Part shown: one piece after another, positions 1 to 53,495 of the stretch
Layout: every line of letters begins with the position of its first letter
Numbering within the stretch: the first letter of the stretch is position 1
Assembly: GCA_016281535.1 (NCBI GenBank)
Contig: JAEEIT010000034.1
Coordinates: 1-53,495 of the forward strand
Length of the DNA: 53,495 nt
Direction: 5' to 3'
Source: Clostridia bacterium
Lineage (GTDB): Bacteria > Bacillota > Clostridia > Saccharofermentanales > Saccharofermentanaceae
Notes under the pieces: generated by a model
The model's input: only the letters and a program-made list of their open reading frames with translations
Databases searched by the model: none
Told to the model about the DNA's origin: nothing
Position numbers and translations under genes: made by a program

Positions 1-17
1 CGATTGCGAAAGACTAA
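1..17 (+). CDS. Possible C-terminal end of an upstream gene (partial)
   Basis: One + frame reads Ile-Ala-Lys-Asp-stop, ending with TAA at 15-17, and a strong + strand terminator follows 33 bases later. This is the only support for a gene running in from the left edge. The product cannot be told. Confidence 0.25.
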
Positions 18-49
18 TCATTACTTCAGTTTCTTTTTCCTTTCTTTTT

Positions 50-87
50 CACCCCGGTGTTTCTCCTTTCTCACCGGGGTGTTTTTT
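50..87 (+). terminator. Intrinsic terminator
   Basis: A perfect 10-bp stem, CACCCCGGTG (50-59) with CACCGGGGTG (72-81), has a 12-base loop and is followed directly by a T-run (82-87). The T-run lies on the + side, so it ends a transcript coming from left of the window. Confidence 0.85.
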
Positions 88-140
88 ATGCTCTTTGCTC
101 TCGGCCTTTCTCCTTTGTTCTGTGCCCTGCGACACGGCGC

Positions 141-173
141 ATAAAGAAACGGCTCCCCTTTTACCGGGGAGCC
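141..173 (-). terminator. Terminator of the lipoprotein gene at 225-926
   Basis: An 8-bp stem, GGCTCCCC (151-158) with GGGGAGCC (166-173), is followed on the - strand by GTTTCTTTAT. It lies about 50 bases beyond the stop codon of the - strand gene. The T-tract is interrupted, so termination may be moderate. Confidence 0.6.
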
Positions 174-224
174 GCGAAGGAGGAATCGTCGAGAATCGAC
201 GGTGTTATTCATTTTGCAGTAGGA

Positions 225-926
225 TCAGATGGTCCAGGTACCATCCTGAAGGGATGCGGTAATATTCTTCTCAAGAGAATTCACATGACCCGTTCCCGGC
301 TCGACCCGGATCGACAGTGAGACCGACGTGTCCGTCTTATCATGGACGGAGATCACGATATTCCCCATCGGCGTCACGTCTTCCTTATCTGCCTCGACCG
401 TAACGGTAGCGCCCTCGAAGCGGTCCTCCAGGATCATCTTCAAGGCCCGCTTCTCACGGCTGTTGAGGAATGCCTCCCCGTCGAAAGACACCGCCCAGTG
501 CGTGTGGGCCGCATCCTGCGAAGAAGGAAGCATCTCGCTGATCTGGGAAGCCAGGAAATCCACATTATTCGACTCGGATCCGGTGATCCTCACCTCGGAT
601 ACGTCCGAGAACTGACAGGGGAAAGTCTCCAGGATATACCCGTCGTACTCGAGAGACACGACCATCCCCGGAGAGAGCGCCCACGCCGTGACCGCCTGAC
701 CGTCCTGATCGAAGATCGGCTGACCTGCCGGATTAAATGAATACAGGGAAGTATCTTCTTCGGAATTAGCGATGGCATAACAGAGCTGGTTCTTCTTATA
801 GAGGATCTCCAGCTCGATCCGGGTCTTATCCTTCTCCTCATTCGTCGGAGAAGTCCGTCGGCAGGAAGGAAGAAGCAGCATGCCGGAACAAAGAATCAGA
901 ATCATCCATCTTGATCGTCTGTGCAT
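225..926 (-). CDS. Putative lipoprotein of unknown function
   Basis: A 233-residue protein. Its N-terminus has the shape of a type II signal peptide: basic residues, a hydrophobic core (about residues 8-19) and then Leu-Pro-Ser-Cys with the lipidated Cys near residue 22. It is probably exported and anchored to the outer face of the membrane. The mature part is acidic, has no membrane segment and matches no domain I recognise. The ATG at 926 is preceded by GGGAG with a 7-base spacer. It stands alone, with a terminator downstream and a tRNA pair on the other strand upstream. No function can be assigned. Confidence 0.7.
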   Translation of the reverse strand: MHRRSRWMILILCSGMLLLPSCRRTSPTNEEKDKTRIELEILYKKNQLCYAIANSEEDTSLYSFNPAGQPIFDQDGQAVTAWALSPGMVVSLEYDGYILETFPCQFSDVSEVRITGSESNNVDFLASQISEMLPSSQDAAHTHWAVSFDGEAFLNSREKRALKMILEDRFEGATVTVEADKEDVTPMGNIVISVHDKTDTSVSLSIRVEPGTGHVNSLEKNITASLQDGTWTI

Positions 927-1050
927 CTTCCGTCTCCCCTTTGAGCGCTTCGAAATCCCATAATTACCATCTTATATTTTCAAGTCTAAACACCATATGT
1001 TGCAAAAGTGTGAATGCCTTGTATATATAGGTTGAACCATGAAGAGATGT

Positions 1051-1079
1051 TTGACATATTCTCTTATTCATGGCACAAT
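1051..1079 (+). promoter_or_regulatory. Candidate promoter of the tRNA-Gly gene
   Basis: A perfect TTGACA (1051-1056) is followed after 17 bases by CACAAT (1074-1079), which matches the -10 consensus at four of six bases. It would give a leader of about 50 bases before the tRNA. Confidence 0.4.
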
Positions 1080-1134
1080 TTCGTATGGAAGTTCTTTCAG
1101 AAAAATGCGTTTCAGAAGAACGCCGAAGAGATAT

Positions 1135-1208
1135 GCGGATATAGTTCATCGGTAGAACGTCAGCTTCCCAAGCTGAACAGGAGGGTTCGACTCCCTTTAT
1201 CCGCTCCA
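1135..1208 (+). tRNA. tRNA-Gly (anticodon CCC)
   Basis: A full cloverleaf can be drawn. The acceptor stem is GCGGATA (1135-1141) with TATCCGC (1198-1204). The anticodon stem TCAGC/GCTGA holds the loop TTCCCAA, giving anticodon CCC. The T-arm contains GGTTCGACTCC, and CCA is encoded at 1206-1208. The CCC anticodon reads GGG codons. Confidence 0.93.
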
Positions 1209-1215
1209 GAAACCA

Positions 1216-1252
1216 GGGGCTGTCTCAGAGTGAATGAGATAGCCCCTTTCTT
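1216..1252 (+). terminator. Terminator after tRNA-Gly
   Basis: A 12-bp stem with one G-U pair, GGGGCTGTCTCA (1216-1227) and TGAGATAGCCCC (1235-1246), has a 7-base loop and is followed by a short T-rich tract. Confidence 0.8.
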
Positions 1253-1323
1253 CTATCTATATAGTATCTTGACTTTTTGCTTTATAGATGGCAAACTATA
1301 TCGTGCTTGAGATAAGCAGGCAT

Positions 1324-1399
1324 GCCTTTATAGCTCAGTAGGTAGAGCGCATCCATGGTAAGGATGAGGTCACCAGTTCGATCCTGGTTAAAGGCTCCA
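1324..1399 (+). tRNA. tRNA-Thr (anticodon GGT)
   Basis: The acceptor stem is GCCTTTA (1324-1330) with TAAAGGC (1389-1395). The D-arm contains TAGCTCAGT, the anticodon stem CATCC/GGATG holds the loop ATGGTAA (anticodon GGT), and the T-arm contains AGTTCGATCCT. CCA is encoded at 1397-1399. It reads ACC and ACU codons. Its neighbour, tRNA-Gly, has its own terminator, so the two are separate units. Confidence 0.93.
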
Positions 1400-1430
1400 C
1401 ATTCCGGTCCTGTGTGGCCGTCATATATGA

Positions 1431-1456
1431 AGCCCCGATTTTTCGGGGCTTTTTCG
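1431..1456 (+). terminator. Terminator after tRNA-Thr
   Basis: The stem AGCCCCGA (1431-1438) pairs with TCGGGGCT (1443-1450) across a 4-base T loop and is followed by TTTTCG. Confidence 0.85.
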
Positions 1457-1598
1457 TTTCCATCCGCCTTCTCCTCATTCCCGTTTATAAGGCAACACGC
1501 TAATGCCATTCATGTGCCGGTATGGTATATTTGTATCAGCGGTTTATTTCTCTCCTCTTCAGAGTTGAAAATAGCCGTAGCATGAGGAGGTGCGTCCC

Positions 1599-2030
1599 AT
1601 GAAGATCTGTCCGAAATGTGATAACCAGAATGCCAATACCGCAGCGGTCTGTAAGTCCTGCGGCGCCAGCCTGAACGACGTTCCCGACCTGGAGAACGCC
1701 GTCGTGGAACTGGAGAAGAAAGACAGAAAGCCGGTCCTCGCCTTTGTCTTCGCCCTGCTTTCTTTTATCTTCGCCGCGTCAAAAGAACTTCTCCCCATCG
1801 ATGCGGAGGAACCGATGGTTTCTCACTTCATCTTATACTTTATCGCCTGTGCCTTATCGATCACATGCCTGGTCCTCGCCTTCCTTTCTCTTCGCGGCAT
1901 CTTCAGCAAGCGCCCCATCCCGGCCATCGGTCTTGCGGCCGTACTTCTCAGCATCGTATGTGTGGTCCTGGTCGGGCTCGATCTCCTGTCCCTGCCCGCG
2001 ACGATCTCCGATTTCCGTAACCTACTCTAG
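1599..2030 (+). CDS. Zinc-ribbon membrane protein of unknown function
   Basis: A 143-residue protein. The N-terminus is a small zinc ribbon with Cys-x2-Cys at residues 4-7 (CPKC) and 18-21 (CKSC). An acidic linker follows, then three predicted membrane helices at about residues 46-61, 75-96 and 105-128. A GTG in frame at 1590 is possible, but AGGAGG (1585-1590) sits 8 bases before the ATG at 1599 and decides the start. The layout, an N-terminal cytosolic zinc ribbon fused to helices, is common among uncharacterised Firmicute membrane proteins. No role can be given. Confidence 0.75.
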   Translation: MKICPKCDNQNANTAAVCKSCGASLNDVPDLENAVVELEKKDRKPVLAFVFALLSFIFAASKELLPIDAEEPMVSHFILYFIACALSITCLVLAFLSLRGIFSKRPIPAIGLAAVLLSIVCVVLVGLDLLSLPATISDFRNLL

Positions 2031-2081
2031 ACAGCCTCTGTGATACAATGAGACCATACACATAAGAAAGAAGGCACGATT

Positions 2082-2825
2082 ATGGCATCTTTTGACGAAA
2101 GAATCGAGAAACTCCAGAAGATCTTAGACGAAGCACGATCGGTCGTATTCTTCGGCGGAGCCGGTGTCTCCACCGAGAGCGGCATCCCGGATTTCCGCAG
2201 TAAAGACGGGCTTTATAACCAGCACGACGTGCAGTTCGATAAGTACCCGCCGGAATATCTCCTGAGCCATAGCTGCCTTTACGACCAGCCGAAGGTCTTC
2301 TTCGAGTACTACCGCCAGAAGATGGACTGCCGCACCATCGAGCCGAACATCACACATAAGAAGCTGGCCCAGTGGGAGAAAGAAGGACGGCTGACCTGTG
2401 TCATCACGCAGAACATCGACGGACTTCACCAGAAGGCCGGCTCGAAGAAGGTCTACGAAGTACACGGCACCACGCAGCGTGTCTACTGCGACAAATGCGG
2501 TAAGGAATACCCCTACGATATTCTCTTTACATCCACCGAACCGGTCCCGCACTGTACATGCGGCGGCATGCTCCGTCCGGATGTCACGCTCTACGAAGAG
2601 AGCCTTCCGAGTGAAGCCTGGGAGGGCGCGACCATGGCGTTGGCGAAGGCAGATGTCTTCATCATCGGCGGCACGTCCCTCACTGTCTATCCGGCCAATA
2701 CACTGACCCACTACTTCCGTGGCAAGCACCTGATCATCATGAACCGGGATGAGACCGCGCAGGACCGCTATGCCGAGATCGTCTTCCACGAAGGACTGGG
2801 CGAGATCTTCCAAAGGCTGAAATAA
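2082..2825 (+). CDS. cobB: NAD-dependent protein deacylase (sirtuin, Sir2 family)
   Basis: A 247-residue, full-length bacterial sirtuin. It removes acyl groups from lysines using NAD, releasing nicotinamide and O-acyl-ADP-ribose, in the cytoplasm. Visible motifs are GAGVSTESGIPDFRS (residues 26-40, the NAD-binding loop), QNIDGLH, a catalytic His in EVHG, a four-Cys zinc module (CDKC then CTC) and the late Rossmann segment GGTSLTVYPA. The amidase gene begins on the base after its stop (TAA then ATG), so the two are likely translationally coupled. Assignment to the family is firm; the substrate range is unknown. Confidence 0.93.
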   Translation: MASFDERIEKLQKILDEARSVVFFGGAGVSTESGIPDFRSKDGLYNQHDVQFDKYPPEYLLSHSCLYDQPKVFFEYYRQKMDCRTIEPNITHKKLAQWEKEGRLTCVITQNIDGLHQKAGSKKVYEVHGTTQRVYCDKCGKEYPYDILFTSTEPVPHCTCGGMLRPDVTLYEESLPSEAWEGATMALAKADVFIIGGTSLTVYPANTLTHYFRGKHLIIMNRDETAQDRYAEIVFHEGLGEIFQRLK

Positions 2826-3971
2826 ATGGAAAGAAAGACTTTCCGGAAACGTCTTCTGCTGTTCTTCGTGACTGCACTCTTTCTTCTGAGCGGATACGGT
2901 TGCGGGCTGCATTCGTCCGCATCGGGACGTACCCTGGCTACGACTAAAGAGACTTCCGATCTCCTGTCCGGCACAGAAGGAAACACATCCGAAGCCATCA
3001 CCTCCTCCGATACCACTTCACAGGATCCGTCTTCCGATACGACGGCTGCATCTTCGGAAGTCTCTGAGACGACGACCGAGACGGTACCTACGACGACTGA
3101 ACCTGAAGCCGGGGATCTTGACGGATATACGATCATCCTCGACGCCGGTCACGGCGGACGCGACTCCGGCTGCGTCTTCCCCTTTTCCAATCCTGAGTAT
3201 AACGAATGTGATTTCACCCTGCGGATCGCCCTTGCCACCAAGGACGAACTGGAAAGCCGGGGCGCGACAGTCTACCTGACGAGAAGCGACGACAGCTGGG
3301 TATCCCTCTACAGCCGCCCGGCCCAGGCGCATCTCATCTGCATGGACATCGCGAAAGAACAGGGGATCCTTCCCTTCACACCCGAGCGGGAAGAAGAACT
3401 CCGCGCGCTTCTTCAGGAAACCATCGACATTAACGAGAGCACGGCTGCCTCGGGTGGCATGGGCATCATGATCGGCTCCGGGTTCGGCGAAGATCTACTG
3501 GAACTGGTCGAGATGGAATATCAGCTCGACCGGGTCCTCTTCCTGTCGATCCATCTCAATTCCAATGAACCCAGGAACCTCCATGGTACCCAGGTTTACT
3601 ATGTCACGGATGAATCCGTCATCGAGAGCGAACACCGTCAGATGCGCGAGAATGCCGAATTCAAGCGCTCGGACTTCCCGCTCCGCGAGGATTACTACGG
3701 AAGGCGCAACGAAGATAACGAGCTTCTGGCCTCTTGCCTGTATGAGAACATCGTCGGGAACATCCCGGAATTCGAGACGAATGCGCGCCCGACGGTACAG
3801 GATAACTTCGCCGTCATAAGGGAGCATGGGCTCGTCGGCGCCCTGATCGAGGTGGCCTATCTGTCAGACGATCACGACCGGGAGATGCTCCTTTCGGACG
3901 ATGTTGTAAAGACCATCGCCGGCTCCATCGGTGACGGCGTGAAGATGTATTTTCAGACGAAAGGGTTCTGA
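2826..3971 (+). CDS. N-acetylmuramoyl-L-alanine amidase (Amidase_3), exported
   Basis: A 381-residue secreted enzyme expected to cut the amide bond between muramic acid and the stem peptide in peptidoglycan. A signal peptide (hydrophobic residues about 10-24, ending near Gly-Tyr-Gly-Cys) is followed by a Ser/Thr-rich linker to about residue 98. The Amidase_3 domain then starts at TIILDAGHGG, where the His is a zinc ligand. Later it has LSIHLNSN (second His ligand) and ALIEVAYLS (catalytic Glu). About 60 residues are inserted between the first strands and the second His; the insert contains the segment CMDIAKEQGILPF, which is shared with the next gene. It starts on the base after the sirtuin stop. 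The lipobox is imperfect, so lipidation is uncertain. Confidence 0.88.
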   Translation: MERKTFRKRLLLFFVTALFLLSGYGCGLHSSASGRTLATTKETSDLLSGTEGNTSEAITSSDTTSQDPSSDTTAASSEVSETTTETVPTTTEPEAGDLDGYTIILDAGHGGRDSGCVFPFSNPEYNECDFTLRIALATKDELESRGATVYLTRSDDSWVSLYSRPAQAHLICMDIAKEQGILPFTPEREEELRALLQETIDINESTAASGGMGIMIGSGFGEDLLELVEMEYQLDRVLFLSIHLNSNEPRNLHGTQVYYVTDESVIESEHRQMRENAEFKRSDFPLREDYYGRRNEDNELLASCLYENIVGNIPEFETNARPTVQDNFAVIREHGLVGALIEVAYLSDDHDREMLLSDDVVKTIAGSIGDGVKMYFQTKGF

Positions 3972-4077
3972 TCCCTCCTTCGCAGCAAAACTGTTTTTTC
4001 TTTTGACAATGTGATGAAAAAACGCGAAATTTCTTCGAAAGACGTGGTATGTTACGGCGAAAATATCCGAATTGTAA

Positions 4078-4105
4078 TTTACAAATCGGAATAATCGCTT
4101 ATACT
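4078..4105 (+). promoter_or_regulatory. Candidate promoter of the second amidase gene
   Basis: TTTACA (4078-4083) and TATACT (4100-4105) are separated by 16 bases, about 28 bases before the ATG at 4133. The surrounding 110 bases are AT-rich compared with neighbours. A lone TTGACA at 4004 has no matching -10. Confidence 0.5.
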
Positions 4106-4132
4106 TAAAGTGCACGTAATAGAGAGGACGTT

Positions 4133-5314
4133 ATGATGAATAACAATCAACCACAATCGAGACCTAATCGGGGCGCCCATCAACCCAATCCAACCCGAAC
4201 CTATTCCCAAACCCGGCGCCCCACTCGAATGAGTAAAGCCGAGATTGCCCGTCGTCAGTTCATCGCGAAGTGTATTATCGTCGTTTGTATGACTCTCGTT
4301 CTCGGTGGCGGTGTGTTTCTTCTCTTCCGCTCGGGTCTCTTCTCAAAATCCTCCTCTAAGAAGGAGACAACCATAACGACGACTGCAGGAACGGTGGTTA
4401 CCACCACCTCTGCGGCCGTGGAATCCACCACAGAGCCCACCACGCCTCCGGACGATCTTACCGGCTATACCGTGATCCTCGATCCGGGACACGGCGGCTG
4501 GGACCGTGGTACATCCTACCCCTACAACAGTGACCAGAACGAGGAACCGACGATCACGATCCGTATCGCCAATATCCTTGCGGATGAACTGCGCGGCCGT
4601 GGCGCGACCGTCTACATCACCCGTACCGAGGACAACTATTACTCGCTCTACTACCGTATCGCCGAAGTCCACCTGATCTGCATGGATATCGCGAAGGAAA
4701 GAGGGATCCTCCCCTTCTCCGCCGAGCGTGAGCAGGAACTCCGCGGCATGCTTCAGAAGATCAAGGAAGTCAACGACAACAGCTATGACAAGGGCGGCAT
4801 GGGCTTCATGGCCGGAACCGGCGTCGGTGCGGATCTGAAGGAACTCTTCGAGATGGAATATCAGCTCACAGATGTGGTCTTTATGTCCATCCATATCAAC
4901 GCCCACTACGACGAGACCACATTCGAACCGGTCAACCACCATGGTATCGAAGTGACCTATGTCACCGACGATGCCGTAAACGAATACGAAGGAAAACCGA
5001 AGAACCAGACATCCGGTGCTCCGGTACGTGATCCTTATCACGGCCGTCCGAACGAGCACAATCTTCTTTACGCACAGACGCTGTACGACGCCATCATCGC
5101 AGATAACCCGTCTCTTGCTTCGAACATGGATAAGCCGGTATACACAGCCAACTGGGCCGTCATCCGTAAGATCGGTCTCGTCGGCACACTTCTGGAATTC
5201 GGCTTCATCTCCCACGAGACAGACCGGGCGATCCTGATTGACGATGCGAAGCTGCAGCCGGTCTGCAGTTCCGTAGCTGATGGACTTGAGGAGTACTTCA
5301 AGCAGATCCGATAA
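4133..5314 (+). CDS. N-acetylmuramoyl-L-alanine amidase (Amidase_3), membrane-anchored paralogue
   Basis: A 393-residue paralogue of the previous gene. It begins with a polar, Asn/Gln/Arg-rich cytoplasmic stretch (about 40 residues), then one membrane helix (about residues 47-68), a Thr/Ser-rich linker, and the catalytic domain starting at TVILDPGHGG. The zinc/catalytic positions are present: His in PGHGG, His in MSIHINA and Glu in LLEFGFIS. The conserved insert CMDIAKERGILPF is shared with the upstream paralogue. Unlike that copy it lacks a lipobox and is probably a type II membrane protein facing the wall. It starts at ATG 4133; a second ATG follows directly. Confidence 0.88.
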   Translation: MMNNNQPQSRPNRGAHQPNPTRTYSQTRRPTRMSKAEIARRQFIAKCIIVVCMTLVLGGGVFLLFRSGLFSKSSSKKETTITTTAGTVVTTTSAAVESTTEPTTPPDDLTGYTVILDPGHGGWDRGTSYPYNSDQNEEPTITIRIANILADELRGRGATVYITRTEDNYYSLYYRIAEVHLICMDIAKERGILPFSAEREQELRGMLQKIKEVNDNSYDKGGMGFMAGTGVGADLKELFEMEYQLTDVVFMSIHINAHYDETTFEPVNHHGIEVTYVTDDAVNEYEGKPKNQTSGAPVRDPYHGRPNEHNLLYAQTLYDAIIADNPSLASNMDKPVYTANWAVIRKIGLVGTLLEFGFISHETDRAILIDDAKLQPVCSSVADGLEEYFKQIR

Positions 5315-5325
5315 GGAGTTTCCCT

Positions 5326-6168
5326 ATGAATATTGCCATCGTGACCGGCGCCTCCTCCGGAATGGGAGAAGAATTCGTAACGCAGCTCTTCATGGAGATA
5401 GACAATCGGATAGGTGCGCCCTACGATGAGATCTGGATGATCGCAAGAAGCGAGGATAAACTTCAGAATCTTCGTGATTCCGTCGCCAACATCCCCTTCC
5501 GCATGCCCGAACGCCGATTCCCGATCCTTCGCCCGATCCCACTGGACCTGACGAAAGAGGAATCCATCCGTTCCCTTGCCGCACTTCTTGAAGAAAGAAA
5601 ACCCGTCATCCGCCTGCTCATAAACTGCGCAGGCATGGGCAGGAACAGTGCTTTTGCCGAACAGACAGTAGAAGAGACGCGATCCGCGATCACCCTGAAC
5701 TGTACATCTCTTTCGGAAGTGACCAATATCTGCCTTCCCTATATGCTTCCCGCTGCCTCTTCCCTTCCTAAGAAAGAAGCCCCGCGCATCATCAACATCG
5801 CCTCATCGGCAGGCTTTCTGCCCCAGCCGGGCTATGCGGTCTACGCCGCCACGAAGTCCTATGTGATCTCTTTCTCCCGCGCGCTGGCCACCGAGCTGCA
5901 GAGCCGAAACGTCGCCGTCACCTGCATATGCCCGGGCCCGGTCGACACCAACTTCATTAAGGTCAGTAAGAACGACCCGAATGCCACCTTCACCGGCTTT
6001 AAGTCAAAGTTCGTCACCACGACGGGAAAACTCATTCCCGCCTCTCTCCGCGCCTCGAAGAAAAGAAAGAAGATGCTCGTTTACGGTCTCGGCCAGAAAG
6101 CCCTTCACCTCATGTCGAAGGTCCTTCCCACCAGCTGGATCCTCTTCTTCGAAAGAGGAATGTCCTAA
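5326..6168 (+). CDS. Short-chain dehydrogenase/reductase (SDR) family protein
   Basis: A 280-residue NAD(P)-dependent oxidoreductase of the classical SDR fold. The N-terminal cofactor motif is TGASSGMGEEF, followed by INCAGMG (the NNAG-type motif), a catalytic Ser in NIASSAGF and the Tyr-x3-Lys pair in YAATK. After it comes ICPGPVDTNF, typical of the family. The C-terminus is extended and basic. AAGGAG lies 7 bases before the ATG and 11 bases after the amidase stop, so it probably shares that transcript. The substrate is not predictable from sequence. Confidence 0.85.
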   Translation: MNIAIVTGASSGMGEEFVTQLFMEIDNRIGAPYDEIWMIARSEDKLQNLRDSVANIPFRMPERRFPILRPIPLDLTKEESIRSLAALLEERKPVIRLLINCAGMGRNSAFAEQTVEETRSAITLNCTSLSEVTNICLPYMLPAASSLPKKEAPRIINIASSAGFLPQPGYAVYAATKSYVISFSRALATELQSRNVAVTCICPGPVDTNFIKVSKNDPNATFTGFKSKFVTTTGKLIPASLRASKKRKKMLVYGLGQKALHLMSKVLPTSWILFFERGMS

Positions 6169-6370
6169 TCCTCGATTCCTTGGACAGGTTCTTCCTTCTC
6201 ATCATATCGGAGGAGGTATACACTGGCCGTTCCACCTGAATCATCCAGAATGAGCAGACTCATGCAGACCGTTAAACATGCAAACCGTTTCACTCGTCGC
6301 ACCGGCATTCTCCTTAATTCAAATCAGGTATAATATGCCTCGAGTGTATCACGACCCATCATATGCTACA

Positions 6371-6390
6371 AGGGACATATCTGTCCCTTT
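6371..6390. terminator. Hairpin between convergent genes
   Basis: The stem AGGGACA (6371-6377) pairs with TGTCCCT (6382-6388), followed by TT. It lies between the SDR gene (+) and the VanZ-like gene (-) and may end either transcript weakly. The rest of the 240-base gap shows no gene. Confidence 0.4.
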
Positions 6391-6408
6391 ATCCCGAAAT
6401 GCCTGAAA

Positions 6409-7320
6409 TCACGACAGTTTGAAGATCGTCTTTTCTTTTCCTTTAGTCACTTTCCTACGGATACCGTCCAGTGCTTTTACAATGAGGATACCGATAAAGA
6501 AGCCGACAACATTCATCCACAGATCATCTATGTCGCATTCGCCGATATTAAAGAAATACTGGCACGCCTCGATCGTTCCGGAAAGCAGGACCGGGATCAG
6601 GTAGAGGATCCATCTGCGGCGGCGGTTCCGCCACAAAAGGCCCAGATAGAAACCAAGGGGCGTGAAAATCAGGAGATTTCCGAAGAACTGTACGAAAGCG
6701 CCGTTTCGGAAGGCGCCTTTGCGGATCAGAGGCCAGTATATGGAGAAAGCACCCCGGAACGGTATCAGATGGAGGCTTCTTCTGGCTTCCGTCGCGGTGC
6801 GCTGGAAGACGAAGAGATCCAGAAGGAGCGCGATGTAGATCAGGAAGAATACGATGCTCGAGCATAGAAATCCGTTGCTGAAGGTCTTTCGGATATGTGA
6901 GGCGTTCCATTTCTTGTGCGAGAAAAGCCGGATCAATACCGTGACCATGACACCGCTGCCCCACATCAGGAGGATTCGGAACCACCACTCATAGTCCATG
7001 TTCTTGATGAGTGTCCCCCACCCTTCGGAGACGTGCTTGATGGCAAACACGGCTACGTTCCACATGAGACCTCCGGTCTGAAGGAGCGAGCAGAGGAAGT
7101 GACTCTTGGCCATCAGGAACAGAAGGAGCGTCAGCACCATCGCTGCCATCAGAAGAAACACTTCCTGCATGGGCGACAGGAAACGCTCACTGACATCGAT
7201 GCAATAAGGATGCAGAACGATCCCAAGCACGAAGACGAGTCCGGTCAGAAACGGATTCGTCCTCGGGATCTTGTGGGAGGAATGTGCGGGTCTTCGCCCT
7301 TTCGTCTGTTTCTGACTCAT
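6409..7320 (-). CDS. VanZ-like integral membrane protein
   Basis: A 303-residue membrane protein with about seven hydrophobic segments. The C-terminal half has the VanZ-family pattern: an Arg-rich loop then LIPFRGAFS, a long helix with NLLIFTPLGFYLGLL, and a final region GTIEACQYFFNIGECDIDDLWMN, whose Asp-Asp-x-x-x-Asn is typical of VanZ. VanZ itself gives low-level teicoplanin resistance, but most homologues have no known role. Its ATG overlaps the cellulase stop (ATGA), so translation is coupled to that gene. Confidence 0.8.
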   Translation of the reverse strand: MSQKQTKGRRPAHSSHKIPRTNPFLTGLVFVLGIVLHPYCIDVSERFLSPMQEVFLLMAAMVLTLLLFLMAKSHFLCSLLQTGGLMWNVAVFAIKHVSEGWGTLIKNMDYEWWFRILLMWGSGVMVTVLIRLFSHKKWNASHIRKTFSNGFLCSSIVFFLIYIALLLDLFVFQRTATEARRSLHLIPFRGAFSIYWPLIRKGAFRNGAFVQFFGNLLIFTPLGFYLGLLWRNRRRRWILYLIPVLLSGTIEACQYFFNIGECDIDDLWMNVVGFFIGILIVKALDGIRRKVTKGKEKTIFKLS

Positions 7321-10094
7321 TCTTCCCCGTTATTCTCTTCTTTCGGATCATCGCCAGATATGCTCTCCGGATCGATCGGCTTCGCCCAGATCGGACGATC
7401 CGTCGGGAAGTCTGCACCCGACGCCCATGTAGGGAGGATCTTCGGTGCTTCAGAAGTTTCGGGAGTTTCCAGTGTCTCTTTCGCGATCGGCTTCGGGGCT
7501 GCCGGAACGATCCTTCTCGACGGCGGCGGCGCCGGTCTTCTTACCGGTGCAGGAGCAGGTCTTCTCGTCGCCACAGGAGCCTTCGGAGCAGGTTTCTCGT
7601 CTTTCTCCGAAGAAGGTTCCTCCTTCGGAGCAGCCTGCTTCGCAGCGACAGTGGAAGCAGCCAGGGCAGGCGCCGCGCGCTTCGCGGAATCTTCCGTAGC
7701 AGGCCGTGCGGTCGGGCGGTATTTCCCGGCAAATTCATTATTCTTCGGTTCTTCTTCTTTCCATGTAAAACGGCCGGTAGAAGCCACCTCCGGTTCGATC
7801 TCCCAGGGAATATCACGCTTAAGTTTCTCCGGAAGATAGTATCTGTCGATCAGGCGGTTCCAGTCTTTCGGGCGCTTGATGTACAGATAGAGACATACGC
7901 CGAGGAAAAGAAGGATCAGGAACAGGAACGAAAAACCGATGATTTTCCCGACGGAAATGCCGGTCTTTCTTGTTGCAGCGGCAGCTGCGGCGGCCGCAGG
8001 AGTTGCTGCTGCAGCAGTCGTCTCGGAGGGTTCGGCAGACTCAGAAGGTGCCGCCGTCGTCTCTGTCGGAGCAGGTGTCGTCTCCGTGACTTCCGGAACC
8101 ACAGATACGATGGTACCGGAATACTCGGACAGCGAAATACCGTTACTGCCAAGCGGGACGGCGTGATCCAGGCCGACGAATTTCTCTTCGTCCTGCCAGA
8201 GCACTTCCTTGACGAATTCGTATTTCGCATCGTCCCAGGTCGTGAAGTCATCCAGTACCAATCCGCCGGTATCACCGGAATTGGCGTTAAAGCACCAGAA
8301 TGTATAGTTCAGATGGTACTCCCCGATCAGTTGGCGGAGATACGTCATCCACGTAAGGTTCGGTTCTGTCATGAAACCGCCCCACTCGCCGATCAGGATC
8401 GGCGCCGTATTGTCGTTATAGATATACAGCCAGTTCTCGTTCCAGCAGTCGGCCTTCAGGGATTCATAGGTATAACCGCCTTCGAACCACGGCTGGGCGA
8501 ATACGGCCGGGCCGTAGTCATGTGGGGAATAGACGATCTGCTTATTTCTTTCTTCCGAACCGAGATCGATGGGATAGTCCTTCACGCCACGAAGGTTTCC
8601 GCCCCACCAGTTGAAGTAGTAGTCATCGCTGTTCGTGCTGGAGAAATCGCCGTTAGAAGCCAGATCCTTCGGATAGATCTCGATACCTTCGATCACGATC
8701 AGGGCATGGGGGTTCGCATCCAGCACACGGCGTCCGGCCTCCTCGGCCACATACTTCCAGTTGTTATCCGAGGTCGAATCATTCCAGATCGCCTTCTCCT
8801 CGTTGGGCTTGCCGTGGGGCTCATTCTTCAGGTCATAGGCAATGACCGTGTCGTTGTCTTTATAGCGGTCAGCCAGGTAAGAGATCGCATCGTAGTAATC
8901 CTGAAGGGAGATCTTATCCGTATACCAGAGGTTCGTCATGTGACCGGCCGCATCGGTATTCGCACTGTGGATATCGAGCATAACCTTCAGACCATACTTC
9001 CGGCACAGGGAAAGAGCATAGTCGAAGATCTCCTGGCTGTTCATGCCGACCAGCTCGGAGTTCGTCGCCTGATTGAAGTTCGCATCCGGATAGGTGCCGT
9101 TCTTCCAGGAAAGAGCCAGCTCAGCCGACATCGGGATACGAAGAAGATTGAATCCGTGATCGGCGATCGCCTTAAGCGCCTGATCCATATTGACGCTCCA
9201 GCATCCGTCGAAGATATTCGTTCCTGTGTTATAGCCGAACCAGTTAATACCGGTCAGCCAGACCTGCGTACCGTTACTGTCCACGATCTTGTTCCCGTCC
9301 GTGGTGAGCCAGTCATCCCCGGATACAGGATCGGTCGTGCCGGCGCCCGGTTCGCTTGTGGTTTCGGATGTCTCGGAAGACTCGGAAGAATCTGCTGGAG
9401 TGACGGTCGTCTCAATGGTGCCCGGCACTGCGGTAGGAGCTGCAGTGGGGGCAGCAGTTGGTGCCGAAGTGGGTGCGCTCGTCGGAGCCGATGTCGGTGC
9501 AGACGTGGGCGCAGAAGTGGGGGCTGATGTCGGTGCCGAAGTCGGCGCACTGGTAGGAGCGGACGTAGGCGCAGAAGTAGGTGCACTGGTAGGTGCCGTA
9601 GTCGGTGTCGCTGTCGCCGCCACAGTCGGTGTCGGAGACGGAGTATTGGTCGGGGTCGGGGTATTCTTACCCGGATCCGGGGTAGGGGTCTGTGTCGGTG
9701 CCGTAACAAAAGAAGGCGAGACGATCACACCGATCGCACTGACGTCGAATTCGCCGGACATATTAAAACCTGCCGGCGTAACACTCTGACCAGGGGCGGG
9801 AATCTGCCAGTCATACTGGCTCGTAAGTTTCACGATATTCCCGGAAATGCTCTCTCCGCAGTTCCAGGAACCGGAATATGTCGCACCCTCCGGAACTGTA
9901 ATCGTGATCGTCCATCCTTTCAGTTCCCGGTCGGTGTTATTCGTAACGATCAGGTTATAGGACATTCCTCCGTCACTTTGTTTCTGCACTTTTACCGTAA
10001 CACCCTGATCGGCCCGGTTGAACCGAAGCGGTGCCAGAATAAAAATGAAAACCAGCAGCAGGCTGGTAAATCTTCCGAATCTTGTCCTCTCCAT
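7317..10094 (-). CDS. Membrane-anchored GH5 cellulase/endoglucanase with CBM2-like module
   Basis: A 925-residue protein. In order: a signal peptide; a CBM2-like domain (about residues 30-140, with GWTITITVP and a GSWNC tryptophan); a Pro/Thr linker with 11 APTS tetrapeptides plus APTA variants; a GH5 catalytic domain starting near WLTGINWFGY; a Thr/Ala-rich spacer; a membrane helix (IIGFSFLFLILLFLGVCLYLY); and a basic, Pro/Ala-rich tail of roughly 150 residues on the cytoplasmic side. The catalytic acid is the Glu of DLKNEPHG and the nucleophile is the Glu of LIGEWGG. It should cut beta-1,4-glucans at the cell surface. The ATG at 10094 fits the ribosome site better than the GTG at 10103. It begins 15 bases after the aroQ-CM stop. 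Confidence 0.88.
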   Translation of the reverse strand: MERTRFGRFTSLLLVFIFILAPLRFNRADQGVTVKVQKQSDGGMSYNLIVTNNTDRELKGWTITITVPEGATYSGSWNCGESISGNIVKLTSQYDWQIPAPGQSVTPAGFNMSGEFDVSAIGVIVSPSFVTAPTQTPTPDPGKNTPTPTNTPSPTPTVAATATPTTAPTSAPTSAPTSAPTSAPTSAPTSAPTSAPTSAPTSAPTSAPTSAPTAAPTAAPTAVPGTIETTVTPADSSESSETSETTSEPGAGTTDPVSGDDWLTTDGNKIVDSNGTQVWLTGINWFGYNTGTNIFDGCWSVNMDQALKAIADHGFNLLRIPMSAELALSWKNGTYPDANFNQATNSELVGMNSQEIFDYALSLCRKYGLKVMLDIHSANTDAAGHMTNLWYTDKISLQDYYDAISYLADRYKDNDTVIAYDLKNEPHGKPNEEKAIWNDSTSDNNWKYVAEEAGRRVLDANPHALIVIEGIEIYPKDLASNGDFSSTNSDDYYFNWWGGNLRGVKDYPIDLGSEERNKQIVYSPHDYGPAVFAQPWFEGGYTYESLKADCWNENWLYIYNDNTAPILIGEWGGFMTEPNLTWMTYLRQLIGEYHLNYTFWCFNANSGDTGGLVLDDFTTWDDAKYEFVKEVLWQDEEKFVGLDHAVPLGSNGISLSEYSGTIVSVVPEVTETTPAPTETTAAPSESAEPSETTAAAATPAAAAAAAATRKTGISVGKIIGFSFLFLILLFLGVCLYLYIKRPKDWNRLIDRYYLPEKLKRDIPWEIEPEVASTGRFTWKEEEPKNNEFAGKYRPTARPATEDSAKRAAPALAASTVAAKQAAPKEEPSSEKDEKPAPKAPVATRRPAPAPVRRPAPPPSRRIVPAAPKPIAKETLETPETSEAPKILPTWASGADFPTDRPIWAKPIDPESISGDDPKEENNGEE

Positions 10095-10109
10095 AGATCT
10101 CACATCCCT

Positions 10110-10853
10110 TTATTTCAGTTCATCCTGCCTTTGCCGCGACAGGCGCAGGATCTCCTTCATGAGAGATTTCGCTGCCTCGCTGTATTGTCCTTCCACCTGA
10201 TTTCCGACACGTTCGAGGATCTCGGCTTCCCGCGACGGCACCATTGTCGGCATGCCCGCCTCCGCCTTGATCTTCGCGATCCGGTCGATGTGCTTCATTC
10301 TTCTTTCGAAGAGGATGAAGAGTTCTTTATCGATTTCATTTAAAGCCTGACGCTCCTCAGCAAGAAGAGCCTCCGGCGTAAGTGCTTCTTCCGAAGATGT
10401 TTCGTCTTCTTCCGACGATTTCATATACGTACTGACCAGTTTCTCCATCGCAACGAGATATCCTTTCACACCCATGCCGCAGACCTGCTCGACACAGACC
10501 GCCTCGATGACGGAAGTGTTTCTGAAATCTTCGCGGTTATGGATATCGGAGAGATGGACTTCGATCACCGGGATCTTACACAGCTCGATGGCATCACGGA
10601 TCGCGATGCTGTAGTGCGTATAGGCTCCGGCATTCAGGACGATACCGTCGATCACGCCCATGGAATTGTGGATCTTCTTAATAATCGCCGACTCGGATTC
10701 CGACTGGAAACACTCTACCTTCACGCCCAGCTCGATTCCCTTCAGACAGCAGGCATTCTCCAGATCCCGGAGCGTGCCGGAGCCATAATGCTTCGGATCG
10801 CGTTTGCCGAGCATCGACAGGTTCGGACCGTTCATGATCAGTATCGTCTTCAT
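10110..10853 (-). CDS. Bifunctional type II 3-dehydroquinate dehydratase - chorismate mutase
   Basis: A 247-residue fusion. Residues 1 to about 145 are a complete type II dehydroquinase (AroQ fold). It has GPNLSMLGKRDP with the catalytic Arg18 and Tyr23, LNAGAYTHYS, and the His-bearing EVHLSDIHNREDFR. After an acidic linker (about 150-165) comes an all-helical chorismate mutase domain: LNEIDKELFILFERR, IAKIKAEAG and PSREAEILERV are the family's usual Arg/Lys/Glu active-site elements. It would dehydrate 3-dehydroquinate and later convert chorismate to prephenate. An ATG further upstream in frame (10943) lies inside aroC; the ATG at 10853 follows the aroC stop by one base and has AAAGGGAG upstream. 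Confidence 0.9.
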   Translation of the reverse strand: MKTILIMNGPNLSMLGKRDPKHYGSGTLRDLENACCLKGIELGVKVECFQSESESAIIKKIHNSMGVIDGIVLNAGAYTHYSIAIRDAIELCKIPVIEVHLSDIHNREDFRNTSVIEAVCVEQVCGMGVKGYLVAMEKLVSTYMKSSEEDETSSEEALTPEALLAEERQALNEIDKELFILFERRMKHIDRIAKIKAEAGMPTMVPSREAEILERVGNQVEGQYSEAAKSLMKEILRLSRQRQDELK

Positions 10854-10854
10854 G

Positions 10855-11931
10855 TTATTCTCCCTTTCCCATATATGCATCAAGAAGCGCCAGTGCCAGG
10901 CAGCCTTCCGCCACCGGAAGGGCTCTGGGAACGATGCATGCATCGTGACGTCCTTTGATCTGGATCTTCGTATTCTCTTTTGCGTCCAGATCCACGGTAT
11001 CCTGTTCCATCCCGATGGACGGCGTCGGCTTGAAGGCTACCTGCGCGAGGACCGGCATACCGTTACTGATGCCCCCCTCGAATCCGCCGCCGTGATTCGT
11101 CGTCATGCGGAGCTTGCCATCCTTAAACGCCAGATGGTCGTTGTTCTGCGAGCCTCTCCGGCTCGCAACTTCGAAGCCGCTTCCGAAGGAAACGCCCTTG
11201 ACGGCCGGCACGCCGAACATCAGCTGGGCGAAGGAACTCTCCACGGTATCCCACATAGGGGAGCCGATGCCGCCCGGGAAACCCGTCGCCATGACCTCTA
11301 CTATACCACCGACCGAGTCGTTCTCCAACTTCGCTGCCTCGATCTCTTCCTTCATGCGGGACGCCACCGCTGTATTTTCCTGGGCAAAAGCGCCCTCGGC
11401 CGGGATCACCGGCACCTCTTCTTCTTCCCATCCCGGCGCCGAGATCCGTCCGATGCGGATGATGTGTCCGTAGATCTCCACGCCGCACTTTTCCTTCAGG
11501 ATCTGCTTCGCAATCGCTCCTGCGAAGAGGATCGGGGCCGTGAGACGTCCGGAGAAATGTCCGCCACCTCGGGGGTCGTTGCTCATCTTATAACGAAGAC
11601 GGGCGGTGTAGTCCGCATGTCCCGGTCTTGGTGTCACGGTGAATCCGTCGTAGTCGGAACTGTGGGTATTGGTGTTCAATATCTCCATCGCCAGCGGCGT
11701 ACCTGTCGTCCTGCCGTTATAAAGTCCGGACAGGACTGTCGGAAGATCGGCTTCCGATCGAGGTGTCGAGCCTACCTGTTTTCCCGGGGCTCTTCTCTGC
11801 ATCTCTTTTACGATCTTCTCTTCATCGATGGCGATGCCGGAAGGAAGCCCGTCGATCACCACTCCGATCGCAGGTCCGTGCGACTCCCCGTATACACTTA
11901 TCCTGATGCGGTTACCCCACGTCGATCCCAT
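10855..11931 (-). CDS. aroC: Chorismate synthase
   Basis: A 358-residue, full-length enzyme converting EPSP to chorismate with reduced FMN. Signature segments are GESHGPAIGVVIDGLPSG near the N-terminus, RPGHADYTARLRY, and GSGFEVASRRGSQNND. Its start overlaps the end of aroA by 20 bases and its stop is one base before the dehydroquinase-mutase start, so it sits in a tightly packed operon. Confidence 0.96.
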   Translation of the reverse strand: MGSTWGNRIRISVYGESHGPAIGVVIDGLPSGIAIDEEKIVKEMQRRAPGKQVGSTPRSEADLPTVLSGLYNGRTTGTPLAMEILNTNTHSSDYDGFTVTPRPGHADYTARLRYKMSNDPRGGGHFSGRLTAPILFAGAIAKQILKEKCGVEIYGHIIRIGRISAPGWEEEEVPVIPAEGAFAQENTAVASRMKEEIEAAKLENDSVGGIVEVMATGFPGGIGSPMWDTVESSFAQLMFGVPAVKGVSFGSGFEVASRRGSQNNDHLAFKDGKLRMTTNHGGGFEGGISNGMPVLAQVAFKPTPSIGMEQDTVDLDAKENTKIQIKGRHDACIVPRALPVAEGCLALALLDAYMGKGE

Positions 11932-13246
11932 TGATTCTTCCTCCCAAATTCATATAGTCCGTAAAGAAAGCCGGATAGGATTTCTCTACTGCGATCGGAT
12001 CCTTGATCCATACCGTCTCTTCTGCGGCCGTGGCCGCGATGGCAGAAGCCATGACCAGACGGTGGTCTTTACAGCTGTCCACGGTTCCGCCCGTGAAACA
12101 CTTTCTCCCTGTCGTACTCTGACCGCTGATGCGAAGTCCGTCTTCCGTGATCTCATTTCGTATACCGAGCTCGGTCAGCATCGCAGAGGTAGAAGCGATC
12201 CTGTCTGATTCCTTGATGCGCAGCCTCTCGGCATGAACGATCTTCGTGATGCAGTTCGTCGCGGCCGCTGCGATGGCAAATACCGGAACCAGGTCCGGCA
12301 CATCTCTGGCAGCCATCTCAAATACTTCTCTCTTGTCCGGATCGGTGATCCTGCCTTCTTCTTTATTTCTCTCTTCCGCTTCGTCGTTTCTCTTCTCCAC
12401 TTCGGAAAGTCCCGCAAGCAGCTCTACGATCGCGCGGTCTCCCTGCGCCGTTTTCTTCGGAAGATTCGTAAGAACGATATTCGAACCAAGATAGTTCGCC
12501 ACCAGCCAGAAGGCCGCCTGGGAGAAGTCTGCCTCAACTTCATAGGGTTCTTCTCTGTGGGGAGCCTGCTTTCCGGGAAGCAGATAACCGGAAGACTCCA
12601 CCGCCACTTCCACGCCGAAACTTCGCATCACTTCGCGCGTCATATCCACATACGGGCGTGATTCCAACTCGGTAGTAAGGGTCAGCCGGGACGGGCCACC
12701 CGCCGCCGACAGTGCCATGAGAAGTCCGGAAATATACTGGGAACTGACATTTCCGGGAAGGGAATACTCACCCGGACGCATCTTTCCTTCCACCAGAAGT
12801 GGAAGCGAAAGTCCGGTCTCATCGAGATACCGCATCGTCGCACCGGAGCCTTCGAACACACCTTCGTATTCTCGAATCGGCCGCTGCGGAAGTCTTCCGG
12901 AACCGATGAACTTCGTCGGGATACCGAGCACTGCCGCAAGAGGGATCAGAAACCGAAGTGTCGACCCGGATTCCTTACAGTCGATCACGACCGGTTCACG
13001 ACCTTCTGCAGGTGCATCGGCTTTGGCTGCCTCACCTAGAGTAAGGAGCGCCCGCTTCGTGGCACGGATATCGTCGGAAACGTTCGTCTCATCGATCTTC
13101 GCCAGAGAAATATCCCCGCTCAGGAACGCCATGATCAGCGCCCTGTGCGCCGCGCTCTTAGACTGTGGCACACAGACCTCACCCTGAAGTTTCCCCGGTA
13201 CGATACCAAGTATCCCGGAGCTATATAATTCCGAAAGTTCCCTCAT
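11912..13246 (-). CDS. aroA: 3-phosphoshikimate 1-carboxyvinyltransferase (EPSP synthase)
   Basis: A 444-residue enzyme that adds enolpyruvate from PEP to shikimate-3-phosphate. Key segments are PQSKSAAHRALIMA, DCKESGSTLRFLIPLAA, the basic segment RLPQRPI, and the late RIKESDRI motif. The frame extends upstream to 13333, but AGGAAG lies 7 bases before the ATG at 13246 and conserved sequence starts only there. It is the first gene of the second half of the aro block, with a separate upstream -10 element. Confidence 0.95.
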   Translation of the reverse strand: MRELSELYSSGILGIVPGKLQGEVCVPQSKSAAHRALIMAFLSGDISLAKIDETNVSDDIRATKRALLTLGEAAKADAPAEGREPVVIDCKESGSTLRFLIPLAAVLGIPTKFIGSGRLPQRPIREYEGVFEGSGATMRYLDETGLSLPLLVEGKMRPGEYSLPGNVSSQYISGLLMALSAAGGPSRLTLTTELESRPYVDMTREVMRSFGVEVAVESSGYLLPGKQAPHREEPYEVEADFSQAAFWLVANYLGSNIVLTNLPKKTAQGDRAIVELLAGLSEVEKRNDEAEERNKEEGRITDPDKREVFEMAARDVPDLVPVFAIAAAATNCITKIVHAERLRIKESDRIASTSAMLTELGIRNEITEDGLRISGQSTTGRKCFTGGTVDSCKDHRLVMASAIAATAAEETVWIKDPIAVEKSYPAFFTDYMNLGGRINGIDVG

Positions 13247-13285
13247 GCATTTACTTCCTATCACATAATTACCGAATTCTATAGG

Positions 13286-13291
13286 ATTATA
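13286..13291 (-). promoter_or_regulatory. Candidate -10 element upstream of aroA
   Basis: On the - strand the sequence reads TTGTATAATCC, a perfect TATAAT about 40 bases before the aroA ATG. No good -35 is visible at 16-18 bases. It suggests aroA-aroC-aroQ/CM can be transcribed apart from tyrA-aroEK-aroB. Confidence 0.4.
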
Positions 13292-13413
13292 CAATAAAAT
13301 AGGACCTCTCGGGAAGTTCAGACGGCAAATCAAGGACTTACGCCCGATTACATAAAAAGAAATGGCTCAAATCTGATTCAACGAAAGAAGGTCTATCATC
13401 TCTGCTTGTTGAA

Positions 13414-13515
13414 CCTACAAATAGTCCCACATTTCGATAGGATTTGTAGGACAAAACGTAGGATTCCTACAAATAGTCCCATATTTCGTTGGATTCTGTG
13501 GGACCAAACGCAGGA
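13414..13515. repeat. Two tandem 50-bp palindromic repeats
   Basis: Two 50-bp units (13414-13463 and 13466-13515), roughly 80% alike, both start CCTACAAATAGTCCCA and end in AAACG(T/C)AGGA. In the first, CCTACAAAT pairs with ATTTGTAGG. In the second, GTCCCA pairs with TGGGAC. They lie in the 446-base gap between aroA and aroB, which holds no gene. Confidence 0.7.
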
Positions 13516-13575
13516 CGCAGCAGTAACTAAAATCACACTTCATAATCAACACGCAAAGGTGACGGAGCAATAAAT

Positions 13576-13614
13576 AATCACCCATTTCGGAATTAGGGAA
13601 CCAAATGGGTGATT
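13576..13614 (-). terminator. Long hairpin downstream of aroB
   Basis: A perfect 12-bp stem, AATCACCCATTT (13576-13587) with AAATGGGTGATT (13603-13614), has a 15-base loop. On the - strand it is followed by ATTTATTG, a poor T-tract. It may end the tyrA-aroB transcript, or it may belong to the palindrome family next to it. Confidence 0.45.
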
Positions 13615-13692
13615 TATCAACAATTTAGGCGACCGTCCCAGTGGGACTACGCTCTTTAGTTGTATAGCATCGGAGCATATCTCCGTCAATTC

Positions 13693-14733
13693 TCACAGCA
13701 GATCATGCAGCTCCTGCTCGGACAGCGGGCGGGTCTTGCTCTCGCCGATGTTGTTGATCATGACGTAATAGATCTTACCGTTCAGTTTCTTCTTATCGGA
13801 GCACATCGTGTGGAACAGTTCCTCCACCGGAAGATTCGTCGTCGTCGGCAGATGCCACTTCTCGAGGACCGCAAGGATACGTTCCTTGACGCCCTCCGGG
13901 GTCTCACCGAGTTTCACGCCGAGATCCACCGCCTTGACCATGCCGATGGCCACGGCCTCACCGTGGGTATACTTCGTGTATCCGGAGACCTTCTCGATCG
14001 CATGGCCCCATGTGTGGCCGAAGTTCAGGAGCATTCTCTCGCCGGTATCGTACTCATCGTTCTGCACGACCGTTGTCTTGATCTTCACGCAGCGCTCGAT
14101 CATCCACTCCATGTCCGCCTGGCCCTTCTCGATGGCCTCGAAGAGCATCGCGTCGCGGATGCATCCGTACTTAATGACCTCGGCCATACCCTCAGCCATA
14201 CGCGTTCTCGACAGCGACTTCAGAAGGCCCGGGTCGATAACGACGGCTTTCGGCTGGTAAAATGCGCCGACGAGGTTCTTGCCGAAGGGCATGTCGATGC
14301 CGGTCTTGCCGCCGATAGAAGAGTCCACCTGCGCCAGGAGCGTCGTCGGCACCTGCATCAGGTTACATCCGCGCATATAGGTCGCCGCCGCAAATCCCGC
14401 CAGATCACCGACCACACCGCCGCCAAGCGCGATCACCAGGTCGGATCTCGTCATGCCGAAGTCATGCATCGCACCGTAGATCTCGAAGAGTTTCGTCTCG
14501 CATTTACTGGCCTCACCGTTCGGGATCGTATAGGAAGCGACCTCGAATCCCGAAGCCTCCAGCGATTGCTTCGCAGCTTGAAAATACAGACCCTCGACGA
14601 TATCGTCCGTAACGATAAACGCCTTTCTGCTTCTGACGGTCTTCCCCGCCACTTCTCCCAACTGGGCCAGCGCGCCCGTTCTGATCAGGATCGGATATTT
14701 CCCATGATTCGTATTGGCCATGATTTCCGGCAT
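13693..14733 (-). CDS. aroB: 3-dehydroquinate synthase
   Basis: A 346-residue enzyme turning DAHP into 3-dehydroquinate, using NAD and a divalent metal. It has ALGGGVVGDLAGFAAATYMRG (the NAD-binding glycine motif), PTTLLAQVDSSIGGKTGI, a Glu in the AEVIKYG segment, and NFGHTWGHAIE with a metal-binding His. Its ATG is preceded by GAGG with an 8-base spacer. It lies 69 bases downstream of the AroE-AroK fusion, in the same direction. Confidence 0.96.
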   Translation of the reverse strand: MPEIMANTNHGKYPILIRTGALAQLGEVAGKTVRSRKAFIVTDDIVEGLYFQAAKQSLEASGFEVASYTIPNGEASKCETKLFEIYGAMHDFGMTRSDLVIALGGGVVGDLAGFAAATYMRGCNLMQVPTTLLAQVDSSIGGKTGIDMPFGKNLVGAFYQPKAVVIDPGLLKSLSRTRMAEGMAEVIKYGCIRDAMLFEAIEKGQADMEWMIERCVKIKTTVVQNDEYDTGERMLLNFGHTWGHAIEKVSGYTKYTHGEAVAIGMVKAVDLGVKLGETPEGVKERILAVLEKWHLPTTTNLPVEELFHTMCSDKKKLNGKIYYVMINNIGESKTRPLSEQELHDLL

Positions 14734-14802
14734 AGTATGTACCTCGCTTTTTCGTCTATTCTCTGCGCCGAAGAGGCGCTTGCTCTCATCTTTTCTATTG
14801 TA

Positions 14803-16137
14803 TCACGGAAGGAGCAGGTCCTTCATCTTCTGAAGCACCACTTCCACCTTATCTCCTGCGGGAAGCACCACATCCGAGCCCTCCAGGTAGGACGCTTCCC
14901 GGTCAGAAAGGCGCGCACACATATTCCGGTACGCGGTCTCCTTATCCGACGCCTGAAGAAGCGGTCTGGTGGTGTCGTTCTTCACCCGCTCCCAGATCGT
15001 ATCCGAATCGACCTTCAAGTAGATCACGACCGCCTTGCCGGAAGCAAGAAGCGCTCGGTTCTCTTCCCGTGTCAGCACACCGCCGCCGAGGGAAATGACC
15101 TCGGAACCGGAAGTCTCCAGCACGGCCTTCAGCACATCGTGCTCCATCCTCCGGAACGTCTCCTCACCGTCTTTTCGGAAGATCTCGGTAATCGGGCACC
15201 CCGCGATGGCCTCGATCCTTTCGTCAAGGTCGAGGAAGGGGATCTTCATGTCCTCGGCGAGCCTTCTTCCGATGGTCGTTTTCCCTGCGCCCATGAAGCC
15301 CGTCAGCACGATCTTCATGGGGTTTTTCTCCCAGAGTTTCTTCCGCACATCCGGCAGTATCGCCGCGAGCCGCTCGTCATCGAAATACGCATCCGGCGCC
15401 CAGATCTTCTCGGCCGCGATGGCCTGGTTCAGAAGCATCTTTAATCCAGATACTGCACGTCCGCCCTTCGCGCGCACCTGCATGCAGGACTTCGTCGGGC
15501 ACGGGTTATAGATCGTATCAAAGAATGTGCCGCCATCGGAGAGAAGATCCAGATGCGGCGCGACATCGTGGACATTCGGCCACATACCGCAGGGTGTTCC
15601 GTTTAATACCGTGTCAAAAGCACTGTTCTCCGTTATCTCTTCTGCGACGGAGACTTTCTCGTACCCCTTACCCTTGCATTCCTTCACGAGAGCCAGTGCT
15701 TTTTCCGGAGAACGGGCCCAGATCGTAAGATCCGCCCCGGCCTTCAGGGCTTCGATGGCCATCATACGCGAAACTCCGCCTGCACCGAGAAGAAGGACTT
15801 TCTTCTTCTTCATGGGAATATTACAGGACAGGAACCCGTCCACGTCGGTGTTGTAGCCGATCTTCCCGCAGACGGTATTCGCCGCACCATATTCACGGAC
15901 CATCGGTGCCATATCATCGAGAAACGGAAGGATCGCGACCTTATGGGGGATCGTGACATTAAAGCCCGTGAGCTCACGCATCAGGATCGGCGCATATTTC
16001 GGAAGCTCCTCCGGTGAGATCTCGTAGAGCTCGTATTTCCCGGAGATGCCGCTGGCCTCCATGATCCGCTCGTGGATATAGGGCGACATCGAGTGTCCCA
16101 GAGGAGATCCGATCAGACCCGCTTTAATCACAGACAT
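14803..16137 (-). CDS. Bifunctional shikimate dehydrogenase - shikimate kinase
   Basis: A 444-residue fusion in one uninterrupted frame. Residues 1 to about 272 are AroE: GSPLGHSMSPYIH (substrate site), FNVTIPHK with the catalytic Lys, GAGGVSRMMAIEALKAG (NADP site) and YNPCPTK. Residues 274-444 are a complete shikimate kinase: GFMGAGKTTIGRRLA (P-loop), LDLDERIE and SLGGGVL. The protein would reduce 3-dehydroshikimate and phosphorylate the shikimate formed. The kinase domain begins at an internal ATG (15318) preceded by GGGAG, so a free kinase could also be made. Its start overlaps the tyrA stop by 14 bases. Confidence 0.92.
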   Translation of the reverse strand: MSVIKAGLIGSPLGHSMSPYIHERIMEASGISGKYELYEISPEELPKYAPILMRELTGFNVTIPHKVAILPFLDDMAPMVREYGAANTVCGKIGYNTDVDGFLSCNIPMKKKKVLLLGAGGVSRMMAIEALKAGADLTIWARSPEKALALVKECKGKGYEKVSVAEEITENSAFDTVLNGTPCGMWPNVHDVAPHLDLLSDGGTFFDTIYNPCPTKSCMQVRAKGGRAVSGLKMLLNQAIAAEKIWAPDAYFDDERLAAILPDVRKKLWEKNPMKIVLTGFMGAGKTTIGRRLAEDMKIPFLDLDERIEAIAGCPITEIFRKDGEETFRRMEHDVLKAVLETSGSEVISLGGGVLTREENRALLASGKAVVIYLKVDSDTIWERVKNDTTRPLLQASDKETAYRNMCARLSDREASYLEGSDVVLPAGDKVEVVLQKMKDLLLP

Positions 16138-17218
16138 AGCCGGCCTCCTTCAGAAGCGCATAAGCCTCGACCGCCTCTTTCGTCGTACCGAGAAGGAGCG
16201 ACACCTGGCCGCCCTCGTAGGTCCGGAAGTTGCGGATATTGATGTTTCGGATATTGATATTTCCTTTACCGAGGATCGCAGTGATACGGGCCAGTTCACC
16301 CGGCTTATCCTCCACATGGACATTCAGCGTCGCGGAGGCTTCGAGCGCCCCTCTGAGGTTGATATCCAGGTGATCCCGATAGAGCGCACCCTGGGCGAAG
16401 AGTTTCTCAAGTTCAGAAGAATCCCCCTTCTCCAGTGCATCCTTCCACAGTGTAAGCGTCGAAATATAATCATCGAGGATCGGAAGGAGCGCCTCTTTCG
16501 AGTTCGAGGTGATCCCCGCCCAGAGTTTGGCATTCGACGAAGCGATCCTCGTGATGTCACGGAACCCGCCGGCCGCCATGCGGGACAGCGCGCCGTCATC
16601 GCGGTTCGCCATAAGAAGGGAAAGGCTGCTCGCGACGATATGCGGAAGATGGGAGACGGCCGCGACACGCTCGTCGTGTTCTTTCGCTGTCATGCGCATC
16701 GGGATCGCGCCGATCTCGCGGATCAGATTCTCAAACTTCTGAAGCGTATTGGCAGAGACTTCCGAGTACTCAGGAAGACAGATCACATACAGTGCATTTT
16801 CGAAAAGGGAGCCGTTACTGCAGGCATATCCGTAGCGTTCGGAACCGGCCATCGGGTGCCCGCCGACGAAATTCGGAAGGCGGATCGCGTCGACGACCGG
16901 CTGCTTGACGGATCCGACATCGGTGATCATGCCGATATCGAGCCTGGCCAGGTCATCCTGCATATTCTTGATCACATCGACCGGTGCACAGAGTATCACC
17001 ACATCGCATCCCGAGAGGATACTGAGGTCGTCCCGGGAAGAAGCCGTGATAACACCTTCGTCCATCGCCATCTGAAGAGAGGCTTCGTCCTTGTCGTACG
17101 CGACGATCTCCGCTATATCCGTTCTCTTATGGATCGCCTTGGCAAGAGATCCGCCGATCAGTCCCAGACCGACGATGCCGATCTTCCTGAAGCCCGTGGT
17201 CTTCGTTTGCTCACTCAT
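16124..17218 (-). CDS. tyrA: Prephenate dehydrogenase with C-terminal ACT domain
   Basis: A 364-residue enzyme that oxidatively decarboxylates prephenate to 4-hydroxyphenylpyruvate for tyrosine synthesis. The N-terminus has the nucleotide-binding GIVGLGLIGGSLAKA. Then come TDVGSVKQPV and GGHPMAGSERYGY with the catalytic His, and SHLPHIVASSL. The last 70 residues form an ACT domain (VEDKPGELARITAILGKGNI), the usual site of tyrosine feedback inhibition. It is the first gene of the aro block, directly behind an extended -10 promoter. Confidence 0.94.
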   Translation of the reverse strand: MSEQTKTTGFRKIGIVGLGLIGGSLAKAIHKRTDIAEIVAYDKDEASLQMAMDEGVITASSRDDLSILSGCDVVILCAPVDVIKNMQDDLARLDIGMITDVGSVKQPVVDAIRLPNFVGGHPMAGSERYGYACSNGSLFENALYVICLPEYSEVSANTLQKFENLIREIGAIPMRMTAKEHDERVAAVSHLPHIVASSLSLLMANRDDGALSRMAAGGFRDITRIASSNAKLWAGITSNSKEALLPILDDYISTLTLWKDALEKGDSSELEKLFAQGALYRDHLDINLRGALEASATLNVHVEDKPGELARITAILGKGNINIRNINIRNFRTYEGGQVSLLLGTTKEAVEAYALLKEAGYVCD

Positions 17219-17226
17219 TCCGAAAT

Positions 17227-17258
17227 ACCTACCTTTTTCGAGTAGGTCTATTATAGCA
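17227..17258 (-). promoter_or_regulatory. Extended -10 promoter and dyad at the tyrA start
   Basis: On the - strand TGCTATAAT (17258-17250) forms an extended -10; no good -35 is visible. Just downstream, ACCTAC and GTAGGT form a dyad with a 9-base spacer (17227-17247). This would overlap the predicted transcription start and end beside the ribosome site. It is a candidate operator for the aro block. Confidence 0.55.
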
Positions 17259-17322
17259 TGAAGGCGTCCTCACGCCTATGAGGACACGCAGAAAAGCCGT
17301 GAATCGACAAGGTTTGTGCGCG

Positions 17323-17412
17323 AAAAAGAAAAAGGAAACGCTCCTTGCGACTTTAAACAGTTTGCGCAAGCGCAAAACTTGTCGCGCGGAGCGTTCCTTT
17401 TTTCTTTTTTTC
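17323..17412 (-). terminator. Compound terminator, copy 1 of the bulged-core family
   Basis: The outer stem pairs about 29 bases (17323-17351) with 17381-17412, with A-rich and T-rich flanks making it usable on both strands. The inner hairpin (17359-17379) reads AGTTTGC, then GCAAGC, then GCAAAACT on the + strand, with one unpaired A. It lies just beyond the stop of the solute-binding lipoprotein gene (- strand). Confidence 0.85.
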
Positions 17413-17419
17413 TTTGACG

Positions 17420-19846
17420 TCAGCGTTCGTTGATCACTGTCGCCGACCGGTTCTGGATATTCTTCGCCACATCCTCTGCGGAGCGGTTCCCGAGGATATA
17501 GCCTTCCGCTTCTTCCTTGATCAGAAGCAACACTGTCTTATCGAAGGAACGCACCGCATGGATATTCTCCAATAGCGCGATATTCTGATCGATCGTACTT
17601 CCCGCAAGCTTCGGGTAGCTCATCATCAGTTCACGGGTATATCCGACACCGGGATTCTCCATCGCTTCTTCATATAGAGCGACCTGATTCCCAAGGACAT
17701 TTCTGCACGCTCCCTTGTGGACCGGATATCCGTCGATGGCATCGGCACACATCTCCTGCGTCTCCTGGTCGAAGAGGAATCGTACGAAATCCCAGGCTTC
17801 CTTCTGGAAGGAAGAAGCCTTCGCGATACCGATACTTAAGTTATACTCTGCCGAGAACCCGCCCTTATCGTTGCCGGGATATCCGATAAATGTGACGTCT
17901 CCGCCGTTCACTTCGTGGAACTGTGCGAAATCCAGGATGTGGTAAAGCTTTACGGAAGCACATGCTGTCATGCCTTCTTTCAGATAATCCAGTTCAGGAT
18001 TGATACCGCCATAGAAATCTTCCGGCGTGTCTTTCATGATATCTTCTTCCGAACGGGACGAACCCAGTGACTTCACGATCTGAAGGATCTGAAGGAATCT
18101 CGGGTCATCGAAGCGGACGGCACGGTTCTCATAGTCGATGAAAGTTCTTCCCTCACTATAAAGAAGCATCTCCAGAAGATCCGCCCAGTTCTTCTCCGAA
18201 ATCATGGTCACATCTTCCGGAAGACTTCCCATGACAGACAGGAAATCGTCGTACGACCACGACGTCTTATCGTGGGTATAGCGCTTATCCGCGACAAGTC
18301 CGCTTGCAAGCACATTGACCGGGATCTGATAAAGATGTCCGTCCTTCTCACACGCACGGAAAATGTTATCGAAATACTCCGCACGATTCAGCCCGTTCTC
18401 CCCATCGATAAGCGGGTTCAGATCCATAAGGACCTTCTCGTTATCGAACTGGCTGTACTGACCGAAATTCACCAGGATATCCGGACCGGATCCCGACAGA
18501 AGATCCAGGTAGACTTTGTCGACCGTCTGGGAAATGACCGCTTCCTCGCTCTGGTCCATGGGCGGGAATGGGGTCGAGAGTGTGGAGTAGTCCACAAGCT
18601 CGATCCGGATGTCCTTAGTCTGATCCGAGTTATAGTCCACGATCCGGTCGATCAGGGCATTCGGGAGCATCGCGGCATTCGTTGGCGAGGCCACCGTGAT
18701 GATTTTCTTTCCCGCATGGGGATTCTTCGCTTCCTTCGTAAGTCTTACGATGCTGGCTTCTTCTTTCCCGACCGAATCGAAATAGATATCATCCTGCGAG
18801 CGGGTCCTTCTTACGAAATACATATCTTCATCGGACTTTATGTAGAAAGAAACGATCCCGTTCCGGTTCACGTCCACATCGTTCCAGGAAAGAAGCACCT
18901 TCTCGGTTTTTCTTCCTTCGATATCGATTTTCTCCACGTCGTTTCCGTAGATGAAATAGACGCCGTCATTCCCCTGTATGAGAGAGGAGTCTTCCGCATC
19001 GATATGCGCAGCTCCGAGCTTGGCCGTTGCCGGGTCGAAAGCGCGGAAATAGTAGGTGCTGCTGCCTTCGTCCGCATCCGGCGCCCAGAACAGAACATAG
19101 TATTTCCCATTCTGGCAGAACATTTCCTGAATAATTTCGCCGTCAGTAGGTTGGTCTGCTCCGACGCATTCTCCCTTGGTGTTATATTCCGAGACACCCG
19201 ACCAGCCCGAGCAAAGGAGATTTCCGTTTTCCATGATCATGACCTCGTGGAACATCTCATCTTCACAATCCAGATCATATAGCTTACTAAGCTCGCCCGA
19301 TTCCGTGATCTCGGCGATGTAGTAGGTCAGATGCCAGTCCGGTGCTTCACCGAAGTCCTGCATCAGGGCCAGGATCCTTCCGTCCTGGCCTTCCAGGACC
19401 CTCGAGGGAGCCGGTTCTCCGGCCTTTCCTGAAGGGATGTCGCAGCGGATACTGCCGTCGAGGTTATATACGAGCATGCCGCTTCTCTCATACCGGGAGA
19501 CCTCATCCATAAGTGCCGCTTCTTCCTCCGAAGAGAAAAGCATCGGATTCGTGGCATACCGCTGGTATTTGTCAGCCAGTTCCGAAGGCATCACATACCG
19601 GATTTCATACTCGGCCACCACTGCCGAACTCAGAGCCTCGATTCTTCCCGTCAATGCCGACTCTAGAACCAGATCTTCTTCTGCCTCCGGAAGCGAAAGA
19701 TCGAATGTTTCCGCTTTATAGTAAGGATCACTTTCCTGGACCGTCCTTACCGCCTGATCCGATTTCTTCTTCGAGCATGCCACGGAAGGGAAAACCAGAA
19801 GGCAGCACAGAACAGCAGATGATAAACGGAAAACAGCACTTCTCAT
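17420..19846 (-). CDS. Large extracellular solute-binding lipoprotein
   Basis: An 808-residue protein with a lipoprotein signal (hydrophobic residues about 8-22, lipobox Ser-Val-Ala-Cys). About residues 55-360 are an N-terminal extension with short beta-like repeats. The C-terminal half resembles sugar-type ABC substrate-binding proteins: GPDILVNFGQYSQ, LMDLNPLID, YQIPVNVLASGLVADKRY and AWDFVRFLFDQETQEM. It probably captures an oligosaccharide or similar ligand at the membrane. No permease or ATPase gene is next to it, so it is an orphan here. The usual family length is 400-450, so the extra half is unusual. A TATAAT lies on the - strand at 19887-19892. Confidence 0.78.
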   Translation of the reverse strand: MRSAVFRLSSAVLCCLLVFPSVACSKKKSDQAVRTVQESDPYYKAETFDLSLPEAEEDLVLESALTGRIEALSSAVVAEYEIRYVMPSELADKYQRYATNPMLFSSEEEAALMDEVSRYERSGMLVYNLDGSIRCDIPSGKAGEPAPSRVLEGQDGRILALMQDFGEAPDWHLTYYIAEITESGELSKLYDLDCEDEMFHEVMIMENGNLLCSGWSGVSEYNTKGECVGADQPTDGEIIQEMFCQNGKYYVLFWAPDADEGSSTYYFRAFDPATAKLGAAHIDAEDSSLIQGNDGVYFIYGNDVEKIDIEGRKTEKVLLSWNDVDVNRNGIVSFYIKSDEDMYFVRRTRSQDDIYFDSVGKEEASIVRLTKEAKNPHAGKKIITVASPTNAAMLPNALIDRIVDYNSDQTKDIRIELVDYSTLSTPFPPMDQSEEAVISQTVDKVYLDLLSGSGPDILVNFGQYSQFDNEKVLMDLNPLIDGENGLNRAEYFDNIFRACEKDGHLYQIPVNVLASGLVADKRYTHDKTSWSYDDFLSVMGSLPEDVTMISEKNWADLLEMLLYSEGRTFIDYENRAVRFDDPRFLQILQIVKSLGSSRSEEDIMKDTPEDFYGGINPELDYLKEGMTACASVKLYHILDFAQFHEVNGGDVTFIGYPGNDKGGFSAEYNLSIGIAKASSFQKEAWDFVRFLFDQETQEMCADAIDGYPVHKGACRNVLGNQVALYEEAMENPGVGYTRELMMSYPKLAGSTIDQNIALLENIHAVRSFDKTVLLLIKEEAEGYILGNRSAEDVAKNIQNRSATVINER

Positions 19847-19886
19847 GAATGGGACCTCACATTATGTCAAGATATTCTCTATCCAC

Positions 19887-19892
19887 ATTATA
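19887..19892 (-). promoter_or_regulatory. Candidate -10 element of the solute-binding lipoprotein gene
   Basis: TATAAT on the - strand lies about 40 bases before the ATG at 19846. The -35 region is poor. Support is positional only. Confidence 0.35.
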
Positions 19893-19948
19893 AGAAGTAC
19901 TGTTTCCGTTAACATTACTGAACTGTCATTTTAAAGATGATTTTTCTG

Positions 19949-20617
19949 TCACCCTCTGGCTTCGTAATCCTCGTCGATGGCCTTACGCCAGGATGCGCTC
20001 ATCTTCCCCTTCTTTCTCACGCTGCCGATCGCTTCGCTCAGGCACTCGAAGTTGATCGCCGTACCGGCAGAATCGCAGCAGTAATTGACCGCATTTTCCT
20101 TCGCGATGCCGAAAGATCTCGCCGTGCTGACCGCGTCGATATTCGCGCCGAGGAAGATAAACTCCCAGCCCTTCTCCTTCTTCTTCTCGATCATCTTCTT
20201 GACCTTATCGGCCGAATACTCGCGGCTGCTGTTCTCCATGCCGTCCGTCGTGATCACGAAGATCGTGTGCGCCGGCACGTCCTCTTCGCGCGCATACTTA
20301 TGGATCGAGGAGATGTGCTTGATCGTTCCGCCGATGGCATCCAGAAGAGCCGTGGATCCTCTTACGAAGTACTCCTTCTCCGTCATATCCTTGATCTCCG
20401 AGAGCTTCACGCGATCGTGAAGCGTCTCCACGACCGAATCGAAGAGCACGGTCGTCACATAGCACTCGCCATCTTCCTTCTTCTGCTTGTGGATCATGGA
20501 GTTAAAGCCGCCGATGGTGTCTCCTTCCAGTCCGCTCATCGATCCGCTTCTATCGAGGATGAATACGATCTCGGTGATGTTGTTCTTCTTCTCGTTTCTG
20601 TTCGCTTCCTTCTTCAT
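19949..20617 (-). CDS. VWA-domain protein
   Basis: A 222-residue soluble protein consisting almost wholly of a von Willebrand factor type A domain. The metal-ion-dependent adhesion site is intact: DRSGSMSG near residues 19-26 and a later TTDGMENSS carrying the second Asp. Its role is unknown; VWA proteins of this size usually bind partner proteins through a Mg-dependent site. AGGAGG lies 8 bases before the ATG. No signal peptide is seen, so it is cytoplasmic. No AAA ATPase partner is adjacent. Confidence 0.85.
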   Translation of the reverse strand: MKKEANRNEKKNNITEIVFILDRSGSMSGLEGDTIGGFNSMIHKQKKEDGECYVTTVLFDSVVETLHDRVKLSEIKDMTEKEYFVRGSTALLDAIGGTIKHISSIHKYAREEDVPAHTIFVITTDGMENSSREYSADKVKKMIEKKKEKGWEFIFLGANIDAVSTARSFGIAKENAVNYCCDSAGTAINFECLSEAIGSVRKKGKMSASWRKAIDEDYEARG

Positions 20618-20720
20618 GTTCTTTTCCTCCTGTACCTGTCTGTACTGCGGCGCCTTACTTCTGCGCGCCGCGTTTTCTTCTCTTTACAGTTACATTAAAC
20701 AGGAAAAGCCACATGAAAAG

Positions 20721-20737
20721 GTCGCCCGTCAGGCGAC
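20721..20737 (-). terminator. Terminator of the metallophosphoesterase gene
   Basis: A 6-bp stem, GTCGCC (20721-20726) with GGCGAC (20732-20737), is followed on the - strand by CTTTTC, about 40 bases past the stop at 20776. Confidence 0.5.
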
Positions 20738-20775
20738 AATTTCACGAAGGATCTTCAGGTGTGAAATCACCGGTA

Positions 20776-21972
20776 TCAATCCGGTTCGATATCGATGATC
20801 ACATACTCGGAGATGGTGCCCGACTTATACGGGATCGCCCAGTCGGCGATGCCGGACGTCACGATGAAGGTGGTATTGCCCCGTACCTCCCGTCCGTATG
20901 TCGCGTCATTGGCACCGATCAGTTCTCCCACCGCCTGGATCGGGATCATCTGCCCGCCGTGGGTATGTCCGCTCAGGACGAGGTCACAGTTCGCCGCTGC
21001 TTCCGCATCGTAGTCATTCGGCTGGTGATCCAGAACGATGGTATAGTACTTCGGATCGATGAAGCGGACCAGTGTATCGATCGGCTGGCGACTCATGCTC
21101 CGGTCATTTCTTCCGACGATATAGTACTGCCCGGCCACCAGAGCCGCGTCGTCTTCCAGCACCGTCACACCGTTTTCACGAAGCTCGGAGAGAAGCTCCT
21201 CGTAGGTAAAATCACGGGAATCGCCATATCCCTTGTCGTGGTTCCCGGGAACGTAATACACGCCATACGTCGTTTCCATCTCTCCCAGTGCCTTACAGCT
21301 CAGGACCATGTCTCTTCTCTCCGTATCGTCATCCACGAAATCTCCGCAGATCACCAGTACATCCGGGTGCTGCTCTTCGATCGTCTTGATGTGCTTACTG
21401 AATCCATGTCCATCGAAGCATGTCCCGATATGGGAATCCGCGATGAGCGCGACCCTCAGCGGCGACACGTCCTTACCGGTCTTCACCGTATATTCGGTCT
21501 TATATACATGTACCGCCAGATAATACGCTACGAGCATATACACTGTCGTCACCAAGAGCGCCAGCACCCCGTTCAGCCAGAACGGCGCCCGACGCACCGG
21601 ATGCGCATCCCGCAGTGCTTTTGCCGGGATAGGCGGCTGGCCATCATTTCGAACCTCTTCCGATGTCTCTGCCCCTTCCTTTCTGCTCTTCCTGTTGAGG
21701 AAGAACTCCACGATCTGGATGATCAGTTCGAAGATCACCCAGAACATCCCCAGGTGCAGGACCGGGACCACGAAGATATAGGGATCGATCACGCAAAGGA
21801 GGATGATCACGGCCACCGGTACGGCCGAAAGAAGCGAGATCCTTCTTTTCTTCTCCTTCGGAAGCGTCGCCAGATCTTCTCCCTTCGAGAAGATCTTACG
21901 GGTACGGGTATATAGGTAATAGATTCCCAGAATGAGGACCAACAGAATACAGGCAAAAATCGCTATCCACAT
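20776..21972 (-). CDS. Membrane-anchored metallophosphoesterase
   Basis: A 398-residue protein with about four N-terminal membrane helices (residues 2-20, 42-60, 62-88 and 128-150), then a calcineurin-like phosphoesterase domain. The metal-site motifs are in order: ALIADSHIG, CGDFVDD, PGNHDKG, the late LDHQP and SGHTHGGQM. It resembles the YkuE/YaeI group, in which related enzymes act on UDP-linked lipid A precursors or other membrane phosphoesters. In a Firmicute the substrate is unknown. The catalytic domain probably faces outside. Confidence 0.85.
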   Translation of the reverse strand: MWIAIFACILLVLILGIYYLYTRTRKIFSKGEDLATLPKEKKRRISLLSAVPVAVIILLCVIDPYIFVVPVLHLGMFWVIFELIIQIVEFFLNRKSRKEGAETSEEVRNDGQPPIPAKALRDAHPVRRAPFWLNGVLALLVTTVYMLVAYYLAVHVYKTEYTVKTGKDVSPLRVALIADSHIGTCFDGHGFSKHIKTIEEQHPDVLVICGDFVDDDTERRDMVLSCKALGEMETTYGVYYVPGNHDKGYGDSRDFTYEELLSELRENGVTVLEDDAALVAGQYYIVGRNDRSMSRQPIDTLVRFIDPKYYTIVLDHQPNDYDAEAAANCDLVLSGHTHGGQMIPIQAVGELIGANDATYGREVRGNTTFIVTSGIADWAIPYKSGTISEYVIIDIEPD

Positions 21973-22071
21973 AGTCTATTCAGCCACGCCGGGGTGGCCT
22001 CTCTTTCATTTCTTTTTCCAAAGGAATTATACACGAACTTGAAACGTGCGAACAGAAAACGGGATCCGATT

Positions 22072-23757
22072 TTACGAACCCTTAACAAATTCCGAGAAGC
22101 CCGCACTCCCGCCGCACGCCTTCTGGGAATATAGAAACAGTCCGAACCTCGCGCCTGTGAAATGGTCGAGGCGGAACCGCAGCTTATGGACATGTCCGAT
22201 CTTCTGCCACGTCCCGTCACGGAAGATCTCACATGCCGCCTCATCCCGCTCCTTCTCAAAAAGCACTTGGATCCGGACGCGGATCTGCGTTTCATTCTCT
22301 CCGCAGGCTCTCTCTTCGAGAAGATCGCCCTTCACAGGACTTAGGTCCCACGGTCCTTCCGTACTCGTATGGGCATACATCACCTCATAGAGACGGCCGT
22401 CCTTCTTCTCCACACCGACCCAGCAGTAATCGCCCTGGAGCACACATAGTCCCGCGCAGTCGCCGTCACGGAGGCGCGATGCATCGACGGTCACTTCCGC
22501 GAAATCGCGCGGATAGACCGTCCTCTGTGTCAGGGTATTTCGAGCATGATTGAGATTAAGGCAGAGCTTATCCGTAGTGATCCAGAGCTTCCCTTCCTTC
22601 TCGTCGCGGAAGACCAGATCGAGGTCCGGCTCATGGTTAAACTGCCAGAAACTCCGTAACCCGAAGCATCCGAACCGGCGGCGGAACTCCGCCTCGTCCA
22701 GAAGATCCGGTGCCTGTTCTTTTCCCGATTTCCCCGAAGGCGTATCGCCCCACTCGAATCCGTACCGGAAATCATCTGATCCGGTAAGCGGCACCTGCCC
22801 ATCCGCAGCAGGGTCTTCCTTCGCACGGTCTTCTGCCGTTTCTTCTATTCTTCCGTACTCTTCCGGTGCCGCGTCTGAGACCGGAAGTGTCAGTTCATGC
22901 GGCACTTTCCCATCGATACCGAATACCGGCCGTCCGTCTACCCAACTGACCGGCACGACAACCGGAATCCTTCCGACCGCGCCACTGTCCTGAAAGAGCA
23001 CGGCCCTCCAGTTCCCGCCGGGGCCTTCTACGATTCCGCCCTGGGCCACACCCGAATCCCGGAAACCCATGTCGTCATTCAGAATATCGCCGCCACGGAA
23101 TTCCCCCTCCAATGAATCGGCGGAGAAGCACGCCTCCACCCGTCTCCAGCGCTCCTTTAGAGAATGGATCAGGAAGAGGTAGTACCGCCCGTTGATCTTA
23201 TACAGATGGGATCCTTCGTAGCCTAGTCTCGCCTCTGCAGAATCCTCCAGGATCAGCCTGTGAAGGCCACCCTCCTTCGGACCCGAGAGATTCTCCCGAA
23301 GTTCCGTCAGATACACTTGCCGGTTTCCGTACACGATATAGATCCGCCCGTCTTCATCAAACAGAAGCGAACAGTCGTGGTAGAATCCCTCGATCTCACT
23401 CTTCTCCCAAGGTCCGTATATACTCTTCGAACGGAAGAGGTAGGTCTTCTGCGTATCGTTACAGACGAAGACCACATAGAATGTGCCTTCATGATACCGA
23501 AGGCTTCCCGCCCACATTCCTTTACCATAGATATATTGATCCCCGGCGAGGCACTGTGCATCCGTGTGGTCAAGATGGTCGAAGACATAAGAAGCGTGCT
23601 CCCAGTGAAGAAGGTCATAGGACCGAAGGATCTGTCCCCCCGGGAGAAGATGCATCGTGGTGGAGATCATGTAATAGACGCCGTCGACGAAGATGACGTC
23701 CGGGTCAGGAAAATCCATTCTCAGTATCGGGTTATGTCCGGTTACGTTCCCGCTCAT
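22072..23757 (-). CDS. GH43 family glycoside hydrolase (beta-xylosidase/arabinofuranosidase type)
   Basis: A 561-residue enzyme. The N-terminal five-bladed propeller (about residues 1-300) shows the GH43 trio: a base Asp in FPDPDVIF, a pKa-modulating Asp in FYHDCSLLFDEDG and the acid Glu in GYEGSHLYKINGRYYL. About residues 320-561 form a beta-sandwich module of the kind found in xylosidases, containing FWQFNHEPD and TTDKLCLNL. It should release xylose or arabinose from hemicellulose fragments. There is no signal peptide, so it probably acts inside the cell on imported oligosaccharides. GAAGGAGAG precedes the ATG. Confidence 0.88.
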   Translation of the reverse strand: MSGNVTGHNPILRMDFPDPDVIFVDGVYYMISTTMHLLPGGQILRSYDLLHWEHASYVFDHLDHTDAQCLAGDQYIYGKGMWAGSLRYHEGTFYVVFVCNDTQKTYLFRSKSIYGPWEKSEIEGFYHDCSLLFDEDGRIYIVYGNRQVYLTELRENLSGPKEGGLHRLILEDSAEARLGYEGSHLYKINGRYYLFLIHSLKERWRRVEACFSADSLEGEFRGGDILNDDMGFRDSGVAQGGIVEGPGGNWRAVLFQDSGAVGRIPVVVPVSWVDGRPVFGIDGKVPHELTLPVSDAAPEEYGRIEETAEDRAKEDPAADGQVPLTGSDDFRYGFEWGDTPSGKSGKEQAPDLLDEAEFRRRFGCFGLRSFWQFNHEPDLDLVFRDEKEGKLWITTDKLCLNLNHARNTLTQRTVYPRDFAEVTVDASRLRDGDCAGLCVLQGDYCWVGVEKKDGRLYEVMYAHTSTEGPWDLSPVKGDLLEERACGENETQIRVRIQVLFEKERDEAACEIFRDGTWQKIGHVHKLRFRLDHFTGARFGLFLYSQKACGGSAGFSEFVKGS

Positions 23758-23825
23758 ATTCTCTCCTTCTGCGATCGTCTTTCGGTCGGATGTATCCGGC
23801 GACGCCGGTCTTTATTTTCCTCGAT

Positions 23826-24401
23826 TCAGCGTCCTTTCAGGATCACGATCGGGATCGGCGGGCAGTTACTGCGGTTCACAAACGGCATCTCAATGACCGT
23901 ATATTTCGAACTGTCGAGGGTCGGAAGAAACTTCAGAAGTGCATCCTTCTCGTCAAAACCGGTCTCTCTTCCGTAGTAGAGGATCAGCGTCATGATGCCG
24001 TCTTCCTTAAGAAGCTCGAGCCCTGCTTCGATCGCCGGGATGCTGGTCTCTTTCTTCGTGAAAATGTTGTGGTCCCCCTTCGGGAGCCATCCGAAATTAA
24101 ACGTGATACAGGACACGGTGCCTCTGTCGGCATACCGTCCCATCTCACTATGGCTCACCCGGTGCACCTCGGTCCTTCCGTCCAAGTGCCTCTCGCGAAG
24201 GAGAGCTTCGGTACTTGCCACGGCGTCCTCCTGGATATCGAAGGCGATGACGTGTCCTTCCGGTCCCACCAGTTCGGCGAGCATGGCTGTGTCGTTTCCG
24301 CGGCCCGCGGTCGCGTCAATACAGAGGTCTCCCTCCTTCACATGTTCACGTATGACTTTGGAAATGATGTCCAGTGCGCTGAATGACGGTCTTCTGTCCA
24401 T
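23826..24401 (-). CDS. mnmM: tRNA methyltransferase MnmM (YtqB family)
   Basis: A 191-residue class I SAM methyltransferase of the YtqB/rRNA_methylase-like family. It has the SAM motif IDATAGRGNDTAMLAELVG, IAFDIQEDAV, the NFGWLPKGDH motif and LILYYGRETG, which mark the family. The Bacillus member methylates the 5-aminomethyl-2-thiouridine at the wobble position of tRNAs. The gene starts 6 bases after the ArsR gene stops and belongs to that operon. Confidence 0.85.
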   Translation of the reverse strand: MDRRPSFSALDIISKVIREHVKEGDLCIDATAGRGNDTAMLAELVGPEGHVIAFDIQEDAVASTEALLRERHLDGRTEVHRVSHSEMGRYADRGTVSCITFNFGWLPKGDHNIFTKKETSIPAIEAGLELLKEDGIMTLILYYGRETGFDEKDALLKFLPTLDSSKYTVIEMPFVNRSNCPPIPIVILKGR

Positions 24402-24407
24402 GTGTCC

Positions 24408-24731
24408 TTACAGTTCCTCGATATGCTCCTGGCCGATCTCCAGGATCGACTTGACGTGCTCATCGGCCAGTTCATAGAGGATCGTCTTACCGGCGCGGGT
24501 ATTCTTCACAAGCTTATTCTGCTTTAGGATCTTCAGCTGATGCGACACGGCCGACTGGTTCATCTCCAGTACGGCAGCCAGATCGGTCACGCAGAGGGAA
24601 CCGTCCATCAGAGAATAGAGGATGCGGATACGCGTCGAATCACCGAACACCTTAAAGAGATCCGCCAGATCGTAGAGCATCTCTTCGTTCTTCTTCTCGG
24701 TCTGTGCTTTCTTCGTTTCCTTCTTCGGCAT
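24408..24731 (-). CDS. ArsR/SmtB-family metal-sensing repressor
   Basis: A 107-residue winged-helix repressor. The recognition region is CVTDLAAVLEMNQSAVSHQLKIL, the SmtB/ArsR DNA-reading helix. The last helix carries Asp90, His92, His103 and Glu106. The spacing Asp-x-His-x10-His-x2-Glu is exactly that of the SmtB alpha-5 zinc site, so zinc sensing is likely. Cys47 is not followed by the second Cys of the alpha-3 arsenic/cadmium site. It sits between a shikimate kinase paralogue and mnmM with gaps of 5 and 6 bases. No metal transporter is adjacent, so its targets may include its own operon or remote genes. Confidence 0.9.
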   Translation of the reverse strand: MPKKETKKAQTEKKNEEMLYDLADLFKVFGDSTRIRILYSLMDGSLCVTDLAAVLEMNQSAVSHQLKILKQNKLVKNTRAGKTILYELADEHVKSILEIGQEHIEEL

Positions 24732-24736
24732 CGTCC

Positions 24737-25306
24737 TTATCCTCCTTCTTCGTTCCTGTCCTTCTTGTCCTCGCCGGCGTCTGATTCGGCCCCGCCCGCT
24801 TCCGCTCCGGGAAGTACGGCCAATATCTTCGCAACGACATCTTTCGGTCTTGTGTGGTACGTGCGGACACGGATATCCGCATATCGTAAATACAGCGGTC
24901 TTCTCTCCCGGAAGACCCCCATGATCGTCTGGTTCGGACCCAGCACCACGCCGCGTTTCTTCGGATCACCCATGCGCCGCATGAGCATCTTCAGATCCGT
25001 CTCCAGAAGGATCACCGTCGCGATCGAGCCCAGATACATCATGCCATGCTCGCAGAAAACGGCACTTCCTCCGGTGGCCACCACCTTCGGTGAATCGTCC
25101 AGGGAAAGGAGCGCATGCTCCTCCGCACGAAGGAAATAATCCATGCCCTTCTCCTGCTGGATCTTCGGAAGCGGCATTCCCTCCGCTTCACGGATCAGGT
25201 TATCCGTATCGACGAAAGGCACACCCAGTTCCTGTGCGAGAATACGGCCGATCGTGGTCTTCCCACAGCCCGGCATACCGATGAGGACGATCATTTTATC
25301 AAACAA
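24737..25306 (-). CDS. Shikimate kinase-like protein (second copy)
   Basis: A 189-residue P-loop kinase. It has GMPGCGKTTIGR (Walker A), VDTDNLI with the substrate-binding Asp pair, ATGGSAV in place of the usual GGG, and an Arg-rich lid before RRPLYLRYADI. The strongest ribosome site, AGGGAGG, lies 8 bases before a TTG at 25306 and 20 bases before the first ATG (25294), so TTG is the better start. The C-terminal 25 residues are acidic and low complexity. The AroE-fused kinase already covers the pathway, so this copy may be redundant or act on another substrate. Confidence 0.78.
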   Translation of the reverse strand: MFDKMIVLIGMPGCGKTTIGRILAQELGVPFVDTDNLIREAEGMPLPKIQQEKGMDYFLRAEEHALLSLDDSPKVVATGGSAVFCEHGMMYLGSIATVILLETDLKMLMRRMGDPKKRGVVLGPNQTIMGVFRERRPLYLRYADIRVRTYHTRPKDVVAKILAVLPGAEAGGAESDAGEDKKDRNEEGG

Positions 25307-25354
25307 GATCCATTCCTCCCTTCGTATTCTCACAAGTTACATCACACTACTATT

Positions 25355-25363
25355 AGTATACCA
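25355..25363 (-). promoter_or_regulatory. Extended -10 promoter of the kinase-ArsR-mnmM operon
   Basis: TGGTATACT on the - strand lies about 50 bases before the TTG start. The -35 region is poor, as in other extended -10 promoters of this window. Confidence 0.5.
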
Positions 25364-25395
25364 ATTTGCGAGCGAAAAAGGATGACAGTTTCTGT

Positions 25396-26646
25396 TTAAT
25401 CTTTGACTTTCGGAAGGGTAGATCCGCCGTAAGGCATCACCACGATCTTCGCATCGGGTCCCTTCTCGGCGATGGCAGAATCGATCGCGGTCTGGATATC
25501 GGAATACGGCTCGAGGAAGACTTTCTTCACGAAGTCGTGCGGCAGATCCGAAACGAAGAAGATACGGGCATTCTGAAGGACCATGGCAATGGCCGCCGCC
25601 TTATGTCCTCCCAGGACGAAGTCGGTCTTGATATGGGTGATCATATCCGAACTCTTCTCATGCCCCGTGAGCCACTGCTCGAAATGCTTCTCGCCGAGGC
25701 CTTCCTTGCAGGAGGCGATCCACACGATGATGCCCCCCTCCTTCACCGCATGCTTCGCGTTGTCCAGTGCTTTCTGCGCCTGATACATATTGATGTCCTT
25801 GGGGAAACCACCTGCGCTGACGACGACGATGTCGGCCCGCTCGGGGATACTGACCTTATAGAAAGAATCAAGGAACTTACAGCCCTCTCTGTGGGCCAGA
25901 ACCGGATCGCCGGCGAAGCTTCGGATGATCTCCTTCTTCGCGTCGAGGACCACGTTGACGATGTAATCGACACCCAGGATCTTCCCGGCTTCCTCGATGT
26001 CCTCGCGGACCGGATTGCCTTCGAGATGGCCGGCGCAGGCAGTAGGTTCCACCATCGCGCTGTGGTTGTGCTGGATGGCATCCCATGTGGAAACGCCCGG
26101 CATGATGGCCTTATAGCCGCCGGAATAACCGGCGAAATAGTGATATTCGATGTTGCCGAGGCAGATCCTTCTGTCCGCTTCCACGACCGGGCGGAAGATA
26201 TCGACAGGTGTTCCTCGGGAAGTCGTGCCTACATGAACGGCGTCATTGACGTCGGAATCGATGCAGCGGATGCGGTCATAGACGGCGTCCCCCACCATGT
26301 AGCGCATACGCTCTTCCGTATGTCCGCCATGGGAACCGAGGGCGAATACGATGGTGATGTCGGAATCGGGAATACCTGCGGCAGAGAGCTCGTCGAGCAC
26401 GGCCGGAAGGACCTTATAGCTCGGAATCGGACGGGTGATGTCCGAGGTGATGATGGCGACCGTCTCGCCTTTCTTCACGACTTCACGGAGTTTCGGAAGG
26501 CCGATCGGTTCACGCATGGAGCGATAGACTTCTTCGCTTCCGGTAAGGCCGATCTCGGCTTCGTTCGGCGTAAGTACCGCCATGACCTGACTGTCCGGAA
26601 CATTTACCGGGATCTTCTCTTTCCCAAAACCTAATGCTATCTCCAT
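25396..26646 (-). CDS. LarA-family nickel-pincer racemase
   Basis: A 416-residue LarA homologue (lactate racemase family, formerly DUF2088). The residues that hold or serve the nickel-pincer cofactor are visible: His in FALGSHGGHT, then EYHYFAGYSGGYKAIMPG with a His and the cofactor-linked Lys, and a further His in QHNHSAM. Family members racemise or epimerise 2-hydroxyacids such as lactate, malate or phenyllactate, so the substrate here is open. The cofactor-making genes larB, larC and larE are not in the window. GGGAGG precedes the ATG. Confidence 0.88.
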   Translation of the reverse strand: MEIALGFGKEKIPVNVPDSQVMAVLTPNEAEIGLTGSEEVYRSMREPIGLPKLREVVKKGETVAIITSDITRPIPSYKVLPAVLDELSAAGIPDSDITIVFALGSHGGHTEERMRYMVGDAVYDRIRCIDSDVNDAVHVGTTSRGTPVDIFRPVVEADRRICLGNIEYHYFAGYSGGYKAIMPGVSTWDAIQHNHSAMVEPTACAGHLEGNPVREDIEEAGKILGVDYIVNVVLDAKKEIIRSFAGDPVLAHREGCKFLDSFYKVSIPERADIVVVSAGGFPKDINMYQAQKALDNAKHAVKEGGIIVWIASCKEGLGEKHFEQWLTGHEKSSDMITHIKTDFVLGGHKAAAIAMVLQNARIFFVSDLPHDFVKKVFLEPYSDIQTAIDSAIAEKGPDAKIVVMPYGGSTLPKVKD

Positions 26647-26718
26647 GGTAGCCTCCCTGTTTTATATGTTAGCCTGCTTCGCTCTCTCTATGTTATGCAG
26701 CCGGTGGTATCGAAGCGG

Positions 26719-27978
26719 TTATGTCGCACCACTGTCTTCCGGCGGCAGACGAAGCCCCGGATTTCTCCTGCTCGTGATCTCGCGCGGTTTTCTGCTTCTC
26801 GTCAGACACTTCTTCACACACACATCCATCAGGATCGCGCCCATAGGTGCCGTAATGAGGATCGACAGGACCGCCGTGGTCAGGACCATCATACCACACA
26901 TCAGGCCCTGCGCGAGAGGAATCGCACCGACTGCCGCCTGAACAGTGGCCTTCGGGAAATAAGCGACATCACAGTAGAGGATCTCCTTGAACTTCAGACC
27001 GGAGCCCAGAAGGCTGACGATAACGCCCACGGAACGGAACAGAAGCGCACCCAGGATCAGGAGCACTGAGCCTAAGCCCGCCGACAGAAGTGCCTTGATC
27101 TCTACGGCCGAGCCCAGCATAATGAACAGAAGGAGCTCCGCACCGACCCAGATCTTCGCGATCTTACCGGAGAGGCGTCCCGCCACTTCACGGCGGCGGT
27201 TCAGGATCGTACCGCCCAGCGCCATAACAGCCAGAAGTCCCGAGAACGGGATGAACTTCGAGATATAGCTCTCGCATCCGACGAACAGGAACGACATACC
27301 GAACAGAAGAAGGATCTTAATGGTGTCGCGCAGATGGATGAGCTTGAAGATCTGCGCCATGATGATACCGAATACAATACCGACAGCCAGGCCCGTCACG
27401 ATGGAGATCGGGATGGAGATGATGGTCCAGGCCGAGATGCCTTCGCCCTTGCTCATGCCGATAAATGCGGTGAACATAACGATGGCATAGATATCATCGG
27501 CGGAAGCACCCGCCATGATGAGCTGCGGGATATGCTTATCCATTCCGTATCCTTCCTCCATGAGCCAGAGCATCTTCGGCACGATGATCGCCGGGGATGC
27601 CGCGGCCAGCATGGCGCCCACGATCGCCGAATCGATACGGGAAAGCCCGAGACACATAGGTCCGAGTACCACGGCGCCCACGATCTCGAATGACGCCGGT
27701 ACGAAGCAGAGCATGATAGCCGGACGGCCGATCTTCTTCATGTCGCTGATATCGAGACTCAGTCCTGCGCGGAAAAGAATAACGATCAGTGCGATCTCAC
27801 GAAGCTCGGAAGAGATCGACAGGATCTTCGGATCGAGAAGGTTCAGTGCCGCCGGTCCGAGGATGATACCCGTGATGATCAGTCCCAGCAGGGACGGAAT
27901 ATGCAGTTTCTTAAAGATGCCGCTGATACAGAACCCGATCAGGAACATCAGCGCCAGACTCATCAGCATGTTATTCAT
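26719..27978 (-). CDS. Cation:proton antiporter (Na+/H+ exchanger family)
   Basis: A 419-residue membrane protein with 11-12 hydrophobic helices and the exchanger-family pattern: IPSLLGLIITGIILGP in helix 2, LFRAGLSLDI, ASPAIIVP, and MAGASADDIYAIV with the paired Asp of the ion site. It should exchange a monovalent cation for protons. The C-terminus is a short basic tail. It starts behind an extended -10 element on the - strand, divergent from the MFS gene. Confidence 0.88.
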   Translation of the reverse strand: MNNMLMSLALMFLIGFCISGIFKKLHIPSLLGLIITGIILGPAALNLLDPKILSISSELREIALIVILFRAGLSLDISDMKKIGRPAIMLCFVPASFEIVGAVVLGPMCLGLSRIDSAIVGAMLAAASPAIIVPKMLWLMEEGYGMDKHIPQLIMAGASADDIYAIVMFTAFIGMSKGEGISAWTIISIPISIVTGLAVGIVFGIIMAQIFKLIHLRDTIKILLLFGMSFLFVGCESYISKFIPFSGLLAVMALGGTILNRRREVAGRLSGKIAKIWVGAELLLFIMLGSAVEIKALLSAGLGSVLLILGALLFRSVGVIVSLLGSGLKFKEILYCDVAYFPKATVQAAVGAIPLAQGLMCGMMVLTTAVLSILITAPMGAILMDVCVKKCLTRSRKPREITSRRNPGLRLPPEDSGAT

Positions 27979-28071
27979 GAAGCAACCCCTCTTTATCGCT
28001 CATCTCCGGAATTTCCGGACGTCATCTGTTTACGCATTTCATTTCCGTGCCTTCATCGGCACAAATAGGAA

Positions 28072-28080
28072 TTATAGCAC
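28072..28080 (-). promoter_or_regulatory. Extended -10 promoter of the antiporter gene
   Basis: TGCTATAAT on the - strand lies about 95 bases before the ATG at 27978. The -35 region is weak. Confidence 0.5.
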
Positions 28081-28175
28081 GCTTTGACAATATCAACGCA
28101 GGAAGAAGCACTGATAATTCAACGATTTTCAGACGTGGAACTTCTGTTTTGTTGTGTATTTTGGGACGGTGTCCA

Positions 28176-28184
28176 TGATATAAT
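28176..28184 (+). promoter_or_regulatory. Extended -10 promoter of the MFS transporter gene
   Basis: TGATATAAT lies about 90 bases before the ATG at 28274, divergent from the antiporter promoter. Confidence 0.5.
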
Positions 28185-28273
28185 GACGGAAACGAAAAAG
28201 AAGCCTTCCCGGAACACGCCTTCCTTCTCATGCACGGAGGGGAATCTCCGGTTACGATACGAGGATACACACT

Positions 28274-29596
28274 ATGGAGAACCAGCGTCCGGATGTGAAG
28301 TGGACGATCCGCTATACCCTTCTGAATGCGACCTACTTCGTCGCCTTCTGCACGATCCATGCCTGCGCCGCCGTATACCTTCTGGCCAACGGCTTTTCCA
28401 ACACCGAGGTCGGTATCCTTCTGGCCGTAGCGAACATTCTGTCCGCAGTCCTTCAGCCATTCGTGGCGGGCATCATCGACAAGCCCGGTCCGCTTACGAA
28501 CCGGCGGTTCATCCTCTTCAGTGTTCTTGTTATCCTTCTGGGGTCGGCGGTCCTTCTTCTCGTCCCGGGAAATAAGTGGGTCATCTTCCCCGTCTTCGCG
28601 CTGATCTACATGATCCAGTTCGTCTACCAGCCTGTCATGACGGCCCTGTGCTTCGAGTACCAGAAGGCCGGCTGCCGCATCTTCTACGGACTTGCCCGTG
28701 GGCTGGGCTCCGCAAGTTTCGCTGTCACGGCAGCAGTCATCGGCGGTCTCGTCGAGAGATCCGGTGTCACGATCCTTCTTTTCGTTAACATCGCGTCGAT
28801 GCTTCTGTCCGCGATCCTCATCTACACCTTTAAGAAGCCCTCCACCATTCCTGCCGAGGTCTCCGGTGCCGCTGGTTCGGGAGCGTCCGTTGCCGCTTCC
28901 GAGGGAACAGGGCTTCTCGCCCGGGAAGCGTCGGGGGACGTCGACACCTCCGGGAAGACCCCGTCCGGTTCGACCGCACATAACAACATCCGCGACTTCG
29001 CCAGGACCTACCCCGCCTTCATGGTATTCCTTCTGGGAACGGTCTGCTTCTACTTCGCCCACAACATGATCAACGACTTCATGATCCAGATCATCCGCAA
29101 TCTTGGAGGCGGCGAGACGGAACTGGGCTACGCCAATTTCCTGCAGGCTATCTTAGAACTTCCGGTCATGGCCATGATCGGTCTGGTCCTGAAGAAGATT
29201 TCTTCCCGTTCGCTCCTCACCTTCTCAGGGGCGGCGTTCTTCGTGAAGATCCTGATCCTGGTATTCGCATCGAATATGGCCATGATGTACCTGAGCCAGT
29301 CCGTGCAGCTCTTCGCCTACGCGGTCTTCATTCCTGCCGCTGCCTACTATGTCAGTGAAACCATGGGCGACCTCGACCAGGTGAAAGGCCAGGCCTACGT
29401 CACATCCGCCATCACCATCGGCGGTGTATTCTCGAATCTTCTGAGCGGCGTCATTCTCGACCATTTCGGCATCCGCCCCATGCTCCTGTGCGGCACCATC
29501 GTCTGCGCCGTGGGTGTGGTCATCGGATACATCGCCATGAAGAAGCTTCCCCACAACCGGAATTCCCTTTCCGTTGCCTCTCCGGCACGTAAATAG
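28274..29596 (+). CDS. Major facilitator superfamily transporter
   Basis: A 440-residue membrane protein with 12 predicted helices split 6+6 by a Ser/Gly/Ala-rich cytoplasmic loop (about residues 197-240). The N-terminal half has NGFSNTEVGILLAVANI and the helix-2/3 loop with GIIDKPGPLTNRRFI. The second half has VKGQAYVTSAITIGGVFSNLLSG, seen in the sugar- and aromatic-acid-related MFS_1-like branch. The substrate cannot be told. It converges with the radical SAM gene 29 bases away, with no clear hairpin between them. Confidence 0.85.
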   Translation: MENQRPDVKWTIRYTLLNATYFVAFCTIHACAAVYLLANGFSNTEVGILLAVANILSAVLQPFVAGIIDKPGPLTNRRFILFSVLVILLGSAVLLLVPGNKWVIFPVFALIYMIQFVYQPVMTALCFEYQKAGCRIFYGLARGLGSASFAVTAAVIGGLVERSGVTILLFVNIASMLLSAILIYTFKKPSTIPAEVSGAAGSGASVAASEGTGLLAREASGDVDTSGKTPSGSTAHNNIRDFARTYPAFMVFLLGTVCFYFAHNMINDFMIQIIRNLGGGETELGYANFLQAILELPVMAMIGLVLKKISSRSLLTFSGAAFFVKILILVFASNMAMMYLSQSVQLFAYAVFIPAAAYYVSETMGDLDQVKGQAYVTSAITIGGVFSNLLSGVILDHFGIRPMLLCGTIVCAVGVVIGYIAMKKLPHNRNSLSVASPARK

Positions 29597-29625
29597 CGAC
29601 AAATCAGCGACTGCGACTCTCCGCT

Positions 29626-30801
29626 CTACTTCTTGTACATCCGCTCGACGAAGCGGGGATTGCTTTCGGAAATCAGAGAAGCGGCCGCCTCATCAGCCGT
29701 GTGGATAATGAGCTTCTCATACTCGCACTGCAGCGCGGACACCTCCGAGAAACTTCCGGTGTGACCGTGATTGGCGCACGCGCAGGTATGGTGGCAACGG
29801 GACCGCAGCTCGCATTTTCGGCACATCTTCGACTCGACACGCTGCTTCTCCATGGACCGGATCGATTTCCTGTCGATGCCCTCATCGACGGACCCGATTC
29901 CGAATCCGTCGCGTCCGATAAAATGACTGCAGGGGTAATACTTCCCGTCGACATCCACCATCAGTTTATGTCCGCCGAAGTGGCACATGGGTGTATCGGC
30001 ATCTCTCTGCCTGATATAATCGCGGATCTTCTTATCGAAGGGGATCAGACGGAATACCCCGTCTCCCTGATTCCACTTCACATACAGATCCCGGGCCTTC
30101 GCCATCTCGTCCGAAAGCCGTGCGAAAGCCTCCTCCGTCCATTCGACGCGGTCGCCGTGCGCAGGCACGAAGCTCACCGCGTGGACGCCCATGTCGTGGA
30201 ACATCTTAAGAGAGGCGGTAAGCTTATCCGCCTGGTCCGGATGGATGGTCATCATGATGATCGTCTCGGGAAAAGCACGAAGCAGCATCTTCAGTTTCTG
30301 ATCCACCACTTCTTTCGTCGGGTGGCCTCCGCGGTCCACACGGACCGGATCCTGCGCCATGCCATCGTGGGACAGCGCCAGAAGGATCTTGCTTTTCTTG
30401 GCAAAAGCGACGAAGTCTGCATCCAGCAGCGTGCCGTTCGTCGTGATCTCGAAGACGACTTTCGCATGTGGGATCTCGCGGACACGGGTCCTCGCGTAAG
30501 TAACCAGATACTCGATCTCTTTCCTTGCCAGGAGAGGTTCCCCACCGTAGAAGGAGATCTGTGCGCTGAGCGCCGGTGCATCCCCGGTTCCGGATTCTTC
30601 CTCTTCGGACGCGCGGCGCATCCCGTCTTCGGACGCGCGCCGCATCCCGTCCATCATCAGATCGATGGCCTTCACCGCCGTCTCCCTCGGCATATACACA
30701 TCTTCATGTTTCTGCAGGCAATACCGGCAATCGAAATTACACTGGTGGGTCATCACCAGTGTCATTCTTTTCGTGTAGTTTTCGATCTGATGCTTGGCCA
30801 T
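29626..30801 (-). CDS. Radical SAM/SPASM peptide maturase-like enzyme
   Basis: A 391-residue enzyme. The [4Fe-4S]-SAM site is Cys21-x3-Cys25-x2-Cys28 (CNFDCRYC), followed by SFYGGEPLL and ITTNGTLL. The C-terminus holds a full SPASM domain: Cys-x12-Gly-x4-Cys (CHFGG to YYPC), then CRKCELRSRCHHTC, which is Cys-x2-Cys-x5-Cys-x3-Cys, and a late Cys. This fits peptide maturases and anaerobic sulfatase maturases. An insert has two tandem copies of DGMRRASE encoded by a 24-bp repeat (30603-30650). The ATG lies 4 bases after the stop of the acidic repeat protein. The longer frame to 30849 runs into that gene and is less likely. Its substrate may be the neighbour. Confidence 0.85.
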   Translation of the reverse strand: MAKHQIENYTKRMTLVMTHQCNFDCRYCLQKHEDVYMPRETAVKAIDLMMDGMRRASEDGMRRASEEEESGTGDAPALSAQISFYGGEPLLARKEIEYLVTYARTRVREIPHAKVVFEITTNGTLLDADFVAFAKKSKILLALSHDGMAQDPVRVDRGGHPTKEVVDQKLKMLLRAFPETIIMMTIHPDQADKLTASLKMFHDMGVHAVSFVPAHGDRVEWTEEAFARLSDEMAKARDLYVKWNQGDGVFRLIPFDKKIRDYIRQRDADTPMCHFGGHKLMVDVDGKYYPCSHFIGRDGFGIGSVDEGIDRKSIRSMEKQRVESKMCRKCELRSRCHHTCACANHGHTGSFSEVSALQCEYEKLIIHTADEAAASLISESNPRFVERMYKK

Positions 30802-30805
30802 GGCT

Positions 30806-31288
30806 TTATCCGTCCAGATAATCCGGATTGACTTCGACGCCTCCCTCAAGAATATACTCCGTCGGGGCGGAATCGATATCTGCGTCTACGTCTGCATCCG
30901 TATAGTCCGGATCGATCTGCATATCTCCATCGATGTAATAATCCGTCGTCTCGGTCTCGACCGGCTCTTCCCCGCCCAGAATGGTCTCATCGATCGGACA
31001 GGTTTCTTCGCCTTCCAGTACGACATCCGGCTCTGTATATTCGGTCATTTCGCCGCCCATGATCTCATAGGATTCTCTCGTGGTCACTACCGCCTTACGC
31101 TGCTTCGCGAGCTTCTTCATGGCCCGAACCGGAGAATAATCGTCTCCGCATGCGGACGCCAGTGCAAGGGTTGCCGTGATCGCCGTTACGGCCGCGATCT
31201 TGGCCTTATTCTTTCCTTCGGGGCTTCCCAGCTGATCAAGTGTCGGATAGTCCGGTGTCATCGGCTTTCTAACTGGTTCACGCTTCAT
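30806..31288 (-). CDS. Acidic Gly-Gly/Pro-Asp-Tyr repeat protein, candidate RiPP precursor
   Basis: A 160-residue protein I do not recognise. It has a polar N-terminus (1-30), one hydrophobic segment (31-46) ending Ala-Ser-Ala-Cys47, then a basic patch (56-66) and a strongly acidic C-terminal half. That half repeats a pattern: IMGGEMTEYTEPDV (76-89), ILGGEEPVETETTDY (103-117), YIDGDMQIDPDYTD (118-131) and ILEGGVEVNPDYLDG (146-160). GGGAG lies 9 bases before the ATG at 31288; the ATG at 31297 is too close to it. It ends 4 bases before the radical SAM start. It could be a modified-peptide precursor, or an exported lipoprotein-like protein altered by the maturase; the lipobox is imperfect. Confidence 0.7.
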   Translation of the reverse strand: MKREPVRKPMTPDYPTLDQLGSPEGKNKAKIAAVTAITATLALASACGDDYSPVRAMKKLAKQRKAVVTTRESYEIMGGEMTEYTEPDVVLEGEETCPIDETILGGEEPVETETTDYYIDGDMQIDPDYTDADVDADIDSAPTEYILEGGVEVNPDYLDG

Positions 31289-31327
31289 TTTCAACATCTC
31301 CCTTTATGATCCTGCGCCATCGCAGCG

Positions 31328-31356
31328 CGTCTGATTTTCTTTCTACATATCAGACG
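31328..31356 (-). other. Short hairpin upstream of the acidic repeat protein
   Basis: A 7-bp stem, CGTCTGA (31328-31334) with TCAGACG (31350-31356), has a 15-base loop in the 100-base gap before the acidic repeat gene. It has no T-run on either strand. No clear promoter is seen in this gap, so the gene may be read from the membrane-protein gene upstream. Confidence 0.35.
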
Positions 31357-31389
31357 AGGCTATGTCAGATTCTGTTGCAAAAGCACTTG

Positions 31390-32148
31390 TTAATCATCTC
31401 CGGCTTTGATCTGTACGGTGATGCCGGATCCGATCAGGGCCGCCCAGATGAAGAAGGATACCCATCCATTATACAGCCCCTGCTTCACGACGGGAAGAAG
31501 GAAGGACGGGAGTTTATCCCATGTGTAGAGGATCCCCATCGTGCCGAGGAATACGTCACGGAGGATATCGGCGCCGATAACGGCGGTAATGATCTTGATG
31601 GCCGGTGCCTGGAGAAGGCAGATGATGATGCCCACGAAGATGCCGATCAGAAGGGCGATCAGGCAGATGGCCAGAAGTTTCTCCCCGTCCGTGTTCCCGG
31701 GAAGCCAGGACATGACCTTCGCCATCTGGGAATCGGAGATCAGGTTCTGGGCACCGTCGCTGCCGTCCGTCAGCTTCGCGATCGAGTCCGGCGACAGCGA
31801 GATGAAGAGTTTGAGATCGTTCTGCGTCTTGATGATATAAAGCAGCGAGATCTTCATGAGGGTGTACCACGTGAAAAACATGGAAATGAAGAACAGTGCT
31901 TTTTTATAAATGGCGTAAGAAAGGATGGCCAGAAGAAGACCGATCACGATGGGGAAGAAGAATTCCCAGGTATCCCGGGCTTTCTCGGGGATCTTCTCGA
32001 GAAGGAACATCGAGTCGAGGATATTGGCCAGCTGCATGCCCATGAAGAATCCGGCCATGGCCATGGAGAAACGGAACATCCGGAAACCGTAGAAACACAG
32101 CAGGAGACCCATCGCTGCAAACGTCAGTAAAGTTACCGTGTCGAGCAT
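31390..32148 (-). CDS. Multi-pass membrane protein of unknown function
   Basis: A 252-residue protein with about six membrane helices and a helix pattern resembling the TM7S3/TM198-like (DUF4203) group: GFRMFRFSMAMAGFFMGMQLA and later LIALLIGIFVGIIICLLQAPAIKI. The frame extends to 32214, but AAGGAGAG lies 6 bases before the ATG at 32148 and the hydrophobic start follows it. It is 101 bases upstream of the acidic repeat protein, in the same direction, and could share its transcript. The function is unknown. Confidence 0.7.
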   Translation of the reverse strand: MLDTVTLLTFAAMGLLLCFYGFRMFRFSMAMAGFFMGMQLANILDSMFLLEKIPEKARDTWEFFFPIVIGLLLAILSYAIYKKALFFISMFFTWYTLMKISLLYIIKTQNDLKLFISLSPDSIAKLTDGSDGAQNLISDSQMAKVMSWLPGNTDGEKLLAICLIALLIGIFVGIIICLLQAPAIKIITAVIGADILRDVFLGTMGILYTWDKLPSFLLPVVKQGLYNGWVSFFIWAALIGSGITVQIKAGDD

Positions 32149-32329
32149 CTCTATTCTCTCCTTCCCGGGCATAAATCTTCTGCCTACCATTATAAGAGAA
32201 CAAACCATCTGCAATGTAACAGAACGTTTTCAATTCACGGACATTTTTACGTAAAATTGCCTTGCGATTATCCTCCGTCTTTGCGAAAATAGATACAGTA
32301 CTTCTATTTTGAAATTGGGAGGTTTAGTT

Positions 32330-34126
32330 ATGCTATACGACAACAAGATTTGGGTAGGCGGCACCGCTACGAAATGCTTCATCGAGCCTTCGAAAGCGAA
32401 CCGTCATGGTTTGATCGCCGGCGCGACCGGTACAGGCAAGTCCGTGACTCTTAAGGTTATGGCGGAGAGCTTCTCCGACATGGGCGTTCCGGTATTTCTG
32501 GCAGACGTCAAGGGCGATATGTCCGGTATCTGCGCAGCCGGTGTAAGCAATGACAACATGGAAGAGCGTATCGCGAAGTTCGGTATCGAGAACTTCGAGT
32601 ATAAGGCTTACCCGACCACATTCTATGATGTTTTCGGTACGATGGGTATCCCGATGCGTACCACGATCTCTGAGATGGGCCCGATCCTTCTGGGCCGTAT
32701 GCTCGGACTTTCCGACGTACAGCGTGCGGTCATGTCCATGGTATTCCGTATCGCGGATGATCAGGGACTCCTGCTTCTGGATCTGAAGGACCTGCGTCTC
32801 CTTCTGACCTATGTCGGTGACCATGCTGATGAGTATAAACTCACCTACGGCAATATCTCCACTTCGACGATCGGTGCGATCCAGAGAAACCTGGCGCTCC
32901 TTGCCGACGAAGGTGCGGATGCATTCTTCGCAGAGCCGGCATTCGACGTGATGGACTTCTTTAAGACCGGTTCCGACGGACGCGGCATGATCAATGTTCT
33001 GAATGCGACCGAGCTCTTCAATAAGCCGCTTCTGTATTCGACATTCCTCCTCTGGCTCCTTTCCGAGATCTATGAGAATATGCCTGAGGTCGGTGATCCG
33101 GAGAAGCCGAAGATGGTATTCTTCTTCGACGAAGCGCATCTGCTCTTTAACGATGCACCGGCATTCCTTCTGGAGAAGATCGACCAGATCGTTCGTCTGA
33201 TCCGTTCCAAGGGCATCGGCGTATACTTCATTTCCCAGAGCCCGAGCGATATCCCGGACAACATCCTGGCTCAGCTCCAGAACCGTGTCCAGCATGCTCT
33301 CCGTGCATATACACCTGCCGAGCAGAAGAAGCTGAAGGCTGCCGCCGATTCCTTCCGTGCGAATCCGAACTTCAACACCGAGACCGTGCTCTCCGAGCTG
33401 GCTGTTGGTGAAGCCCTTGTTTCCTTCCTCGATGCGAAGGGTACTCCGGGCGTAGTGGAGCGTGCCTTCATTCTCCCGCCGCAGAGCTTCATCGGTTCTG
33501 CCGGCTTCGAGAAGATGCAGGAACTGTCTGAATCGAATCCGCTCTACGAGAAGTACAGAGTGGCTGTCGATCCGGAGTCTGCGTATGAGATCCTGATGAG
33601 AAAGTACGATCCGAACTACGGCGCACCGGCCGCTCCGGCTGCTACACCGGCTTATGAGAGTGCACCTGTGGCGGATGCTGCTTCGGCTGTTGCACCTGTC
33701 GCAGCGGCTCCTGTCGAGGCGGCTCCGGCTGTCGATCCGAAGGAAGAAGAGAAGGCCCGCATCGCTGCTGAGAAAGAAGCGGAGAGACAGCGTGCTGCCG
33801 AGATCCGCGAGCAGCGTGAAGCGGATCGTCAGGAAGATCGCGACCGCCGTATCGAAGAGAAGGAGCGTGCCGCTGAGATCCGTGAGCAGCGTGAGCGTGA
33901 CCGTCAGGAAGACCGTGAGCGCCGCGAAGCCGAGCGTCAGGCCCGTGCGGAAGAAAGAGAGCGCAAAGAGCAGGAGCGCCAGGAAGAGAAGGCGAAGCGT
34001 GAAGCCGAGCGTGCGAAGAAGAACAGCCCGGTTACCAAGATGGTCAACTCGGCTACAACAGCCGCCGGCCGTCAGATCGGTTCTTCGCTCATCAGAGGAA
34101 TCTTCGGAAGCCTGCTGAAGAAGTAA
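32330..34126 (+). CDS. HerA-like/DUF853 ATPase with charged coiled-coil tail
   Basis: A 598-residue protein. Residues 1 to about 425 form a DUF853 (YjgR-type) HerA-like ATPase: GLIAGATGTGKSVTLKVMAE (Walker A), FLADVKGDMSG, FFFDEAHLLF (Walker B) and YFISQSPSDIPDNIL. A short Ala/Pro linker follows. Residues about 480-575 are then an Arg/Glu-rich segment with repeats of REQRE and RQEDR, a likely coiled coil or single alpha-helix. HerA-like ATPases pump or translocate DNA, but DUF853 members have no settled role. GGGAGG lies 7 bases before the ATG at 32330; a frame start at 32309 is rejected. A compound terminator follows. Confidence 0.85.
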   Translation: MLYDNKIWVGGTATKCFIEPSKANRHGLIAGATGTGKSVTLKVMAESFSDMGVPVFLADVKGDMSGICAAGVSNDNMEERIAKFGIENFEYKAYPTTFYDVFGTMGIPMRTTISEMGPILLGRMLGLSDVQRAVMSMVFRIADDQGLLLLDLKDLRLLLTYVGDHADEYKLTYGNISTSTIGAIQRNLALLADEGADAFFAEPAFDVMDFFKTGSDGRGMINVLNATELFNKPLLYSTFLLWLLSEIYENMPEVGDPEKPKMVFFFDEAHLLFNDAPAFLLEKIDQIVRLIRSKGIGVYFISQSPSDIPDNILAQLQNRVQHALRAYTPAEQKKLKAAADSFRANPNFNTETVLSELAVGEALVSFLDAKGTPGVVERAFILPPQSFIGSAGFEKMQELSESNPLYEKYRVAVDPESAYEILMRKYDPNYGAPAAPAATPAYESAPVADAASAVAPVAAAPVEAAPAVDPKEEEKARIAAEKEAERQRAAEIREQREADRQEDRDRRIEEKERAAEIREQRERDRQEDRERREAERQARAEERERKEQERQEEKAKREAERAKKNSPVTKMVNSATTAAGRQIGSSLIRGIFGSLLKK

Positions 34127-34151
34127 GCGGTTAATCAATCAGTAAGTCAAG

Positions 34152-34221
34152 AAAAAGGGATATCCTTTGTGGCTCAGACAGTTTGCTAAAGCAAAACTCG
34201 CCACTCAGGGTATCCCTTTTT
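34152..34221 (+). terminator. Compound terminator, copy 2 of the bulged-core family
   Basis: The outer stem pairs AAAAAGGGATATCCT (34152-34166) with AGGGTATCCCTTTTT (34207-34221). A middle stem is GTGGC/GCCAC. The inner hairpin AGTTTGC-TAAA-GCAAAACT (34180-34198) has one unpaired A. It follows the ATPase stop by about 25 bases. Confidence 0.88.
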
Positions 34222-34353
34222 CATTGTCTTTCCTTGTTTGATGGGACCGCTTTCTTGATTCAGACGTGGTTTCTTCTGTAGTTTCTCCCTTTTTTTCTTC
34301 GGGGGATTTTGTTAGTGTGTAGGTGGGGATGTCGAGATTACGGAGGTGATACT

Positions 34354-35295
34354 ATGACTAACGTTTTTTCGCGCTTTTCGAAAGAGAGGGAACCGATGTG
34401 CTGTGCATCCTTGCTTGGCCGCCGGGCTTCTTCCCGTCGCGCGGGCAGGCTCCTTATCAGTAGCATTCTGACCTTCGCCCTGCTTCTTTCCGTCACCGCC
34501 TGTAAGAAGAAGCTCTTTAAAGAGCGCTCCGATATTGATCTTTCTTCCTTCGATGCGTGTCCTGTCGAGCTCACGGTAGATGTTGTATGGAACCGGAAAG
34601 TCAACGTTACGCTGACCAACAAGGGAGATGCGTCTTATACATATGGTAGTGAATACCGTCTCGAATACAGGCAGTCCGGCGAATGGTATAAGGTCCCGTT
34701 TCTTCCTCATGTCGGGTTTACTTTGATGGGATACACTCTCGGCCACGGTGAGCCCGTCACATTCGGTGACGAAGAATACGCCATTTCCAACACAGCGGAG
34801 ATGACTTACTATCTCGATGAGATGCACGGCGATCTTCCCGCCGGACATTATCGGATCCTTTCGGAGCTTTTCCCCGAGTCCTCTTCTTCCACCCAATACT
34901 GGATCGCGGGTGAGTTCGATCTGGAAAGAGCCACTTCCGAGGCAGAACCGCTTCGGAAGTCGAGGGTCGATCCTGCGCAGGTCGTTCCGACCGATGAGCA
35001 CACACTTCGTATTACGTCCGTGGATTATAACCGGGAGGAGAATACTCTCGTGATCATGTACGCACGAAGCGTCGATTTCATCCTGGAGATGCAGCAGGAC
35101 GGGCAATGGTACGAGATTCCGGTCAGAGGTTACGGCGGTTCTTATGATGCCACTGCGATCGATCAGCAGATCGACATACATCTGGAGCAGGAGCTCACTT
35201 CCGGGCACTATCGCCTGATCCGGGATGACTATCTTCAGGGCGACGAACAGGAAGACAGTACCAGCCGCTATCTCACCTACGAGTTCGATCTCTGA
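34354..35295 (+). CDS. Putative lipoprotein with two Ig-like repeats
   Basis: A 313-residue protein. A basic N-terminus (to about residue 33) precedes a hydrophobic segment and a lipobox, Val-Thr-Ala-Cys. The mature part has two similar beta-rich units: YRLEYRQSGEWYKVPF with GHYRILSELFP, and DFILEMQQDGQWYEIPV with GHYRLIRDDYL. These resemble the bacterial Ig-like repeat found in Firmicute lipoproteins. It is probably a surface protein of unknown ligand. GGAGG lies 7 bases before the ATG at 34354; the longer frame from 34309 lacks support. Confidence 0.8.
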   Translation: MTNVFSRFSKEREPMCCASLLGRRASSRRAGRLLISSILTFALLLSVTACKKKLFKERSDIDLSSFDACPVELTVDVVWNRKVNVTLTNKGDASYTYGSEYRLEYRQSGEWYKVPFLPHVGFTLMGYTLGHGEPVTFGDEEYAISNTAEMTYYLDEMHGDLPAGHYRILSELFPESSSSTQYWIAGEFDLERATSEAEPLRKSRVDPAQVVPTDEHTLRITSVDYNREENTLVIMYARSVDFILEMQQDGQWYEIPVRGYGGSYDATAIDQQIDIHLEQELTSGHYRLIRDDYLQGDEQEDSTSRYLTYEFDL

Positions 35296-35368
35296 TTCCA
35301 GGCGGTTGTTTTCGAAAAGCCAAAAGCCGGGTGTATCGCGATTTCCTTGTTCCGAATAAGGGATCTGA

Positions 35369-36421
35369 TCACTCGTTTATGGATTCGTATTCAGTAAGGA
35401 GGGCATCTACCTCTTCGATGGTTCCTGCCGTCATCAGGCGGTTCTTGATTTCTGCGGTCCCGCGCTGTCCCTTCAGATAACAGGCGATCTGTGCCCGCAT
35501 CTCCTTGACGCCGGTCTTCTCACCCAGTTCTTCGCACAGCCCTAGAAGGTGTTTGCGGATCACCTCTGCCCGTTCTTTTCGTTCCGGAAGATGTGTCTTT
35601 CTGTTCCCGCCTTCTCCCGCGCCTTCATCCGCCGCAGCAAGTGCGGCTCGGATCTCCTCGAAGATCCATGGATTTCCCTGCGCGGCACGGCCGATCATGA
35701 CGCCGTCTGCGCCGGTTTCCTCCAGCATCGCCACGGCAGAAGGGCCATCCTTCACATCACCGTTTCCCCACAGCGGAATACCGCTTCCGGAGATGGCTTC
35801 TTTCGTCTTACGGATCACGCTCCAGTCTGCCGTTCCACGGTACAGCTGGGTCTGCGTACGCGCATGGAGAGCCAGTCCTTCCGCCCCGGAAGAAATGCAC
35901 ATTTCTGCGAATTCCGGTGCGGTGATATGTCCTTCATCCCAACCGGAACGGAACTTCACCGTGACCGGTTTTCCGTAGGGTTCCGCCGCGCGGACACTTC
36001 TTTCGATGATACGGGAGGCCAGGACGGGATCCTTCATGAGCGCCGAACCGGCTCCGGTCTTCACGACCTTACTTACGGGGCAGCCCATGTTGAGATCGAT
36101 CACATCCACCTTCGCAAGGCGCGGGTCTTCGAGAATAACGGGGATCGCGTAGGCGAAATCTTCCGGGTCCGCTCCGAAGAGCTGGATGCCGGTCTTGCCT
36201 TCTTTTTCCGGAGCGATCCGAAGGTAGCGCATGCTGATCTCCACGGATTCCTTGAAGCGGATCCCACGCGCTGAGACAAGCTCCGTCACGCCGTAGGCGC
36301 AACCATATTCGTGGGCGATCGTCCGGTAGACACAGGTACTCGTTCCCGCCATCGGCGCCAGCGCGATGTTCTCGGGAATCGTGACATTTCCGGGTCTTAA
36401 TGCGTGCAAGTGTTTCGTCAT
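35369..36421 (-). CDS. dusB: tRNA-dihydrouridine synthase
   Basis: A 350-residue FMN enzyme that reduces uridine to dihydrouridine in the D-loop of tRNAs. It has ALAPMAGTSTCVYRTIA at the N-terminus, IQLFGADPEDFA, and DLNMGCPVSKVVKTGAGSALM with the catalytic Cys. Further on are LALHARTQTQLYRGTADW, GNGDVKDG and GVMIGRAAQGNPWIF. A Gly/Glu-rich insert of about 20 residues lies before the C-terminal helical domain. The DusB subgroup is the usual Firmicute form and is my choice by pattern only. Confidence 0.92.
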   Translation of the reverse strand: MTKHLHALRPGNVTIPENIALAPMAGTSTCVYRTIAHEYGCAYGVTELVSARGIRFKESVEISMRYLRIAPEKEGKTGIQLFGADPEDFAYAIPVILEDPRLAKVDVIDLNMGCPVSKVVKTGAGSALMKDPVLASRIIERSVRAAEPYGKPVTVKFRSGWDEGHITAPEFAEMCISSGAEGLALHARTQTQLYRGTADWSVIRKTKEAISGSGIPLWGNGDVKDGPSAVAMLEETGADGVMIGRAAQGNPWIFEEIRAALAAADEGAGEGGNRKTHLPERKERAEVIRKHLLGLCEELGEKTGVKEMRAQIACYLKGQRGTAEIKNRLMTAGTIEEVDALLTEYESINE

Positions 36422-36522
36422 AAGAAGAATAATATCACGAATTCACTGATTTTTTACGATTAAGCAAGAATAATGCATTGATTTATTGCGGGTTTCGTCT
36501 TATCCTATACGGGTAAAGAGTT

Positions 36523-36575
36523 GTCTTTTAGTCGGGACTTCTTATTTATGTTTGTCCCAAGAATCCCTAAAAGAC
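36523..36575 (+). promoter_or_regulatory. Structured leader before the PAP2 phosphatase gene
   Basis: The outer stem GTCTTTTAG (36523-36531) pairs with CTAAAAGAC (36567-36575), and the inner stem GGGAC (36534-36538) pairs with GTCCC (36554-36558). The structure ends 12 bases before AAAGGAGG. It has no T-run after it on the + strand, so a leader role is more likely than termination. It matches no riboswitch class I know. Confidence 0.5.
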
Positions 36576-36597
36576 GAGAAAGAAAGGAGGAAACGGT

Positions 36598-37137
36598 ATG
36601 CCGTCTCGTATATCTATTCGCGAGCTGAAGGTCCTGGACTGGATGTATGAACATCTGCGCTGTAAGGCGTGCGACCGCATCATGCCGTTTCTCTCGCTGA
36701 CCGGCAACTTCGGCATCATCTGGTTCGCCGCGGCGGCGACCTTCTACTTCAGCAATCTGAATCAGGAAGCAGCGGTATGCATCCTTCTTGCGCTCGGCTG
36801 CAGCCTGCTGTTCGTGAACCTCATCCTGAAGCACGTTACGAAGCGTCCGCGTCCCTATGAGGTCAGAGGCGAACTGCGCGATACGATCATCCGCGAGCCG
36901 AAGGACTTCTCCTTCCCGTCCGGACACACATTCTCTTCGTTTGCTGCCGCGACAGCGATCGCCCACTTCTCGCCGAAGCTCGGCATCGCCGCTCTGGTTT
37001 ATGCCGCCGGCATCGCTTTCTCGAGACTTTATCTGTATGTCCACTATCTGTCGGATGTACTGACCAGCGCGATCTTCGGCGTAGCCACAGGCATTCTGGT
37101 CAGCTACCTCTACACCAACGGGATCATCGTCATCTGA
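36598..37137 (+). CDS. PAP2-family phosphatase (undecaprenyl-pyrophosphatase type)
   Basis: A 179-residue membrane enzyme with about five helices. All three PAP2 motifs are present: the Lys-x6-Arg-Pro element around KHVTKRPRP, the PSGH motif in FSFPSGHTFSSF, and SRLYLYVHYLSD with the catalytic His and Asp. Members this small often recycle undecaprenyl pyrophosphate or remove phosphate from other lipids at the outer face. A strong AAAGGAGG precedes the ATG, with a structured leader upstream. Confidence 0.9.
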   Translation: MPSRISIRELKVLDWMYEHLRCKACDRIMPFLSLTGNFGIIWFAAAATFYFSNLNQEAAVCILLALGCSLLFVNLILKHVTKRPRPYEVRGELRDTIIREPKDFSFPSGHTFSSFAAATAIAHFSPKLGIAALVYAAGIAFSRLYLYVHYLSDVLTSAIFGVATGILVSYLYTNGIIVI

Positions 37138-37162
37138 TCACTTTCACCTAATCAATCGTAGA

Positions 37163-37192
37163 AAAACTGCGCGGCATCCCGCGCAGTTTTTT
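37163..37192. terminator. Bidirectional terminator between PAP2 and zur
   Basis: A perfect 12-bp stem, AAAACTGCGCGG (37163-37174) with CCGCGCAGTTTT (37179-37190), and a 4-base loop has an A-run before it and a T-run after it. It can serve both the PAP2 gene (+) and the zinc operon (-). Confidence 0.88.
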
Positions 37193-37198
37193 CGTGCG

Positions 37199-37669
37199 CT
37201 ATTTCTTCATCTTCTCTCTGCAGTTCTTGCAGTAACCGAAGACCTCCACCACGTGCCCCACCACTTCGAAATCATCGTCCACGGTGTGAAGATGTGATTC
37301 CTCGCCGAATGGACATCCTGTCAGTTCCGTCCTGCTCTTGCAGTTCATGCAGATGGCGTAGTGATGGTGTCCCGGAGCCGCGATCGCGTAGAGGGCTTCC
37401 TGGCTGTCCTTAAGGAAAGTTTTGCTGACGGCATGTTCTTTCTCGAAAGCATCCAGAGCGCGGTAGACGCTGCTGAGCCAGACCCCGCCGTTCTTCCCTT
37501 CCTCCGCCTTATTCTTATTCTGCGATGCACCTTTCACAGCATTCTTCTCGCTTTTCTTCGATGCGGTCTGCGCGATTGCTCTGGCCGTGAGCGGCGTCTT
37601 CGCCTCAGAGAGGACCTCCCACACCAGCATTCTCGATTTCGTTTTACGAAGGCTCTCCGGATAATCCAT
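37199..37669 (-). CDS. zur: Fur-family regulator, probably the zinc repressor Zur
   Basis: A 156-residue Fur-family protein, longer than usual because of a Lys/Asn/Glu-rich insert (about residues 38-62) between the first helices and the recognition region SSVYRALDAFE. The regulatory half has GHHHYAICMNC and FGYCKNCREK, the two Cys-x2-Cys pairs of the structural zinc site, with His/Glu residues between them for sensing. It is the last gene of the znuA-znuC-znuB-zur operon, 3 bases after znuB, which argues strongly for Zur over Fur. It would repress znuA through the palindrome at 40606-40628. Confidence 0.88.
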   Translation of the reverse strand: MDYPESLRKTKSRMLVWEVLSEAKTPLTARAIAQTASKKSEKNAVKGASQNKNKAEEGKNGGVWLSSVYRALDAFEKEHAVSKTFLKDSQEALYAIAAPGHHHYAICMNCKSRTELTGCPFGEESHLHTVDDDFEVVGHVVEVFGYCKNCREKMKK

Positions 37670-37672
37670 ATC

Positions 37673-38524
37673 TCATTCTCCTTTCGTTTCCAGTGCTTTT
37701 GCCGGCGTCTTAGAACCCGTATTCCTTCCACGCAGGAATCCGATCAGCTTACACAGCAGCAGGATCGCGACCGACAGCAGTACGATGGTTCCGCCGGGTT
37801 TGAGTCCGATGTAGAACGACAGCACAAGTCCGCCGACCGTGGATACTACCGATACGAAGACCGCCCAGAGCACGGTCGTTCTGTAGCTTCGTGCCAGGCT
37901 CATCGCCGCCGCCACCGGCACGACCATCAGAGACGAGACGATGAGCGCTCCGACGGTTCTGGCCGCGATGGACACCGTTACCGCCGTAAGGATCGTGAAG
38001 ATCGCATTGACCACGCCCACCGGGACCCCGGAGATGGCCGCCGCCTGTTCGTCAAAGGATATGTAGAAGAGTTCTTTATACAGCAGGATGAATGCCACGA
38101 GGACCACTACGGCAAGGATCATGACCAGTCTCGCCTCGAAGCCTGAGATCGCCACGATCGATCCGAAAAGGAAGCTGTTAAAGTCGGCCGAGCTTCGTAC
38201 GAAACCGGACAGTACGCCGGCCAGGCCGATGCCCGTGGACAGAACGATCGCCACGGCCAGTTCCGAATGGTTCCCGAGTTTCTTCCGTATCGCCTCAATG
38301 GCGAAAGCGGCGACCACGCAGGTGGCCATCGCCCCGATAATGGGGTTAAACCCGAGAAGCAGTCCGACGGCTACGCCGGCCAATGACGAGTGGGACAGCG
38401 CGTCGCCGATCAGGGACAGCCGCTTGTGCACCATGACTGTTCCGAGGCAGGCCACGATGACCGCCAGCAGGAATCCGACCAGAAGTGCTCTCTGCATATA
38501 CGCATACTGGAATATCATCGGCAT
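37673..38524 (-). CDS. znuB: Zinc ABC transporter permease
   Basis: A 283-residue ABC-3 family permease with about eight helices. Typical segments are RLSLIGDALSHSSLAGVAVGLLLG near the N-terminus and VGALIVSSLMVVPVAAAMSLARS in the second half. It carries Zn2+ across the membrane with the ZnuC ATPase and the ZnuA binding protein. Its ATG follows the znuC stop directly (TGA then ATG), so translation is coupled. Confidence 0.93.
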   Translation of the reverse strand: MPMIFQYAYMQRALLVGFLLAVIVACLGTVMVHKRLSLIGDALSHSSLAGVAVGLLLGFNPIIGAMATCVVAAFAIEAIRKKLGNHSELAVAIVLSTGIGLAGVLSGFVRSSADFNSFLFGSIVAISGFEARLVMILAVVVLVAFILLYKELFYISFDEQAAAISGVPVGVVNAIFTILTAVTVSIAARTVGALIVSSLMVVPVAAAMSLARSYRTTVLWAVFVSVVSTVGGLVLSFYIGLKPGGTIVLLSVAILLLCKLIGFLRGRNTGSKTPAKALETKGE

Positions 38525-39424
38525 TCAGACCGCCCCCTTTCCATCGACATTCCCGCCATCGTGCGTATGAGGGTTCCCATGTTTATGTCCGCCATGACTA
38601 TGGCCGGGAAATGCGCCACAGTGCGCGCACTCGGCGCAGTGTTCGGCGTCATGCCCGTGCTGATTCTCATGTTCGCAGTTCGCGCAATGGATATGTGCCA
38701 TCTCGCCGTGCGGGTGGTTGTGCGCATGCGCATGGACGACCTGCACCTCATGCGGCAGCATCTCCTCGCGGCACGCCCCCTCCGACAGGCACAGCACACG
38801 GTTCGCGTACGGCCCGACTTTCTCGATATCGTGGGTCACCATCAGGATCGTGACTTTCTTCTCGATATTTAAATGGTGAAGAATATGCAGCAGCCGGTCC
38901 ACCGACTCCGCATCCACGCCCACGGTCGGCTCGTCGAGGATCAGTACCTCCGGATCCGCCGCCAGCACCCGTGCCAGCATGACACGCTGCTGCTGGCCGC
39001 CGCTGAGCTCCCCGATCAGGGACTTCCGCTTATCCAGCATATCCACCAGTTCCAGTGCCTCTTCGACCTTCTTCTTATGTTCTTTTCTCGGGAAGCGGCC
39101 AAATCCGATCTTCTTATACAGGCTGCTCATCACGATCTCTTCGCACGTCGCCGGGAAAGCCGCTGCGCGGGATCCGCCGTTCTGCGGCAGGTATCCGATG
39201 CCGCTGCCTCGGAGCGAGGTCACCTCTTTCCCGCCGATCCGGATCGTCCCCGACGTCGGCAGGATCACACCGAGAAGAAGCTTGACCACAGTGCTTTTGC
39301 CAACGCCGTTATCGCCGATAACGACGGCGAAATCGCCTTTCTCGACGGTAAAGTCCACATGTTCCAGGATCATGTCGCGCGTGTATCCGAACGACACATT
39401 CTCCACTTCAATCACTTTCGTCAT
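38525..39424 (-). CDS. znuC: Zinc ABC transporter ATPase with His/Cys-rich tail
   Basis: A 299-residue ABC ATPase. Residues 1 to about 225 are a standard domain: GDNGVGKSTVVKLLLG (Walker A), GYLPQNGG (Q-loop), LSGGQQQRVMLARVL (signature) and VLILDEPTVGVD (Walker B). The last 75 residues carry 18 His and 5 Cys, including CANC and CAEC, and should bind zinc. Usual ZnuC/AdcC proteins end near residue 230-250. The tail faces the cytoplasm, where it could buffer or sense zinc. Confidence 0.93.
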   Translation of the reverse strand: MTKVIEVENVSFGYTRDMILEHVDFTVEKGDFAVVIGDNGVGKSTVVKLLLGVILPTSGTIRIGGKEVTSLRGSGIGYLPQNGGSRAAAFPATCEEIVMSSLYKKIGFGRFPRKEHKKKVEEALELVDMLDKRKSLIGELSGGQQQRVMLARVLAADPEVLILDEPTVGVDAESVDRLLHILHHLNIEKKVTILMVTHDIEKVGPYANRVLCLSEGACREEMLPHEVQVVHAHAHNHPHGEMAHIHCANCEHENQHGHDAEHCAECAHCGAFPGHSHGGHKHGNPHTHDGGNVDGKGAV

Positions 39425-39527
39425 AACACTCGTCCCTTCTCTTCCTCATATCTTCCGTCTTCGGGGCCGCCTGTCTTCGGCTCCTCCGTCTTCGGGGCCG
39501 CCCGCCGGCACGCTCCGTCCACCGGCG

Positions 39528-40568
39528 TCACCCGAACGACTCTGAAATGGCGTTCAGATTCTCATACATCACAGAGAAATAGTCTCTTCTCGCATCGATG
39601 TCCTCCTGCGTCATGCCGTCCAGAGGACTCAGCGCCCTTGTCCGGCACCCGGTCTCCTCCGCGATCGTCTCGGCGACCTTCGGGTCCACCAGTTCCTCGA
39701 AGAAGATACATCTGACATCGTATTTCCTGACCATATCGATGATCTTCCGCATCCGCGCCGCATCCGGCTCCTGATCCGCCGACACGCCCTCGATGGCGAT
39801 CTGCGTGATGCCGTACGCCCGGCACAGATACCCGTATGCCTCATGCGCCACGACGATATATCCGCCCGCATGATCCTTCAATTCCTCTCTGTAAGCACTG
39901 TCCAATGTGTCACATTCTTGTGCCGCGTTTGTGTAGTTCCTCTTATATTCTTCTTGATGTTCCGGATCCAACTGCATCAGGGCATCGGCGATCTCGGCCA
40001 TCTCGAGCTTGGCATTTTCCGGGGACAGCCACACATGCGGATCGAACTCTCCATGGTGATGGTGCCCCTCGCCTTCCGCCTCATCGTGGTCGTGTTCCTC
40101 GTGGTCCTCTTCCCCGTGCTCCTCGTGGTCATGGCCGTTCTCGTCCTCGCCGTCGTGATCGTGGTCGTCCTCTTCCAGTTCATCCATCCGCAGAAGCTCC
40201 ACATGCCGGCTCGCCTCCACCACAGCCAGGTCCGGATTCTGCACACTGCCGAGAATATCCTCCACCCAGGTCTCCATGCCTGCCCCGCTATACACGAACA
40301 TGTCCGCCTCCTCGAGCATGAACATATCCCTCGTCGACGGCTCCCAAGCATGCGGCTCCGTCCCGGCCGGCACCATCATGATCACCGCCACCCGGTCTCC
40401 GCCGATCCGCTTCACGAAATCGTACATCGGATAGATGGTCGTCACGACCTTGACCTTACCGGCCGCCTCTTTCCCGAACCCCCTCCGGCATCCGGAAAGA
40501 AGGCCCGCACTTCCGGCCATGACCATTATCGAAACCAGAGCCGCAGCCGCGCGGCGCAGAAACTTCAT
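39528..40568 (-). CDS. znuA: Zinc-binding lipoprotein of the ABC importer
   Basis: A 346-residue cluster A-I binding protein. The lipobox is Leu-Ser-Gly-Cys27. Zinc ligands include His73 in TEPHAWEP, the His in FDPHVWLSP, the His in VVAHEAYGY and a late Glu/Asp region (IFFEELVDPK). A His/Asp/Glu-rich loop (about residues 130-170) is typical of zinc rather than manganese carriers. The ATG at 40568 has GGGAAG 9 bases upstream; in-frame GTG and TTG codons before it are less likely. The 103-base gap to znuC holds two copies of TCCGTCTTCGGGGCCGCC, at 39454 and 39484, and no gene. Confidence 0.93.
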   Translation of the reverse strand: MKFLRRAAAALVSIMVMAGSAGLLSGCRRGFGKEAAGKVKVVTTIYPMYDFVKRIGGDRVAVIMMVPAGTEPHAWEPSTRDMFMLEEADMFVYSGAGMETWVEDILGSVQNPDLAVVEASRHVELLRMDELEEDDHDHDGEDENGHDHEEHGEEDHEEHDHDEAEGEGHHHHGEFDPHVWLSPENAKLEMAEIADALMQLDPEHQEEYKRNYTNAAQECDTLDSAYREELKDHAGGYIVVAHEAYGYLCRAYGITQIAIEGVSADQEPDAARMRKIIDMVRKYDVRCIFFEELVDPKVAETIAEETGCRTRALSPLDGMTQEDIDARRDYFSVMYENLNAISESFG

Positions 40569-40605
40569 CACCAAATACTTCCCATCTCGTCTTATCTTTC
40601 ATCCT

Positions 40606-40628
40606 CAATTGCGAATGATTCGCAATTG
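40606..40628. promoter_or_regulatory. Zur operator palindrome
   Basis: CAATTGCGAAT (40606-40616), a central G, and ATTCGCAATTG (40618-40628) form a perfect 23-bp palindrome. Its core, GCGAAT-G-ATTCGC, has the 7-1-7 layout and AAT-N-ATT centre of Fur/Zur boxes. It begins about one base past the predicted start of transcription of znuA. Confidence 0.85.
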
Positions 40629-40636
40629 CAAAAGCC

Positions 40637-40665
40637 AGTATATATGCTTTCCTCGGAAAAAGCAA
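40637..40665 (-). promoter_or_regulatory. znuA: Promoter of the znuA-znuC-znuB-zur operon
   Basis: On the - strand TTGCTT (40665-40660) and TATACT (40642-40637) are 17 bases apart. The start of transcription falls at about 40630, beside the Zur palindrome. The ATG is about 60 bases further. Confidence 0.75.
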
Positions 40666-40747
40666 GCGCCCGGACCACCTGGCAAGCCAATAATGAATAC
40701 GGCTTACGCCTATCCTTCGAATGCCTTTCCTTCCACATATATCCTCC

Positions 40748-40785
40748 GACCAACCAAATCCTCGGAAAACTGGATTTGGTTGGTC
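40748..40785. repeat. Palindrome 1 of the intergenic array
   Basis: A perfect 14-bp stem, GACCAACCAAATCC (40748-40761) with GGATTTGGTTGGTC (40772-40785), has a 10-base loop and no T-run. Confidence 0.8.
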
Positions 40786-40815
40786 GATATTTCATTATTC
40801 CAGGCACGGCAACAC

Positions 40816-40843
40816 ACTAAACTTCGATTTCGAAGCATTTAGT
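40816..40843. repeat. Palindrome 2 of the intergenic array
   Basis: ACTAAACTTCG (40816-40826) pairs with CGAAG-CA-TTTAGT (40831-40843) with a small bulge. It shares the ACTAAA...TTTAGT arms with the next two units. Confidence 0.7.
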
Positions 40844-40888
40844 ATGCTATTTTCCTCCTCAGAAGCCCTCTGCATAAAGGTTTTGACC

Positions 40889-40918
40889 TACTAAACTCAC
40901 GAAATCAGAAGTTTAGTA
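40889..40918. repeat. Palindrome 3 of the intergenic array
   Basis: A perfect 9-bp stem, TACTAAACT (40889-40897) with AGTTTAGTA (40910-40918), has a 12-base loop and is followed by TG as in units 2 and 4. Confidence 0.75.
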
Positions 40919-40948
40919 TGTCAGGGGCCTTGAAAACCGTACATAATA

Positions 40949-40984
40949 ACATACTAAATCTTCACTTCTGAAGGTTTAGTATGT
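40949..40984. repeat. Palindrome 4 of the intergenic array
   Basis: A 15-bp stem with one G-U pair joins ACATACTAAATCTTC (40949-40963) and GAAGGTTTAGTATGT (40970-40984) across a 6-base loop. The whole gap between znuA and the gene at 41190 (about 620 bases) holds these palindromes, the zinc promoter and no convincing gene. Confidence 0.8.
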
Positions 40985-41150
40985 CGGACTACGTCCGATG
41001 ACGCCTAACCCGGGCAAATCTCATTCATACCCATGAATACTTATGCAGAAGTACTGTCCCAGGGCCGCTTGCGCCGTGAGATACACGGTTCCGGAACACT
41101 TCCATTGCGAGAAGCCCTCGTTCTCTCTCGCACTTCCCCGCCCGTTCACG

Positions 41151-41156
41151 TATAAT
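41151..41156 (+). promoter_or_regulatory. Candidate -10 element before the gene at 41190
   Basis: TATAAT lies 33 bases before the ATG. No clear -35 is visible. Confidence 0.4.
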
Positions 41157-41189
41157 AGAACCAGAACATCGAAGGACCCGAGGCACACC

Positions 41190-41729
41190 ATGGACAACGA
41201 GAAAGAATACCGAAAGAGCGTACTCCGCCGAGAGTGCAAGCAGGACATCGCCGTGATCGCCGTCCTCGCCCTCATCATCGCGCTCCTGTGGCTCGTCGGC
41301 TCAATCATTCCGGATCCCCTCCACATCATCCTTCAGATCCTCGCGTTCGTTTTCGCGCTTCCACTGGCGATCGCCCTCATCACTTCCATTATGACGATTC
41401 ATCGGAAGAAGCACTGGTCCCTCGCCATGGGTACGATCGCCGAGGTCTTCCTCGAGGACGACGATTCCACACCGACCACCACCGCCCGGATCCACTACCG
41501 CACCTCTGACGGCCGGGAACAGACCTGGGAGCAGACCCTCAGCACATACGGTGACTACGAAGAAGGCTGCGAGGCAAAAGTCGAAGCCATGCTCGACGAA
41601 GACCGTAAGAAATACGAGAACAGAAGCGTCCCCCTCTTCTACTGGCCGAAGCGGCCGGACTTCTGCCTCGTCATGATGAAGGACCTGATGGATGACTCGA
41701 TGGAAGACCTGACGAAAGAAATGAAATAG
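41190..41729 (+). CDS. Two-helix membrane protein of unknown function
   Basis: A 179-residue protein. A charged N-terminus (1-20) is followed by two membrane helices at about residues 22-41 and 45-67 with a short hairpin between them. A soluble C-terminal domain of about 110 residues has an acidic beta-rich start (GTIAEVFLEDDDSTPTTTAR) and ends SMEDLTKEMK. I recognise no family. GAGG lies 6 bases before the ATG at 41190; upstream in-frame ATGs back to 41043 have no ribosome site. The next gene starts 15 bases after its stop, so the two form a pair. Confidence 0.65.
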   Translation: MDNEKEYRKSVLRRECKQDIAVIAVLALIIALLWLVGSIIPDPLHIILQILAFVFALPLAIALITSIMTIHRKKHWSLAMGTIAEVFLEDDDSTPTTTARIHYRTSDGREQTWEQTLSTYGDYEEGCEAKVEAMLDEDRKKYENRSVPLFYWPKRPDFCLVMMKDLMDDSMEDLTKEMK

Positions 41730-41744
41730 CAAAGGAGACCGAAC

Positions 41745-42395
41745 ATGGAATGGACGATCGGCAAGGACAGACTCACCTTTAAGAAGACCTTCTCCACGAA
41801 AGAGATCCTCTTCACGGATATCGTAGAGATCACGGTCGGCAAGAACCTCTTCCGCCTGACCACCCGAGACGGCAAAGAGATCAAAGAGAAGATCGGCCTT
41901 GGGAAAGGCTTTCACCTGAAGCCCGAACTCTTCGACGCGATTCGGAAGAACAACATCGCCTTTCGGGACGAAGATGCACTCGAAGACACCACGAAGATCG
42001 TCAGCAGCGAAGAGCTCGAAAAGGAAGTCGAGAAGGCAGAGGCCATCGTCTCTCCCTACGCCAACAAGGTAATCAAGGATCGCCTGGGCGAAGCCTACGG
42101 TATCGGCCTTACGACACTCTTCGACGACCAGTTTGTCTCGATGTACTTCAGCCTACTGAAGGACGGCGCCCCCGTCACCGACATCCCCGAAGAAGCTGTC
42201 TTCAGCCCAAGCCCACTCGTCCCGGGCTCCTTCGACCTCCTCACCGTCGGCATCCTCTGCAAATGGGACGCGACGCGAAACTCCGGCCGCTACGACCTGA
42301 CGATCGAGATGCTCGACCGCGCCGCCTGCGAAAAATGCATAACCAAAGCCATTACCGAGTTCTGCGACGACTACACCGGCACCACTCCCGCGTAA
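41745..42395 (+). CDS. Hypothetical protein with PH-like N-terminus
   Basis: A 216-residue soluble protein. The first 65 residues have the alternating pattern of a small beta-sheet, PH-like domain (DRLTFKKTFSTKEILFTDIVEITVG and the following strands). A helical charged linker follows, then a C-terminal alpha/beta region with YDLTIEMLDRAACEKCITKAI. I recognise no family. AAAGGAG lies 8 bases before the ATG, and the gene is probably co-transcribed with the preceding membrane protein. Confidence 0.6.
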   Translation: MEWTIGKDRLTFKKTFSTKEILFTDIVEITVGKNLFRLTTRDGKEIKEKIGLGKGFHLKPELFDAIRKNNIAFRDEDALEDTTKIVSSEELEKEVEKAEAIVSPYANKVIKDRLGEAYGIGLTTLFDDQFVSMYFSLLKDGAPVTDIPEEAVFSPSPLVPGSFDLLTVGILCKWDATRNSGRYDLTIEMLDRAACEKCITKAITEFCDDYTGTTPA

Positions 42396-42539
42396 AAGGC
42401 ACTATCCCCCCTGCTCCTGATAAGGCATTCTGCCCATAATCGCGCATGAAAAAACCTTCGCCGCGCCTCCGCAGGAGCCCACATCTCACATCCCCCAACA
42501 CCGACCCGGCGCATTCCTGAGCCGCCCACTCCATAAACT

Positions 42540-42616
42540 GAGAAAAAGAAATCTCTCCGACGACGAGTTTTGCTTTAGCAAACTGCTTGAGTCGCCGGAG
42601 AGATATTCTTTTTCTC
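42540..42616. terminator. Compound terminator, copy 3 of the bulged-core family
   Basis: An outer stem of about 25 pairs joins 42540-42564 with 42591-42616 (one extra T and one mismatch), with an A-run before it and a T-run after it. The inner hairpin (42566-42584) is, on the - strand, AGTTTGC-TAAA-GCAAAACT with one unpaired A, identical to copy 2. It lies between convergent genes and can end both the foldase transcript (-) and the hypothetical gene (+). Confidence 0.88.
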
Positions 42617-42633
42617 AACTATTGAATTCGCGC

Positions 42634-43761
42634 TTAGGAATACACCGGATCATAGTTTCCACTATCCACCGCCGCATCCATTTCTTCCTGCATATGCTTA
42701 TACGCAATCTTCTTCTTCTGCGAATCATCCGCCTGCGCCTGACCCACAAAATACATCACATGGTAACCATACTCGGTCTTCACGATATCCACATCGCCGA
42801 CCTCATGCTTACTGAAGCACCACTCCTCGAACTCCGGCACCATCTGGCCAAGCATAACCGTATACTGGTTCGCCTCACCCGCTTCGCCCGCCTGGACAGC
42901 CGCTTCACCCTTCGCCTTCATATCCTCAAGGGAAGTCACCGAATCCTTCAGAGCCTCGGCCTTCTTCTTCGCCTCTTCCTTCGCATCATCCATCAGTTCC
43001 AGACGCGTATTCAGATCGATCGTCGGATACAGGATGTGATACACGATCGGAAGCATATCCTCACCTTCAGCGAACTGATAGTTCTCCACATAATCCGCCA
43101 TACCGAGATTCACCAGCTCATAGCGCTGCAGGATCTCACGCAGACCCGCCTCCGAAGCATCCGGCCCATAGTAAGACTTCAGGTACTCGTCCACCGACAT
43201 ACCATACTTCTCCGCCGTCGTCTTCACCTCTTCGAACTGCTGGTTAATACTGTTCAGCGTCTCCTCATTCAGCTGGATATTCTTCGACTGCGCATACTCC
43301 AGAAGGAAGACCTCACCCTGCAGATCCGAAATAACGATCTCATTCAGATACTGCTTCACCGTACGCGTCTCCGTCAGCTGCCCATCCATATTGATGAAGC
43401 CGGCCTCCGTCATCGGAATCCCATACGCACCGCCCTGCATCGTCATGCCCAGCAGCTGCGAATACTCATTGGCGAAATAGAAGTTATAATCCAGCGCCGT
43501 GAACTGCATCCCATGGATCGCCACGACCTTGTTCATCTCCGCGATGGCCGCCGCATCGTAGTTCTCCTCGAAGGACATCTTCACGAAAGTAGAACTCGCC
43601 GAAACATCCGTATCGATCGACAGACTCAGCCCCGGATCCGAACTGGTTGTCACATCCGAACCGGAAACCGCCGATGTATCGTCCGATTTGCATCCCGTCA
43701 TGCACGCACCCGCCATGATCAGCAGCGCAGTCAGAACGGCCACAATTTTCGTCTTCTTCAT
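42634..43761 (-). CDS. Foldase-like peptidyl-prolyl isomerase lipoprotein (PrsA/SurA type)
   Basis: A 375-residue exported lipoprotein with lipobox Met-Thr-Gly-Cys near residue 24. An N-terminal SurA/PrsA-like helical region (about residues 60-215) precedes a parvulin-like region, where IVYHILYP and the late VGDVDIVKTEYGYHVMYFVG are the usual first and last strands of the isomerase domain. It should help fold exported proteins at the membrane surface. GAGG lies 9 bases before the ATG at 43761; the GTG at 43776 is less likely. Confidence 0.85.
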   Translation of the reverse strand: MKKTKIVAVLTALLIMAGACMTGCKSDDTSAVSGSDVTTSSDPGLSLSIDTDVSASSTFVKMSFEENYDAAAIAEMNKVVAIHGMQFTALDYNFYFANEYSQLLGMTMQGGAYGIPMTEAGFINMDGQLTETRTVKQYLNEIVISDLQGEVFLLEYAQSKNIQLNEETLNSINQQFEEVKTTAEKYGMSVDEYLKSYYGPDASEAGLREILQRYELVNLGMADYVENYQFAEGEDMLPIVYHILYPTIDLNTRLELMDDAKEEAKKKAEALKDSVTSLEDMKAKGEAAVQAGEAGEANQYTVMLGQMVPEFEEWCFSKHEVGDVDIVKTEYGYHVMYFVGQAQADDSQKKKIAYKHMQEEMDAAVDSGNYDPVYS

Positions 43762-43856
43762 ATTCTCTTTCCTCACTTATTCTTTCTCACGCCTCCACAG
43801 CCCCTCATTCTTGTTCCTAAGCACTGCTCACGCGTGGTTTTTCCCATAACAGGGGC

Positions 43857-43865
43857 ATTATACCA
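43857..43865 (-). promoter_or_regulatory. Extended -10 promoter of the foldase gene
   Basis: TGGTATAAT on the - strand gives a leader of about 90 bases before the ATG at 43761. The -35 region is weak. Confidence 0.5.
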
Positions 43866-43918
43866 CAGACTTACGGCACATACACTATATTTTTCGTCAC
43901 CTGAAGGGAGGGCCATCC

Positions 43919-44683
43919 TCACTTCAGATCAATAAAGATCGGACAGTGATCCGAGCCCATCACAGAAGACAGCATCTCCGACTCCACGATCTGGTCCTTA
44001 TGCGCCTCATCCACGAAGAAATAATCGATACGCCAGCCCACGTTCCTGTCCCTGGCGAAAGTCTTATACGACCACCACGTATACTTCTCCGTCGCCTCCG
44101 GATAGAACATACGGAACGTATCGACCAGCCCCGCCTCCGCGAAATGATCCATATACACCCGCTCCTCCGGCAGGAATCCCGATATCTTACTGTTCGCCTT
44201 CGGATTCGAAAGATCGATCTCCTTATGCGCCGTATTCACATCACCACACACCAGAACCATCCGGCCCTCGGCCATCTGCTTCTTGACCTTCTCCAGGAAA
44301 CAGTCATAGAACCTAAGCTTGAAGTCGACCCTCTCCGGCCCCTGTCCCCCGTTCGGGAAATAAATGTTATAGAGAATGAAATCCCCGAAGTCCAGTTCGA
44401 TCGTTCTGCCCTCATGGTCGAATTCATCCGTGCCGAGGCCATACGACACCGACACCGGCTCCCTCTTCGTATAGACGGCCGTCCCGGAATAACCCTTCCT
44501 CTCAGCCGAGGAAAAATAACTCTTGTACCCGGGTACCTCAAGAAGACTCTCATCCAGCTGATCCACAGACGCCTTCGTCTCCTGGATACACAGCACATCC
44601 GCATCCAGCTCCCTGACCGTCTCGAGAAATCCCTTCTTTGCCACTGCCCGGATCCCGTTCACATTCCAGCTAATTAACCGCAT
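43919..44683 (-). CDS. xth: Exodeoxyribonuclease III / AP endonuclease
   Basis: A 254-residue DNA-repair enzyme that cuts at abasic sites and trims 3' ends. It is full length for the ExoA/Xth family. Motifs are ISWNVNGIRA, CIQETK with the metal-binding Glu, GYSGTAVYTKREP, GDVNTAHKEIDL, NVGWRIDYFFV and the terminal MGSDHCPIFIDL with the catalytic His. A GTG two codons earlier (44689) is an alternative start. It diverges from the asparaginase gene. Confidence 0.94.
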   Translation of the reverse strand: MRLISWNVNGIRAVAKKGFLETVRELDADVLCIQETKASVDQLDESLLEVPGYKSYFSSAERKGYSGTAVYTKREPVSVSYGLGTDEFDHEGRTIELDFGDFILYNIYFPNGGQGPERVDFKLRFYDCFLEKVKKQMAEGRMVLVCGDVNTAHKEIDLSNPKANSKISGFLPEERVYMDHFAEAGLVDTFRMFYPEATEKYTWWSYKTFARDRNVGWRIDYFFVDEAHKDQIVESEMLSSVMGSDHCPIFIDLK

Positions 44684-44722
44684 GTTCACATTTCCTCACT
44701 ATTTCTTTTATCTTTCTTGTGT

Positions 44723-44731
44723 ATTATAACA
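44723..44731 (-). promoter_or_regulatory. Extended -10 promoter of the exonuclease III gene
   Basis: TGTTATAAT on the - strand lies about 40 bases before the ATG. The -35 region is weak. Confidence 0.5.
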
Positions 44732-44754
44732 GACAAAATAAAAAGTTATTGCGC

Positions 44755-44760
44755 TATAAT
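44755..44760 (+). promoter_or_regulatory. Candidate -10 element of the asparaginase gene
   Basis: TATAAT lies about 75 bases before the ATG at 44837, divergent from the exonuclease promoter. The -35 region is AT-rich but not close to consensus. Confidence 0.45.
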
Positions 44761-44836
44761 AAGAATATAAATACGTATATCCGCGCTTGGTATGGCACAC
44801 GGACACCAGGATCAACTTCAATGGGAGGTACGACAT

Positions 44837-45832
44837 ATGGCAGATTCGAAGAAAGTCTTGATGGTTTTCACAGGCGGTAACATTTCCACCCGTCTTTCTA
44901 AAAAAGCACTGGAGCTCGGCACGGCGCCGTATGCCGTTCTGGACGCAGCCGGAAACTTCGGTAAGGATTTCACGATCATCGAACCTGTCGATGTCAACTC
45001 CGAGAACTTCACTCCCCCGATGTATAAGGTACTCTTCGACGCATTGAAGAAAGAACTGGATAAGGGCGACTACGGCTGTGTACTCATCGCACACGGCACG
45101 AACACCATGGCCTATACCGCCCAGCTCGCGAACCTGCTTCTTTCCGGCTACGGCATCCCGGTCGTTTTCTTCGGAAGTAAGATCGCCCCCACCGAGCCCG
45201 ACACCGACGCCGTCGTCAACCTCAAGGCCGCATACGCACTGGCCATGGAGAAAGAAAAAGGCGTGTACGTCGTCGGCAAAGCCGCAGACGGCAAGATCTA
45301 TGTCCACCATGCCGCATACCTCATGAGCCCGAACAGAAAGACCGACGATTACGCCAGCTATAAGAACCGCGTCGCCGGGAAGATCTCCGGCAAGAAGTTC
45401 GTCCCGAACGAAGACGTAGACGAGCCTGCCGAGTGCCCGAACGCCATGAAGAACCTCCGCGCCTTAAGTAAGCTCATGACCCTGCCGAAGGAAGATACGA
45501 TCCTCACCATCGACGCACCCGTATGCCTCAACTACGATAATTTCAGCATCGCGCGCTCCGACTACAAGTACGTCCTGCAGCGCCTGCATCACGACGGCAC
45601 CGTCAATACACTTTCCGAGGACAACCCATTCTCGATCCTATACCTGAAGAATGCCTGCGCTCGTTACGACAAGCAGGTCTTCGTCGCACCGATCGACAGC
45701 TCGCTCGTACCTTCTCCTTCCACGAAGGCCATCCTCGACGCGAAGATCAAGCCACTTTATGACATGCCTCTCGAGGCCGCCTGGGCCTACCTCATGCTCA
45801 GCACCTGGCTCGGTAAGCTCATCAAGAAGTAA
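44837..45832 (+). CDS. Asparaginase family protein
   Basis: A 331-residue enzyme of the L-asparaginase/glutaminase fold. The two active-site motifs are present: VFTGGNISTR, with the nucleophile-type Thr in the Thr-Gly-Gly element, and LIAHGTNTMAYTAQL (the Thr-Asp pair of other enzymes is Thr-Asn here). GSKIAPTEPDTDAVVNL follows as in type I enzymes. There is no signal peptide, so it is cytoplasmic. GGGAGG lies 8 bases before the ATG at 44837. The Asn in HGTNT, where most family members have Asp, is worth noting. Confidence 0.85.
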   Translation: MADSKKVLMVFTGGNISTRLSKKALELGTAPYAVLDAAGNFGKDFTIIEPVDVNSENFTPPMYKVLFDALKKELDKGDYGCVLIAHGTNTMAYTAQLANLLLSGYGIPVVFFGSKIAPTEPDTDAVVNLKAAYALAMEKEKGVYVVGKAADGKIYVHHAAYLMSPNRKTDDYASYKNRVAGKISGKKFVPNEDVDEPAECPNAMKNLRALSKLMTLPKEDTILTIDAPVCLNYDNFSIARSDYKYVLQRLHHDGTVNTLSEDNPFSILYLKNACARYDKQVFVAPIDSSLVPSPSTKAILDAKIKPLYDMPLEAAWAYLMLSTWLGKLIKK

Positions 45833-45889
45833 TGCATGTAAACCATAAGAATCAGGAAGGCGTCTCAAAAACATGATGTGCTCTCCTGT

Positions 45890-45940
45890 GTCCATGTAGT
45901 GGTCCATGTAAAGTGTCCCTGCATAGACCACTACATGGAC
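45890..45940. repeat. 15-bp perfect palindrome downstream of the asparaginase gene
   Basis: GTCCATGTAGTGGTC (45890-45904) pairs with GACCACTACATGGAC (45926-45940) across a 21-base loop. It has no T-run. The loop repeats part of the arm (CATGTA). Confidence 0.8.
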
Positions 45941-45965
45941 CAAAATAGAAATTTGCGAAAAAGCC

Positions 45966-46008
45966 AAGGGGGCGGTCCCACTTCGAAGTGAGACCGCCCC
46001 CCTTTGTT
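45966..46008. terminator. Bidirectional terminator between asparaginase and flotillin genes
   Basis: GGGGGCGGTC (45968-45977) pairs with GACCGCCCCC (45992-46001), continuing inward with CACTTCGAAGTG. It is flanked by AA before and TTTGTTT after. Confidence 0.8.
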
Positions 46009-46031
46009 TGTCCTGATGGGCGCTCCTTCCA

Positions 46032-47822
46032 TTACTCGGTCAGCGCTCCCTCAACAGCTGCACCTGCGGCATCGGCCGCATCTTCGAGTGCGCCTTCCTC
46101 GACCACTTTCGCACTTCTATCCGCTACTGCCTGATCCAGTGCGGCACGACCCTTGATCGGATCTGCGATCGCCGCCACCAGTTTTCTCACCGTGTCCGGA
46201 AGCTCCTCCCCGTTCAGGGCCTCGCTCTCGAGGTTCGCCTTCGCGAAGAGCTGCGGGATACGACCGAGGATCCCGGTCAGCAGATCCCCGCCGCCTTCCT
46301 GCTTTCCACCGCCACCGAAATCGTAGAACTTCGCATTCTTACCGACCTCAGCCATCACGGTCGCCACATTCGTCGCGATCTGGACCTTCGTGTTCTGCTC
46401 GATCTCGATCTTCTGCAGTTCGAAGTTGATCTTCTCGTTCGCGGCCTGCGCATCCGAGAGCGCACGGGCCGCTTCTGCTTCCGCCTTACCCTTGGCTTCG
46501 ATCGCCTCCGCCTCGGCCTTACCCTTCGCAGCTGTAGCCGCCGCTTCCGCTTCACCTTTCGCCTTGATAGCAATGGCTTCCGCATCAGCTTTCACTTTCG
46601 TCGCTTCCGCTTCTGCTGCCGCTTCGGTTTTCCTGGCCGTTGCCGCACCTTCCGCTTCCGTCTTTCTCGCTGTCGCCGCACCTTCGGCCTCGGTCTTCCT
46701 GGCTTCCGCCTGGGCCTCCGCCTCACGGGTCTTTCTCACTGCGGCCGCTTCTGCCTCACCGGCTGCGCTGAGCTTTCTGGCCTCCGCCTCACCGGCTGCA
46801 AACACTCTGTGTGCTTCTGCTTCACCGGCAGCCTCTGCCTTCTTTCTCTCCGCCTCGGCCTGCGCCTCGATCACCGTGGTACGCTTCGCCGTTTCTGCAC
46901 GGGTCACTTCCACTTCCTGCTGCTTCAGCGCCGCACGGTTCGCCTGCTCGGCTTTCATGACCTCCACGGCTCCCTTCTTCTCTTCGAGCTGCTGATTGAT
47001 CGCTTCCTGCTCCAGCTGCCCGGCCATCGAAGACTTTGCCTGCTCACGGGCGGTCTCCGCCATGAACTGCGCCTTCTTCACATCCGTATCACGCTGACGC
47101 TCTGCAATCGCCACCTGGGCATCCAGCTCCGCCTGCTGCGCCGCCAGATCTGTCTGCGCTCTCTTCTCGCGGACCGACTGCTCTGCTTCCGCCGAGATAT
47201 TCGCCGCATCTCTTCTTACGATCTCACGGTCCTTCGCCGCCAGGTCCTGATAATACGTCCCGCTCGAGACATCCTCCACTTCATGGATGCTCAGGATCGC
47301 ATTGAACCCCAGATCCTTCATCTGGCTGGCGATCGAAGCCTTCACCTGATCGTCGAGCTGCTCTTTCCCATTCATGACTTCTTCCGGAGTCATCTTCGCG
47401 ATGACGGCACGCACACCACCGGACACGACATCAAGAATGACTCTTCTCAGATCGTCATCGTTCTTGTCCAGGAAATTGCAGACCGCTCTCTGCAGGCTCT
47501 CCGGAGAAGAAATATCCGGGCTGTAAGCGACAGCCCAGTCGATCTGGATCGGAACACCGGTTTGTGTCTTCGTCACATCTCCGGTCACCTTCGCCGTGCG
47601 GACACAAAGATCGAAATACTTCGCCTTCTGAATAAAGGGGAACACGACGCGTCCGCCCGCTCTCTTGATCGTAGGATTCCCGTTCTTATCGGTCGCTCCT
47701 ACACCTGATACCACCAGCGCCTCGTTACCGTTAGCTGTCTTGATCATGGCAAACAACGCGATGAACACGATAATAACAGCACCGATGATTGCAGCAATAA
47801 TAATGATGGTTGTTGTTGGCAT
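46032..47822 (-). CDS. floT: Flotillin-like SPFH-domain membrane protein
   Basis: A 596-residue protein. An N-terminal membrane helix (about residues 4-27) precedes an SPFH/PHB domain (about 30-230, with GGRVVFPFIQKAKYFDL and VSGGVRAVIAKMTPEEV). A very long Ala/Glu/Lys-rich coiled coil (about 230-500) has repeated GEAEA and KTEAEGAA units, and a Gly-rich flotillin C-terminus follows (FYDFGGGGKQ). Flotillins form membrane scaffolds and affect fluidity and protein assembly. AGGAGG lies 8 bases before the ATG at 47822. The NfeD partner often found next to floT is absent here. Confidence 0.9.
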   Translation of the reverse strand: MPTTTIIIIAAIIGAVIIVFIALFAMIKTANGNEALVVSGVGATDKNGNPTIKRAGGRVVFPFIQKAKYFDLCVRTAKVTGDVTKTQTGVPIQIDWAVAYSPDISSPESLQRAVCNFLDKNDDDLRRVILDVVSGGVRAVIAKMTPEEVMNGKEQLDDQVKASIASQMKDLGFNAILSIHEVEDVSSGTYYQDLAAKDREIVRRDAANISAEAEQSVREKRAQTDLAAQQAELDAQVAIAERQRDTDVKKAQFMAETAREQAKSSMAGQLEQEAINQQLEEKKGAVEVMKAEQANRAALKQQEVEVTRAETAKRTTVIEAQAEAERKKAEAAGEAEAHRVFAAGEAEARKLSAAGEAEAAAVRKTREAEAQAEARKTEAEGAATARKTEAEGAATARKTEAAAEAEATKVKADAEAIAIKAKGEAEAAATAAKGKAEAEAIEAKGKAEAEAARALSDAQAANEKINFELQKIEIEQNTKVQIATNVATVMAEVGKNAKFYDFGGGGKQEGGGDLLTGILGRIPQLFAKANLESEALNGEELPDTVRKLVAAIADPIKGRAALDQAVADRSAKVVEEGALEDAADAAGAAVEGALTE

Positions 47823-48123
47823 CTTCTTTACCTCCTGTAAGATTCCAATTAAGGATTTTCCTCCACAGAGATCCATCGCCTCTGTGTTACTTAAAATCTT
47901 ACAGAACTCCCCATTCCGGATAAATCGAAATCCGTGAGAGATATCGATCCATTATTCAGCGGCCCATGCCAATTAGAATATTCTTTGTGCCATCCCCCTG
48001 CAAATAAGCCTATAGCCGCAATCAGAGGGTTCCTTCACTGTCGAACCCTTTCCTCAAGATTCCATGTCAAAAGCACTTGTTTACCGGGATTTCTGCCAAT
48101 TGTGAAGAAATTGTGTGTAATTA

Positions 48124-48145
48124 TGAAGTGGTCTTCACCTTTTTT
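48124..48145 (+). terminator. Weak terminator-like hairpin
   Basis: TGAAG (48124-48128) pairs with CTTCA (48133-48137), followed by CCTTTTTT. No gene or promoter is seen upstream on the + strand. The rest of 47823-48180 shows one further small stem (AGGGTTC with GAACCCT at 48026-48049) and no gene. Confidence 0.35.
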
Positions 48146-48191
48146 AGAAAACCGTTAACAGATTGATGATTTCTTTTCATGACCCAATGGG

Positions 48192-48341
48192 TATAATGAC
48201 AATGGAAGCGGTTGAGAGTGCTTCCGAGGAAGCTTGTACAGACCCGGTTTTTGAGTTTGTGTTTGGGGTTTGAGTTTCCCTCCTACAACATAGTTCTTCA
48301 TAATTACTCCGGGCAGTCTTCCAACAAAGGCTGCTTTTTTT
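48192..48341 (+). ncRNA. Candidate small RNA with own promoter and terminator
   Basis: A perfect TATAAT (48192-48197) is followed about 140 bases later by a terminator: GCAGTCTT (48313-48320) with AAGGCTGC (48327-48334) and a run of seven Ts. In between, GGAAGC pairs with GCTTCC near the 5' end, and a GGGG and CCC pair lie further on. A 23-codon frame (ATG 48202, product beginning MEAVESASEEAC) exists but has no ribosome site. I recognise no RNA family, and it serves no + strand gene nearby. Confidence 0.45.
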
Positions 48342-48369
48342 CTTCCCCATTTTTCAGAAGAAAAACTTA

Positions 48370-48410
48370 GAGAAAAAGAGAACCGGTCATGCCTCTTCGC
48401 ATGAACCGGT
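48370..48410 (-). terminator. Terminator of the glutamate 5-kinase gene
   Basis: ACCGGTCATGC (48382-48392) pairs with GCATG-A-ACCGGT (48399-48410) with one bulged base. On the - strand it is followed by CTCTTTTTCTCT. Confidence 0.75.
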
Positions 48411-48439
48411 CACACCAGAACCACTTTAAGTGGCGTTTC

Positions 48440-49264
48440 TTATTTCTGCGGAACGAAGAGTGTTCCGATATCTTCTCCATCAAGGATATCCTCTAAGATC
48501 TGGGACTGCGAACCCTCGGCAATCACACCTGCAATACCGTGATCCATCATCATCTTCATGGCGATGATTTTCGTCTGCATACCGCCTGTACCGAGTGCCG
48601 AACCGGCACCACCGGCTGCAGCGATCAGCGCATCCGTAACCTCGTTTACCACCGAGATGCGCTTGGCATCCGGATTCTCACGGGGATTGGAATCATAGAC
48701 CGCATCAATATCTGAAAGGATGATAAGAAGATCTGCATTCACGACACGGGCGACCAGCGCCGAGAGGGTGTCGTTATCACCGAAGGTTCCGGCATGCGGA
48801 ATCTCCGCCGTCGACACCGTGTCATTCTCGTTAACAATAGGAAGGATCCCCTTCTCCAGAAGTGCCTCCATAGTATTGGATATATTCGCTCTTGTGATCG
48901 GGTCGTCGATACCGTCCTTCGTAAGCAGGATCTGGGCAACGACACGGGAATACTCAGCGAAGCAGCGGCTGTATACATTCATCAGTTCGCACTGCCCGAC
49001 AGCAGCTACCGCCTGCTTGTCGCGCATCTCAGAAGGACGCTCCGGAAGATCGAGACAGCCGACACCGACACCGATGGCACCGGAAGTAACCAGGACCACA
49101 TCGCGGCCGGAATTCATCAGGTCAGCAATTGCACGGGCCAGACGATCTATATTGCGCATATTCATGCGTCCGTTCTCATAGGTGATCGTAGAAGTGCCCA
49201 CCTTGACAACGACTCTCTTCGCCTCGGTAATCAAACCACGGCCCAGCTTTTCTTCCTCACTCAT
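48440..49264 (-). CDS. proB: Glutamate 5-kinase (short form without PUA domain)
   Basis: A 274-residue amino-acid kinase that phosphorylates glutamate in the first step of proline synthesis. It has VVVKVGTSTIT, LVTSGAIGVG, PIVNENDTVS, FGDNDTLSALVA and GTGGMQTKIIAMKMMMDHGI. Many homologues carry a C-terminal PUA domain of about 100 residues; this one ends at the kinase domain. The usual partner proA is not adjacent. GGAG lies 7 bases before the ATG at 49264. Confidence 0.93.
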   Translation of the reverse strand: MSEEEKLGRGLITEAKRVVVKVGTSTITYENGRMNMRNIDRLARAIADLMNSGRDVVLVTSGAIGVGVGCLDLPERPSEMRDKQAVAAVGQCELMNVYSRCFAEYSRVVAQILLTKDGIDDPITRANISNTMEALLEKGILPIVNENDTVSTAEIPHAGTFGDNDTLSALVARVVNADLLIILSDIDAVYDSNPRENPDAKRISVVNEVTDALIAAAGGAGSALGTGGMQTKIIAMKMMMDHGIAGVIAEGSQSQILEDILDGEDIGTLFVPQK

Positions 49265-49299
49265 AGCAAGTCTCCATCTTCGTATTTTCAGCACTCAAT

Positions 49300-49328
49300 A
49301 GAATAATCCCTTCCCGCCGAAAAAGCAA
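49300..49328 (-). promoter_or_regulatory. proB: Promoter of the glutamate 5-kinase gene
   Basis: On the - strand TTGCTT (49328-49323) and TATTCT (49305-49300) are 17 bases apart, about 35 bases before the ATG. Confidence 0.6.
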
Positions 49329-49345
49329 GGAAATCGGTTATTTCA

Positions 49346-49375
49346 TTGACACACCTTTTAAGACTTTACTATAAT
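49346..49375 (+). promoter_or_regulatory. Strong promoter of the potD-like gene
   Basis: Perfect TTGACA (49346-49351) and perfect TATAAT (49370-49375) are separated by 18 bases. The ATG is about 35 bases past the expected start site. This is the best sigma-70-type promoter in the window. Confidence 0.85.
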
Positions 49376-49416
49376 AACGGCGAAAAGTCATATTGTAAAC
49401 AGCTGGTATCGGATTC

Positions 49417-50544
49417 ATGAGTATAAAGATGAAGAAAAACTGGAGAAAGATCATATCCACACTGGGCCTTTCCATCGTAATGGCTGCCGGCACGGTGATC
49501 TCTACCGCATGCGACTCCCGCCGCGAGCTCGTGATCTACAACTGGAACGAGTACATCGCCGAGAACACCGTCACGAAATTCGAGAAGGCATTTCCCCAAT
49601 ATAAGGTCATCTACCGTACATTCGAGAATAACGAGACCATGTACCCGAACCTCGACAACGCCTACGACGTGATCATCCCTTCGGAATACATGGTCACACG
49701 CCTGATCCGGGAAGGCCGCATCCGCCAGCTCGACTGGGAGAAGCTTCCCAACGTCACGAAGAACATGGATCCGCTCTTCCGCACAGTCAAATACTCCCAG
49801 GACGAGATCATCACAGAACGGTTCCTGGACTATGCAGTCCCGTACCTGTACTGCACCGTCGGACTCGTCTATGACGCCAATCTGGTCGATCTTCCCGAAG
49901 GGACCCGCGACCCGGAAGAAGTCTGGGGCGTGCTCTTCGATGAGCAGTATAAGAACCGGATCGGCATGTATAACAGCATGCGTGAATCCATCGGCGTCGC
50001 CCTCAATTACAACGGAAACAGCATCAATACCCTCGATGAAGAGCAGCTCCTCGAAGCGAAAGATCTCCTGGTCAACCAGAAGATCTGGCTGTCGCCTTCC
50101 CGTGGTGTCGATACCCTGAAGGATAAGATGGCCCATGGCGACCTGGTCGCTTCCGTGGCCTGGTCCGGCGACCATCTGGTCATTCTGGACCGCATACGCG
50201 AGATCGGCAAAAGCGACGAGATCGATATGCGCTTCGTCGTGCCCACCGGCTCGAACTGGTCGATCGACATGATGTGCATCCCCATGAATGCGAAGAATGT
50301 CGACGGTGCCCACGCCTTCATCAACTTCATGTATGACCCGGACATCGCTCTGGCGAACTGTAAGTTCGTCGGGTACTCGACTCCCAATATCGTGGCACGG
50401 GAGATGCTCGATCCGAAGATCTCGAGCAATCCGAATTACTATCCGGACGAAGCCACTCTCGCCACACTCGAAGTATATTTCTCTTCCGAAGAATACGAGA
50501 AGAAATACTCCGAAGTCTGGGACGCGATCGGCGTCACTTCATAA
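49417..50544 (+). CDS. potD: Spermidine/putrescine-binding lipoprotein (PotD-like)
   Basis: A 375-residue exported binding protein with lipobox Ser-Thr-Ala-Cys near residue 32. The mature part begins ELVIYNWNEYIAENTVTKFEKAF, a near-invariant PotD/PotF opening, and continues YDVIIPSEYMVTRLIREGRI and VPTGSNWSIDMMCIP. It should bind a polyamine. The permease and ATPase genes potA, potB and potC are not beside it, although it has a very strong promoter. An ATG four codons later is an alternative start. Confidence 0.88.
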   Translation: MSIKMKKNWRKIISTLGLSIVMAAGTVISTACDSRRELVIYNWNEYIAENTVTKFEKAFPQYKVIYRTFENNETMYPNLDNAYDVIIPSEYMVTRLIREGRIRQLDWEKLPNVTKNMDPLFRTVKYSQDEIITERFLDYAVPYLYCTVGLVYDANLVDLPEGTRDPEEVWGVLFDEQYKNRIGMYNSMRESIGVALNYNGNSINTLDEEQLLEAKDLLVNQKIWLSPSRGVDTLKDKMAHGDLVASVAWSGDHLVILDRIREIGKSDEIDMRFVVPTGSNWSIDMMCIPMNAKNVDGAHAFINFMYDPDIALANCKFVGYSTPNIVAREMLDPKISSNPNYYPDEATLATLEVYFSSEEYEKKYSEVWDAIGVTS

Positions 50545-50558
50545 GTGGACTGAGAACT

Positions 50559-51068
50559 ATGCGATTTGAGCCGATCGAGAAAAGCAACCGGAAAGATACT
50601 TCCATCCAGTTCTATATGCGTTCTTCCCTGATCCCGGTCTTCGCCGACCTGATCATCAGCTGTGCCATGGGTACCCTTTACCTCTTCAGCGATATGACCG
50701 GCCGTGTCGGCCGTCTGATCGGGATGCTCGCCTTCGGCTTCTGGCTGATCGCTTTCCTGGGGTTCGCCTTAGCGCTGGTCGCCCGCTTAAGCACCCTTGT
50801 CTTTGTCACCAAATACCGTCTGTATGGTCAGATCTACCGCTTCTTCCCCTCTCAGAGAAGGATCGAGATCTCCCTTCCTGAGATCGAGGACATAGAAGTC
50901 CGCGCCACTATCGGGACAAGAGCCTTTCACTATGCGCATCTCATCATCCACCCCTATAACGGAAAGAAGATCATGCTCCGGAACATAAGAAACGCCGAAG
51001 ACCTCGCCATGATCATCCTGAAACTTCAGGACAAGCTCCAGCGCACACAGCCGGAGCAGAAAGCCTGA
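50559..51068 (+). CDS. Membrane protein with bacterial PH-like domain
   Basis: A 169-residue protein. It has two membrane helices (about residues 24-44 and 51-76) joined by a short polar turn. A soluble C-terminal domain of the bacterial PH type follows: TLVFVTKYRLYGQIYRFFPSQ, LPEIEDIEV, then strands ending in a helix AEDLAMIILKLQDKL. It starts 15 bases after the PotD stop and is likely on the same transcript. The role is unknown. Confidence 0.65.
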   Translation: MRFEPIEKSNRKDTSIQFYMRSSLIPVFADLIISCAMGTLYLFSDMTGRVGRLIGMLAFGFWLIAFLGFALALVARLSTLVFVTKYRLYGQIYRFFPSQRRIEISLPEIEDIEVRATIGTRAFHYAHLIIHPYNGKKIMLRNIRNAEDLAMIILKLQDKLQRTQPEQKA

Positions 51069-51089
51069 TAAATCCCGCAATAATATAAA

Positions 51090-51175
51090 AGCGCCCGGAA
51101 AAAGTTTCTTGTGCTGTCCTCGGCTGCGCCTGCGGAGGCACTTCGAAATCTTTTTCACGTGCGCTTCATTTTTAC
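51090..51175 (+). terminator. Compound terminator after the PH-domain protein gene
   Basis: The outer arms AAGCGC (from 51090) and GCGCTT (51162-51167), with GAAAAAG and CTTTTTC beside them, enclose an inner stem around GTGC...CCTC and GAGG.CAC. TTTTT follows at 51170. The layout is like the three bulged-core terminators, but the inner sequence differs. Confidence 0.65.
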
Positions 51176-51234
51176 TGCGGAATTATCTCAGTTCTTCGCT
51201 GGTGTGCGCCGTAATTTTCTCGTTTCGAGTCTTC

Positions 51235-52206
51235 TTATTTCTCGTACGGTTTGATGGTCTGGATCGTGCCGTCCTCGTTGTACTTGAGCTCGGTGTACTT
51301 GACTGTACGGCGGTGATTAATACCCTTACTGAGCTCGCAGTCGTGATAGAACAGATACCACTTGCCCTGATACTCCACGATCGAGTGGTGTGTCGTCCAG
51401 CCGATGACCGGCTCCATGATGCGTCCTCTGTATGTGAAAGGACCATCCGGATTTTCAGATGTCGCATATACGAGATAGTGCGTCGTACCTGTGGAATAGG
51501 AAAGATAGTAGAGACCGTTGTACTTATGCATCCACGGGCCTTCGAAATATCTTCTGTCCTCATCCTCGGCAAGAAGCGGGTTGCCGTTCTCATCCAGTAT
51601 CTCCAGGTGCTTCGGAGTTGTCTTAAAGGACTTCATGTCGTCATTGAGCTCGGCGAACATCGGTCCGAGAGCCTTGTCTTTTCCTACCGGGCGAGGTGTG
51701 TTCTCATCGAACTTACCTGTCTGCCACATCTCGAGCTGACCGCCCCAGAGACCGCCATAGTAGATGTAGGAACGTCCGTCGTCATCTACGAGGACTGCCG
51801 GGTCGATGGAATAGGAACCCTCGATATAGTTATCTTCCGGTGTAAAAGGACCTTCCGGCTTGTCGGATACGGCCACACCGATACGGAAGATGCCGTCCTT
51901 GTCACGGGCCGGGAAATAAAGGTAATACTTACCGTTCTTATATGCACAGTCCGGAGCCCACATCTGCTTGCTGACCCACGGAACATTCTTCATGTGAAGT
52001 GCTTCACCGTTGTCGACGCAGTCGGCATCGAGGTTATCCAGAGAAAGAATATGGTAGTCTTCCATTCTGTACTCGTCGCCATCGTCGTTATCCTCACCAT
52101 CGTGCGGGATATCGTGGGACGGATAGACATAGATCTTACCGTTGAAAACATGCGCAGACGGATCTGCTGTGAAAATATGGGTGACAAGAGGAGTTCTTTC
52201 TTTCAT
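51235..52206 (-). CDS. GH43 family glycoside hydrolase
   Basis: A 323-residue, single-domain five-bladed propeller enzyme. The catalytic trio is visible: base Asp in TADPSAHVFNGKIYVYPSHD, Asp in GSYSIDPAVLVDDDG and Glu in RRYFEGPWMHKYNGLYYLSY. WVSKQMWAPDCAYKNGKYYLYFP and TTHHSIVEYQGKWYLFYHD are typical blade sequences. It probably releases arabinose or xylose from oligosaccharides. It lacks a signal peptide and is cytoplasmic. The ATG at 52206 follows GGAAAGCGAG. It differs clearly from the two-domain GH43 enzyme at 22072. Confidence 0.9.
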   Translation of the reverse strand: MKERTPLVTHIFTADPSAHVFNGKIYVYPSHDIPHDGEDNDDGDEYRMEDYHILSLDNLDADCVDNGEALHMKNVPWVSKQMWAPDCAYKNGKYYLYFPARDKDGIFRIGVAVSDKPEGPFTPEDNYIEGSYSIDPAVLVDDDGRSYIYYGGLWGGQLEMWQTGKFDENTPRPVGKDKALGPMFAELNDDMKSFKTTPKHLEILDENGNPLLAEDEDRRYFEGPWMHKYNGLYYLSYSTGTTHYLVYATSENPDGPFTYRGRIMEPVIGWTTHHSIVEYQGKWYLFYHDCELSKGINHRRTVKYTELKYNEDGTIQTIKPYEK

Positions 52207-52295
52207 GACATTTCTCGCTTTCCTATTTAATACATGACACAATTAATAATATCACACATTAGAGAACTTCTATACCATTCTTTTGCCTGAAAGTT

Positions 52296-52600
52296 TTACT
52301 CTTCCTCTTCTTCTTCCTTACGCGATTTTCTTTTCCGGTAACAGTACTCGCCATCCACTCCGACCACGACCGCCATACTCAGTGCGAAGATCCACATATA
52401 CGGAGCATTCGCCTCGTCGTAACCTGTCGGTGCAATCAGTACTTCACTGTTGGTGAACGTGATGGTCACCGCTTCCGTGATCGTCAGCTGACCGGTCGTA
52501 AGGGCCTTCTCTTCCTGTTCCGTACCCACCTGAACCGCTGTAACGAAAGCACGATTTCTATGCAGATAGAATTCGAGAATATAAACTTTTTGTTACTATT
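52296..52600 (-). pseudogene. C-terminal remnant of a wall-anchored surface protein
   Basis: A GTG-started frame ends at 52296 (77 residues from 52529), and the same frame stays open up to a stop near 52600. The product ends VTITFTNSEVLIAPTGYDEANAPYMW, then a hydrophobic helix and a basic/acidic tail (YRKRKSRKEEEEEE). This matches the last strand, PPTG-type linker and anchor of Firmicute Cna-B/DUF7601-type surface proteins. The body of the protein is missing, with no signal peptide, so I read it as a broken gene. A small intact membrane protein is the alternative. Confidence 0.55.
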
Positions 52601-52635
52601 TCACGTTATTGAGCTTCTGACAGTAGAAAAAGGCA

Positions 52636-52672
52636 TAAGAAAAGGGCTGTTCCCTCACTTGGGAACAGCCCT
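52636..52672 (-). terminator. Terminator of pckA
   Basis: A perfect 12-bp stem, AGGGCTGTTCCC (52643-52654) with GGGAACAGCCCT (52661-52672), has a 6-base loop, with a T-rich tract following on the - strand. Confidence 0.85.
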
Positions 52673-52713
52673 CTGATTTCACTTTTCTCTCGGCGAGTGA
52701 TTCTGAAGATCGA

Positions 52714-53495
52714 TTAGAGCTTCGGACCAGCCTCAACAAGTGCCTTACCGGCATCATTTGTCTCGTACTTCTTGAAGTTCTTGATGAATCTTCCTGCGAG
52801 ATCCTTAGCCTTAACATCCCACTCCGCTGCATCTGCGTATGTATCACGCGGATCGAGGATCTCTGTGGAAACGCCCGGGAGTTCTGTCGGTACTTCGAAA
52901 TCGAAGTACGGGATCTTCTTTGTCGGAGCGTTCTTGATGGAACCGTCAAGGATCGCGTCGATGATTCCACGTGTATCCGGGATAGAGATTCTCTTGCCTG
53001 TGCCGTTCCAGCCTGTGTTAACGAGGTAAGCCTTCGCACCGGACTTCTCCATCTTCTTTACCAGTTCCTCAGCGTACTTGGTCGGGTGCAGTTCGAGGAA
53101 TGCCTGACCGAAGCAAGCGGAGAATGTAGGAGTCGGCTCTGTGATACCACGCTCAGTACCGGCAAGCTTAGCTGTGAAGCCACTGAGGAAGTAGTACTTG
53201 GTCTGCTCAGGTGTGAGGATGGAAACCGGCGGCAGTACGCCGAAAGCGTCTGCGGAAAGGAAGATTACATTCTCAGCAGCCGGGCCGGAAGAGATCTTGT
53301 TCACGTTCTTAGCGATCTTCTCAATGTGATCGATCGGGTAAGAAACACGTGTGTTCTCCGTTACGGACTTATCCGCGAAGTCGATCTTGCCTTCTGCGTC
53401 GACCGTTACGTTCTCGAGGAGAGCGTTTCTCTTGATCGCGTTGTAGATGTCAGGCTCGTTCTCCTTGGAGAGGTTGATAACCTTCGCATAGCAGC
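52714..53495 (-). CDS. pckA: Phosphoenolpyruvate carboxykinase (ATP), partial
   Basis: The C-terminal 259 residues of the ATP-using enzyme; the frame is open to the right edge, so the N-terminal half lies outside. Visible are [17 protein letters not shown] at the edge, then [44 protein letters not shown] with the nucleotide-binding region, [14 protein letters not shown] and [11 protein letters not shown]. It interconverts oxaloacetate and PEP with ADP/ATP. In rumen- and gut-type anaerobes it often works toward CO2 fixation on the route to succinate. Confidence 0.95.

Follow-up and report, generated by a model that had tools for sequence, protein, structure and literature searches.

Gene Arrangement at the Locus

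The DNA analyzed here, referred to as the window, is a stretch of 53,495 nucleotides from a Clostridia bacterium of the family Saccharofermentanaceae (GenBank assembly GCA_016281535.1, contig JAEEIT010000034.1). On its minus strand lie two genes in tandem, one for an acidic repeat protein of 160 residues (30806–31288), followed by one for a radical SAM/SPASM enzyme (29626–30801). The open reading frame (ORF) of the acidic protein, the candidate substrate (precursor), starts with an ATG at 31288, which has the sequence GGGAG 9 bases ahead of it, and runs for 160 codons to a stop codon at 30806–30808. The Met at 31288 is also the alignment start of 14 leaders of the genus type (alignment A3). 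The enzyme ATG lies at 30801, 4 bases past the stop of its partner, and the 391-residue reading frame stops at 29626. These coordinates and the domain scores given below confirm the initial annotation, in which a full SPASM maturase was placed 4 bases past the stop of a 160-residue protein.

Between positions 29560 and 32300, a promoter scan found two promoter-like sites, compared to 1.7 expected, both of them on the opposite strand, and a terminator scan found nine terminator-like sites, compared to 2.2 expected. A 10-bp inverted repeat at 30739–30762, inside the enzyme gene and over its TLVMTHQ codons, may be there by chance. The plasmid search gave no matches at 1e-40 that would point to plasmid carriage.

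The Radical SAM/SPASM Enzyme

The enzyme scored 51.2 bits against the Pfam Radical_SAM model (PF04055; cutoff 29.5) and 40.5 bits against the SPASM model TIGR04085 (cutoff 27); against the Pfam SPASM model (PF13186) it reached 16 bits, under the cutoff of 21.5. The CxxxCxxC motif of the SAM-binding [4Fe-4S] cluster (C21, C25 and C28; 30718–30741) was invariant in 29 aligned sequences, comprising the window enzyme and 28 relatives, as were the SPASM cysteines C273, C291, C327, C330, C336, C340 and C359. (The enzyme of locus L047, which is cut, was excluded from alignment A1.) With two models matched above cutoff and the complete set of cysteines, the protein is a full radical SAM/SPASM enzyme. 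The SPASM region, from C273 to C359 (29725–29985), carries the signature C..C....RC...C.C.N, which includes an extra cysteine, Cys342, two residues past Cys340. Every one of the 85 relatives whose SPASM region could be read has this residue; they come from a set of 88 loci (including the best 80 of 320 stretches), of which three with a cut SPASM region were set aside. It has no counterpart in TigE or in CteB, where an Ala is found instead, and the alignment with anSME ends ahead of this position. Cys342 might occupy the site of an auxiliary cluster.

The best NCBIfam match was to the PapB family (NF047865) at 170.2 bits, half of the cutoff of 340, and three relatives of the enzyme scored 189.8, 195.2 and 222 bits; membership in the PapB family was dropped on the basis of the window score. 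Sulfatase maturase, SCIFF, quinohemoprotein and other NCBIfam models all scored lower than PapB.

The AlphaFold2 model of the enzyme had a mean pLDDT of 89.6 and a pTM of 0.88. When this model was used in a structure search, the nearest solved folds were CteB, ChlB, anSME and TigE, that is, SPASM enzymes that modify peptides or proteins, which we count in favor of a substrate-modifying role for the predicted fold. CteB, the SCIFF maturase, acts on Cys-rich peptides and carries about 95 extra residues at its N-terminus, which form its RRE; the enzyme in the window has no N-terminal counterpart of CteB residues 1–94 in the alignment. The CteB structures (PDB 5wgg and 5why) were the closest of the solved folds (TMq 0.76). 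A small RRE protein could escape detection in our clustering of the neighborhoods, since this took ORFs of at least 90 residues. anSME is a SPASM enzyme that has no RRE and modifies exported proteins at a local motif, much like what is proposed for the present enzyme.

The Partner Protein

The partner starts with a leader, MKxxPV..P.YPTL.Q, that continues into a hydrophobic segment ending in a lipobox-like Cys47 (31148–31288). The invariant residues of this region include M1, P12, Y14, P15, T16, Q19 and C47 (alignment A3, n = 14); the leader consensus is MKxxPV...PxYPTL in the genus of the window and MKIxPxKxYKKPxYA in one large group of relatives. The hydrophobic segment closing in Ala-Ser-Ala-Cys had been pointed out at the outset as a possible export signal, and a lipoprotein-like signal is supported. 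In the relatives, the same architecture of leader, hydrophobic stretch and Cys is followed by an acidic, Thr-rich region, and 111 of 112 relatives have the Cys at the end of this stretch, which is partly by construction, as the profile was made to end there. The residue at −3 of a classical lipobox is Leu; the window has the weaker Ala. Judged by this pattern, the partner would have a signal peptide that closes in a lipobox Cys, as in lipoproteins. No family in NCBIfam or Pfam matched the partner better than E 0.1.

The acidic core that follows consists of 113 residues bearing x-G units (30809–31147). We compared it with the short cores (≤180 residues, n = 93) from the 88 loci, which include the best 80 of 320 stretches. 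The conserved unit is [L/I/Y]-x-G-[D/E], with Ile and Tyr also found at position −2, in the wider surroundings [V/L/Y]-x-L-[A/D/M/E]-G-[E/D]-[V/A/T]-x-[V/I]. The L..G pair was the strongest residue pair in the short cores, with 193 occurrences compared to 34.1 in 60 shuffles (z = 27.5). A strict [LIVMYF]xG[DE] unit was found in 81 of the 93 cores and was missing from 12, and seven had no [LIYVMFW]xG at all; some cores close in a variant such as ITAGIVS. The Gly-Gly/Pro-Asp-Tyr repeat unit of the initial annotation did not hold up, as PDY is found in 13 of the 93 cores. In the window core, [LIYVMFW]xG occurs eight times with overlaps counted, compared to 2.93 in shuffled sequences, of which 6/5000 reached eight. 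The units include IMGG (31052–31063), within SYEIMGGEMTE; LEGE (31007–31018), shortly ahead of the single core Cys (LEGEETCPIDE); ILGG (30971–30982); IDGD (30923–30934); and LEGG (30839–30850), all on the minus strand.

The core changes fast, while the leader and the enzyme are more conserved. Among the close relatives, mean identity was 0.653 for the enzyme (n = 22) and 0.512 for the leader, compared to 0.308 with 53% gaps for the core (n = 23), which varied in length from 62 to 124 residues (n = 23). A conserved leader and a variable core next to a candidate modifying enzyme conform, at the level of sequence, to the general organization of a RiPP system. A purely peptide product is not supported.

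The unit also goes with the leader. Among ORFs with a lipobox, 34 of 43 with a leader score of at least 12 had a strict unit no more than 60 residues from the Cys (12.2 in shuffles), compared to 8 of 34 with a score below 5 (4.6 in shuffles); the comparison took the two ends of the score range, and the groups contain near-copies.

Conservation of the Pair

A first survey covered 59 genomes: the genome of the window, 22 others of its genus, 12 of the family and 24 of the order. Partner matches came from 22 of these, all within the 23 genomes of the genus, and the enzyme matched in 29 at 1e-30, namely the same 22 and seven more of the family. The 23 places at which the partner matched in the 22 genomes are each immediately upstream of an enzyme match. 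At 29 of 30 enzyme loci inspected, other genera included, the upstream protein had a like general design; the remaining locus, L054, has a different partner.

Enzyme relatives were found on 320 stretches in named genomes. The best 80 of these are nearly all from Clostridia, mostly metagenome-assembled genomes from rumen and gut with few isolates; relatives of the host itself live in animal guts. The 88 loci that were parsed consist of these 80, the window and seven further loci, with one record present twice (L078 and L112). For the leader profile, which ends in the Cys, we took ORFs lying immediately ahead of the enzyme gene: omitting three loci without an upstream ORF and nine without the hydrophobic-Cys pattern at the position inspected left 76 leaders, of which four were dropped and duplicates merged to give 68 distinct sequences. 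At E < 0.01, this profile matched 113 ORFs in the 88 loci, all of them on the strand of the enzyme and between −3 and +2.5 kb of its start, with no matches elsewhere in the stretches, which mostly extend 5 kb to each side. A leader ORF was close to the enzyme in 83 of the 88 loci: 59 had one, 20 had two, three had three and one had five, so that 24 had at least two. The five loci without a match are L115, L138 and L152, where the contig ends; L137, which by eye has the second type of partner described below; and L139. Because the profile was trained on upstream ORFs, the counts of adjacency and of the Cys are partly circular, and the informative part of the result is the extra copies and the absence of matches elsewhere. 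With a leader ORF at 83 of the 88 loci and a partner in all but one of the 23 genus genomes, the coupling of enzyme and partner that had been proposed is supported. The leader types track the enzyme tree, with three changes for four types (three unlabeled rows omitted), for which shared descent alone could also suffice.

The initial annotation had also drawn attention to a membrane protein gene just upstream. This gene is present, at 31390–32214, and is TMEM198-like (PF13886, 33.5 bits, cutoff 29.2), but it belongs to a block shared across the genus and found at most of its loci, made up of a HerA-like ATPase, the TMEM198-like gene, the pair, a Na/H exchanger and LarA. In other genera, the flanking genes differ and the enzyme–partner pair stays. 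Since the pair persists there without constant neighbors, the TMEM198-like gene was dropped as a part of the system. The sole genome of the genus without the pair (G009) is uninformative as to a joint loss of enzyme and partner, since the TMEM198-like match is absent there as well, an observation on one genome without a positive control. In the window, the TMEM198-like gene and the HerA-like ATPase (PF05872; 32309–34126) are divergent neighbors conserved in the genus, and the gene at 25396–26646 encodes a nickel-pincer malate racemase of the LarAH6 family (573.5 bits, cutoff 500).

Unlinked Leader Proteins and Co-Occurrence with the Enzyme

We searched for substrates away from the enzyme in 30 enzyme-bearing genomes, picked by leader type from the best 80 of the 320 stretches, with leader profile A2. 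Besides the adjacent copies, there were 11 leader ORFs on other contigs in seven of the 30 genomes (E < 1e-6). Ten of these were read; the eleventh (G353:C26) has an internal stop. Eight of the ten are 186–408 residues long, counted from the leader Met, and have a large non-repeat part, and two are short; most combine a large non-repeat part with one or two units. A strict unit comes soon past the Cys in eight of the ten, and in L254 and L255, which are related to each other, YGSET takes its place. Two further unlinked matches at about 1e-5, with ORFs near 800 residues (G357:C7 and G351:C8), were left out of the count. No Pfam family matched at E ≤ 0.05 in the four unlinked proteins that were scanned. 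At L147, a relative of the unlinked protein L212 adjoins the enzyme (31% identity, E = 3.6e-55). One unlinked leader lipoprotein (L258:1048–2214) contains a metalloprotease-like HELTH..E stretch, seen by eye and without a Pfam match, and has a unit past its Cys. Unlinked proteins of this kind, in which one or two units are joined to an extensive additional region, suggest in-trans action of the enzyme as well.

Presence and absence were compared across the class, in a set of 291 genomes. Thirteen of these matched the enzyme profile at 1e-60, and four matched leader profile A2 at E < 1e-6, all of them among the 13. In genus g2, four genomes have both enzyme and leader, and three have neither. 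At E ≤ 0.01, profile A2 matched 48 of the 291 genomes; the 44 weaker than 1e-6 (the strongest being G102, at 5.1e-6) were left out, and many of the weak matches, though not all, span merely the hydrophobic part of a signal peptide. The weak matches read individually were those of genome G153. For nine of the 13 enzyme-positive genomes, A2 gave no strong match. Of these, G000 has a leader of type A3; in G153, G218, G333, G228 and G229, the leader lipoproteins belong to other types; G073 is truncated where its contig begins; and the other two are G289 and G122. G122 contains an enzyme relative with four in-frame TAA codons (L180, G122:C31:111944–112876), either a degraded copy or a sign of another genetic code. 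In the genus of the window, the A3 leader was found in 22 of 23 genomes, at 23 full-length places that are all at the enzyme, and three further partial A3 matches carry stops. Leader proteins widespread in genomes without the enzyme would have told against the coupling; this was not seen, as all four of the 291 genomes with a leader match at E < 1e-6 are enzyme-positive. Leader proteins do not always adjoin the enzyme, as the 11 unlinked ORFs show.

Other Partner Types

Beside one branch of the enzyme family there is a second type of partner, made up of longer lipoproteins with HGEGRGSFGC..VAPPVFLSEEEA and RDFIxWLxxEGI ends. Since these occur with the same enzyme family, that family has more than one substrate design. 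Second-type lipoproteins were seen at L213–L219, L081, L084, L086 and L137, sometimes as two copies in tandem. Their leader often has LPxRW and is followed by the Cys, then mostly by HGEGRGSFGCVSVAPPVFLSEEEA, and by an end of the form QVRDFIxWLxxEGI. The one protein of this type that was scanned had no Pfam or NCBIfam match, and the three that were tested had no strict unit up to 60 residues from the Cys. At L128, L151 and L167, small partners immediately upstream of the enzyme have a leader-like motif (such as KIDTYNAGY), and no hydrophobic segment or lipobox. The motif in these partners suggests a role of the leader for the enzyme, in addition to export.

Proposed Modification of Lipoproteins

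From the pairing, the leader, the Cys past the hydrophobic stretch, the enrichment of the unit and the co-occurrence of leader and enzyme, all of which can be read directly in the sequences, we infer a course of events that includes leader recognition, modification at the unit and lipidation. A lipoprotein would be made with the leader as the beginning of its lipoprotein-like signal peptide. In the cytoplasm, the enzyme would recognize the conserved N-terminal leader and act on the [L/I/Y]-x-G-[D/E] units downstream of it. The protein would then be exported, lipidated and cut at the Cys that closes the hydrophobic stretch, and since signal peptidase cuts at this Cys, the leader would be removed as well. 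The end state would be a lipoprotein with modified units on the cell surface. We put the probability at about 0.65 that the pair is the enzyme and substrate of an unnamed radical SAM system that modifies lipoproteins before export, guided by the leader and acting at the x-G units. Against this reading speak the 12 short cores that have no strict unit, the three second-type partners without one near the Cys, the Cys residues placed near units in other members, and the Ala at −3 of the lipobox.

As for the chemistry, we would guess at an oxidation, costing 2 Da per site, that takes place at the Gly and its neighbors or close to them. Because the Gly is constant and Leu, Ile and Tyr alternate at −2, this guess puts the change either on the unit backbone or on the Gly together with the acid that follows it. 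Still more tentatively, and short of what we would call probable, the pair might represent a dedicated system for cell-surface lipoproteins, with a leader built into the signal peptide, [L/I/Y]-x-G-[D/E] as its sequon, one enzyme for multi-unit and unlinked lipoproteins alike, and a novel residue or crosslink placed between the lipid anchor and the remaining polypeptide, export taking the place of the usual leader protease. If so, a RiPP-style enzyme would modify the surface lipoproteins of gut and rumen Clostridia in general, a signal peptide would double as an enzyme leader, and the sequon would be readable and serve as a marker for finding substrates in genomes; a single enzyme and a short peptide would be enough for a direct test of the chemistry. 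The recurrence of the pair and of the tag in related bacteria points to an undescribed route of chemically altering surface proteins.

Cysteine Placement and Alternative Explanations

Cysteine accounts for 0.8% of the residues in the 93 short cores, 61 in all; 41 cores have none, 52 have at least one and seven have two or more. The repeated unit itself contains no Cys, and the cores do not show the repeated Cys donors of ranthipeptides or sactipeptides. The partner is thus not Cys-rich, as originally described, but the Cys residues that are present sit non-randomly near the units. Relative to the Gly of [LIVMYF]xG, there were 13 Cys matches at G+4 and 14 at G+5, compared to 1.4 and 1.3 in shuffles (0/300 as high); these 27 matches, where about 2.7 would be expected, usually involve a single Cys per protein. 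Within about 10 residues past a unit, we found 37 of the 61 Cys, compared to 12.5 (0/300 shuffles as high). The C...[DE] pattern occurred 22 times, compared to 15.2 in shuffles, of which 11/300 were as high. In the window, the sole Cys of the core comes just past LEGE.

This placement is the reason for keeping a PapB-like thioether as a rival and for not calling the system free of Cys chemistry; in some members, the unit may act together with the Cys. On this ranthipeptide-like explanation, each core would have roughly one crosslink, from the Cys to a side chain within a unit or close to it, and the remaining units would be spacers or decoys. PapB is the closest curated enzyme family, likewise SPASM, and according to the excerpt of PMC9413430 it joins Cys to Asp or Glu, residues in which the cores are rich, some of them with a Cys near a unit. 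The enzyme falls far short of the PapB cutoff, however, the Cys-free cores stand beside enzymes of the same family, the PapA likeness does not extend to the lipoprotein-like signal on the substrate, and the 193 LxG far exceed the 61 Cys. With many units for each Cys and members that have no Cys, a thioether is disfavored as the whole story, and we regard it as unlikely, although the Cys placement raised its probability somewhat and slightly lowered that of the main reading and of the more tentative one.

Another explanation, which we likewise consider unlikely, keeps enzyme and lipoprotein as a true pair but places the action of the enzyme on the leader or at some other residue; the x-G units would then be a structural β-strand motif. 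The hydrophobic alternation V-x-L-x-G-x-V-x-V would be consistent with a strand, as would weak matches to bactofilin and TamB (E = 0.053 each, below cutoff), and the three second-type partners tested have no strict unit near their Cys. The spacing of the units is irregular for such a motif, however, with 128 of 305 intervals in the short cores at 13–18 residues, the linkers are rich in Thr, Pro and acidic residues, and single units recur soon past the Cys in proteins that are otherwise different.

That the enzyme is an anaerobic sulfatase maturase for sulfatases elsewhere in the genome, with the acidic protein as a chance neighbor, is very improbable and was dropped: anSME structures are among the nearest folds (TMq 0.70–0.73) and TIGR03942 gave 94.8 bits, but its cutoff is 349.45, none of the four sulfatase-fold ORFs in this 81%-complete genome has a [CS]xPxR (CxPxR or SxPxR) motif, each of the four has at least three long hydrophobic stretches, and the acidic partner is conserved next to the enzyme.

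Relation to Known Systems

For the proposed system, in which the enzyme would modify lipoproteins at x-G units, the families and the literature offer partial likenesses. None of the curated families searched covers the enzyme or the partner, in agreement with the early impression that the precursor pattern has no named family, and we recognized no description of this lipoprotein/radical SAM system in the open-access literature searched, judging by titles and the beginnings of abstracts. A pairing of radical SAM enzyme and lipoprotein already exists as the NCBI names rSAM_w_lipo (TIGR04133) and lipo_with_rSAM (TIGR04134), which resemble the present pair, by name, as a radical SAM/SPASM enzyme with a lipoprotein. 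The proteins described here do not match these models: the enzyme relative L134 scored 46.6 bits against TIGR04133, compared to a cutoff of 425, and none of nine partner proteins scanned matched TIGR04134 at E ≤ 1, so that their scores do not place them in either family.

A further system for comparison is TvgB/TvgA, which converts repeated TVGG units to cyclopropylglycine with the loss of 2 Da per modified Val (PMC9062424). The main text of that paper does not use the terms "lipoprotein" and "leader". TVGG differs from the unit found here, and the tvg locus has further genes for an oxidase and a peptidase/transporter. The two systems are alike in that one radical SAM enzyme is combined with a repeated, Gly-containing unit that has no Cys.
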